This document shows, piece after piece, positions 1 to 37,199 of a stretch of DNA of 37,199 nt (position 1 is its first letter; each line of letters opens with the position of its first letter). Location of the stretch: the NCBI GenBank assembly GCA_020073265.1, contig JAIQFN010000058.1, forward strand, positions 1 to 37,199. The letters run 5' to 3'. This DNA is from Terriglobia bacterium (GTDB taxonomy: Bacteria > Acidobacteriota > Terriglobia > Bryobacterales > Bryobacteraceae). Both the position numbers and the translations under genes were made by a program. The notes under the pieces are model-generated. The model saw only the letters and a list, made by a program, of their open reading frames with translations, did no database searches and was not told the DNA's origin.

Positions 1-2
1 GG

Positions 3-120
3 GCAGGTTTCCCTCCGCGCCCACAGCCCTTGGAAATCGCTGGTCGCGATTCCCACATTTCCACCGCCCCTACTCGACGTGGAAAAGTGGAAAACCAAGA
101 GCAGGTTTCCCACTTTCCCA
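3..120. repeat. Leader with imperfect 17-bp inverted repeat and a repeated 11-mer
   Basis: Positions 80-96 and 104-120 are inverted copies matching at 15 of 17 positions around a 7-nt loop, so the RNA or DNA could form a strong hairpin. The 11-mer GCAGGTTTCCC occurs at 3-13 and again at 101-111, and further GTGGAAA/TTTCCAC-like words lie around 50-65. No convincing gene occupies 1-260. The stretch looks like an intergenic repeat cluster cut by the window start. Its role is unknown; a terminator for an upstream gene is possible, but there is no clear T tract. Confidence 0.5.
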
Positions 121-260
121 CTCACTGCTCTTCCTCTCAAAACCCAATTCAGAAAGGAGGCCTGGCGGCAGTCGCTCCGCTCCCGCCTTCAGGCTCATTC
201 TTCAATGAGAAAATGCTCCGGCTCTCATTTGTGGTAAATTTCGTCCGATAGGAGATTCGG

Positions 261-1346
261 ATGAAACGTGGTTGGGTGACCCTGGTTTTTCTCGTTCTGC
301 CGGCCCTGGCGCAGCGGCAGAACTTCGTGATCAATGTCGGCACGCCGGAAGGGCAGGTCCTGCAACAGATCGGCCAGGAGACCGACCAGGCCAAGAAGGT
401 CGGCATGATGGAGGATTTCCTGGCCAAGTATCCCAAGCATGAAGGCGCCGCCTGGGTCTGCGGGCAGCTCGAGACCGCCTACCTGGAGCAGAAGCAGTTT
501 GACAAGGCGCTGGCCGCGGCCGAGAAGGTTTACGCCGGCGGAACCAATGATCCCGACGTCGGCTTCAATGCCATCAAAGCGGCCGAGGGCGCCGGCGACG
601 CCCAGCAGGTGCTGACGTGGTCCCAGCGCACCAGCGAAGCCGCCAAAGCCGTCACCGCCAAGCCACCCGCCGACGATGACGCCAAACAGTACGCCGAGCA
701 TGTCAACGAAGTAAGTAAGTATGCCGAGTACGCGCTCTACGCGGCCGCATTGAAGAGCCGGGACGAGAAAATGATCGTGAACCTCGGAGACGCTCTCGCC
801 AAGGCTAACCCCAAGAGTCAATACATGTGGCTGGTGTCATCCAGCTACTTGCGGGCGTTGGGCGCCAAGGGCTGCGCCGAAGCTGCGAAGTTATCGGCTA
901 CCGATTCCCAGAACGCCGAAGCGCAGCTGTTCGAGGCCGATTGCAGTTGGCGCGGCGGACGCGCCGCGGGTGTTGTCTCCGGCGGCGAGCGGGCTTTGCA
1001 CGCGCTCGAAACCCGGCCCAAGGTGGAAGGCGGCGGCGAGGCCGCCAAGATCGGGACCGCCAACTTCTTCGTCGGCATCGGCAACGCGATGCAGCAGCGG
1101 TGGGGTCCTGCCAACAAAGCACTGCGCGCCGCCCTGCCCGCGGTGAAAGGCGAGCCGATCTACGAAGCCAACGCCCTGTTCAACCTCGGCATGGCCAACT
1201 ACACGCTCGGCAAGTCGCTCGGCGACAAGTCGCAAATGCGCCAGGGACTCAACTTCTTCGAGCAGGCCGCGGCCATCAAGAGCAACGTTCAGGATCAGGC
1301 CTCCCGCAACGCGACCCTGATCAAGGCGGAGTTGGGCGGCCGGTAG
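261..1346 (+). CDS. Secreted TPR-like protein
   Basis: This is a 361-residue protein with an N-terminal signal peptide (hydrophobic residues about 5-16, then LAQ). It is followed by alpha-helical, Ala/Lys/Glu-rich sequence with TPR-like helix pairs, for example around 'YLEQKQFDKALAAAEKVY' (about 72-90) and a C-terminal pair with 'ALFNLGMANYTLGKS'. It probably acts as a periplasmic or outer-membrane-associated protein-interaction scaffold. The start is well supported: AGGAG at 250-254 lies 6 nt before the ATG. No enzymatic motif is seen, and it is not obviously linked to the next genes. The exact partner is unknown. Confidence 0.85.
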   Translation: MKRGWVTLVFLVLPALAQRQNFVINVGTPEGQVLQQIGQETDQAKKVGMMEDFLAKYPKHEGAAWVCGQLETAYLEQKQFDKALAAAEKVYAGGTNDPDVGFNAIKAAEGAGDAQQVLTWSQRTSEAAKAVTAKPPADDDAKQYAEHVNEVSKYAEYALYAAALKSRDEKMIVNLGDALAKANPKSQYMWLVSSSYLRALGAKGCAEAAKLSATDSQNAEAQLFEADCSWRGGRAAGVVSGGERALHALETRPKVEGGGEAAKIGTANFFVGIGNAMQQRWGPANKALRAALPAVKGEPIYEANALFNLGMANYTLGKSLGDKSQMRQGLNFFEQAAAIKSNVQDQASRNATLIKAELGGR

Positions 1347-1469
1347 GAGCCGGGCGAGTCCCTAGTTCGTCGCTCCCCTTTGCGAGAACGATTCAATGGT
1401 CGCAGTCTACCTCTATGTTTCGGGCGTCGAGGCGTATTGTTGAGTCGGTGAATGACGGTGATTTAGCTC

Positions 1470-1793
1470 ATGAAGGCCAAGATCCGAAGATCTACCGTGG
1501 GCAGTCGCGTCTTGAGATCCCTCGAAAATGCCGAGCGCTGGAGTAAGGGTGAGAGAGTACCCGGAGTTCGCGTCACGCAATTCCCGCCAGTGGACATCCG
1601 CAAGATCCGAACACGACTGAAGCTCAACCAACAGGAATTTTCCCGCCGATTCGGGCTGTCGCTCGATTCGGTGCAGAACTGGGAGCAAGGGCGGACGGTT
1701 CCCGACGGGCCGGCCAAGGTCCTGTTGGCCGTCATCTCGGTGAATCCCAAGGCAGTCGAGAAGGCTCTCAGCGTCTACCAGGCATCCGGCTGA
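1470..1793 (+). CDS. HigA/XRE-type antitoxin-like HTH protein (orphan)
   Basis: This is a 107-residue protein with a helix-turn-helix at about residues 43-73, including 'LNQQEFSRRFGLSLDSVQNW', followed by the hallmark 'WEQGRTVPDGPAKVLL' (71-86). That signature is typical of HigA/NadS-like antitoxins of RelE/HigB-type toxin pairs, which bind toxin and repress their own promoter. No toxin gene is visible: only 123 bp separate it from the upstream gene, and the downstream side holds a riboswitch. It may be a solitary regulator or a degraded pair. The ATG has no strong Shine-Dalgarno. Family assignment is confident; target and function are not. Confidence 0.85.
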   Translation: MKAKIRRSTVGSRVLRSLENAERWSKGERVPGVRVTQFPPVDIRKIRTRLKLNQQEFSRRFGLSLDSVQNWEQGRTVPDGPAKVLLAVISVNPKAVEKALSVYQASG

Positions 1794-1853
1794 CGGCCCA
1801 TTCCAGCGCGAGCAGCTAGAAACGGCGCACCCGAAACTGGTATCCTGGTTGTG

Positions 1854-2053
1854 TCCTCGTAGAGGCGCGGAGGCCATCAGTAGCCGGTGGCGCGGTTCCG
1901 GGAAACTCCGGAGCTGCCGGTGAAAGGGGTCACAAGTCTTCCGCCGAAATCGGCCGCGGCAGTTCTCGCCCGGCGCGATTGGGGGGCCAGGCTAATACCT
2001 GCCCACTGTCATCCGGATCTCGCGGACCGGGATCGGATGGAGCGCTACAGGGA
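1854..2053 (+). promoter_or_regulatory. Lysine riboswitch (L box) aptamer
   Basis: The sequence carries the conserved L-box core in order: GTAGAGGCGC at the 5' side (1859-1868), TGAAAGGGG (1921-1929), GCCGAA (1953 onward), ACTGTCAT (2005-2012) and GGAGCGCTAC (2039-2048) at the 3' side. P1 forms between 1854-1862 (TCCTCGTAG) and 2045-2053 (CTACAGGGA) with 8 of 9 positions pairing. P5 pairs ATCC/GATC near 2011-2019 with GATCGGAT at 2031-2038. It sits directly before dapE and five more lysine-pathway genes, as expected for an Rfam RF00168-type element that senses lysine and lowers expression. I recognised it by motif order; no covariance search was run. Confidence 0.88.
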
Positions 2054-2101
2054 AGCACGCGGCCGTAAGCGCGTCCCCTCCTCCATCCTTCTCAATTTTT
2101 T
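2035..2101 (+). promoter_or_regulatory. Riboswitch expression platform: alternative hairpin and U tract abutting the dapE start
   Basis: GGATGGAG (2035-2042) is perfectly complementary to CTCCATCC (2081-2088). Inside it, AGGGA (2049-2053) can pair with the TCCC/CCCCT at about 2074-2079, and ACGCG (2057-2061) with CGCGT at about 2070-2074. The long hairpin would consume the 3' strands of aptamer P5 and P1, so aptamer and hairpin exclude each other. A run of six T (2096-2101) touches the ATG at 2102, and dapE has no Shine-Dalgarno. The seven nucleotides between stem and T run are more than a standard intrinsic terminator allows. The C-rich, G-poor segment 2073-2095 would be freed when lysine closes P1. 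Confidence 0.6.
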
Positions 2102-3109
2102 ATGAATGTGTTCGAACTAACGCGCGCGTTGGTGGACGTCGAGTCCGTCACCGGGAACGAAGAGGCCATCGGCAACCTGCTGTTCTCCCAGCTCTCCGAA
2201 CTCGCGTCGCGGCACGGCGGCGAGGTGGAGCGCCTGGCGGTGGAGCCGCATCGCTTCAACGTGCTGGCTCGCTGGGGCGATCCCGTCGTGACGCTCTCAA
2301 CCCACATGGACACGGTGCCTCCGTTCTTCGCCTCGCGCGAGGACGCCGAGCACATCTGGGGCCGGGGCGCGTGCGACACCAAGGGCATCATCGCGTCCAT
2401 GATCTTCGCCCTGCGGGAATTACTGGAGGAAGGACGCCGCAACCTGGCGCTGCTGCTCGTGGTGGGCGAGGAGCGCAACAGCGCCGGCGCGTTAGCCGCC
2501 GCGAAGCTGTCGCGCGGTTCGAAGTTTCTGATCAACGGCGAACCCACCGAGAACAAGCTGGCCATCGGTTCCAAGGGTGCGCTGCGGCTGGAATTGATCG
2601 CGCACGGCCGCATGGCGCACTCGGCTTATCCCGAACTCGGCGAATCCGCCATCGAAAAACTGCTGGACGTACTCGACCGCGTTCGCCGGCTCGCGCTTCC
2701 CAGTGATCCTGTCCTGGGAAAAAGCACGCTGAACATCGGAACCATCGCGGGCGGTCGCGCGCCCAACGTGATTCCGGACCAGGCGCGCGCGGAGATTTTC
2801 ATCCGCCTGGTGGACGACGGCGCGGCGACGCTCCAGGCTTTGAAGCAAGCGGTCCAAAGCCAGGTGGACATGCACGAAGTTCTGACTATCCCGGCGCTGC
2901 GGCTGGGATCGCTGGAAGGTTTTGAGACCACCGTGGTGGCCTTCACCACCGACATTCCAGCCCTGGGCGGCGCGTGGGGACAGCCCTACCTGCTCGGCCC
3001 CGGCTCGATTCATGTGGCGCACACTGCCGAAGAGCGCATCCCGAAGCAGCAGATCACGGAAGCGATCCAGATCTACAAACGCATGGTCCAGCAGCTAACC
3101 AGAAACTAG
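2102..3109 (+). CDS. dapE: M20 metallopeptidase, probable N-succinyl-diaminopimelate desuccinylase
   Basis: This 335-residue M20-family hydrolase probably removes succinate from N-succinyl-L,L-diaminopimelate in lysine/peptidoglycan precursor synthesis. Visible dinuclear zinc-site residues are H68 and D70 (STHMDT), D92 (GRGACDTKG), E123-E124 (GEERNS, general base and ligand), E147 (NGEPTE) and a C-terminal His at 304 or 307 (GSIHVAH). It is shorter than the roughly 375 residues of E. coli DapE, and sequence alone cannot exclude the related ArgE/LysK activities. Its place as first gene after a lysine riboswitch, in a cluster with dapD, favours DapE. The ATG follows a T run without a Shine-Dalgarno, so translation initiation here may be unusual. 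Confidence 0.88.
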   Translation: MNVFELTRALVDVESVTGNEEAIGNLLFSQLSELASRHGGEVERLAVEPHRFNVLARWGDPVVTLSTHMDTVPPFFASREDAEHIWGRGACDTKGIIASMIFALRELLEEGRRNLALLLVVGEERNSAGALAAAKLSRGSKFLINGEPTENKLAIGSKGALRLELIAHGRMAHSAYPELGESAIEKLLDVLDRVRRLALPSDPVLGKSTLNIGTIAGGRAPNVIPDQARAEIFIRLVDDGAATLQALKQAVQSQVDMHEVLTIPALRLGSLEGFETTVVAFTTDIPALGGAWGQPYLLGPGSIHVAHTAEERIPKQQITEAIQIYKRMVQQLTRN

Positions 3110-3134
3110 AAACGAGAAAACGAGACACGCGACG

Positions 3135-4184
3135 ATGCAAACAAAAATCCCAGTTGGAATACTCGGCGGCACCGGAATGGTAGGCCAGCATTTTGTCAGG
3201 TTCTTGCAGAACCATCCCTGGTTCGAGATCACCTGGCTCGGGGCGAGCGACCGCTCGAGCGGCAAGCCGTATCGCGAAGCCACGAGCTGGCGGCTGGATG
3301 GCCCGATGCCCGCCACCGTTGAATCCATCGTGGTGGATGACTGCAAACCGGGCCGCGCTCCGCGCCTGGTGTTCTCCGCCACCGACGCGTCGGTGGCCAC
3401 CGAGATCGAGCAGGCTTTCGCGCAGGCCGGACACATCGTGGTCTCCAACTCGCGCAATCATCGCATGGAGCCGGATGTCCCGCTGCTGATTCCGGAAATC
3501 AATCCCGACCATCTGAAGATCATCCCGCTACAGCAGCGCCGGCGCGGCTGGAAAGGACAAATCGCCACCAATCCGAATTGCTCCACCATGGTGCTCGCGA
3601 TGGCGCTCGCGCCGCTGAAGCCGTTCGGCATCACCAAGGTCATCGCCACCACCATGCAGGCCATTTCCGGAGCCGGCTATCCGGGCGTCGCTTCCATGGA
3701 TATCGTCGGGAACGTGATTCCCTTTGTGGGCGGCGAAGAGGAAAAGATGGAGCAGGAGACGCAGAAGATTCTGGGCGATTTCACTGGCGACGCCATCCGG
3801 CCACTGGCGGCCCAGGTGAGCGCGCATTGCAACCGCGTGCCGGTGGTGGACGGCCACACCGTGGCCACCAGCGTCGCGCTCGAGCGGAAAACCTCGATCG
3901 AAGAGCTGATCGAGGCCATGGAAAAATTCCGCAGCGTGCCGCAGGAACGCAAGCTGCCGAGCGCTCCGCCGCGGCCGGTGATCTACATGCAGGACAAAGA
4001 CCGGCCGCAGCCAAGGCGCGACGCCATGCGGGATCAGGGCATGGCAACCTGCGTCGGGCGCCTGCGCGAATGCCCGGTGCTGGACTACAAGTTCGTCGCG
4101 CTCTCGCACAACACCATCCGCGGCGCGGCCGGCGCGGCCGTGCTCAACGCGGAGTTGATGTATTCGGAGGGCCTGCTCGACTGA
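3135..4184 (+). CDS. asd: Aspartate-semialdehyde dehydrogenase (archaeal/fungal-type)
   Basis: This 349-residue enzyme reduces aspartyl phosphate to aspartate semialdehyde with NADPH, the branch point to lysine, threonine and methionine. The nucleotide-binding motif GGTGMVGQ is at residues 11-18, the catalytic cysteine is C149 in NPNCST, and the catalytic histidine is H241 in VVDGHT. The spacing and the long segment around 'LLIPEINPDHL' resemble the archaeal-type subgroup (TIGR00978-like) rather than the E. coli form. The gene lies 25 nt after dapE in the same operon. lysC, which makes its substrate, follows after a 73-nt gap containing a REP-like hairpin element. Confidence 0.93.
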   Translation: MQTKIPVGILGGTGMVGQHFVRFLQNHPWFEITWLGASDRSSGKPYREATSWRLDGPMPATVESIVVDDCKPGRAPRLVFSATDASVATEIEQAFAQAGHIVVSNSRNHRMEPDVPLLIPEINPDHLKIIPLQQRRRGWKGQIATNPNCSTMVLAMALAPLKPFGITKVIATTMQAISGAGYPGVASMDIVGNVIPFVGGEEEKMEQETQKILGDFTGDAIRPLAAQVSAHCNRVPVVDGHTVATSVALERKTSIEELIEAMEKFRSVPQERKLPSAPPRPVIYMQDKDRPQPRRDAMRDQGMATCVGRLRECPVLDYKFVALSHNTIRGAAGAAVLNAELMYSEGLLD

Positions 4185-4196
4185 TGAAGCTGATAC

Positions 4197-4243
4197 TGTG
4201 GCGCACGCACTCGTGCGTGCCGCGTTCACACTCGTGTGAACGC
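4197..4243. repeat. REP-like double hairpin, copy 1 (asd-lysC gap)
   Basis: Two perfect inverted repeats lie side by side. GCACGCAC (4203-4210) and GTGCGTGC (4213-4220) surround TC, and GCGTTCACAC (4222-4231) and GTGTGAACGC (4234-4243) surround TC. The 47-nt unit recurs nearly unchanged at 5607-5653. The element fills most of the 73-nt gap between asd and lysC. It could stabilise the upstream mRNA end, attenuate read-through, or simply be a mobile REP-type repeat spread by a RAYT-like transposase elsewhere in the genome. Confidence 0.8.
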
Positions 4244-4257
4244 TCGGGACTTCTTCT

Positions 4258-5601
4258 ATGATCGTGATGAAATTTGGCGGAACCTCGGTCGAATCCGCCC
4301 AAGCCATGGAGCGAGTGACGGGCATCGTCAAATCGCGGCTGGATCGCAAGCCGGTGGTGGTGGTGTCGGCGATGGGCAAGACCACCAACCGGCTTCTCAA
4401 GATCGCCAACCTGGCAGTCGGCGGCCAACGCGATGAGGCTCTGCGCGAACTGCTGGCCTTGCGCGACTTTCATCTGCGCGAGTCCGGCATGGAACGCACC
4501 GTGGACGAACATTTCCAGGAGCTTTCCGAACTGGTGAAGGGACTGGCCGTGCTGGGCGAACTGACGCCGCGCTCGGTGGACGCTATCTCCAGCTTCGGCG
4601 AGCGGCTGTCCAGCCTTATCGTCACCAATTATTTCCAGCATCACGGACTGAGCGCGGTGCATCTCGATGCGCGCAAAGTGATCGTGACCGATCGCAGGCA
4701 CACGCAAGCCGCGCCGCTGCTCGAAGAGTCTTATAAGAAGCTGGCCGCCGCGATTCCGCCGCTGCTCGAAAGCCACGTGGTCGTGATGGGCGGCTTCATT
4801 GCGGCCACCGAGGACGGAATCACCACCACGCTCGGACGCGGAGGCTCGGACTTCACCGCCTCCATCGTGGGCGCGGGCATCGGAGCCGAAGAAATCCAGA
4901 TCTGGACCGACGTGGACGGAATGCTCACCGCCGATCCCACCATCATTCCCAACGCGCACCGCGTCAAGGTGATCTCATTCACCGAAGCCGCCGAGCTGGC
5001 CTACTTCGGCGCCAAGGTGCTGCATCCGTCCACCGTGCATCCGGCCATCGAGCGCAACATTCCGGTACTGATCCTCAACTCGCGCCGGCCGCAGGTGGAC
5101 GGCACGCGGATTCTTTCGAAGACCGTGGCCAGTAAGAACGTGGTCAAGTCCATCGCCTGCAAAGTCAACGTGACCGTGTTGAACATCCACTCCACGCGAA
5201 TGTTCATGGCGCACGGCTTCATGCGGCGCATCTTCGAGGTTTTCGATCGCTACGAGACTTCGGTGGACATGATCGCGACGTCCGAGGTCAGCGTTTCGCT
5301 CACGGTGGATCAACCCGAGCGCCTGGGCGCGATCCTGCGCGACCTGCGCGAATTTTCCGAAGTGTCGGTGGACGAGAATCAGGCTATCATCTGCATCGTG
5401 GGGGAGAACATTCGCTATACTCCGGGCGTGGCGGCGAGCATGTTCAAGGCGCTCGGCAAAATCAACGTGCGCATGGTGTCGCAGGGCGCGTCGGCGCTAA
5501 ACCTGGGGTTCGTCGTGGCCGGCCAGGACCTGGCGGCGGCGGTGGCGGCGCTACACGCGGAGTTTTTCAGCGAGCTGGATCCGGCGGTGTTCGATGCCTA
5601 A
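4258..5601 (+). CDS. lysC: Aspartate kinase
   Basis: This 447-residue monofunctional aspartokinase phosphorylates L-aspartate, the first committed step to diaminopimelate, lysine, threonine and methionine. The N-terminal kinase signature KFGGTS is at residues 5-10, and 'GRGGSDFTA' and 'WTDVDGM' form the nucleotide/aspartate site. The C-terminal part (about 305-447) contains tandem ACT domains (MIATSEVSVSLTV and the later NIRMVSQGAS-like repeat, here 'INVRMVSQGAS'), which usually bind lysine or threonine for feedback inhibition. Length matches the class with two ACT domains. It is flanked on both sides by the same REP-like hairpins. Enzyme-level feedback would add to riboswitch control. Confidence 0.94.
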   Translation: MIVMKFGGTSVESAQAMERVTGIVKSRLDRKPVVVVSAMGKTTNRLLKIANLAVGGQRDEALRELLALRDFHLRESGMERTVDEHFQELSELVKGLAVLGELTPRSVDAISSFGERLSSLIVTNYFQHHGLSAVHLDARKVIVTDRRHTQAAPLLEESYKKLAAAIPPLLESHVVVMGGFIAATEDGITTTLGRGGSDFTASIVGAGIGAEEIQIWTDVDGMLTADPTIIPNAHRVKVISFTEAAELAYFGAKVLHPSTVHPAIERNIPVLILNSRRPQVDGTRILSKTVASKNVVKSIACKVNVTVLNIHSTRMFMAHGFMRRIFEVFDRYETSVDMIATSEVSVSLTVDQPERLGAILRDLREFSEVSVDENQAIICIVGENIRYTPGVAASMFKALGKINVRMVSQGASALNLGFVVAGQDLAAAVAALHAEFFSELDPAVFDA

Positions 5602-5606
5602 GCCAA

Positions 5607-5704
5607 TGTGGCGCCCGCACTCGTGCGTGCCGCGTTCACACTCGTGTGAACGCCCGGCCCCTGGATTTCACAAAACCGTGCGTCGGCACGAGTGCGTGCG
5701 CCAC
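5607..5704. repeat. REP-like double hairpin, copy 2, with a partial inverted third copy (lysC-dapB gap)
   Basis: Positions 5607-5653 repeat the 4197-4243 unit almost exactly; one A-to-C change is seen in the first stem. A reversed partial copy follows at 5685-5704 (GGCACGAGTGCGTGCGCCAC), so the outer ends form a longer inverted repeat enclosing the unit. This head-to-head arrangement resembles bacterial interspersed mosaic elements. It occupies nearly all of the gap between lysC and dapB, so the six-gene operon carries this repeat at two of its five junctions. Confidence 0.78.
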
Positions 5705-5720
5705 GATCGCGAGGCGACCG

Positions 5721-6392
5721 ATGCCTAAACTCGCCATCGTCGGCTATGGCAAGATGGGCCGCCTCATCGACCAGCTTGCGCCTGAGTACGGATTCACCGT
5801 CAGCGCCCGCGTCGATATCGATCGCGACGAGCCGCTGGCGGGAGCCGACGTCGCCGTGGAATTCTCCGTCCCATCCTCGGTGCTGTCGAACGTCAGAAAA
5901 GTCGCGGCGTTCGGCATCCCCGTCGTGGTCGGCACCACCGGCTGGCTCGAACATCTGGCCGAAGCGAAGGCCATCATCGAGCAGAACGACTCCGCGCTGA
6001 TCTGGAGTCCGAATTTCTCGGTCGGCGTCAACGTTTTCACGCGCCTGGTCGCGGAAGCGGCGCGCCTGCTCAAGAACGAGAAGGAATACAGCGCCTGGGC
6101 CTGGGAAATTCACCATAGCACCAAGAAGGACGCGCCTTCCGGCACGCTGTTCAAGCTGGTGAGCGAAATGAAAGCCGCGGGATTCGATCGCGCCATCGAC
6201 ACCAGCTCCAATCGCGCCGGCACGCATCCCGGCACGCACGAGATCGGCTTCGATTCTTCGGCCGACACCATCACCCTGCGCCACACCGCGCGTAACCGCG
6301 AGGGCTTCGCCCGGGGCGCTTTGAAAGCGGCACAATGGATTATCGGGCGCAAGGGATTCCACGAATTCTCGAGCGTCCTGTTTGGAGGTTGA
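5721..6392 (+). CDS. dapB: 4-hydroxy-tetrahydrodipicolinate reductase
   Basis: This 223-residue enzyme reduces hydroxytetrahydrodipicolinate using NAD(P)H. The Rossmann motif VGYGKMG is at residues 7-13, the cofactor loop GTTGW at about 71-75, and the family signature E-x-H-H-x-x-K-x-DAPSGT at 129-142 with catalytic H131/H132 and K135/K136. I chose the ATG at 5721 because the reading frame upstream runs through the hairpin repeat and has no homologous sequence. At 223 residues it is short compared with the 270 or so of E. coli DapB, as in several other phyla. dapA follows immediately, with one base between the stop and its ATG. Confidence 0.93.
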   Translation: MPKLAIVGYGKMGRLIDQLAPEYGFTVSARVDIDRDEPLAGADVAVEFSVPSSVLSNVRKVAAFGIPVVVGTTGWLEHLAEAKAIIEQNDSALIWSPNFSVGVNVFTRLVAEAARLLKNEKEYSAWAWEIHHSTKKDAPSGTLFKLVSEMKAAGFDRAIDTSSNRAGTHPGTHEIGFDSSADTITLRHTARNREGFARGALKAAQWIIGRKGFHEFSSVLFGG

Positions 6393-6393
6393 T

Positions 6394-7296
6394 ATGTTAT
6401 TTTCGGGCTGCGGCAACGCGTTAGTGACCCCGTTCCGCAAGGACGGGTCGCTCGATGAACCCACGCTTCGGTCGCTGGTCAAGCGACAGATCCAGGAAGG
6501 CATCAACTTCCTGGTGCCCTGCGGCACCACCGGCGAGAACCCCACGCTCACGCGTCACGAGCATCTGCGCGTGGTGGAGATCACGGTGGAAGAAGCGAAG
6601 AAGCGCGTGCCGGTGCTGGCCGGCGCGGGCGGCTACAGCACGGCCGAGGTGATCGAACTGGCGCGCGAAGTCCAGGCCGCGGGCGCCGACGGCATTCTCT
6701 CGGTGACGCCGTATTACAACAAGCCGACGCAGGAAGGCATCTATCAGCACTTCCGGGCCATCGCGTCCGCGGTGAAGCTGCCGATGATCGTTTACAACAT
6801 CCAGGGCCGCAGCGGCGTCAATATTGAAACGACCACGTTGAAACGGCTCTCGGAAATCGACAACATCATCGGAGTGAAAGAAGCGTCCGGCAACGTCGCG
6901 CAATTCGCGGCCGTGATTCACCAGCTCCCTCCCGGTTTCGCGGTGCTGGCCGGCGACGACGTGGTCACCATCCCGCTCATCGCGCTGGGCGGACACGGAG
7001 CCATCGCGGTGGTGTCCAATCAGATTCCGAAACAGATGACCGCGTTGACCCAGCGCGCGCTCGCCAACGACTTTGCCGGTGCGCGCGAGATCCTGCGGAA
7101 ATACCTGCCGCTCATCGAGGCGAACGGCATCGAGACCAACCCGATCCCGGTGAAAGCCGGCATGGCGCTCATGGGATTGCTGGAGCCGGTGTGGCGATTG
7201 CCCATGTGCGCGCCGAGCGCCGCCAATCAAGCCAAGATCGAAAAAGTCCTCGAGACTCTCGGGCTGCTGGCCGGCCGGAGCGTGCATGCAGTCTGA
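6394..7296 (+). CDS. dapA: 4-hydroxy-tetrahydrodipicolinate synthase
   Basis: This 300-residue class I aldolase condenses pyruvate with aspartate semialdehyde. The Schiff-base lysine is K162 (GVKEASG), the proton-relay residues are T45-T46 (CGTTGE) and Y134 (VYNIQGRSG), and R139 would bind the substrate carboxylate. The usual PGR at this loop reads QGR here. I start at the ATG at 6394 because GGAGG at 6384-6388 sits 5 nt upstream; an upstream TTG would lie inside that Shine-Dalgarno. The gene begins just after the dapB stop and overlaps dapD by 11 nt, which implies translational coupling. Confidence 0.95.
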   Translation: MLFSGCGNALVTPFRKDGSLDEPTLRSLVKRQIQEGINFLVPCGTTGENPTLTRHEHLRVVEITVEEAKKRVPVLAGAGGYSTAEVIELAREVQAAGADGILSVTPYYNKPTQEGIYQHFRAIASAVKLPMIVYNIQGRSGVNIETTTLKRLSEIDNIIGVKEASGNVAQFAAVIHQLPPGFAVLAGDDVVTIPLIALGGHGAIAVVSNQIPKQMTALTQRALANDFAGAREILRKYLPLIEANGIETNPIPVKAGMALMGLLEPVWRLPMCAPSAANQAKIEKVLETLGLLAGRSVHAV

Positions 7297-8122
7297 GATC
7301 GAGCAACTGTTCGACGAAAAGCCTCAGTCTTATTCCGACGAACATTTCCGGCTGTTCGAGCGTTTCAAGAACGCGCTGAACGCCGGCGCAATCCGATCCG
7401 CACAACCCGACCCAATGGCGAAAACCGGATGGCGCGTGAACGCGTGGGTGAAGAAAGGCATCCTGATCGGTTTCCGCATGGGCGCAGTGGTGGACATGTC
7501 GGTCAACGCGACGCGGCAGCCCTGGTTCGACAAAGCCACGTTTCCGGTGCAACGCATCACCGCCGATCGCGGCATTCGCATCGTGCCCGGCGGCTCCAGC
7601 ATTCGCGACGGCTGCTACATCGGGCGCGGCGTCACCTGCATGCCGCCGATGTACATCAACACCGGAAGCTGGGTGGGCGACGGCACCATGGTGGATTCGC
7701 ACGCGCTCGTTGGAAGCTGCGCGCAGGTCGGCGTGAATTGTCACATCTCGGCGGCGGCGCAGATCGGCGGCGTGCTCGAACCGGTAGGCGCGCTGCCGGT
7801 GATCATCGAAGACGAAGTCATGATGGGCGGCAACTCCGGCGTGTACGAAGGAACGGTGGTGAAGCGCCGCGTCGTACTCGGCTCGGGTGTCATCCTGAAC
7901 CGGTCGACTCCGGTGTACGACATCGTGCAGGGAGGAATCCATCGGGCCACCGATGGCGAGCCGCTGGTGATTCCGGAAGACGCCGTCGTAGTGGCCGGCT
8001 CGCGCGCCATCACCAAGGGACGGGGCCACGAATGGGGCCTCTCCGTTTATACGCCGGTCATCATCAAGTATCGCGACTCGAAGACCGATACGCGGATTCA
8101 GCTCGAGGATTTGCTCAGGTAG
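7286..8122 (+). CDS. dapD: Tetrahydrodipicolinate N-succinyltransferase
   Basis: This 278-residue protein transfers succinyl from succinyl-CoA to tetrahydrodipicolinate. It has an alpha-helical N-terminus, then left-handed beta-helix hexapeptide repeats from about residue 95 to 210 (for example 'VGVNCHISAAAQIGG', 'VIIEDEVMMGGNSGVYEG', 'VVLGSGVILN'), and a C-terminal arm ending in 'YTPVIIKYRD'. Length matches E. coli DapD (about 274). With dapE at the head of the operon it shows that the succinylase branch is used. It overlaps dapA by 11 nt at its start, and its last 25 nt overlap the 3' end of the opposite-strand glycosyltransferase gene. Confidence 0.95.
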   Translation: MQSEIEQLFDEKPQSYSDEHFRLFERFKNALNAGAIRSAQPDPMAKTGWRVNAWVKKGILIGFRMGAVVDMSVNATRQPWFDKATFPVQRITADRGIRIVPGGSSIRDGCYIGRGVTCMPPMYINTGSWVGDGTMVDSHALVGSCAQVGVNCHISAAAQIGGVLEPVGALPVIIEDEVMMGGNSGVYEGTVVKRRVVLGSGVILNRSTPVYDIVQGGIHRATDGEPLVIPEDAVVVAGSRAITKGRGHEWGLSVYTPVIIKYRDSKTDTRIQLEDLLR

Positions 8123-9153
8123 TCGAGCGTCGCGCGAGCGCACTTTTCCCAACTGAAGTCGGCCGCGCGGCGTTGGGCTGGTTCGGTTGAGAGTGTGCCG
8201 CTCGCAAGCATCAGAAGTGCGTCGCGGATCTGCGCGTCGCTCGATGGGTCGAAGTAGTGGACTGCGTCGCCGGCGATCTCACGCAACGGCGGAATGTCGG
8301 AGCAGGCCACTGGAACGCCCGCCGCCATGGCCTCCAGCACCGGCATTCCGAAGCCTTCGAACGTCGAAGGATAAATGAAGCCGCGCGCGCCGCGAAACAG
8401 CTCGTACAATTCCTCGCGTGGAATCCAGCCTGTGATTCGCACCGAGCGGCCCGCGAGCCTCTCCACTTCGGCGGCCGCGAATCCGCGCACTCCGGTGATG
8501 ACCAGCGGCGGCGCGTCTTTGAGTTGCGCGTGGACCGCGAGCATCCGGTCGAGATTCTTGTGCGGGTGCGAAGTGGAAGCGCACAGCAAGTAGTCACGCG
8601 GCTGGCGGCGCTTTGCGATCTCGAAGAACTGCCGCTCCACGCCGTGATGGATCACTTCGGCGGACCGTCCGTAGTAGCGCTCGAGATCGACGCGCGTCGG
8701 GCCCGATACGGCGATCAAGCCTCGCGAGCGCCGCGCCGAGGACCACAGAAAGAACTGCCAGAAGGGAAGGTCGAACCAGCGGAAGTATTCCGGATGGCGC
8801 TTGTGCTGCAGGTCATGAAACACCGTCACCATCGGGCATCCGCATAGGATCGGCGCGGTGAACCCGGGATTGAACAGAACGTCGAGCTTGTGCCGCCGCA
8901 CGGAGAAGGGCAGAGCGAGTTGTTCCCACAGAATGCGCGCCGGACGCAGTGACGCGTGAACCGGCTGAGGAACGGGCGTGAAATTCGGCTTGGCCGGAAC
9001 CAGATCGAGGCCAGCTTCAAGATTGGTGAACACGACGTATTGATTGGTCGAATCGATGTCCGCGAGCGCGCGCAGCAGATTGCGAAGATAGATCTCGGTG
9101 CCGCCGACACCGCCCGGGATCAGGTACAGCGCGTTGACGCCGATGCGCAGCAT
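8098..9153 (-). CDS. Family 4 (GT-B) glycosyltransferase
   Basis: This 351-residue glycosyltransferase has an N-terminal acceptor domain (IPGGVGGTEIYLRNLL, about 12-27) and a C-terminal nucleotide-sugar domain. The latter contains 'STSHPHKNLDRML' (about 193-205) and the E-x7-E motif E266...E274 within EGFGMPVLEAMAAG. This is typical of mannosyl- or glucosyltransferases acting in the cytoplasm on lipid-linked or capsular glycans. It is the last gene of a five-gene minus-strand operon and starts directly after the stop of the TPR membrane protein, with no gap. Its tail overlaps dapD. The sugar specificity is unknown. Confidence 0.9.
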   Translation of the reverse strand: MLRIGVNALYLIPGGVGGTEIYLRNLLRALADIDSTNQYVVFTNLEAGLDLVPAKPNFTPVPQPVHASLRPARILWEQLALPFSVRRHKLDVLFNPGFTAPILCGCPMVTVFHDLQHKRHPEYFRWFDLPFWQFFLWSSARRSRGLIAVSGPTRVDLERYYGRSAEVIHHGVERQFFEIAKRRQPRDYLLCASTSHPHKNLDRMLAVHAQLKDAPPLVITGVRGFAAAEVERLAGRSVRITGWIPREELYELFRGARGFIYPSTFEGFGMPVLEAMAAGVPVACSDIPPLREIAGDAVHYFDPSSDAQIRDALLMLASGTLSTEPAQRRAADFSWEKCARATLDYLSKSSS

Positions 9154-10878
9154 CTATTGGCTGACGCGCGCCAGTGCATCGCGAGCCACCTGAAGTTGCG
9201 AATTGAGCGACAGCGCGTGCCGGTACTCGTCAGCGGCTTGCGCCTTGTTGCCCTGCTGTTCGTAAACGTTGCCGCGCGTGTAATAGGTCATGGCGAACCT
9301 GGAATTCAGGTGTTGCGCCGTGGCCAGCGCATCCAGCGCTTCCGGATACTTGCCCATTTTGCCGTAGACCATGCCGATCTGCGAGTACACGTGGGACGTC
9401 CGCTCGAGCGCGGCGGCTTGCTTCAGCTTGTCGAGCGCCAGGTCGAGTTTTCCCGCGGCGTCATAGGCCAGCCCCCAATCGATCAGCAGCTCGTAGGTCG
9501 GTTTTCCCAGCTCCGCCACTTTTCCAAACTGCTCGATGGCGTCGCCGTTGTCTCCGGCGTTGAAGTAAGCGAAGGCAAGCTGGAAGCGCGGGCGGTATTT
9601 GTCGGGCGACTTCGAGACGCTGTCCTTCCACAGGTCGATGGAGCTGCCCCACAATTCGTTCCTCTGATACGTGGCCGCTGCTTCGGCCAGCAGGACCACG
9701 CTCAGCGCCGCTATCAGGGTGGTCCGGGTGGCTTTCCACCGCGCGAGGAAATCCACGGCGATGAACAACAGGCCGATGAACGGCAGATACAGCCGGCGCT
9801 CGGCGAACACGTCGTTGATCGGCACGAATGACGAGGTCGGCGCGAGCAAAAGCAGGAAGGTGAACCAGCCGTAGGACGCGATGGGAAAGCGGCGACGGTA
9901 GATCCACGCCAGCACAGTGACTGCGAGCAGGCCGATCAGACCGATGATCGCGCCGTGTTCCAGCACCGTGTGCGAGACGGCAACGTCGGGGTCCACGTTC
10001 TGGCCGATCGGGAGCAGGAACATCCCGATGTACTCCCAAATGACGCGGCACTGGGTGAAGAAGTATTGATACCAGGTGAAGTCCTTGACGCCGAAGCCCG
10101 CGGTTGTCGCGCCCTTGAGCACGCTCAACACGAAAGCGAACGCCGCCAGACTGCCGATCACGATGGGAATGTACAAGCGCCAGTTGCGCCGGATGCCGGA
10201 CAGCGAGAAGCCGGGATTCCAGTAGTAATCGGTCAAAAGCAGTACTGCGGGCAGCACTGCAGTGTGCTCTTTGGACGCGACCGCCGCGCCGAACAGCGCG
10301 AGAACCGCGATCGCACGCGCGAAGGAGACCTGCTCTCCGCCGTGATACAGAAAAACGACGAACGCCGCCAGCACCCAGAACACGCTGAGCGTCTCCGAGC
10401 GGCTGGCGATGTAGCTCACCGACTCGGTCTGCAGCGGGTGCAGCAAAAACAACCCCGCCGCGAAAATCGAAAGCGCGCCGTTCTTCCACGCTTCGACGCG
10501 CGCCCAGCTCAGCACCTTGCGCGCCGCGAGCAGAATCAGGCCGCCGTTCAGGAAATGCAAGACGACATTGAACAGGTGATAGCCGAAGGTGTCCTGGTTG
10601 CCAGCGCTCTGGTAGTTGAGCCAGAAGCTGAACATCAGCAGCGGGCGCAGGCCCTTGACCCAGGCGCTTAGAGCGGGATTCACCGACGCGGCCATGTACG
10701 GCAGGTAGCTGTCGTCGAGCAGGAAGGGTCCATGGATGGCGGGCCAATACACTTCGAAGACGGCGAACAGCGCGATCAGGAATCCAACGGCGTACGGCCA
10801 ATATCGCGGCTGCGCTGGAGGCTGGACCGCGACCGCAACCGGCGTGGACTGCTTCGGCCGTTTTGACTTAGCGCTCAT
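9154..10878 (-). CDS. TMTC-like GT-C membrane glycosyltransferase with C-terminal TPRs
   Basis: This is a 574-residue polytopic membrane protein with about ten hydrophobic segments between residues 25 and 410, followed by TPR repeats (about 425-570; for example 'RFQLAFAYFNAGDNGDAIEQFGKV' split over two helices). The first periplasmic loop has PFLLDD with acidic residues D55-D56, the catalytic-type acidic pair of GT-C/PMT-related enzymes that use polyprenyl-phosphate sugars. The overall layout resembles the TMTC O-mannosyltransferases. It overlaps the upstream DUF2304 gene by 11 nt and abuts the GT4 gene. I infer transfer of a lipid-linked sugar outside the cytoplasmic membrane, perhaps onto protein. 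Confidence 0.82.
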   Translation of the reverse strand: MSAKSKRPKQSTPVAVAVQPPAQPRYWPYAVGFLIALFAVFEVYWPAIHGPFLLDDSYLPYMAASVNPALSAWVKGLRPLLMFSFWLNYQSAGNQDTFGYHLFNVVLHFLNGGLILLAARKVLSWARVEAWKNGALSIFAAGLFLLHPLQTESVSYIASRSETLSVFWVLAAFVVFLYHGGEQVSFARAIAVLALFGAAVASKEHTAVLPAVLLLTDYYWNPGFSLSGIRRNWRLYIPIVIGSLAAFAFVLSVLKGATTAGFGVKDFTWYQYFFTQCRVIWEYIGMFLLPIGQNVDPDVAVSHTVLEHGAIIGLIGLLAVTVLAWIYRRRFPIASYGWFTFLLLLAPTSSFVPINDVFAERRLYLPFIGLLFIAVDFLARWKATRTTLIAALSVVLLAEAAATYQRNELWGSSIDLWKDSVSKSPDKYRPRFQLAFAYFNAGDNGDAIEQFGKVAELGKPTYELLIDWGLAYDAAGKLDLALDKLKQAAALERTSHVYSQIGMVYGKMGKYPEALDALATAQHLNSRFAMTYYTRGNVYEQQGNKAQAADEYRHALSLNSQLQVARDALARVSQ

Positions 10879-11215
10879 TCCGATCCTGCAACTGAAATTC
10901 GACGATCGCCAGACGCTGTGCCATGGCGATGTTGGCGTCCTTCAAGTCCGAGATCACCACCGAAAGGCGGTAGATCACTACGACGAAGATGCAGGAGACC
11001 AGAAGGAACAGCGCCAGGGGCGGGTAGGTGAGGCCGAGCTGGTCGGAGATCCAGTTGAGCAGCGGGCGCGAGCGCGACAGCAGCAGCAGGATAGCGGCCG
11101 CCGCCAGCCAGCTCACCGAGTACTCGACGCGAATGTGCGAGCGCCGGACGGAGAACAGCACCGCCGCCATCAAGGCGAGGCTCAGAATGGTCACCGCGTT
11201 CAACAAGCGTTCCAT
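10868..11215 (-). CDS. DUF2304-family small membrane protein
   Basis: This 115-residue protein has three predicted membrane helices (about 3-22, 33-50 and 65-88) and a charged, helical C-terminal tail (SDLKDANIAMAQRLAIVEFQ). The pattern, including 'FSVRRSHIRVEYSVSW', matches DUF2304 proteins. These are regularly encoded next to dolichol-phosphate-mannose-synthase-like GT2 enzymes and are thought to work with them. Here it lies 3 nt after such a GT2 and overlaps the TMTC-like gene by 11 nt. It may anchor the synthase to the membrane or help flip its product. No direct function is known. Confidence 0.82.
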   Translation of the reverse strand: MERLLNAVTILSLALMAAVLFSVRRSHIRVEYSVSWLAAAAILLLLSRSRPLLNWISDQLGLTYPPLALFLLVSCIFVVVIYRLSVVISDLKDANIAMAQRLAIVEFQLQDRNER

Positions 11216-11218
11216 GGA

Positions 11219-11950
11219 TTATTGATTCCTCTGGCGGCCTTCAAACTTCAGGATGTTCACAAACACACCCAGCAGAACGTGGATGATGTAATACAGCGAT
11301 TTTACCGCGGTGATGGTGCTCCGGCCGGCCTGGCGCGGCCGCATCCGGCAAGGCACTTCTTGGAAGCGGAAGCGCTTGCGCTGCAGAACCACCAGCGCCT
11401 CGATCTCGGGATACTCGAGCGGGAAGCTCTTGCTGAACACTTGCAGAGCTTCGCGATTTACGCCCACGAAGCCGGAGGTGGGATCGCGGACCGGCTGCCC
11501 CAGAATCGGGCGCAGCACCAGGCGGAAAACCCAGATGCCGATGGCCCGCACCGCGCTGGTGTGCTCGCCGTTGTTCTGATAGAAGCGCGAGCCGATCACC
11601 ATGTGGCAGCCGGTGCTGCGCAGCACCTTGAGCAGGTCGGGAATGTAGCGCGGATCGTGCTGCCCGTCTCCGTCAACGCGGATCACGTAGTCGTAGCCGA
11701 GTTCATACGCCAGTTTGTATCCGGCCTGAACGCAGCCGCCCAGGCCCAGATGGTAAGGCAGGCGGAGCACCTCGGCGCCGGCTTCGGTAGCACGGTCGCA
11801 GGTGGCGTCTTTGGATGCGTCGTCCACCACCAGCACCGGGGCGTTGGGAACGACCTGGCGGACCTCATGGACGACATTGCCGATGGCGCCGGCTTCGTTG
11901 AACGCCGGGATCAGGATCAGCAGGTTGTCCGCGCCGCGCGATGGTTTCAC
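11219..11950 (-). CDS. GT2 glycosyltransferase, polyprenyl-phosphate sugar synthase type
   Basis: This 243-residue GT-A protein begins 'LILIPAFNEAGAIGNVV' with the nucleotide-sugar DD pair D43-D44 (VVDDAS) and the metal-binding DxD at D93/D95 (RVDGDGQHDP). It ends with an arginine-rich 'CRMRPRQAGRSTI' acceptor segment and a C-terminal hydrophobic stretch. It resembles dolichol/undecaprenyl-phosphate mannose or glucose synthases. I start at GTG 11950 because it overlaps the stop of the preceding gene in a GTGA junction and because the sequence upstream in this frame has low-complexity, non-homologous character. Its product is the expected donor for the TMTC-like enzyme downstream. Confidence 0.9.
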   Translation of the reverse strand: MKPSRGADNLLILIPAFNEAGAIGNVVHEVRQVVPNAPVLVVDDASKDATCDRATEAGAEVLRLPYHLGLGGCVQAGYKLAYELGYDYVIRVDGDGQHDPRYIPDLLKVLRSTGCHMVIGSRFYQNNGEHTSAVRAIGIWVFRLVLRPILGQPVRDPTSGFVGVNREALQVFSKSFPLEYPEIEALVVLQRKRFRFQEVPCRMRPRQAGRSTITAVKSLYYIIHVLLGVFVNILKFEGRQRNQ

Positions 11951-12966
11951 AATGCAGCCACCTGGCGCGGTGAGATTGAGAAGCGGCGGATCAGGCGACG
12001 GAACTGTTTTGTGGTGAGGCGCTGCTTCCTGAGGCGGCGCTGTTTCCATAGAGCCGGGAAGCGGCGGACCAATTCCAGGTTGGCTCTGAGCACGTAAAGC
12101 GCGAGCCGGCTGCCGGGGTTGCCCGCGCGTTGGAACTCGGCGGCTTTTCCTCGGCCCTGCATGGCGAGAACGGCGTGCCAGAAGTAGCGGGCCAGCGAGT
12201 AGAACGGCGCGAGCAGCAGATCGGGCATGGGGAAATTCTTCACCACCAGGAACAGCCGATTGCGTTCGACATAATATGCTTTCAGCGCCGACGCTTTTCC
12301 GGCCGAGTGCGAATAGCGATGCTCCACCACCGCATCCGGCACGTACAAGCATTCCCACGCCGCCCAGCGGGCGCGCAAGCCCAGATCCGTATCCTCACAG
12401 TATAGAAAGAAACTCTCGTCGAACAGGCCGATTTCTTCCAGCATTTCGCGGCGGTAGAAGGCGGCGCAACCGCTCGGCAGCAGGGCTTCCTGAGGGCGCG
12501 CGTAAGAATCCGGCGATTCCAGATGGCCGCGCTGCTTGCTGCTGCCGTCCAGACACAGCAGCATTCCGGCGGAGTCGAGGCGCCCGTCGCCGGCCAGACC
12601 GATCTGCGGCGCGCACATACCGACGTCCGGGCGCGGCTCGATGGCGGCGAGCAAAGCCTCGAGCCAATGCGGATGCGCGGTGGCGTCGTCGTTCAACACG
12701 GCGAGGAATGGCGCGCGCGAGTCCCGGAAAGCCTGATTCACCGCGGCGCCGAAGCCGACGTTGCGATCGTTCGCGATCACGCGCACTCGGCCGCGCGGAG
12801 TGACGGCGCGACGGCCGCTGTTGTCGACCACGATCACTTCAAAATCCGAGAAAGTCTGGTTGTCCAAAGACTCCAAGCAATCGCTCAGCGTTTCGTCGGC
12901 GGCGAGCGTGGGCACAACGACAGTCACTCGCGGGTGGACTTCGCCGGGGCCAGGGTCGGGTGCCAT
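11947..12966 (-). CDS. GT2 glycosyltransferase, rhamnosyltransferase-like
   Basis: This 339-residue GT-A glycosyltransferase has 'VTVVVPTLAADETLSDCLESL' (split motif, about 14-34), the DNS motif at 48-50, the metal-site acidic pair D93-D94 (VLNDDATAHPHW) and a later 'FDESFFLYCEDTDLGLR' with the catalytic-type E-D-x-D segment. It matches WcaA/RfbF-like rhamnosyltransferases that extend lipopolysaccharide or capsule chains. A C-terminal extension (about 250-339) contains basic residues and possibly an amphipathic helix. It is the first gene of the operon, divergent from the propeller protein at 13002, with only 35 nt between starts. Confidence 0.88.
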   Translation of the reverse strand: MAPDPGPGEVHPRVTVVVPTLAADETLSDCLESLDNQTFSDFEVIVVDNSGRRAVTPRGRVRVIANDRNVGFGAAVNQAFRDSRAPFLAVLNDDATAHPHWLEALLAAIEPRPDVGMCAPQIGLAGDGRLDSAGMLLCLDGSSKQRGHLESPDSYARPQEALLPSGCAAFYRREMLEEIGLFDESFFLYCEDTDLGLRARWAAWECLYVPDAVVEHRYSHSAGKASALKAYYVERNRLFLVVKNFPMPDLLLAPFYSLARYFWHAVLAMQGRGKAAEFQRAGNPGSRLALYVLRANLELVRRFPALWKQRRLRKQRLTTKQFRRLIRRFSISPRQVAAL

Positions 12967-13001
12967 TTCAGGTTGTGCTTCGCCTGCGTTACGATGGACG
13001 T

Positions 13002-14003
13002 TTGCATAGAACCATCCTTATTATTCTCGTCGCCGGGAGCGGGTTCGCGCAAACCGCGCATCTGGACAATATAAAGCAATTGACGTTCGGCGGGCAGAAC
13101 GCCGAGGCTTACTGGGCGCCGGACGGCAAGCGGCTGATCTTCCAGTCGACGCGCGACAAGCTGGGGTGCGACCAGATTTTCATCATGAACGCGGACGGGT
13201 CGAACCAGCACATGGTGTCGACCGGCCAGGGCGTCACGACTTGCGGATATTTCCTGCCTGACAACCAGCACATTCTGTACGCATCGACGCACGAGTCGGG
13301 CGCCGCGTGTCCTGCGCCGGCCGATCGCAGCAAGGGCTACGTGTGGGCGGTGTATCCGGGGTTTGAAATTTATCTCGCGACCGACGATGGAAAGATTCTC
13401 AAGAAACTGGCCACCGCGCCTGGCTATGACGCCGAAGCCACGGTGAATTTCAAGAGCGGGAAGATCGTGTACACGTCCATGCAGTCAGGCGACCTGGATC
13501 TATGGACCATGAATTCGGATGGGTCGGCGAAGAAGCAGATCACCAAGACCGAAGGCTACGACGGCGGGGCGGTGTTTTCGCGGGACGGCAAGAAGCTGGC
13601 CTGGCGCGCCAATCATCCCGCCACGCCGGAGGCGCGGAAACAGTACCGCGACCTGCTGGCCGACAATCTGACGTCGCCGATGAAGATGGAGCTGATGGTG
13701 GCGGAGGCCGACGGGAGCAAAGCGCACGCGATTACCAAGTTCGGCTGCGCCGCTTTCGCGCCCACGTTTACTCCGGACGGCAAGAAGATTCTGTTCGCGT
13801 CGAACAAACACGATTGCGACGGCCGCAAGTTCGAGCTGTACCTGGTCAACGCGGATGGCACGGGCCTGGAGCAGGTGACCGATTTCGGGGGCTTCACCGC
13901 GTTTCCGGAATTTTCGCCGGACGGCAAGAAGATCGTGTTCGCTTCCGACCGTAACGCGAAAGAGCGGTACGAGTTCAATATCTTTACCGCCGACTGGAAG
14001 TAG
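13002..14003 (+). CDS. Secreted TolB-like (PD40) beta-propeller protein
   Basis: This 333-residue exported protein contains repeated WD40-like PD40 blades: 'AYWAPDGKRLIFQSTRD', 'NADGS', 'GAVFSRDGKKLAWRAN', 'TFTPDGKKILFASNK', 'EFSPDGKKIVFASDR'. Such propellers bind partner proteins or ligands in the periplasm. I prefer the TTG at 13002 because it yields a compact signal peptide (MHRTILIILVAGSGFAQ). An ATG at 12960 is in frame, but it would overlap the divergent gene start and give a long charged leader. A TACGAT -10-like hexamer sits 6 nt before this TTG. The next gene starts 24 nt downstream and may be co-transcribed. Confidence 0.85.
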   Translation: MHRTILIILVAGSGFAQTAHLDNIKQLTFGGQNAEAYWAPDGKRLIFQSTRDKLGCDQIFIMNADGSNQHMVSTGQGVTTCGYFLPDNQHILYASTHESGAACPAPADRSKGYVWAVYPGFEIYLATDDGKILKKLATAPGYDAEATVNFKSGKIVYTSMQSGDLDLWTMNSDGSAKKQITKTEGYDGGAVFSRDGKKLAWRANHPATPEARKQYRDLLADNLTSPMKMELMVAEADGSKAHAITKFGCAAFAPTFTPDGKKILFASNKHDCDGRKFELYLVNADGTGLEQVTDFGGFTAFPEFSPDGKKIVFASDRNAKERYEFNIFTADWK

Positions 14004-14026
14004 ATATTTCTCCCAACATTCTGCAG

Positions 14027-14755
14027 TTGCTGAAGGAGCACCGGTTCGACCAGGCTGTTCCGCTGGTGGAGAGCGCGCTGCGCGAAGCGGCCGCCCAGTC
14101 GCCCGAGCGTCTGGCCGAAGTTGCGCGCGGCGTGGTCGCCTGGAGGGGAATCTTCGCGAAGGCCAGCGAGGAAGCCGCATCGGAGTCGTACTTCCGGGCG
14201 GTCCACAGGGTGCTCGCGGAACTCGCGGGTCCCGAATCGCCCGCAGCCATGGCGGCGGCCGAGAACCTTGCCGGCATTCTTGGATCGCTTGGCCAGACGG
14301 ACGAAGCCATCGCGCTGCGCGAGAAAGTGCTCGACCACGTGAGCCGGCGCTTCCCGGCCGATGATCCGCGCGTGATGCAGGTGCGCGACGGACTGGCGTT
14401 TCTCTATCGCCGCGCGGGGCATGAAGCCAAGGTGACCGAACTCTTCGCCAGCGTCACGTTGTGCGAGCATCTGGCTTCGGCGGAGCGATACATCCTCGGC
14501 CAAGGCGCCAAGGTGGTTTCCTGCTGCCAGCCTTGGTCGGAGAACTGCCACATCTGGGTGTACTTCGACGCGCTGCTGGATTGCGAGCGGCTGGTGCAGG
14601 GTCTGAAGCTCGATGCGTGCGTGGTAATTCACGATCATCGCGGAACGCACGAGGGCAGCGAGCGCGGCCTGGTGTGCAACATCCACCACGATGCGCTGAT
14701 GGGACCACATCCGTCGGATGCGGCGCCGCAGGTGAAGACCATCACGCTAGCTTGA
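14027..14755 (+). CDS. TPR protein with His/Cys-rich C-terminal domain of unknown function
   Basis: This protein has about 242 residues. Residues 1-140 form TPR-like helical pairs ('NLAGILGSLGQTDEAIALREKVL'-type, split). The remainder is unusual: 'VSCCQPWSENCHIW' (165-178), then 'VVIHDHRGTHEGSERG' (199-214) and 'VCNIHHDALMGPH' (216-228). Seven cysteines lie between residue 145 and 217, and H202, H204, H208, H220 and H221 could bind metal. I do not recognise a named domain. The start is uncertain: TTG 14027 is used, while the open frame continues upstream through ATT/CTG codons. It follows the propeller gene by 23 nt with no signal peptide, so it is probably cytoplasmic. Confidence 0.72.
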   Translation: MLKEHRFDQAVPLVESALREAAAQSPERLAEVARGVVAWRGIFAKASEEAASESYFRAVHRVLAELAGPESPAAMAAAENLAGILGSLGQTDEAIALREKVLDHVSRRFPADDPRVMQVRDGLAFLYRRAGHEAKVTELFASVTLCEHLASAERYILGQGAKVVSCCQPWSENCHIWVYFDALLDCERLVQGLKLDACVVIHDHRGTHEGSERGLVCNIHHDALMGPHPSDAAPQVKTITLA

Positions 14756-14823
14756 TCGTCCGGCGTATCGGTGGTCCGATGCGCCAGCCGGCTTTGCGAT
14801 ATGCTTATGGGCGAGGAGTGTCT

Positions 14824-15462
14824 ATGCGCAAACTGTCTATTGCGTTTTTGGCAGTTGTTTTAGCCGCTACCTGCTCGGCGCAAAGCCGTGGGGGGTCCCA
14901 CGGTGGCTTCGGAGGACGAGGCTCGGGTGGCGGTGGTTTCCATGGAGGCGGTAGTTTCCGCGGCGGTGGTTCGATGGGCGGATTCCGCGGCGGTGGTAGT
15001 TTTGGTGGCGGAGGTGCGTTCCGCGGCGGTGGTTCGTTCCGTGGCGGTGGCAGCTTCCGCGGGGGCGGGGCTTTCCGGGGCGGTAATTTCCGCGGCGGAT
15101 TCCGCGGCGGGCGCTTCTTCGGAGGTAACAGCTTCGCGTTCGGCCTGGGCTTCGGGTACTCGCCTTGGTTCTGGCCGGATTACGACTGGGGTTATGGTTA
15201 TCCCGGATATTACGGGTACCCATCTTATAACTACGGATACCCATATTCGTACGGATACCCGTACGATCCTTATTCGTACGATCCCTACGGCTATCCGTAC
15301 CCGTACATCTCCGATCCGGCGCCGCCGCGGGCGCCTGCCGTAGCTCCGATCGCGAATCGGAGAAGCGATCCACCGCCGCCGGCTGCGAGCAACAATCTTG
15401 CCGACGGCCGCTGGCATCGTTTCAGCGAAACGCAGGTAGTGGCGCAGTCGAGTTCGCGATAG
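14824..15462 (+). CDS. Secreted Gly/Phe/Arg-rich and Tyr/Pro-rich repeat protein
   Basis: This is a 212-residue protein with a signal peptide (MRKLSIAFLAVVLAATCSA). Residues 21-101 are almost only Gly, Phe, Arg and Ser in (F-R-G-G-G-S)-like repeats. Residues 118-162 are Tyr/Pro/Gly-rich (YGYP-type), and the last 50 are Pro/Ala/Ser-rich. The DNA shows matching tandem repeats of TTCCGCGGCGGTGGT at about 14955-15110. Such low-complexity proteins are often surface or matrix-associated; no enzymatic role is visible. GAGGAG at 14813-14818 lies 5 nt before the ATG, which fixes this start over the longer upstream open frame. Confidence 0.82.
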   Translation: MRKLSIAFLAVVLAATCSAQSRGGSHGGFGGRGSGGGGFHGGGSFRGGGSMGGFRGGGSFGGGGAFRGGGSFRGGGSFRGGGAFRGGNFRGGFRGGRFFGGNSFAFGLGFGYSPWFWPDYDWGYGYPGYYGYPSYNYGYPYSYGYPYDPYSYDPYGYPYPYISDPAPPRAPAVAPIANRRSDPPPPAASNNLADGRWHRFSETQVVAQSSSR

Positions 15463-15505
15463 CAAGCGCGCCGGGCGCCGCGCAATCTGGTATACCTGAT
15501 TGCTT

Positions 15506-16639
15506 ATGCTGATCCTGGCGGCGATTCTCGCCATCTTCGTTTATGGCATGATCGCCGCCATGCTCGGCACGATCCTGCCCGATCTGTCGGCGCGTTTTCA
15601 ACTGACACCGCAGCAGAACGGGACCATCGCATTCTGCCAGGCGCTGGGTCTCATCGTGGCTTCGGTCGCGGTGGGGCCGCTGATCGACAACGAGGGCAAG
15701 AAAGCCGGGCTGGTGCTCGGGCTCGCCGTGGTCACGCTCGCGCTGGTGCTGCTTCCGAGATCGGGAGGCTTCGGAAGCATCGCGACGTATCTGCTGCTGC
15801 TGGGACTGGGCGGCGGGATCATCGTGACCGCGGCCAACGCTCTGGGCAGCGACGTCACGCCGGATCGCCGGGGCACCACGCTGAACCTGCTGAACCTGTT
15901 CTTCGGCCTGGGCGGGCTTGCGACGCCGTTCATCTCGGCCAATCTGCTAGCGCGAAACTCGGTGCGGCTGTGCTACCTGGTGGCCGGGCTGACTGGCGCG
16001 ACGCTGCTGGTGAACATCGCGACGCCGATGCCGCAGCCCACCGGCGCGCAGAGCTTCGTGTTCTCCGAGATCGGAAACGTGGTGGGGCGCCCGACGCTGT
16101 GGCTCGCGGCATTGTTCCTGTTCTTGTACGTGGCTTCCGAGGTGGGCGTCTGGAATTGGCTGGTGCAGCATCTCATCGCGCAGGGCATTCCGGAATCGCG
16201 CGCGCTGAACGTACTGTCGCTCGGATTCGCGCTGGGATTGCTGATCGGACGCGTGGGCGCTTCCCGGGTGCTCATCTCGGTGTCGGCGCTGACGGTGACG
16301 CTGGCCGCATCCATTCTGATGGTAATTGCGACCTACCTGATGCTGCAGACTCGCGATCCGCGCGTGGCCTGGGTGCTGGTGTTCCTGGCGGGGGTCGCCA
16401 TGGCGCCGGTGTTTCCCACCACTCTGGCGATCGTGGGCGACGCGTTTCCGCGCATGACCGGGACGGCGCTGGGGATCGTGATCACTTCCGGCTGGATCGG
16501 CCTGGCGGTGAGCTCGCGCATCATCGGCTCCATCGCCGGCGGCGATCCGAAGCGGCTGAAGAAGGCGCTGCTGGTGCTGCCTGGAATGGCGGTAGTGATG
16601 ATCGCGGTGGACCTGGCGCTGCGCGCCGTCGCGAAGTAA
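15506..16639 (+). CDS. Major facilitator superfamily transporter
   Basis: This 377-residue integral membrane protein has about twelve hydrophobic helices in two six-helix halves. The first loop carries 'LTPQQNGTIAFCQALG', and 'VGPLIDNEGKKAGLVLG' (about 55-71) is the MFS loop 2-3 equivalent of the motif A region. The second half repeats this layout ('ALGIVITSGWIGLAV'). It is probably a proton-coupled sugar or metabolite transporter of the FucP/GlcP-like type, but the substrate cannot be told. ATG 15506 is chosen; a TTG two codons upstream is possible. TATACC at 15491-15496 lies 9 nt before the ATG. Confidence 0.85.
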   Translation: MLILAAILAIFVYGMIAAMLGTILPDLSARFQLTPQQNGTIAFCQALGLIVASVAVGPLIDNEGKKAGLVLGLAVVTLALVLLPRSGGFGSIATYLLLLGLGGGIIVTAANALGSDVTPDRRGTTLNLLNLFFGLGGLATPFISANLLARNSVRLCYLVAGLTGATLLVNIATPMPQPTGAQSFVFSEIGNVVGRPTLWLAALFLFLYVASEVGVWNWLVQHLIAQGIPESRALNVLSLGFALGLLIGRVGASRVLISVSALTVTLAASILMVIATYLMLQTRDPRVAWVLVFLAGVAMAPVFPTTLAIVGDAFPRMTGTALGIVITSGWIGLAVSSRIIGSIAGGDPKRLKKALLVLPGMAVVMIAVDLALRAVAK

Positions 16640-16717
16640 CCCCCCGGCTTCTGCTCGAGCGAGTTCCCGCGGCGGTGTGTGTCCGCCCCTGTGCCGTGTA
16701 AGTCAGACTGTGTCGTG

Positions 16718-16723
16718 TATACT
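16718..16723 (+). promoter_or_regulatory. Near-consensus -10 box giving a leaderless receptor mRNA
   Basis: TATACT matches the sigma70 -10 consensus at five of six positions. Its last base lies 6 nt before the ATG at 16730, so the start codon would fall at about +1. No Shine-Dalgarno is present between them. No convincing -35 is seen at the expected distance. Confidence 0.5.
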
Positions 16724-16729
16724 GGACAG

Positions 16730-19700
16730 ATGACCAAAGCGCTCATGATATTGCTGCTGCTCGGCGCGCCGGCATTCGGACAGGCCGGCAAAGCCGAGCT
16801 GTTTGGGACGATTCATGATCCGTCCGGTCTGCCGGTTGTCCGGGCGCAAGTGCAGGCCGAGCTGCAAGCGACCACCGCGGGTTTCTCGGCCGCCGCCGAC
16901 GAGCACGGGGCCTATCACCTGCTCGGATTGCCGGCCGGCGAGTACGTCCTTACCGTCGAGCAACCCGGGTTCCGGACCTATCGCCAATCCGGCCTGACGC
17001 TGCGCATCGCCGACCAGGTGAAGCTCGACATCACACTTCAGTTGGGCCAGCCGTCGGAATCGGTCAGCGTGAACGGCCAGGCGCCCCTGCTCGAAACGAC
17101 GACCGGCCAAGTGGGTTACGGCGTGGACCAGAGCAAGGTGGAGACGCTGCCGCTGGATGGACGCAACTTCGTCCCGCTGGTGGCGCTGTCTCCGGGGGTT
17201 GCTCTGCCGGGCGGCGGCTCGCTGCTTCCGAGGATCAACGGCAGCCGTCCGCGCACCAACGAATACATGTACGACGGCGTCAGCGCGCTGCAGCCCGAGC
17301 CGGGACAGGTGGCGTTCTATCCCATCATCGACGGCATCCAGGAATTCCGGCTGAACATCAATTCGTATTCGCCCGAGTACGGAAGATCGAACGGGGGGAC
17401 GGTGATGGTCAGCACCAAGTCAGGCAGCAACGATTTTCACGGCACGCTGTTTGAGTTTTTCCGCAACGAAGATTTGAACGCGCGCAACCGCTTTGCGCAG
17501 CCCGGGCCGAAGCCCGAATTCCGCCGCAATCAATACGGCCTCACTCTGGGCGGACCGATTCAGAAGAACCGGACGTTTTTTTTCGTCGACTGGCAAGGCA
17601 CGCGGCTGCTCACCGGTGTGACGCGCTTCAGCACGGTGCCTACCGAAGCGCAGAGACAGACGGCGCTGGCCGCGATCCCCGCCAGCCGTCAGGATGCGCT
17701 GGGCTTGCAAGTGCTCGATCACTACCCGTTGCCGAACCTCGGCGGCGCCGCGAATAATTTTGTTCGAACCGCGGTGGAGCCGGACAGTCAGGACCAGTTC
17801 GACGCACGCCTGGACCGCTACTTCGGCGCGAAGCACCGCGTATTTGGCCGCTATTCCTATCTTCGCGACGACGACAACCCGGTGACGCCGCTGCCGGACG
17901 GGAGCGGCAGCCTGACATCGGGCGTGATCGGCCACACCATCACGCGCGGCGATCAGGGAGTGGCGGAATACGACTGGAGCCCGACGGCCACGATGTTGAA
18001 CTCGGCGCGCTTCGGCTATACGCGTCGCGATGCGATTGTCAATTCACTCGCGAACGGCAATATCAACGTCCCGGGAGTTCCATCCAACTCGTTCTCCTCG
18101 GTGTTGCCGATCTTCGTGGTGACCGGGTTTCAACAGATCGGGCCGACCACGGCGGCGAATTCGCAGTTTGCGACCTCGGTGACGGAGTACCTGGATACGT
18201 TTTCCATGATCCGCGGACGGCACACCATCAAGTTCGGCACGGACATCCGGCGCGAGGCGCTGGACGCGCTGCAGCCGCCCAATCCCACCGGCCTGTACAC
18301 GTTTACGGCGGCCCGCAACGCCAGCAGTCTGGCCGCGCTGCTGCTGGGAGAAGTGAACGCGTTCTCCATCGACATTCAGAATCAGCCGTTACAGGAGCGG
18401 GCGCACATCGCCGAGTTCTTTGCCGGCGATGACTGGAAGGTGTCCAACCGGCTTTCGGTGACTCTCGGCACGCGCTACACGCTGAATTTCCCGTCCACCG
18501 AAACGCACAACCACGGCGCCGTGTTCAACCTGAACAGCCAGGTGCTGGAGTTTCCGCACACCGCGCGCAATCTGGAGTGGGGCGACTTCGGCCCGCGCGT
18601 CGGGCTGGCTTACCAGGCCGGCGGCACGTGGGTTGTGCGCGCCGGTTACGGCATCGTTTGGTTCGAGCAATCCGGCATCACGACGCCGTTCACGCTGCCA
18701 CAGTTCCCGTTCGTTCAAACGGTGGGGCTGCAGTCGCAGGACAACCTTGCGCCGGCGTTCCTGCTGTCGAGCGGGCCGGCGGTGCAGGTGACCGCTCCCA
18801 ATCCGACTTCGGGCCTGGGGCAAGGTGTTTTCGCAGCGCAGCGGGACAACGGATCGGGATACTCGCAACAGCGAAATTTCACCGTGCAGAAAACTTTCGG
18901 AAGTAATCTGAATCTCGAAATCGGCTACCTCGGTTCGAAGAACACGCGGCTGGGTTTGCCGGAGTCGAACCTCAACCAGTTGCCCGCGGCCGATCTGGCG
19001 ATGGGCAGCGGGCTGTTGACGCGCGTTCCGAATCCGTACTTCGGACAGATCCCGGCATCGTCCTCGCTGGGCGGCCCCACCATTACCCAACAGCAGTTGC
19101 TGCGGGCCTTTCAGCGCTTCACCAACGTCGCCTTGTTCCGCGACAACGTTTCCAATTCGAATTACAACGCGCTGCAGATGAAACTGGAGAAGCGCTTTTC
19201 GGGTGGCCTCACGTTCACCTTCGCCTACACGTGGTCGAAGCTGCTGGACGACGCCTCCACTTACTTTTCGCAGGCTATTTTCACCGGACCAGTGCTGACG
19301 AACATCGGGGCCGCGGACGCGTCCAATAGGCACTTGGAGAAAGATCTCTCCACTGGCGACATCCCGCATGTATTTTCCGCCGGGTGGGTCTACCAGATTC
19401 CGCGCTGGTGGAAAATTTCGGGCTGGCAGCTCGGGGGGTTGGTGCGGGTGCAGTCGGGCGACACCATTCCTGTCTCGCAGGCCACCAACCTGCTTTCGAA
19501 CCTCGGGTACGCAGTGCAGCGGCCCAACCGGCTGAGCGATCCGAACTCGATTCAGAATCGAAACGTTGCTGAATGGTTTAACACGGCGGCGTTTTCACCG
19601 GCGGGGCAGTTCACCATCGGCAACAGCTCGCGCAACCCAGTCCGCGGGCCGGGCTTGCAGCAAGCCGATCTGATGCTGGCGAAAACGTTTCGGATCACTG

Positions 19701-19858
19701 AACGCGCCAATCTGGAATTTCGGGCGGAGGTGTTCAACGTGAGCAACACGCCGCCGCTCAGCGATCCGAACGGAAGCTTCGGAACGGCGGCTTTCGGAAG
19801 CATCAGCAGCGCGGGCAATCCCCGGGATTTCGAGTTCGCCGCCAAGCTTCACTTTTAG
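16730..19858 (+). CDS. Oar-like TonB-dependent outer-membrane receptor
   Basis: This 1042-residue protein starts with a signal peptide (MTKALMILLLLGAPAFGQ). It continues with a carboxypeptidase-regulatory-like beta sandwich (about 22-105; 'LFGTIHDPSGLPVVRAQV'), a plug-like region (about 115-240; 'VETLPLDGRNFVPLVALSPGV') and a long beta-barrel ending in Phe (FAAKLHF), the usual outer-membrane sorting signal. This architecture matches the OmpA-related/Oar-type receptors that are expanded in Acidobacteria and probably import oligosaccharides or peptides. I chose the ATG at 16730 because the signal peptide begins there. No TonB/ExbBD genes are in the window. Confidence 0.9.
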   Translation: MTKALMILLLLGAPAFGQAGKAELFGTIHDPSGLPVVRAQVQAELQATTAGFSAAADEHGAYHLLGLPAGEYVLTVEQPGFRTYRQSGLTLRIADQVKLDITLQLGQPSESVSVNGQAPLLETTTGQVGYGVDQSKVETLPLDGRNFVPLVALSPGVALPGGGSLLPRINGSRPRTNEYMYDGVSALQPEPGQVAFYPIIDGIQEFRLNINSYSPEYGRSNGGTVMVSTKSGSNDFHGTLFEFFRNEDLNARNRFAQPGPKPEFRRNQYGLTLGGPIQKNRTFFFVDWQGTRLLTGVTRFSTVPTEAQRQTALAAIPASRQDALGLQVLDHYPLPNLGGAANNFVRTAVEPDSQDQFDARLDRYFGAKHRVFGRYSYLRDDDNPVTPLPDGSGSLTSGVIGHTITRGDQGVAEYDWSPTATMLNSARFGYTRRDAIVNSLANGNINVPGVPSNSFSSVLPIFVVTGFQQIGPTTAANSQFATSVTEYLDTFSMIRGRHTIKFGTDIRREALDALQPPNPTGLYTFTAARNASSLAALLLGEVNAFSIDIQNQPLQERAHIAEFFAGDDWKVSNRLSVTLGTRYTLNFPSTETHNHGAVFNLNSQVLEFPHTARNLEWGDFGPRVGLAYQAGGTWVVRAGYGIVWFEQSGITTPFTLPQFPFVQTVGLQSQDNLAPAFLLSSGPAVQVTAPNPTSGLGQGVFAAQRDNGSGYSQQRNFTVQKTFGSNLNLEIGYLGSKNTRLGLPESNLNQLPAADLAMGSGLLTRVPNPYFGQIPASSSLGGPTITQQQLLRAFQRFTNVALFRDNVSNSNYNALQMKLEKRFSGGLTFTFAYTWSKLLDDASTYFSQAIFTGPVLTNIGAADASNRHLEKDLSTGDIPHVFSAGWVYQIPRWWKISGWQLGGLVRVQSGDTIPVSQATNLLSNLGYAVQRPNRLSDPNSIQNRNVAEWFNTAAFSPAGQFTIGNSSRNPVRGPGLQQADLMLAKTFRITERANLEFRAEVFNVSNTPPLSDPNGSFGTAAFGSISSAGNPRDFEFAAKLHF

Positions 19859-19859
19859 T

Positions 19860-20978
19860 TCAGCCGACCAAGACCTGACCGGTATGGCTGGTATCGTATC
19901 CGGCCAGCATTTCCAACCGGCGCCGGATCGCCGCGCGATTCAGCACGTCCAGCAGGGCTTCCACCGCCGGCAAGCGCGCGTATTCGCGGCGGATCACCAG
20001 GTCATAGCGTTCGGTGGCGAGCGGAACGAAGCTCAACCCGAACGCGCGGGCGGCCGAGCGAGTCGCGATGCAGCAATCCGCCTCATGCATGCTGACCGCC
20101 AGCGCCGCCGGCAGATGTCCATAGGCCACCCGATCGTATCCGTGGACGCGCTTGGGAGCGACGCCCGCCTCGCGCAGTTTCTGATCGAGCAGATCGCGGC
20201 TGCCGGCGCCTTTCTCGCGATTCACGATCGACACATTCTTACGGGCCAGATCGGCGACGCCGCGAATCGATTTGGGATTTCCCGGTTGCATCACCAGGCC
20301 CTGTTCCCAGATCGCGAAGGTCACCACTTTCACTTCGGTCTTCGAGAACAGCTTGCGGATCGCGGGGAGATTGTATTCGCCGCTCGGCAGGTCGCGCAGA
20401 TGCGAGCCGGCCACGTGGACCTTGCCATCGCGGAGCCATTCCAGCGCCTGGTGGCTCGAGGACGCAGCGATCACAGTGTCGACGTCGTCGTAGCGGGCCA
20501 GGTGCTGCACCAATAGCGAAATGCCCGGATCGCAGCCGGCGATCAGCAGTCGTTTTCCGCTCTCCAGGTCGTCTTGAAACACGTGGACCTGGGCGTGGTG
20601 CGTGCGCCTGGAGCTTTCCAGGATGACGCCGTCGGCCATGGGGAGCAGCGCCGGCTGCGGAATCGCGGACACGCCGACCATGCGCTTGCCGACGCGGCAC
20701 AGTTGCACGGGCTGGCCTTTGCGCGCCTGGTCGCTCGCGATCAGATCCACGCTCAGCGGCCGTATGGGCGCAGGCGGCTCGCCTTCCAGACGGAACAGAT
20801 CCTCCACGCGGACTTCGAGGATTTTCGCGAGCTGCAGCGCGAGCGTGGTGTTGGGGACGTAGTCGCCGGCCTCGATCGCGTAAATGGTTTGCCGGCTGAC
20901 GCCAGCGAGTTTGGCCAGCCGGGCGGCGGAAATCCCGCGCTGTTCGCGAATGTCGTTGAGCTGAGTGCGTGTCTCCAT
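19860..20978 (-). CDS. XRE-type HTH regulator with periplasmic-binding-like molybdate-sensing domain
   Basis: This 372-residue protein has an XRE helix-turn-helix at about residues 7-62 ('LAKLAGVSRQTIYAIEAGDYVPNTTLALQLA' split region). A linker follows, then a type-2 periplasmic-binding-like domain from about 135 to 355 ('RLLIAGCDPGISLLVQHLA', 'VNREKGAGSRDLLDQKL', 'YGHLPAALAVSMHEADCCIAT'). Such HTH plus PBP-like proteins are known as molybdate- or tungstate-responsive regulators, often annotated as substrate-binding domain regulators (PF12727-like). It lies 15 nt downstream of the sulfite-oxidase-fold gene, forming an operon, and opposite modA. A role in molybdenum homeostasis is inferred from fold and context. 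Confidence 0.85.
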   Translation of the reverse strand: METRTQLNDIREQRGISAARLAKLAGVSRQTIYAIEAGDYVPNTTLALQLAKILEVRVEDLFRLEGEPPAPIRPLSVDLIASDQARKGQPVQLCRVGKRMVGVSAIPQPALLPMADGVILESSRRTHHAQVHVFQDDLESGKRLLIAGCDPGISLLVQHLARYDDVDTVIAASSSHQALEWLRDGKVHVAGSHLRDLPSGEYNLPAIRKLFSKTEVKVVTFAIWEQGLVMQPGNPKSIRGVADLARKNVSIVNREKGAGSRDLLDQKLREAGVAPKRVHGYDRVAYGHLPAALAVSMHEADCCIATRSAARAFGLSFVPLATERYDLVIRREYARLPAVEALLDVLNRAAIRRRLEMLAGYDTSHTGQVLVG

Positions 20979-20993
20979 TTGGTCGCCTGCGCT

Positions 20994-21479
20994 CTATTTT
21001 CGCAGTCTGACGACCGTGAGGCGTTCCAGCATGCGAGCGGCCCGCGCGCCTTTCTTGTCGCCGCCGACCACCAGGCGCAGAGGACCTTGCGAAGGCGCGA
21101 GCGTCTGGCCATCGGCGGTGTCGGCGATCAGGACCTGATTGCCGCTGAAGGCCGGGTCGATCTCGGCGAGCGAAAACAGCACCTGGTAACCGTCGCGCGC
21201 CTCCGCCACGACGTAACTTGAAAGCGCCTGGCCGGAAAGCTGCTGATCGAGAGGCGCGCCGGCGTGCTTCAGGACTTCGTAGAGCAGGACGCCCTGGTAG
21301 GTGACCTTCGGGCCGCGTTCGCTCCAGGCCACCGATGTCCGAGGCATCTTCGCGAGTTCGTCCGCGGTGAGTGTGACCGGCCGCGGGATGTCGCCGGTGA
21401 TGGACAGTGTTACGGCCTGCGGCGGGGACTGGCCAGCCAGCGTCACGGCGAGAGACAGAGAGAGCCAGGCAGTCTTCAT
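20994..21479 (-). CDS. Secreted sulfite-oxidase-fold (molybdopterin oxidoreductase-like) domain, cysteine-free
   Basis: This 161-residue protein has a signal peptide (MKTAWLSLSLAVTLAGQ) followed by a compact domain resembling the oxidoreductase molybdopterin-binding fold (PF00174): 'LTADELAKMPRTSV', 'YQGVLLYEVLKHAGAP', 'EARDGYQVLFSLAEIDP', 'QGPLRLVVGGDKKGAR'. There is no cysteine anywhere, so the canonical Mo-ligating cysteine of sulfite oxidase/YedY is missing, and catalysis by the known mechanism is unlikely. The gene heads an operon with the molybdate-type regulator and diverges from modA. It may bind cofactor or oxyanion, or be a structural relative only. Confidence 0.75.
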   Translation of the reverse strand: MKTAWLSLSLAVTLAGQSPPQAVTLSITGDIPRPVTLTADELAKMPRTSVAWSERGPKVTYQGVLLYEVLKHAGAPLDQQLSGQALSSYVVAEARDGYQVLFSLAEIDPAFSGNQVLIADTADGQTLAPSQGPLRLVVGGDKKGARAARMLERLTVVRLRK

Positions 21480-21505
21480 GGTGGGCCGTTTCCTTCAGAT
21501 TACAT

Positions 21506-21523
21506 TGTCGTTTGAAGACGACA
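21506..21523. promoter_or_regulatory. Candidate operator palindrome between the sulfite-oxidase-fold gene and modA
   Basis: TGTCGT (21506-21511) and ACGACA (21518-21523) are perfect inverted arms around TTGAAG. The site lies midway in the 81-nt divergent gap between the start at 21479 and modA at 21561, where a shared repressor could act on both promoters. The natural candidate is the XRE-type regulator encoded at 19860-20978. This is inference from position and symmetry only. Confidence 0.45.
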
Positions 21524-21560
21524 GCCGGTGCAAGTGCAGGCATGCTATCGTCAAAACACG

Positions 21561-22343
21561 ATGCTGCGCCAGGCGCGACTCTACCAGGCTTCCGTATTCG
21601 CGGTGTTGGTCCTGCTCGGCGCCTGCGGACCGGAGCCGGCGCCCACTCAGGAGCCCAAGCCGGAGATCACGGTGGCTGCGGCGGCGAACCTTACGGACGT
21701 GTTTCAGCGCATCGGGCCGCGCTTCGAGGAGCTCACCGGCGTTCATCCCGTATTCAGCTTCGCTTCTACCTCGCAACTGGCGCACCAGATCGAGTATTCC
21801 GCGCCGTTCGATGTCTTCGCAGCCGCGGATTCCGAACACGTCGACGGGCTGGATCGCAAGGGGCTGCTCGTGGCCGGCAGCCGCGCGGTCTACGCCCGGG
21901 GCATCCTGGCCCTGTGGATTCCTCCCGGGACGAAAACGCAGATCGGCCGCATCCAGGACCTCGCCAATCCTGAGGTTCGCTTCGTCGCCATCGCCAAACC
22001 GGAGCTGGCGCCGTACGGCGAAGCGGCGGTCGAGACGCTCCAGCGGTTGAACTTGTGGAAACAGGTCCAACCCAAGATCGTGTACGCCGAAAACATCAAC
22101 ATCGCGAAGCAGTATGGCCTGTCGAACAACGCCGACGCGGTGTTCACCGCGTATTCGCTGGTGCTTCATGAGGCCGGCAAGGTGATTCGAGTGGACGAGA
22201 CTCTGCATGCGCCCATCGATCAGGAGCTGGGAATCGTAGCACGCTCGAAGCATCCGGAGCGAGCGCGGAAATTCGTCGATTTTCTGCTGCGCGGCGAAGG
22301 GAAGAACCTACTCGGCGGCAACGGCTATCAGACGGCGCCTTGA
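21561..22343 (+). CDS. modA: Molybdate ABC transporter substrate-binding lipoprotein
   Basis: This 260-residue lipoprotein has the lipobox LLGAC with acylated C22. The binding-protein fold shows 'VAAAANLTDVFQRI', 'SFASTSQLAHQIEYSAPFDVFAAAD', 'YGEAAVETLQRL' and 'NADAVFTAYSLV', the regions that line the oxyanion pocket in ModA. An Asn replaces the first ligand Ser of E. coli ModA, as in other ModA proteins. I use ATG 21561; an upstream GTG would add 11 residues before the signal. No modB or modC follows; the next gene is an unrelated nitrilase. TATCGT at 21546-21551, preceded by TGC, may be an extended -10. Confidence 0.88.
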   Translation: MLRQARLYQASVFAVLVLLGACGPEPAPTQEPKPEITVAAAANLTDVFQRIGPRFEELTGVHPVFSFASTSQLAHQIEYSAPFDVFAAADSEHVDGLDRKGLLVAGSRAVYARGILALWIPPGTKTQIGRIQDLANPEVRFVAIAKPELAPYGEAAVETLQRLNLWKQVQPKIVYAENINIAKQYGLSNNADAVFTAYSLVLHEAGKVIRVDETLHAPIDQELGIVARSKHPERARKFVDFLLRGEGKNLLGGNGYQTAP

Positions 22344-22349
22344 TGGCAT

Positions 22350-22379
22350 TTGCGCTGGGCTTCCGGCAAGCGGGATAAT
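22350..22379 (+). promoter_or_regulatory. Candidate sigma70 promoter of the pyrimidine-degradation operon
   Basis: TTGCGC (22350-22355) and GATAAT (22374-22379) are spaced 18 nt apart. Transcription would start near 22386, before a strong hairpin in the leader and 56 nt before the first ATG. The -35 match is weak and the -10 match is good. Confidence 0.4.
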
Positions 22380-22397
22380 GAAGCCCTAAACATTTGG

Positions 22398-22420
22398 TGC
22401 GCGGGTTGTTCGCCCGCGCA
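22398..22420 (+). promoter_or_regulatory. Leader hairpin before the pyrimidine operon
   Basis: TGCGCGGG (22398-22405) pairs perfectly with CCCGCGCA (22413-22420) across a 7-nt loop. There is no T tract, and the purine-rich Shine-Dalgarno-like AGGGGGGGAAGC follows about 10 nt later, just before the ATG at 22442. It may stabilise the mRNA or influence initiation. Confidence 0.4.
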
Positions 22421-22441
22421 TCGTGCGTTAGGGGGGGAAGC

Positions 22442-23311
22442 ATGTCGCGAATCGTCCGGTGTTCGCTGATCCAAGCGACCAACGCCGCGCCGCCGACGGC
22501 CTCGCTCGCGGAAACCAAGCAGGCCATGGTCTCGAAACACGTCGGCTACATCCGGCAGGCGGCCCAGCAAGGCAGCCAGATCGTATGCCTGCAGGAAATT
22601 TTCTACGGTCCTTACTTTTGCGCGGAACAACAGACGCGCTGGTATGATTTCACCGAGAAGGTGCCGGGCGGCGAGACCATCGAGCTGATGCAGAAGCTGG
22701 CGCGCGAGCTGCACGTCGCGCTCATCGTGCCGGTCTACGAGGTGGAGCAGGAGGGCGTCTACTACAACACTGCCGCGGTGATTCACAACGACGGCAGCTA
22801 TCTGGGAAAGTACCGCAAGACGCACATCCCGCACGTGGCGCCCGGATTTTGGGAAAAATTCTATTTCAAGCCCGGCAATCTCGGCTATCCGGTTTTCGAT
22901 CTGGGATTCGCCAAGATCGGCGTGTACATCTGCTACGACCGGCATTTCCCGGAGGGTGCGCGCGCGTTAGGACTGAACGGCGCCGAGATTGTTTTCAATC
23001 CTTCGGCCACCGTGGCGGGCCTGAGCGAATATTTGTGGAAACTGGAGCAGCCCGCGCACGCGGTGGCGAACGGTTACTTCATCGCCGCCATCAATCGCGT
23101 GGGCGTGGAAGCGCCCTGGAACATCGGCGAGTTTTACGGGCAGAGCTATTTCTGCGATCCGCGCGGGCGCATCATCGCGCAGGCCTCGCGCGACAAAGAT
23201 GAAGTTCTGACCGCGGACCTGGATCTCGATCTGATCGGCGAGGTCCGCAAGACCTGGCAGTTCTTCCGCGACCGGCGCCCGGACATGTACGGAGCTTTAG
23301 TGCAAGCCTGA
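22442..23311 (+). CDS. Beta-ureidopropionase-like nitrilase (N-carbamoyl-beta-alanine amidohydrolase)
   Basis: This 290-residue carbon-nitrogen hydrolase has a complete catalytic set: E52 (LQEIFYG), K126 (KYRKTHIP), C164 (YICYDRHFPE) and the accessory Glu138 (GFWEKFYF). The 'IPHVAPGFWEKFYFKPGN' region is characteristic of N-carbamoyl-beta-alanine and related carbamoyl amidohydrolases. It would release beta-alanine, CO2 and ammonia from ureidopropionate, the last step of reductive pyrimidine breakdown. A polyamine-pathway N-carbamoylputrescine amidase is the main alternative, but the preT, preA and dihydropyrimidinase genes directly downstream favour the pyrimidine role. A longer reading frame upstream is rejected because the Shine-Dalgarno fits the ATG at 22442. 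Confidence 0.9.
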   Translation: MSRIVRCSLIQATNAAPPTASLAETKQAMVSKHVGYIRQAAQQGSQIVCLQEIFYGPYFCAEQQTRWYDFTEKVPGGETIELMQKLARELHVALIVPVYEVEQEGVYYNTAAVIHNDGSYLGKYRKTHIPHVAPGFWEKFYFKPGNLGYPVFDLGFAKIGVYICYDRHFPEGARALGLNGAEIVFNPSATVAGLSEYLWKLEQPAHAVANGYFIAAINRVGVEAPWNIGEFYGQSYFCDPRGRIIAQASRDKDEVLTADLDLDLIGEVRKTWQFFRDRRPDMYGALVQA

Positions 23312-23322
23312 GACACGCTGAT

Positions 23323-24669
23323 ATGGCGACGTACACGCCGGAAGAAATCGCGCAGCGTTTTTCAGAGCTCCATCCGCCGTTCGATCCGCAGGCCGCGCTG
23401 GTGGAGGCGAACCGCTGCCTGTACTGTTTCGATGCGCCCTGCACGGCCGCCTGTCCCACGCACATCGACGTGCCGCGCTTCATCAAGAAAATCGCGAGCG
23501 TCAACTTGCTCGGATCCGCACAGACGATCCTGGACGCGAACATTCTGGGCGCGAGCTGCGCGCGCGTGTGTCCCGTGGATGTGCTGTGCGAGGGAGCCTG
23601 CGTGCTGCATCGCTACAACAAGCAGCCGATCGAGATCGGCAAGCTGCAGCGTCACGCCATGGACCATTTCTACAGCAACGGCGCGCGGCCACGCTTCGCT
23701 GTCGCGTCCAATAAGAGCAAGAAGGTGGCGTGCATCGGCGCCGGCCCTGCGTCGCTGGCCTGCGCCGCGGAGCTACGCAAGCAAGGTTACGGCGCGACCA
23801 TTTTCGAAAGCCGTCCGTTGGCCGGCGGTTTGAATACTTACGGCGTCGCGGAATACAAGCTGCGCCCGTCGGACAGCCTGCGGGAAGTCGAGCTGGTGAA
23901 ATCGATGGGCGTCGACTTCCAGTTTGGCGTCACGGTGGGCCGCGACATCTCGCTGGAAGATCTGGAACGTGAGTACGCCGCGGTTTTTATCGCGGTCGGG
24001 CTGGCGCCGCCTGAGCCGTTGAATCTTTCGGGCGAGAATCTGGATGGTGTGGTGGACGCGCTGCGCTTCATCGCCGATTACAAAACCGCGCAGACCATCC
24101 CGGTAGGCCAACGCGTGGCCGTGATCGGCGGAGGCAATACCGCGATCGATGCGGCCAACGCCGCCAAACGCTTGGGCGCCGCCGAAGTCTACCTGATCTA
24201 CCGGCGCGGCGAGCGCGAGATGCCGGCCTTCCTGTTCGAATACGAGAATTCGAAACTGGAGGGCGTGCAGTTTCGCCTGCAGACGCAGCCGCTGGCGATT
24301 CACCCGGATGGTTCCGGCACGCGACGCGTGGGTGCGCTCGAATGCCTGCGCGTGGAGCTGGGCCCGCAGGACGCGTCCGGACGACGCAGGCCCGAGGCGG
24401 TGCAAGGATCGAATTTCTTACTGGCCTGCGATATGGTAATTCTGGCCACCGGGCAGTCGCGCTTTCTGGATTTTCTGGGCCGCTGCCGGGGTCTCGAAAT
24501 GCGCGATGGCAACGTTGTGGTGGATCCAGAAACGGGACGAACCACGAATCCGCGCTATTATGCAGGCGGCGATTGCGTCAACGGCGGCCGCGAAGTAGTG
24601 GACGCCGTCGCGGAAGGAAAACGCGCCGGACAAGCGATCGCGAAATGGCTGGAGGCGCAGCATGGCTGA
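23323..24669 (+). CDS. preT: NAD(P)H-dependent dihydropyrimidine dehydrogenase, FAD/Fe-S subunit
   Basis: This 448-residue protein resembles the glutamate synthase small subunit and the N-terminal half of mammalian DPD. Two four-cysteine clusters (C32, C35, C40, C44 and C79, C83, C89, C93) would hold 4Fe-4S centres. FAD binds at GAGPAS (139-144), and the second dinucleotide site is at about 264-284 ('VAVIGGGNTAIDAANAAKRLG'). It passes electrons from NAD(P)H to PreA. It overlaps preA by 8 nt, which indicates coupling, and starts 12 nt after the nitrilase gene. It is similar in length to E. coli PreT (about 412), slightly longer. Confidence 0.92.
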   Translation: MATYTPEEIAQRFSELHPPFDPQAALVEANRCLYCFDAPCTAACPTHIDVPRFIKKIASVNLLGSAQTILDANILGASCARVCPVDVLCEGACVLHRYNKQPIEIGKLQRHAMDHFYSNGARPRFAVASNKSKKVACIGAGPASLACAAELRKQGYGATIFESRPLAGGLNTYGVAEYKLRPSDSLREVELVKSMGVDFQFGVTVGRDISLEDLEREYAAVFIAVGLAPPEPLNLSGENLDGVVDALRFIADYKTAQTIPVGQRVAVIGGGNTAIDAANAAKRLGAAEVYLIYRRGEREMPAFLFEYENSKLEGVQFRLQTQPLAIHPDGSGTRRVGALECLRVELGPQDASGRRRPEAVQGSNFLLACDMVILATGQSRFLDFLGRCRGLEMRDGNVVVDPETGRTTNPRYYAGGDCVNGGREVVDAVAEGKRAGQAIAKWLEAQHG

Positions 24670-26059
24670 CCTGAACACCGTCTTCGCCGGCGGTATCCGC
24701 TGCCCCAATCCATTCTGGCTGGCTTCGGGCCCGCCCGCCAACTGCGGCGAACAAGTGATGCGCGCCTTCGACGCCGGCTGGGGCGGCGCGGTGTGGAAGA
24801 CGCTGGGCGAACCCATCGTCAACGTCACCTCGCGCTACTCGTCGGTGGATTGGAACGGGCAGCGCATGATGGGTCTGAACAACATCGAGCTCATCACGGA
24901 CCGGCCGCTGGAGGTGAATCTCAGCGAGATCGCCGAAGTGAAGAAGCGCTACCCGCGCCACGCCGTGATCGCATCCCTGATGGTGGAATCGAAGCGCGAG
25001 GCCTGGCATCAGATCGTGCGGCAGGCCGAGGACGCGGGCGCCGACGGACTGGAGCTGAACTTCGGCTGTCCGCACGGAATGAGCGAGCGCGGGATGGGCA
25101 GCGCGGTGGGCCAGGTGCCCGAGTATACGCAAATGATCACCGGCTGGGTGAAAGAAGTGGCGCGCACGCCGGTGCTGGTGAAGCTGACGCCCAACATCTC
25201 CGACATTCGCATGGTGGCGCGCGCGGCCAAACGCGGCGGCGCCGACGGCCTGTCCGCCATCAACACCCTCAACTCGATCACGGGCATCGATCTCAACACG
25301 CTAACGCCTCGTCCCGACGTGGCGGGAAAATCGTCGCACGGCGGTTATTGCGGGCCCGCGGTGAAGCCCATCGCGCTGCACATGGTCCAGCAGATTGCGA
25401 GCGACGAAGCATCGCGGCTGGCGATCTCCGGCATCGGCGGAATTTCCGGCTGGCAGGAAGCGGCCGAATTTATTCTGCTGGGCGCTGGTACGGTGCAGGT
25501 GTGCACGGCGGCGATGCACTATGGATTTCGCATCGTCGAGGACATGATCGACGGTCTGAGCAATTGGATGGACGCGAAAGGATTCCGGACGCTGGAGGAT
25601 TTCCGCGGCCTGGCCCTGGGGCGCGTCGCTGAGTGGAAGCACCTGGACCTGAACTACAAAATCGTGGCGCGCATTCATCCCGAGAAGTGCATCGGCTGCG
25701 ATCTGTGCTACACGGCCTGTTGGGACGGCGCGCACCAGTGCATTCATCTGGACCGTGAGCCAGCCGCGAGCGGAAACGGCCATCGCTCTCCCGCTCAGGT
25801 GGAGGCCGAGAGCCGCCGGCGAATCGCCACCACGCCGATCGCCAAGCTGGACGGCGCGAACGGAAACGCTTCGGGTCCTTACGCCACGCCGCTGGCGCGA
25901 ATTCCGCGCGTCGACGAAAACGAATGCGTGGGCTGCAATCTGTGCGCGCTGGTCTGCCCGGTGGAAGGCTGCATCAGCATGGAGCAGGTGGACACCGGCA
26001 AGCCGCCCGAGTCCTGGGAGCAGCGCGTGGCTGCGTTGAACAAAGGAGGGCAGCGCTGA
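24662..26059 (+). CDS. preA: Dihydropyrimidine dehydrogenase, FMN/Fe-S catalytic subunit
   Basis: This 465-residue protein has an FMN-binding dihydroorotate-dehydrogenase-like barrel (about 1-330). The catalytic cysteine is C136 with H138 in FGCPHGMSERGMG, equivalent to human DPD C671/H673. The FMN phosphate loop is 'ISGIGGISGWQEAAEF'. Two ferredoxin-type clusters follow: C343, C346, C349, C353 and C422, C425, C428, C432. About 50 residues (365-417, Ala/Gly/Arg-rich) separate the two clusters, longer than in E. coli PreA. It reduces uracil and thymine with electrons from PreT. It shares an 8-nt overlap with preT and 1 nt with the next gene. Confidence 0.92.
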   Translation: MADLNTVFAGGIRCPNPFWLASGPPANCGEQVMRAFDAGWGGAVWKTLGEPIVNVTSRYSSVDWNGQRMMGLNNIELITDRPLEVNLSEIAEVKKRYPRHAVIASLMVESKREAWHQIVRQAEDAGADGLELNFGCPHGMSERGMGSAVGQVPEYTQMITGWVKEVARTPVLVKLTPNISDIRMVARAAKRGGADGLSAINTLNSITGIDLNTLTPRPDVAGKSSHGGYCGPAVKPIALHMVQQIASDEASRLAISGIGGISGWQEAAEFILLGAGTVQVCTAAMHYGFRIVEDMIDGLSNWMDAKGFRTLEDFRGLALGRVAEWKHLDLNYKIVARIHPEKCIGCDLCYTACWDGAHQCIHLDREPAASGNGHRSPAQVEAESRRRIATTPIAKLDGANGNASGPYATPLARIPRVDENECVGCNLCALVCPVEGCISMEQVDTGKPPESWEQRVAALNKGGQR

Positions 26060-27450
26060 TGAGCACGCTGATCCGCAACGGCACGGTGGTGAATGCCGAC
26101 TCGATGGTTCCCGCCGACATTCTGATCGAAGGCGAAAAAATCAAGGACGTCCGGCAGGGGATTCCCGCGAATGCTGCGGACCGCGTGATCGACGCCTCGG
26201 GACTACTGCTGCTGCCCGGCGGCATCGACGCGCACACGCATCTCGACATGCCGTTCGGCGGCACCACCTCGAGCGACGACTTCGAAACCGGCACGCGCGC
26301 GGCCGCGTTCGGCGGAACCACCACGCTGGTGGATTTCGCGATCCAGGCTCGCGGCACACGCATGCGCGACGCACTCGACACCTGGTGGAAGAAGGCCGAC
26401 GGCCGCGCTTGTATCGACTACGGACTGCACATGATCGTCACCGACCTCGGCAACGCGGGCCTGGAAGACATGGACGGGATGGTGCGCGAGGGCGTGGCGA
26501 GCTTCAAGCTTTTCATGGCGTATCCCAACGTGCTGATGGTGGACGACGCGACCATCTTCCGCGCACTTTCGCAAACCGCGAAAAACGGCGCGCTGATCTG
26601 CATGCATGCCGAGAATGGCGGCGTGATCGACGTCATGGTGCAGCGCGCGCTGGCCGAGGGCAAGACCGCGCCGATCTATCACGCCTTGACGCGCCCCACC
26701 ACCGCCGAGGCTGAAGCCGTGCATCGAGCGATTGCGATGGCCGAGGTGGCCGGCGCGCCCGTGTACATCGTGCACCTGTCGTCTGAAGCCGCGTTGAACG
26801 AAGTGCGCGAGGCGCGCGACCGCGGTCTGCCGGCGTTCGCCGAGACCTGCCCGCAGTACTTGCTCCTGTCGGTCGAAGAGCTGGAGCGTCCCAATTTCGA
26901 AGGCGCGAAATATGTTTTCACGCCGCCGCTGCGCGACAAAGAGAATCTGCCTAAGCTCTGGGACGGTCTGAAGCACGACCATCTGCAAGTGGTCTCCACC
27001 GACCATTGCCCGTTCTGTTTCGCCGACCAGAAGGTGCTGGGCAAAGACGACTTCACGAAGATTCCGAACGGCGGGCCGGGCATCGAGAACCGGCTGCAGT
27101 TGATCTATCATCACGGCGTCAACCAGGGCAAGCTGACGCTGAACCGCTTTGTTGAACTGGTTTCCACCACGCCGGCGCGTATTTTCGGAATGTACCCGCG
27201 CAAGGGCGTGCTGGCTCCGGGTAGCGACGCGGACATCGTGCTGTGGGATCCGCAGGCGGATTACATCATCAGCGCGAAAACGCATCACATGCGCGTGGAC
27301 TACTCGATCTTCGAGGGCTTCCGGGTGAAGGGCAACGCGCGCACCGTGATCTCGCGCGGCGAAGTGATCGTCGACGGTGGCCAGTTTCTCGGCAAACCCG
27401 GGCGCGGCCAATACTTGAAGCGCGCGGCCCGCGGCGGGGCCTGGACGTAG
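26059..27450 (+). CDS. hydA: Dihydropyrimidinase (hydantoinase family)
   Basis: This 463-residue amidohydrolase opens dihydrouracil to N-carbamoyl-beta-alanine. Zinc-site residues are H59 and H61 (DAHTHLDM), the carboxylated lysine K150 (SFKLFMAYPNV, with the substrate-contacting Y155), H183 (CMHAENG), H239 (IVHLSSE) and D315 (STDHCPF). The motif set fits dihydropyrimidinase rather than allantoinase. I start at ATG 26059, where TGATG joins it to the preA stop; the frame extends upstream but only as an overlap with preA. It is the last gene of the operon, facing the aldo/keto reductase gene 9 nt away. The older symbol dht is also in use. Confidence 0.93.
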   Translation: MSTLIRNGTVVNADSMVPADILIEGEKIKDVRQGIPANAADRVIDASGLLLLPGGIDAHTHLDMPFGGTTSSDDFETGTRAAAFGGTTTLVDFAIQARGTRMRDALDTWWKKADGRACIDYGLHMIVTDLGNAGLEDMDGMVREGVASFKLFMAYPNVLMVDDATIFRALSQTAKNGALICMHAENGGVIDVMVQRALAEGKTAPIYHALTRPTTAEAEAVHRAIAMAEVAGAPVYIVHLSSEAALNEVREARDRGLPAFAETCPQYLLLSVEELERPNFEGAKYVFTPPLRDKENLPKLWDGLKHDHLQVVSTDHCPFCFADQKVLGKDDFTKIPNGGPGIENRLQLIYHHGVNQGKLTLNRFVELVSTTPARIFGMYPRKGVLAPGSDADIVLWDPQADYIISAKTHHMRVDYSIFEGFRVKGNARTVISRGEVIVDGGQFLGKPGRGQYLKRAARGGAWT

Positions 27451-27459
27451 CAGCGCGGG

Positions 27460-28428
27460 CTAACTGTAGAAATTCTTCTTCCAGGCGTGGCGCTTGAGAA
27501 CCTGAAGCGTCGCCGCGTTCAACGGCCCTTTGCCGGACGCGCCAGCGTTGCGCTCCACGTTGCGCACGGTCCGCATGCCGGGGATGACCGTCGAGACCGC
27601 CGGATGGGAGATCGTAAAGCGCAGCGCGATCTCGGCCAGCGATCCGTCTGCTGCGCCGAGGTCCTTCTCCAGAGCTGCCACCCGCTCCACTACCTGCTTC
27701 TTTCGATCGCCCCGGAAATACGACGAGCGGAAATCCTTCGGATCGAACACCGTCTCCTCGGTGATGGTCCCGGTGAGGCTTCCTTCGTCGAACGGAACGC
27801 GCGCGATCACTCCCACGTTCATCTGCTCGGCCAGCGCGAACAAGTTCTGCTCCGGGCTCTGATCGAAGATGTTGTAGATCACCTGCACGGCATCGACGCA
27901 GCCAGTCCGGATCAGCGACAGCGCCGAATCCGGCTGATGATCGTTGATGGACACGCCGACGGCCCTCACCTTGCCCGATGTCTTCAGCTCTTCGAACGCC
28001 CGCCGCCACTCGTCTCGCTCCAGCCATTCGGGATTCCAGACGTGAAGCTGCTGGAGGTCGATGGCTTCGAGCTTCAAGTTGTGCAGACTCTCGTCGGTGG
28101 AGTGAATGATGTAGTCGTAAGGGAACACGTGCTCGATTCCGATGCCCGGCCGGGCGGGCCACAGTCGATTCTTGGGCGGCACCTTGGTGGCCACGAACAT
28201 CCGATGCCGGGCCTCGCGGATGGCCTTGCCCACCAGCTTTTCGCTATGACCGTCCCCGTAAACCAGCGCGGTGTCGATGAAGTTGACGCCCAGCTCCATG
28301 GCGCGCCGCAAGGCCCGCAGCGACTCGTCGTCCGCGCCGCCCTGCCAAAGTTTCCCGCCGATGCCCCAGGCTCCGAAGCCAATCTCGCTGACGTGGAAGC
28401 CGGTCCTGCCGAGTGTCCGATACTTCAT
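27460..28428 (-). CDS. Aldo/keto reductase
   Basis: This 322-residue TIM-barrel oxidoreductase has the catalytic tetrad D52 (FIDTALVYG), Y57, K82 (ATKVPP) and H129 (LQQLHVW). The 'MKYRTLGRTGFHVSEIGFGAWGIGG' N-terminus (two segments) and the C-terminal 'VSTVIPGMRTVRNVERN' NADPH-binding segment match the family that includes YajO/Tas-like enzymes. It probably reduces aldehydes or ketones with NADPH; the substrate is unknown. It lies tail-to-tail with the dihydropyrimidinase gene and head-to-head with NDH-2. No Shine-Dalgarno is visible. A TATGAT hexamer ends 9 nt before the ATG. Confidence 0.9.
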   Translation of the reverse strand: MKYRTLGRTGFHVSEIGFGAWGIGGKLWQGGADDESLRALRRAMELGVNFIDTALVYGDGHSEKLVGKAIREARHRMFVATKVPPKNRLWPARPGIGIEHVFPYDYIIHSTDESLHNLKLEAIDLQQLHVWNPEWLERDEWRRAFEELKTSGKVRAVGVSINDHQPDSALSLIRTGCVDAVQVIYNIFDQSPEQNLFALAEQMNVGVIARVPFDEGSLTGTITEETVFDPKDFRSSYFRGDRKKQVVERVAALEKDLGAADGSLAEIALRFTISHPAVSTVIPGMRTVRNVERNAGASGKGPLNAATLQVLKRHAWKKNFYS

Positions 28429-28437
28429 ATTGAGACC

Positions 28438-28443
28438 ATCATA
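28438..28443 (-). promoter_or_regulatory. Candidate -10 box just upstream of the aldo/keto reductase start
   Basis: On the minus strand TATGAT (28443 to 28438) matches five of six -10 consensus bases and ends 9 nt before the ATG at 28428. This predicts a 5' leader of only a few nucleotides. No good -35 is apparent. Confidence 0.4.
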
Positions 28444-28487
28444 GTGAACAAAGCATCTAACAATCTCGGGCCGAACAGGGAGGCATC

Positions 28488-29801
28488 ATGGAGGCCAAAC
28501 ATCGGGTCGTGATCCTGGGCGGCGGTTTCGGGGGGTTGTACGCCGCCAAGGCGCTCAGAAAAGCTCCGGTTCAGGTGACACTGCTGGACCGCCGCAACTT
28601 CCATCTGTTCCAGCCGTTGCTGTACCAGGTGGCCACCGGCTCGCTGTCACCTGGTGAAATCGCATCGCCGCTACGGGCTGTGCTCCGCCGCCAGAAGAAC
28701 ACGCAGGTGTTGCTGGGCGAAGCGGTGGATCTGGACGCCGGCCGAAGGCGCGTGATTCTCTCGGACGGCGAAATCGAATACGACACGCTGATCGTGGCCA
28801 CCGGCTCGGGCGACTACTACTTCGGCCACGACGACTGGGAGCGCAACGCGCCCGGCTTGAAGACCATCGAGGAAGCCACCGCCATCCGGCACAAGTTACT
28901 CTACGCTTTCGAAGCGGCCGAGCGCGAGCCGGATCCTGAGAAGCGGCGCGAGTGGCTGACTTTCGTGATGGTCGGAGCCGGGCCGACCGGTGTGGAGCTG
29001 GCCGGCGCGCTGGGAGAAATCGCGCACGACACGCTGCGGCGCGATTTCCGGTCCATCCATCCGGAAGAAGCCGTGATCTTCCTGCTCGAGGGCGCGCCGC
29101 GCGTGCTTCCCAACTATCCGCCCGATCTGTCCGCCAAAGCAGAGGCGTCGCTGATCCGGTTGGGAGTGACACCGCGCGCTAACGTTCTGGTGACTGGCGT
29201 GGATTCAACCGGAGTAACGGTGAAGACTTCGAGCGGCAGCGAGCAGATCGCCGCGCGAACCGTGGTCTGGTCCGCCGGCGTGCATGCGTCGCCCTTCGGC
29301 CAGGTGCTGGAGCGGCGCGCGGGGGCGAAGCTCGATCGCGGCGGGCGCGTGATGGTGAACCCGGACACCAGCCTGCCGGGACATCCCGAGATCTTCATCA
29401 TCGGCGACCTGGCGCACTTCGAGCAGGACGGAAAACCGCTGCCGGGGGTCGCGCAGGTGGCCATGCAAGGCGGCGGCTACGCGGCGAAGTTGATCCAGAA
29501 ACGCCTGCGCGGCGAGACGCTCGGCCCGTTTCGATATTTCGATAAAGGCAGCCTGGCGGTGATTGGCCGCGCCGCCGCCGTCGCCGACCTGCGGGGTCTG
29601 CACATCTCCGGTCTGCTGGCCTGGTTCACCTGGCTGTTCATCCACTTGATGTACCTGGTGGAATTCTCGAATCGCGTTCTGGTGTTCGTCCACTGGGGCT
29701 TTCTGTACCTGACCTACAATCGGGGCGCGCGACTGATCACCGGCGGGGAGGCAACGCGACAAACAACTCCGGAGGAAGAAACGCAGCCGGCCGCGAAGTG
29801 A
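28488..29801 (+). CDS. ndh: Type II NADH:quinone oxidoreductase (NDH-2)
   Basis: This 437-residue flavoprotein has the N-terminal FAD dinucleotide fold GGGFGG (11-16), the internal NADH fold VGAGPTGVELAG (162-173) and the third FAD contact 'IFIIGDLAHFE' (about 302-312), followed by 'GVAQVAMQGGGYAAK'. The C-terminal hydrophobic stretch 'LLAWFTWLFIHLMYLVEF' probably anchors it to the cytoplasmic membrane. It oxidises NADH and reduces quinone without pumping protons. GGGAGG lies 4 nt before the ATG. It is a single-gene unit, divergent from the aldo/keto reductase and convergent with the zinc peptidase gene. Confidence 0.92.
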   Translation: MEAKHRVVILGGGFGGLYAAKALRKAPVQVTLLDRRNFHLFQPLLYQVATGSLSPGEIASPLRAVLRRQKNTQVLLGEAVDLDAGRRRVILSDGEIEYDTLIVATGSGDYYFGHDDWERNAPGLKTIEEATAIRHKLLYAFEAAEREPDPEKRREWLTFVMVGAGPTGVELAGALGEIAHDTLRRDFRSIHPEEAVIFLLEGAPRVLPNYPPDLSAKAEASLIRLGVTPRANVLVTGVDSTGVTVKTSSGSEQIAARTVVWSAGVHASPFGQVLERRAGAKLDRGGRVMVNPDTSLPGHPEIFIIGDLAHFEQDGKPLPGVAQVAMQGGGYAAKLIQKRLRGETLGPFRYFDKGSLAVIGRAAAVADLRGLHISGLLAWFTWLFIHLMYLVEFSNRVLVFVHWGFLYLTYNRGARLITGGEATRQTTPEEETQPAAK

Positions 29802-29813
29802 GGTGGCCCGGCG

Positions 29814-30425
29814 CTAGTTCGCCGCCACCACATGGGGGCCGCGTTCCGCCGGGGCATTCAGCGAGGCCACCAACTTCGCCTCGCGGGTGGCTATGCCGAG
29901 CTGGATCAACTGGACATCGAGGTTCGTAAAGGCCAGCGGCGACCGCGGCATCCGGTCGAAGTCCTTAGTGTCCCAACGCGCCTTCATGATTCCGCTGTCG
30001 GAATGACTAGCGGTTCCTTCCAGGATATGGGTGATTTCATGCACCAGCACATGCGCCAGCAGCGCCGGGACCGTGCTTTCCGTGACCACTCTCTTCAAGC
30101 GGTCCGAGAATACCCGGATGTGGACTCCTTCGAACGGCTTTGCGCAGGCCAGTGCTCCGGCGCACTCGGAGGCTTCGCTCTGTTCCAGTATATCCACGAC
30201 GATGGCGTCGGGCGGAAGAGCGGAGCGGCCCGCGCTGCGCCACTCGATGGTGACGCCGATCCGCGCGAACATCCTGGCGGCTTGATCCTTGGCGAAATTA
30301 GTCGCCGGAACGGCGTGTTCGTTGGAGATGAAGACTGTGACCGGCCGGCCCTTCGCGCTGACCTCGGCGCCGCGAGCGCTCAACGCCGCCACCGCCGCCA
30401 TCGCAACCATCGCCGTGATCTTCAT
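29814..30425 (-). CDS. Putative secreted zinc metallopeptidase (HExxH-x3-G-x3-H)
   Basis: This 203-residue protein has a signal peptide (MKITAMVAMAAVAALSARGA). Zinc-binding residues H129, E130 and H133 lie in VHEITHILEG, then G137 and H141 (GTASHSD) and M147 in 'SGIMKARW', which could be a Met-turn. This resembles the metzincin layout, but two residues are inserted between the second and third His compared with HExxHxxGxxH. Two Cys (C88, C94) may form a disulfide. The substrate is unknown. The gene sits divergent to an ECF sigma gene and carries the two-block upstream element also found before the gene at 36190-36603. Confidence 0.78.
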   Translation of the reverse strand: MKITAMVAMAAVAALSARGAEVSAKGRPVTVFISNEHAVPATNFAKDQAARMFARIGVTIEWRSAGRSALPPDAIVVDILEQSEASECAGALACAKPFEGVHIRVFSDRLKRVVTESTVPALLAHVLVHEITHILEGTASHSDSGIMKARWDTKDFDRMPRSPLAFTNLDVQLIQLGIATREAKLVASLNAPAERGPHVVAAN

Positions 30426-30475
30426 ATCCGCTTGCCTCCACCCGGCTAAGCGAGGCGGGCAGGCGGGAACTACAA
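30426..30475 (-). promoter_or_regulatory. Shared upstream element, copy A (TTGTAGTT-N15-CGCTTA hairpin)
   Basis: Read on the minus strand, TTGTAGTT (30475 to 30468) is followed after exactly 15 nt by CGCTTAGCCGGGTGGAGG, then an AAGCG arm that closes a CGCTT/AAGCG stem, and then the start of the peptidase gene. The second copy at 36687-36640 keeps both blocks and the 15-nt spacing while the spacer differs. A promoter or leader structure is likely. Confidence 0.6.
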
Positions 30476-30513
30476 GCGGCGGAGAATTTATTTTTCGGCA
30501 GCCGCGATGGGTG

Positions 30514-30519
30514 TATAAT
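30514..30519 (+). promoter_or_regulatory. Consensus -10 box of the ECF sigma factor gene
   Basis: A perfect TATAAT is followed by GAGG at 30531-30534 and the ATG at 30540. The -35 region is AT-rich (TTTTTC at about 30491) but not a good match, so strength and spacing are uncertain. Confidence 0.5.
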
Positions 30520-30539
30520 CCTAATCATTTGAGGCACTT

Positions 30540-31106
30540 ATGGACTCGCAGCCATCCGCCGAAATCACCCGCTTGCTACAGGCCTGGGGCAATGGCGACC
30601 AAGCGGCGCTGGAGCGGCTGACGCCGGTGGTCTACGAAGAGCTTCGTCGCATGGCCCGCCGCTACATGCGGCGCGAGCGGGAGGGGCACACGCTGCAAAC
30701 CACCGCTCTGGTGAACGAAGCGTATCTGCGCCTGGTGGATGTCACGCACGTGAGCTGGCACGATCGCGCGCACTTCTTCGCCGTGTCGGCGCAAATGATG
30801 CGGCGGATTCTGGTGGACGCCGCGCGCAAGCGGGCTTCGGAGCGACGCGGAGGCCGGGCGGTCCGCGCGGAGCTGGAAACAATCCCGGATATGTCTTCGG
30901 GACGCGATCGCGAAATCGTGGCCATCGACGACGCGCTGAAAGCTCTGGCGGAGCTGGACCCGCGCAAAGCCCGCGTCATCGAGTTGCGTTTCTTCGGCGG
31001 CCTGAGTGTCGAGGAAACCGCCGAGGTTTTGAAGATCTCACCGCAAAGCGTGCTGCGCGACTGGAAGCTGGCCAAGGCCTGGCTGATGCGCGAGCTGTCG
31101 CACTGA
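30540..31106 (+). CDS. ECF-family RNA polymerase sigma factor (TIGR02999-like)
   Basis: This 188-residue extracytoplasmic-function sigma factor has region 2 at about residues 26-100 ('VYEELRRMARRYMRRE', 'TLQTTALVNEAYLRLVD', 'FFAVSAQMMRRILVDAARKR') and region 4 at about 130-185 ('LAELDPRKARVIELRFFGGLSVEETAEVLKIS' region). The TIGR02999-like group is abundant in Acidobacteria and Planctomycetes and is often encoded next to a Ser/Thr kinase gene that signals to it. No kinase or anti-sigma gene is present here. It has a consensus TATAAT promoter and diverges from the zinc peptidase gene, whose upstream region holds the shared element. Confidence 0.92.
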   Translation: MDSQPSAEITRLLQAWGNGDQAALERLTPVVYEELRRMARRYMRREREGHTLQTTALVNEAYLRLVDVTHVSWHDRAHFFAVSAQMMRRILVDAARKRASERRGGRAVRAELETIPDMSSGRDREIVAIDDALKALAELDPRKARVIELRFFGGLSVEETAEVLKISPQSVLRDWKLAKAWLMRELSH

Positions 31107-31158
31107 GCTCAGCGCCTCCAGCGTTATTCACCACGATCAGCGGCAAGCTCAGTGCCCA

Positions 31159-34100
31159 TCATGGCGACGTGCCTTCGAGAATCACGGCGTCCAGCCAGGT
31201 GTTGCCGGTTTGATCTCCAAAATAGAAATCCAGCCGCGCCGCAGGATCGGTGGCGGTCGCCTGAAAGTACACGACGTACGGTTGCCAATTGCCGCCCAGC
31301 GAAACGGCGCTATTTTGAGCCACGTCAAACCGCAGCGTGCGCGCGGTATCGGCTTTGGCCCAGAACTGCAGCCTATACACTTGGCCCTGCTGAAGTGGGA
31401 AGCCTGCTTGCTCAAGTTGCACGGCAGCGACATTGACGGTGTTCGTGGCCGCCGAGGTCACGCTGACCTGGGCGGAGGAGCCGGCGTCGACATTCGCTGA
31501 CGTAGTGCGCTGGATGGTTGCGGCTGCGCCCAGGCCGGAGTCCACGCTGAAAGTCCAGGTGTCTGTCAGCGCCAATTCGAAGCTGCCGTTCCGGATCAGA
31601 TTCGGCGGAGCCGTCCCTAGCATGAGCACCAGCGAGGAGCGGGTGTGATCGCCGCCCGCTGACACCTCGATCGGCTGTGGCCCGGCTGCCAGATCCGAAG
31701 GGATCGAGATCCGCACCAGATAAAGTCCGGGCGAAGTCAGACCCGCGAACAGCACCGGAGCCGATTCGCCGCCCACTGTTGCCGTTACTTTCGCGCTCAC
31801 CGGAAACGCGCCTGAGAAAGCTTTGTCGGTGACGAATTTCGATGGATCCGTCGTGGCTCCCAAGCCGAGCATGTACAAGTCGAGGACATCGCCCGGGTAC
31901 GCAGCGCGCACGACCCTGGGGTCCGTGGCGCTGTTGCCAACTAAGAACGTAGTCCCCTGCAATGCCGCCGTGACGAAGAACGTGCTGGCGTCCGCGTTGG
32001 GCGGCGCATACGCCGCTGGCTGCGTCGCCTTGGCGGCAATCGCAAATGGACTGCTGTTTACTCCGTTCACTTGCACGACCACTTGCATGGGCCCGGGCGC
32101 GACCGATGCCGGCACCAAAGCGTTGATCTGCGTCGCGCTCACGTAGAACACCGCCGCGGGCGCGTCGTTGAAGTTGACCGTCACGCCGCCCAGAGTGGTG
32201 GGCAACTGCTGAAGTCCCTTGAGATTCCAAGTCTGCGGCGGCCCCGCCATGTTGGTGCCGGCGATAGTCACCCACAGCCCCGGGGCAATCCCGGCAGTGT
32301 ATCCCCAGGAATCAACGATCGCCTGAATCACAGGAACCGGACCGGTAGCTGCGCCTGTGCCGGAGAGAACGACCGCCAGCGCGCCTCCACTAATGTTGCC
32401 GGTGATGAACAACGATGCCGTCCGAGTGCCCGGCGCGGAAGGGGTGAAGGTGATGTTGATAGTACAACTGGCCGCCGCCGTGACCGCCGAGCCGCAGGTA
32501 TTTGTCTGTGCGAAGTCGGCGCTGTTCGCGCCGCCGATCGTCACGCTGACCGGGTTCAACGCGGCCGCGCCGGTGTTTGTCAGCTTCACGTCTTGTGCGG
32601 CGCTCTTAACCCCGACGGTCTGGCTGCCGAAGTTCAGACTGGTGGCAGACATGGCGGGAGCTTGCACCAAGGCCGGATTCGAACTGGCTGCCTCCGTCAC
32701 GGTGCACGGATGACCGGCAACCAGGATCGTGGTCTGCCGCGCAGGACCGGTGTTGGGCTGGATGGTGTAGTTGACCGCGCCGTTGCCAACGCCCGACCCA
32801 GGCGTCACGGTGACCCAGGGCTGCGGCGACGAAGCCTTCCAGGCGCATCCGTCCGCTGTGATGATGTTCATGGTCCCCTTAGCGCCTCCGGCCGGAGCGG
32901 CGATCGGGGCGGTGGAACTCAGCGAGATCGCACAAAACCCGGTCGCGGTCGAATCCACTGCCAGCGTGATGTTGAGCGTTTCTCCAAAATCGCCGACGCC
33001 CTGGATTCTGAGGCGGCCGGTCAGGCTGGCGGTCTGGCCCATCGTGAAGCCAAGCGGAGCGATCCCAATGCGCTGCAGTGCGGGGACCGGTGCATTAAGT
33101 GGCACATCGCCGAGGCTGGTGTGCAGGAGCACGCCTCCCTTCGAAGCGGCGGCCGGAAGCCATCGAGCCTCGCCTGTGTTCACCAGCGCCGGTGTGATCT
33201 GGCAGGCCGCGCCAGAAGGAATCTTTACCTCGGAGCCGTTTTCGACCGTCACGTCCAGGTTGGGACACACGATGCCTACACCGCCGATCTCGGCATTGGC
33301 GAATTTCAGAGGGCCCAGGCCCGCGTAAGGCGCGTTGCCGATCTGGATGAGAGGCATGCTCGCGGTATCCGTGCCGGTGCCTCGGTCCACGAGCGCAACG
33401 GGATCGCCAGCCTCCCGGGCGGAAACATAACTGCTCTGCGTGTTCAGGAAAAGGGCATACTCGCCGCGGGAGTCGGCATCCCGGTCGACGGTCAGCGCGA
33501 CGGGAGGACCAGCACCCAGGTCCGGCGGCGCAGCGACGAACTTCTCGCTCCATTGCGACAAGACCAGGGCGCAATCGCGCGGGGAGCCATCCGGGTCGAT
33601 GATGCCAAAGTCTTGTTCCGAAAATGGCGCCGCACCGCCGGGCCACCACCAGACGGAGGCGGCGTTAGAACCGTCATCAGCCACCTGGCGCATGATCGTA
33701 TCGCAGAGAGTAGCCTGCGCGGCGCGAGAAGCGACAGTGCCGTACCGCGGCCCGATATCGTAACCGAATTCGGCCCAGTGGACCGGCTTGCCTCCGGTGC
33801 GATAGCGGCTGTACGCGGTGACCAGGCCCCATCTGCGATCGTCCGGCCATGTCGGCGAGCCGTCATAATTTTCCGGCGAGACGAAATCGAGGTGAGCGGC
33901 CGCTGTCCCGATGTCGTAGCCGGTCTGGAAATTATGGTCGAACGTCATGGTGGTCCAGTTGCGATACGTCAACAGCGTATCGGGGTCCGTGCGTCGGATT
34001 TCGCGGGCGATCAGTCCAAGATTGCGGCCGAAGTAGTCGTCGGCAAAACGGTGGAAAGCGGACACCATGATCCGCCAGGGTCCGTCTTCGGCCATCTGGT

Positions 34101-35754
34101 CGTCCAGCGGATTGGTGAGCTGTCCGTCCGCGTCTCGAGGAGCAGTAAAGCCCCAAGTCTGTTCTGCGCTGGCCAGCGATCCGTATTGATCGTTCACCCA
34201 GACGCGCCAGGCGGGATCCAGGATGAGGCGGCCAATGTTGCAAATGTTCTGTCCGTTCATCACGCGGCATTGGCCGCCCTGGTCATGAGAGCCGACGAAG
34301 GGCTCCCAGATCAGATCGTAAGCGAAGACGCGGTCACTGCCCGGAAGATAGGCGGCCTCAAGCATGGATCCCAGCGCGGGGTTGATTGCGCCGGTGTTCG
34401 CCTCACCGGAAAGTGTGGCGGGGAGGGCGATGTTGACCCAGAGGCCGTGATTGCGGCATCGCTCCAGGAAATCGATCAGCGCGCGCGAGTCGCGGGAGCC
34501 AAGATACTTGACGTTAACCAGGTTGAAATGGAGCGCTGCGATCAGCGATAGGTCGGCCTCCACCAATTCCGCATCGTAGTTCTGAGGTTCCAGCCAGTTG
34601 TCCTGGTAGATCGTGCGGCCGACATCGTAACGCGGCCAGTAGTTGACCCCTTGCAGAAACACACGGCGGCCACCGGCATAGAACGACCCGTTGGCGGCGC
34701 GAATCTTCTGGTCCGGCTGACGCGTTAAGGTCGGGTCGAACACGCGGACAGGGCTGTCGATGCGGTCTACTTCTTCCTCGCCGATTTGAACACGGGTGGT
34801 CAGGGTGTAGTCCCCGTTCGGCAACCGCCCCATGTCCAGCGGGACCGAGCGCTGTTCGCCCGCGGCGAGTGAAAGAGGGACGGCCGGCTGCGAGGTTACG
34901 CCGGAGGGGCCCGAAATGGAACACTGCAATGTCACCTGAACCGGAGATCCCGCGGCGTTGAGGACATTTGCGGCCCCGGTGACTTCTTCACCCGGCAGGT
35001 TGACGATCCACTCCGGTCCAGCACTTATGAGATGCACATGATGCCGGGCCGCGTGAAGAGCGGCGATGATCTGTGCGCGCTGCGGATCCCAGACCCGAGG
35101 CCAAGGCAGCCAGATCACCAGGGCTCCCGGATTCAAACCCGTCCAGGCGTTTTGACCGGTAACGAAAAGCGTAGCGGCAGGCGCCAGCGGATCGCCGATG
35201 GCGCGGTAGCGCCCGTCCACGGTAAGCGACGCCGAGAGGCCCCGCCCACGGGGGATTGGGACGCGAACTCCCGAGCTGGCGGTGTACTGCGCGAACCAGG
35301 GCGAGAGCGTTTCGATGATCGTCGGGTACGGATCAAACTCGAGGGGAGGGGAACCAACAGCCTGCAGATATGCGTCCCAGTCCAGCCACTTGCCGTCGGG
35401 CGTGAGATACAGCGGGTCGCGAAAAGGTTCTCCTCCCGTGGCCATCAAGCCTCCGCCATCGAAAACGTGCAGAGCTAGAGCCCAGCACGTATCGTTTGGC
35501 AGGCTCTCCAGTGAGGGCACGGCGACGAGGATATCCGGCATCGCCGCGAGGGCTGCCGGCAGGTCGACTGGGGAAACCGTCGAAACGGTGTAACCTGCTT
35601 CGCTCAGAAGCTGGGTGAATTCCTGTGCTGCGAAGACCCAGCGGTTGTCACGCCATGGACCGTTGCCATCGACCAGCATCGCCCGCGGCGGCGTTTGAGC
35701 AAAGACCGGATGGAGGCAGAGAGCGATCAGAAACACCGACGGGCCGAATCTCAC
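31159..35754 (-). CDS. Giant secreted modular glycoside-hydrolase-like protein with Solibacter C-terminal domain
   Basis: This 1531-residue exported protein (signal MRFGPSVFLIALCLHPVFAQ) has, in order, a Rossmann/flavodoxin-like N-terminal domain (about 24-245) and an Ig-like linker (about 250-340). A GH5/GH42-like TIM barrel follows (about 355-745) with candidate acid/base E484 (IWEPF) and nucleophile E662 (HWAEFGYD) plus W702-W704. Next come beta-sandwich segments including a BACON-like domain (about 940-1022) and an ASH/choice-of-anchor-D domain (about 1036-1135). A TIGR03437-like Solibacter domain (about 1140-1380) and a CBM4/9-like jelly roll (about 1384-1531) end it. It probably degrades a plant or microbial polysaccharide outside the cell. 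Confidence 0.85.
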   Translation of the reverse strand: MRFGPSVFLIALCLHPVFAQTPPRAMLVDGNGPWRDNRWVFAAQEFTQLLSEAGYTVSTVSPVDLPAALAAMPDILVAVPSLESLPNDTCWALALHVFDGGGLMATGGEPFRDPLYLTPDGKWLDWDAYLQAVGSPPLEFDPYPTIIETLSPWFAQYTASSGVRVPIPRGRGLSASLTVDGRYRAIGDPLAPAATLFVTGQNAWTGLNPGALVIWLPWPRVWDPQRAQIIAALHAARHHVHLISAGPEWIVNLPGEEVTGAANVLNAAGSPVQVTLQCSISGPSGVTSQPAVPLSLAAGEQRSVPLDMGRLPNGDYTLTTRVQIGEEEVDRIDSPVRVFDPTLTRQPDQKIRAANGSFYAGGRRVFLQGVNYWPRYDVGRTIYQDNWLEPQNYDAELVEADLSLIAALHFNLVNVKYLGSRDSRALIDFLERCRNHGLWVNIALPATLSGEANTGAINPALGSMLEAAYLPGSDRVFAYDLIWEPFVGSHDQGGQCRVMNGQNICNIGRLILDPAWRVWVNDQYGSLASAEQTWGFTAPRDADGQLTNPLDDQMAEDGPWRIMVSAFHRFADDYFGRNLGLIAREIRRTDPDTLLTYRNWTTMTFDHNFQTGYDIGTAAAHLDFVSPENYDGSPTWPDDRRWGLVTAYSRYRTGGKPVHWAEFGYDIGPRYGTVASRAAQATLCDTIMRQVADDGSNAASVWWWPGGAAPFSEQDFGIIDPDGSPRDCALVLSQWSEKFVAAPPDLGAGPPVALTVDRDADSRGEYALFLNTQSSYVSAREAGDPVALVDRGTGTDTASMPLIQIGNAPYAGLGPLKFANAEIGGVGIVCPNLDVTVENGSEVKIPSGAACQITPALVNTGEARWLPAAASKGGVLLHTSLGDVPLNAPVPALQRIGIAPLGFTMGQTASLTGRLRIQGVGDFGETLNITLAVDSTATGFCAISLSSTAPIAAPAGGAKGTMNIITADGCAWKASSPQPWVTVTPGSGVGNGAVNYTIQPNTGPARQTTILVAGHPCTVTEAASSNPALVQAPAMSATSLNFGSQTVGVKSAAQDVKLTNTGAAALNPVSVTIGGANSADFAQTNTCGSAVTAAASCTINITFTPSAPGTRTASLFITGNISGGALAVVLSGTGAATGPVPVIQAIVDSWGYTAGIAPGLWVTIAGTNMAGPPQTWNLKGLQQLPTTLGGVTVNFNDAPAAVFYVSATQINALVPASVAPGPMQVVVQVNGVNSSPFAIAAKATQPAAYAPPNADASTFFVTAALQGTTFLVGNSATDPRVVRAAYPGDVLDLYMLGLGATTDPSKFVTDKAFSGAFPVSAKVTATVGGESAPVLFAGLTSPGLYLVRISIPSDLAAGPQPIEVSAGGDHTRSSLVLMLGTAPPNLIRNGSFELALTDTWTFSVDSGLGAAATIQRTTSANVDAGSSAQVSVTSAATNTVNVAAVQLEQAGFPLQQGQVYRLQFWAKADTARTLRFDVAQNSAVSLGGNWQPYVVYFQATATDPAARLDFYFGDQTGNTWLDAVILEGTSP

Positions 35755-36036
35755 GCTTGCTTTTCCTTTCTGGTCTTGTCAAAGCTCCTACGATCGTGCT
35801 GGGTCATCACTTGCCGCCCAGGTTCGTGGCTGCCTCCACGTTGCAGTTGGCTATGTACTCCTTTCCGCTCCTGTTGATCACGAACTTGCGCTTGGGCATT
35901 CCGGGCCTATGCGGGGCGACACTGCTTTTCGAGCACATCCATTGCCAGCAGGGGAACTGGCGACAGCCCCTGGTCCAGGTCAGTTAGTCTTGTTCAATCA
36001 GTTGATTGTGGACGGTAACGGTTCTCTAGGGGTTTT

Positions 36037-36093
36037 TGACAGAGGTGTCAATACGGGTCGAAATCCCCACAAGGTCTGGTTGAAATTCCCCTT
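36037..36093. mobile_element. Possible IS21-family end relic
   Basis: GGTCGAAATCCCCAC (36056-36070) and GGTTGAAATTCCCC (36078-36091) are near copies starting 22 nt apart, preceded by TGACA-GAGG-TGTCA (36037-36050). Repeated words of the type GGTxGAAATTCCCCA, spaced about 20 nt apart, are known from the transposase-binding termini of IS21-family elements. No transposase gene or second end is visible, so this would be a solo end. The assignment rests on recalled motif resemblance. Confidence 0.35.
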
Positions 36094-36109
36094 ACGCGGC
36101 ACTCGTAAG

Positions 36110-36174
36110 CCGTCCGCTAAGACCAGGCGGACGGGCCGGCAAGCAGAGTCCAACCTTGACTCGACCCGCCGGCC
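36110..36174. terminator. Two adjacent hairpins at the 3' side of the small secreted gene
   Basis: CCGTCCGC (36110-36117) pairs with GCGGACGG (36127-36134). GGCCGGC (36134-36140) pairs with GCCGGCC (36168-36174), enclosing an inner GAGTC/GACTC stem (36146-36150 with 36158-36162). They lie 16 nt beyond the stop of the minus-strand gene ending at 36190, so they may protect or terminate its mRNA. No T run follows, so a standard Rho-independent terminator is not shown. Confidence 0.4.
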
Positions 36175-36189
36175 TGATTTTCAAAGCGC

Positions 36190-36603
36190 TCAATGCGCTG
36201 TTACGTTGATCGTTTCGCCCGGACCCGCCCCTTTGGCGATCAGTTTGCGCTCCAGCGCGGTCTGAGGAAGGCTGAACCCATCAGCGCTTCTTGAACCCCA
36301 CATTTCCACCAGTATGCTGGTGTTGCCGTAACGATGAAAGACCAGCCTTCCCTGTGGCTGGACCTGCGCAGCCATTTCGGGCGTTCCAATTCCGAGGATG
36401 TTCGACTTGTGATTGCTCGACTCGATGGCCAGAATGGGGATGCTGTTGACCCGTTTCACCGCGTACTCACCCGCCGGCAGTGTCTTCGTGCCGGCCACGA
36501 ACTCGAACGGAATGTTCGCTTGAATTACCGGACGATCCTCTGCGTAGCTAGCACCGGCTGCCAGCGCCGCGATCATCGATATGTGAAGCAGATGCTTTCT
36601 CAT
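36190..36603 (-). CDS. Small secreted 'PAGEY' protein of unknown function
   Basis: This 137-residue protein has a signal peptide (MRKHLLHISMIAALAAGASYA). Its beta-rich mature part includes 'IQANIPFEFVAGTKTLPAGEYAVKRV', a segment I associate with a family common in Acidobacteria whose role is not known. GGAGG lies 4 nt before ATG 36603. An in-frame ATG at 36639 would add 12 residues. That ATG sits at the same place relative to the shared upstream element as the start of the zinc peptidase gene does, so the longer start remains possible. Confidence 0.78.
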   Translation of the reverse strand: MRKHLLHISMIAALAAGASYAEDRPVIQANIPFEFVAGTKTLPAGEYAVKRVNSIPILAIESSNHKSNILGIGTPEMAAQVQPQGRLVFHRYGNTSILVEMWGSRSADGFSLPQTALERKLIAKGAGPGETINVTAH

Positions 36604-36639
36604 GGAACCTCCATTTGGGGATCGCCTTCCATAGGCCAT

Positions 36640-36687
36640 CCCGCTTCCTTCACCCGGGTAAGCGGAATCCGGAGCGAGAAACTACAA
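36640..36687 (-). promoter_or_regulatory. Shared upstream element, copy B (TTGTAGTT-N15-CGCTTA hairpin)
   Basis: Read on the minus strand, TTGTAGTT (36687 to 36680), then 15 nt, then CGCTTACCCGGGTGAAGG and AAGCGG, which closes a CCGCTT/AAGCGG stem around a 13-nt loop. The blocks and spacing match copy A at 30475-30426, while the spacer does not. The rest of 36688-36819 shows no gene or other structure that I can support. Confidence 0.6.
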
Positions 36688-36819
36688 CGTGGAAGAAATA
36701 TTTCGTTCGCACGGCATGCCGCCCAGCCACCACGCGCGGGAGGTGGCTTCCTGGATGGTGCTCCGCGCGCCCGCCGGATTCACGCTCAATCCAGGCTACT
36801 TGGTGTAAAGTTGTTCTGG

Positions 36820-37199
36820 ATGAACCGCCGAAGCTTTCTCGCCGCCGCCTCGGGCGCACTGGCCGCCCCCCTTTCCGCCGCGCCCGCCGCCCGCGCCATC
36901 ATCGAGCTGCGCTATATGCGCATGCGCAACACTGCTGAAAATCAGGTGCAGCGCACCACCGACTTCCTGCGCAGCGCGGTCCCGGCGCTCAAGCGATCGG
37001 GCATCGGTCCGCTGGGCTTTTTCGCCAGCGTGATCGGCGAGGAGAGTCCCTTCATCCTGGCCATGGCGACGTTTCCCAGCCTGTCGGGCCTATGGAAATA
37101 CTCGGCCGGCTGGGGCCTTCCGGGGGGCCGGCTCGCCCGGTGGGTTTTCTGCGCCAGCCTGCTGGCGGGGGCTTATGTCCTCTTGGGAAAAACCTCGTT
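36820..37199 (+). CDS. NIPSNAP-like protein, truncated by the window end, possible frameshift
   Basis: This is a partial reading frame with a Tat-like start (MNRRSFLAAASGALAAPLSAAPAARA). 'IIELRYMRMRNTAENQVQRTTDFLRS' and 'GFFASVIGEESPFILAMATFPSL' follow, resembling NIPSNAP proteins, often secreted in Acidobacteria. From about residue 92 the frame gives an unrelated hydrophobic sequence. The +1 frame near 37091 instead reads 'MEILGRLG', closer to the family's usual 'AME..L' continuation. An indel or sequencing error at the contig end is therefore likely. The twin-arginine motif RRSFL is clear. Function is unknown. Confidence 0.62.
   Translation, partial: MNRRSFLAAASGALAAPLSAAPAARAIIELRYMRMRNTAENQVQRTTDFLRSAVPALKRSGIGPLGFFASVIGEESPFILAMATFPSLSGLWKYSAGWGLPGGRLARWVFCASLLAGAYVLLGKTS

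Follow-up and report, generated by a model that had tools for sequence, protein, structure and literature searches.

The two-block element TTGTAGTT-N15-CGCTTA, which occurs twice in a stretch of 37,199 nucleotides from the genome of a soil bacterium of the Bryobacteraceae (the window), is very probably a promoter for an ECF sigma factor belonging to the TIGR02999/PF07638 family; the likeliest reader is P0003, whose gene lies within the window. That the element forms a promoter class of the adjacent ECF factor, one of the readings offered in the original prediction, was strongly supported by the spacing of the blocks, their covariation with the sigma domains and a conserved set of target genes. 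As predicted, the pattern TTGTAGTT-N15-CGCTTA(G/C)CCGGGTG(G/A)AGG was present on the minus strand at 30475-30435 and 36687-36647, with exactly 15 nt between the blocks and spacers of different sequence; 100 dinucleotide-shuffled versions of the window contained it 0 times. The genome-wide search proposed earlier, with the 14 specified bases of TTGTAGTT-N15-CGCTTA, returned three matches in the whole 6.41 Mb genome compared with a random-sequence estimate of ∼0.05, whereas the reversed pattern gave 0 exact matches and a single one when one mismatch was allowed. No fourth site was found in this genome at up to one mismatch. The third copy, on another contig (G000:C41:5352-5312, minus strand), showed three mismatches to the two-block pattern, every one 3' of CGCTTA, and lies upstream of P0004, which shares 38% identity with the protein encoded at 36603. 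Copies 2 and 3 precede paralogues and copy 1 precedes a gene from a different family; copy 2 lies ∼5.6 kb beyond the point where the ECF gene ends, and neither it nor copy 3 adjoins an ECF gene. Descent of the upstream DNA from a dispersed repeat or a common ancestor was considered and rejected, since the spacers differ while the blocks are kept.

Table 1. Predicted features of the two window copies and of the genes around them.
Feature	Position	Strand	Basis or remark
-35 element TTGTAGTT, copy 1 (HExxH-protein gene)	30468..30475	-	Sequence, genome count; class-wide -35/sigma4 covariation
-10 element CGCTTA, copy 1, 15 nt past the -35 block	30447..30452	-	Sequence, spacing peaks
GGGTGGAGG, predicted discriminator/initiation region, copy 1	30435..30443	-	Sequence; similar GGGTGAAGG at copy 2, L233 and L234
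A+T-rich tract GAAAAATAAATT, UP-element-like, 5' of -35 of copy 1	30485..30496	-	Sequence; class-wide AT profile
Inverted repeat CGCTT...AAGCG, copy 1, not kept across the class	30429..30452	-	30452-30448 with 30433-30429
P0002 (203 aa), HExxH protein predicted to be exported, product of the divergent target gene	29814..30425	-	
ECF sigma factor P0003 (TIGR02999/PF07638), QTTA replacing the acidic sigma2.2 motif	30540..31106	+	
TATAAT, likely -10 of housekeeping type for the ECF gene	30514..30519	+	Sequence; TATANN excess at ECF loci
-35 element TTGTAGTT, copy 2	36680..36687	-	Sequence, genome count
-10 element CGCTTA, copy 2, 15 nt past the -35 block	36659..36664	-	Sequence, genome count
GGGTGAAGG, predicted discriminator/initiation region, copy 2	36647..36655	-	Sequence
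A+T-rich tract GAAATATTT, 5' of -35 of copy 2	36696..36704	-	Sequence; class-wide AT profile
Inverted repeat CGCTT...AAGCG, copy 2	36642..36664	-	36664-36660 with 36646-36642
P0001 (137 aa), small protein predicted to be secreted, product of the gene targeted by copy 2	36190..36603	-	

The spacing was analysed in two collections of ECF loci. Set 1 held 76 loci; omission of the near-identical L116, L129, L130 and L147 and of L074, L117 and L143 (too little upstream DNA) gave 69 for the matrix and, minus 11 loci of the own genome, 58 for the spacing count. Set 2 began as 73 of 80 loci and was cut to 69 by removal of four that repeat set 1 over exactly 100 nt; this filter may have missed some near-identical pairs, and the two sets may share some of their source genomes. 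When up to two mismatches to TTGTAGTT and up to one to CGCTTA were allowed on the strand divergent from the ECF gene over 22 spacings, four pairs stood at 15 nt in set 1, with at most one at each of the 21 other spacings, and seven in set 2, with at most two elsewhere. The two blocks lie at a fixed promoter spacing of 15 nt, which peaked in both collections. At the loosest thresholds (3 + 2 mismatches) the 15-nt peak was still the highest (16/58 and 23/69), but other spacings reached up to 12 and 17, and owing to this large background the stricter settings were relied on. A matrix seeded from the window motif and trained on set 1 scored at least 12 bits in 26/69 divergent regions of set 2 compared with 2/69 on the ECF strand. 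About half of the ECF loci or fewer showed the motif, as judged by an EM fraction of 0.49 of 69 in set 1 (40 rounds for the real set; 25 for the shuffle control of first-order resamplings) and by the 26/69 of set 2. UP elements are present at ECF promoters, and the AT fraction was 0.78 at 15-11 nt 5' of the -35 over 55 sites. Matches of 17.8-21.1 bits were also found beside the own kinase-type ECF genes L044, L045, L050 and L052; these were mostly far upstream or without a good -10, that of L050 (CGTTTA) being acceptable.

Each block was found to follow mainly one DNA-binding domain of the sigma factor. Among 37 ECF/site pairs, differences in the -35 tracked sigma4 (r 0.33) and not sigma2 (r -0.01), while differences in the -10 correlated with sigma2 (r 0.39) and with sigma4 (r 0.27), the latter falling to 0.06 given sigma2; the partial correlation of -35 with sigma4 given sigma2 was 0.41. 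The spacer tracked neither domain (r 0.09 and 0.07). The dissociation of -35 with sigma4 and -10 with sigma2 exceeded 2000/2000 permutations, both for the full sets and for set 1 by itself; in set 2 alone, 300/2000 permutations reached the full dissociation and 0/2000 the association of -35 with sigma4. Relatedness was partly controlled in these tests, which left out ECF proteins with an internal stop, duplicates and the doubtful own sites L044, L045, L050 and L052, the last by a judgement made after the scores were known. A scan of variable residues gave Ser170 and Gln169 with -35 base 2 as the two strongest residue-base associations; it was not clean, as the top ten also held sigma4 residues with -10 bases (Ser170 with base 31, Ala144 with base 33).

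The genes behind the element point in the same direction. In 200 genomes of the family, 11/11 exact TTRTAGTT-N15-CGCTTA sites shared their locus with a homologue of P0002, of P0001/P0004 or of the ECF factor (8/8 outside the own genome, two of the eight being near-identical), compared with 0/16 sites of the reversed pattern. The raw count was not enriched (11 versus 16 reversed), and location alone differs. The exact pattern had no match beyond the own genome in 60 relatives, which seemed to oppose a class; a varied -35 (TTRTAGTT) and the matrix then found its members. A search with one mismatch in 12 specified bases was uninformative, as it gave 8 matches (5 single-mismatch sites) against 36 for the reversed control. 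Homologues of P0001 stand behind the same promoter elsewhere, including the L164 protein beside an ECF gene (E 4e-8), and of 17 homologues of P0002 in relatives, five directly adjoin an ECF gene. The basis for the label of zinc peptidase given earlier to P0002 is a HEITH...H...G(I/V)M stretch conserved in P0002 and two relatives; the only Pfam match, to Zincin_1, is sub-threshold (E 0.063). A search of solved structures with the HExxH alignment gave a chance-level match alone (E 0.86). Since the longest ORF was taken in predicting the starts of target genes, some start codons are probably placed too far upstream.

P0003 scored 238.3 bits against TIGR02999 (cut-off 126.15) and 200.6 bits against PF07638 (cut-off 21.1); no relative was found among solved structures at E ≤ 0.001. 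Its motif region reads LQTTALVNEAYL, with QTTA at the sigma2.2 motif that is usually acidic in sigma factors. Among 118 ECF proteins examined, QTTA was present in 39 and QATA, QPTA or QSTA in 42, 14 being unmatched by the regex. The description of this ECF factor as an orphan holds as far as tested: a regex search for two kinase signatures in six frames of the window found none, and a Pfam scan of four neighbouring proteins (aldo/keto reductase, NDH2-like protein, HExxH protein and CBM protein) gave no kinase or anti-sigma match. A kinase signature just 3' of the ECF gene was present in 4/13 loci with a TT-type -35 compared with 21/23 loci with other -35 types. Upstream of the ECF genes, TATANN occurred at 5-60 nt in 32/73 loci compared with 4/73 at 125-180 nt, and the hexamers there resemble TATANN rather than CGCTTA. 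The TATAAT before the P0003 gene suggests that this gene is not autoregulated.

It is very unlikely that the promoter, though genuine, is read by another ECF paralogue or the housekeeping sigma factor instead of P0003. The genome encodes 12 members of TIGR02999 above the cut-off, and copies 2 and 3 lie away from any ECF gene, as such a reading would allow. However, copy 1 sits between P0003 and its divergent neighbour in a layout that recurs in relatives, and the -35 class tracks residues 169/170 of the adjoining ECF factor. The genome holds only three TTGTAGTT-class sites at up to one mismatch, so that none lies beside another of its ECF genes, and the TATANN-like hexamers before ECF genes are unlike CGCTTA. 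We infer that P0003 itself, rather than a paralogue, reads all copies, the unlinked ones included; another of the 12 family members might nevertheless read copies 2 and 3.

The other reading put forward originally, an RNA leader in which transcription begins upstream and block 2 lies in a hairpin hiding a Shine-Dalgarno sequence, is very unlikely. The hairpin CGCTT/AAGCG can indeed form in both window copies, but the third copy has only GCTT/AAGC. Folding and the set-1 chimera tests covered 26 sites (22 hand-picked ECF loci, copy 2, the C41 copy, L100 and L107), and the set-2 chimera test covered 29 loci, i.e., 25 of the 26 with at least 12 bits (L230 left out) and four with 4.0-11.3 bits. The segment from spacer to leader was predicted to be more stably folded than dinucleotide shuffles over the 26 sites (mean z -1.01), 13/26 being below -1, whereas an upstream control averaged -0.07 over 19. 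Native spacer and leader halves outdid chimeras in complementarity (12/3000 in set 1, 16/5000 in both sets), and AAGCG followed within 24 nt in 4/10 sites with a -10 starting CGCTT. Against this, the excess in set 2 alone was weak for the spacer plus -10 (291/5000) and absent for the spacer only (2255/5000). The set-1 spacer also pairs with the stretch 26-52 nt past the -10 (11/3000), and across the two sets together the leader pairs with sequence further along itself (9/5000); part of the complementarity signal is thus general. Blocks without the CGCTT/AAGCG stem occur at L128, L159 and the third own copy, and the copy 2 segment is overall not more stable than shuffles (z 0.21). Predicted gene starts (longest-ORF rule) fall 1 to 173 nt past the -10, which indicates that the element is not tied to a Shine-Dalgarno sequence, and covariation specific to sigma domains is unexpected for such a leader. 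GGGTGGAGG at copy 1 could also be used as a Shine-Dalgarno sequence for the ATG at 30425. The comparison with Rfam suggested beforehand gave no match at the element; the best score nearby (30499-30520, outside the element) had E 0.51 and 15.2 bits against a gathering threshold of 34.7. Elsewhere in the window, Rfam identified a lysine riboswitch. With stem-less blocks, no Rfam match and a hairpin excess in set 1 that is not clear in set 2, the caged Shine-Dalgarno leader was not supported as a general explanation and is unlikely as the main function. A site for a conventional activator or repressor, which conserved blocks and an inverted repeat in some copies might suggest, is scarcely credible given the promoter geometry (23 bp start-to-start between the blocks and an upstream A+T tract), the separate covariation of each block with one of the two ECF DNA-binding domains, and a dyad whose sequence varies from locus to locus.

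For the promoter read by P0003, we infer the binding, the transcription start and the activating signal as follows. Sigma domain 4 would contact TTGTAGTT as the -35 and domain 2 would contact CGCTTA as the -10, with an A+T-rich stretch upstream and a predicted start ∼7 nt past the -10, inside GGGTG(A/G)AGG. The ECF gene would be transcribed on the opposite strand from a housekeeping-type promoter, and it is proposed on that account that the factor is made beforehand and activated after its synthesis. Given QTTA, P0003 could plausibly be activated in the manner of ECF43, through phosphorylation of a threonine, although the regex search of the window found no kinase signature beside it. Active P0003 would then induce three genes: the one for the divergent HExxH protein, that at 36603 and the paralogue of the latter on contig C41. 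A more tentative extension, less likely than not, is that Bryobacteraceae and their relatives possess numerous parallel ECF channels insulated from one another, in which every TIGR02999 sigma factor that is not autoregulated would recognize a -35 variant of its own, determined chiefly by the sigma4 recognition-helix residues 169-170, and would drive only one to three exported-protein promoters as a single-purpose local switch; in some loci the spacer might fold onto the leader, which would keep read-through transcripts from being translated and leave the ECF-started ones alone in use.

Acidobacterial genomes can carry many ECF factors of the TIGR02999/PF07638 family, and the divergent-gene layout yields a readable -35/-10 code together with few but conserved targets, namely an exported HExxH protein and a small secreted protein. 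As the same switch precedes the same two kinds of exported protein in relatives, a poorly understood sigma family gains predicted targets, which may be predictable from the ECF sequence and, for hard-to-grow organisms, testable in a laboratory host. No promoter motif for these ECF factors appeared in open-licence search results or in the accessible sections of PMC8999054, PMC13147305, PMC8103513 and PMC3174227.

P0003 has the QTTA motif in common with ECF43 (EcfP of Vibrio parahaemolyticus, EcfK of Xanthomonas citri), and the adjacent Hanks-type kinase gene that is a hallmark of ECF43 is missing (six-frame regex, window). According to the accessible sections of PMC13147305, QTTA, with a phosphorylated threonine, is the ECF43 consensus in place of the acidic sigma2.2 residues, and the T51A variant of EcfK remains functional; the role of this threonine is thus unsettled even in ECF43. 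The class resembles classical ECF promoters in its two short blocks, promoter spacing, -10 starting with CG and upstream A+T tract, as well as in -35 specificity by sigma4 and -10 specificity by sigma2. It differs in having TTRTAGTT as -35 and CGCTTA/CGCYT as -10, other -35 types within the class being TGACAGTT, CTACAGTT, TGATCN and TGGCCG. The early hallmarks of ECF promoters were a -35 with AAC and a -10 with CGT, and later definitions use the sigma2/sigma4 domains instead (PMC8103513, sections accessible); TTGTAGTT lacks AAC, and the -10 has CGC instead of CGT. Autoregulation is described in the same sections as the usual route to ECF motifs, and with a sigma gene seemingly not behind its own promoter type such motif finding would miss this class. 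Recognition codes inferred from autoregulated ECF factors (cited there as ref. 50) likewise link position-specific sigma residues to -35/-10 bases, whereas the code described here is derived from divergent targets of apparently non-autoregulated ECF factors, mainly of Acidobacteria.

On the minus strand, the element consists of TTGTAGTT (the probable -35 block), 15 nt and CGCTTA(G/C)CCGGGTG(G/A)AGG, in which CGCTTA is the probable -10 block. The original prediction of this two-block element before two genes was correct, as both copies are present and the full pattern gave 0 matches in 100 shuffled windows. The genome-wide pattern search proposed with it (6.41 Mb, 131 contigs of the same assembly) returned one further copy, copy 3, located before the gene of P0004, which shares 38% identity with P0001, the small predicted secreted protein behind copy 2. 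With the core 14 bases at 0 or 1 mismatch, no match beyond these three copies was found in this genome. An A+T-rich stretch was seen by eye ~10-20 nt upstream of all three. The sequence GGGTGAAGG was also observed at a near-constant distance after the -10 block in both window copies and at two promoter sites of relatives (L233 and L234), and this spacing was kept even where the predicted start codon was 53 or 87 nt off; it may be a discriminator or an initial-transcript signal. The small secreted protein has two in-frame candidate start codons, and GGAGG lies immediately 5' of the downstream one.

Positions of the element copies and associated features in the window
Feature	Position	Strand	Remark
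Element copy 1	30475-30435	-	5' of the predicted exported HExxH protein gene (30425-29814)
Element copy 2	36687-36647	-	5' of the small predicted secreted protein gene (36603-36190)
GGGTGAAGG, copy 1	30443-30435	-	
GGGTGAAGG, copy 2	36655-36647	-	
Candidate start ATGs, small secreted protein	36603 and 36639	-	GGAGG 5' of 36603
ECF sigma factor gene (P0003)	30540-31106	+	
1531-aa protein gene	31159-35754	-	Between the two target genes
Lysine riboswitch aptamer	1852-2055	+	66.4 bits; gathering score 30

Recurrence of the block pair was evaluated beside related ECF genes in set 1 (76 ECF genes from this genome and its relatives) and set 2 (80 loci collected separately from titled GTDB contigs). 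Scans covered the strand divergent from the ECF gene and allowed at most 2 mismatches in the -35 block and at most 1 in the -10 block, at spacings of 5 to 26. The 15-nt spacing gave 4 pairs and any other spacing at most 1 among the 58 set-1 loci from other genomes, and 7 pairs against at most 2 among 69 set-2 loci. The window motif served as the seed for motif learning on 69 set-1 loci; the resulting motif, carried by about half of the loci (fraction 0.49), attained a log-likelihood of 318. The ECF strand gave 157, and 10 shuffled sets ranged over 94-157. Applied unchanged to set 2 at 12 bits or more, it was found in 26/69 divergent regions versus 2/69 on the ECF strand. Many genes behind the element start with apparent signal peptides, as judged by eye and not by a signal-peptide program. 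The HExxH protein (P0002) had 17 homologues among the relatives, and 5 of these directly adjoined an ECF gene.

The exact pattern TTRTAGTT-N15-CGCTTA, generalised from TTGTAGTT, gave 11 matches in 8 of 200 family genomes (this genome included), and the reversed control pattern gave 16 matches in 15 of them; hence, the count proves nothing by itself. A homologue of the ECF factor, P0001/P0004 or P0002 was present within ~1.5 kb at all 11 exact-pattern loci (8/8 outside this genome, with L235 and L236 near-identical) and at 0/16 control loci. With TTRTAGTT-N15-CGSTWA, 13 sites were found in 7 of 10 genomes, versus 2 for the reversed control. Where the 3-kb locus of a site from either search lacked an ECF homologue, the site lay before an HExxH protein (L237, L238, L240 and L245, of which L237 and L245 are apparently one place) or a P0001-like protein (L233 and L234), and copies 2 and 3 likewise lack an ECF homologue in their loci. 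As such sites precede HExxH or P0001-like proteins, the two targets in the window are recurrent targets of the promoter in other species.

An ECF promoter is expected to vary with sigma domain 4 in its upstream block and with domain 2 in its downstream block. Among 37 ECF/site pairs, -35 distances correlated with sigma4 (r = 0.33) and not with sigma2 (-0.01), -10 distances with sigma2 (0.39) and sigma4 (0.27), and spacer distances with neither domain (0.09 and 0.07). Partial correlations sharpened this dissociation, for the -35 block (sigma4 given sigma2, 0.41; sigma2 given sigma4, -0.25) as for the -10 block (sigma2 given sigma4, 0.30; sigma4 given sigma2, 0.06), and the pattern persisted when only pairs above a minimum sigma2 difference were kept, with that minimum raised from 25% to 40%. 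With kinship of the sequences only partly controlled, none of 2000 permutations reached the combined dissociation, either in set 1 or in the two full sets; in set 2 alone it was reached by 300/2000, the -35/sigma4 association still exceeding all 2000. When the variable residues were compared with the bases of the blocks, the two strongest links joined the second -35 base to Ser170 and Gln169 of the sigma4 helix-turn-helix (numbered as in P0003); the ranking was not clean, as Ser170 and Ala144 also scored high with -10 bases. This base was T at 11/11 sites with Ser170 and at 6/26 with other residues. The 15-nt spacing peaks, domain covariation and conserved targets strongly support a promoter class, most likely read by the adjacent ECF factor, and from these comparisons the element is very probably an ECF promoter, offering a usable -35/-10 code and a target set that is both small and conserved.

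A published study gives AAC/CGT as early ECF promoter hallmarks and describes target-promoter prediction as relying on known pairs and autoregulated ECFs (PMC8103513); a large number of sigma-24 homologues is mentioned for Solibacter (PMC3174227). No promoter motif of this ECF family in Acidobacteria was found in open-licence literature by title and abstract start, and a prior description elsewhere is possible.

The alternative, an RNA leader with a caged Shine-Dalgarno-like sequence, draws on the hairpin CGCTT/AAGCG, which is indeed present in both window copies. At 26 sites (22 of them loci picked from set 1, plus 4 others), the spacer-to-leader stretch was more stable than shuffles (mean z -1.01, below -1 at 13/26; control -0.07, n = 19), with z = 0.21 for copy 2. 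At these sites, native halves outpaired chimeras (12/3000) and the spacer was also complementary to a stretch further downstream (11/3000). In set 2 (29 sites), the pairing excess was weak (291/5000) or absent (2255/5000). The leader reading is secondary at best. Over both sets, the leader was complementary to its own further part (9/5000), and AAGCG followed within 24 nt at 4/10 sites with a -10 block starting CGCTT. If the start lies ~7 nt after the -10 block, the 5' arm would fall outside the promoter's own transcript, so the stem would arise only in read-through transcripts; speculatively, it would keep these untranslated.

P0003 scored well above the TIGR02999 and PF07638 cut-offs, and TATAAT precedes its start on the plus strand. 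TATANN was found 5-60 nt upstream of 32/73 family ECF genes versus 4/73 in a control stretch; therefore, the family's ECF genes appear to be transcribed from housekeeping-type promoters rather than from the two-block element. Two relatives, L124 and L143, carry an internal stop within the ECF reading frame, and L124 has only a weak promoter match (9.9 bits) beside a distant HExxH-protein homologue. The 1531-aa protein has CBM_4_9, TIG and ASH domains above the Pfam cut-off and BACON just below, and is possibly a large exported carbohydrate-binding protein.

At three loci (L160, L163 and L182), the divergent stretch that follows the ECF-type promoter contains a Ser/Thr kinase signature, pointing to an ECF that switches on the kinase presumed to activate it. 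Seven others (L073, L115, L120, L121, L122, L125 and L127) have TGATA/TGATC/TGGCC-type -35 and CGCCT -10 blocks; the proteins behind these promoters carry a signal-like stretch followed by Y(T/S)(V/L)xDLG, and at each locus a kinase signature comes directly after the ECF. The sigma2.2 position of P0003 reads QTTA, the ECF43 consensus, in which two reports describe the threonine as phosphorylated (PMC13147305, PMC8999054); the EcfK variant T51A, altered at the corresponding threonine, is described as still functional (PMC13147305). The adjacent kinase that is a hallmark of ECF43 was not found beside P0003 in a regex search of the six frames of the window for kinase signatures. As such a signature directly follows the ECF at 4/13 loci with TT-type -35 blocks versus 21/23 of other types, P0003 belongs to a mostly kinase-less subset. 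It is not classed as ECF43 and resembles that group in its motif, differing from it in the neighbouring kinase gene.
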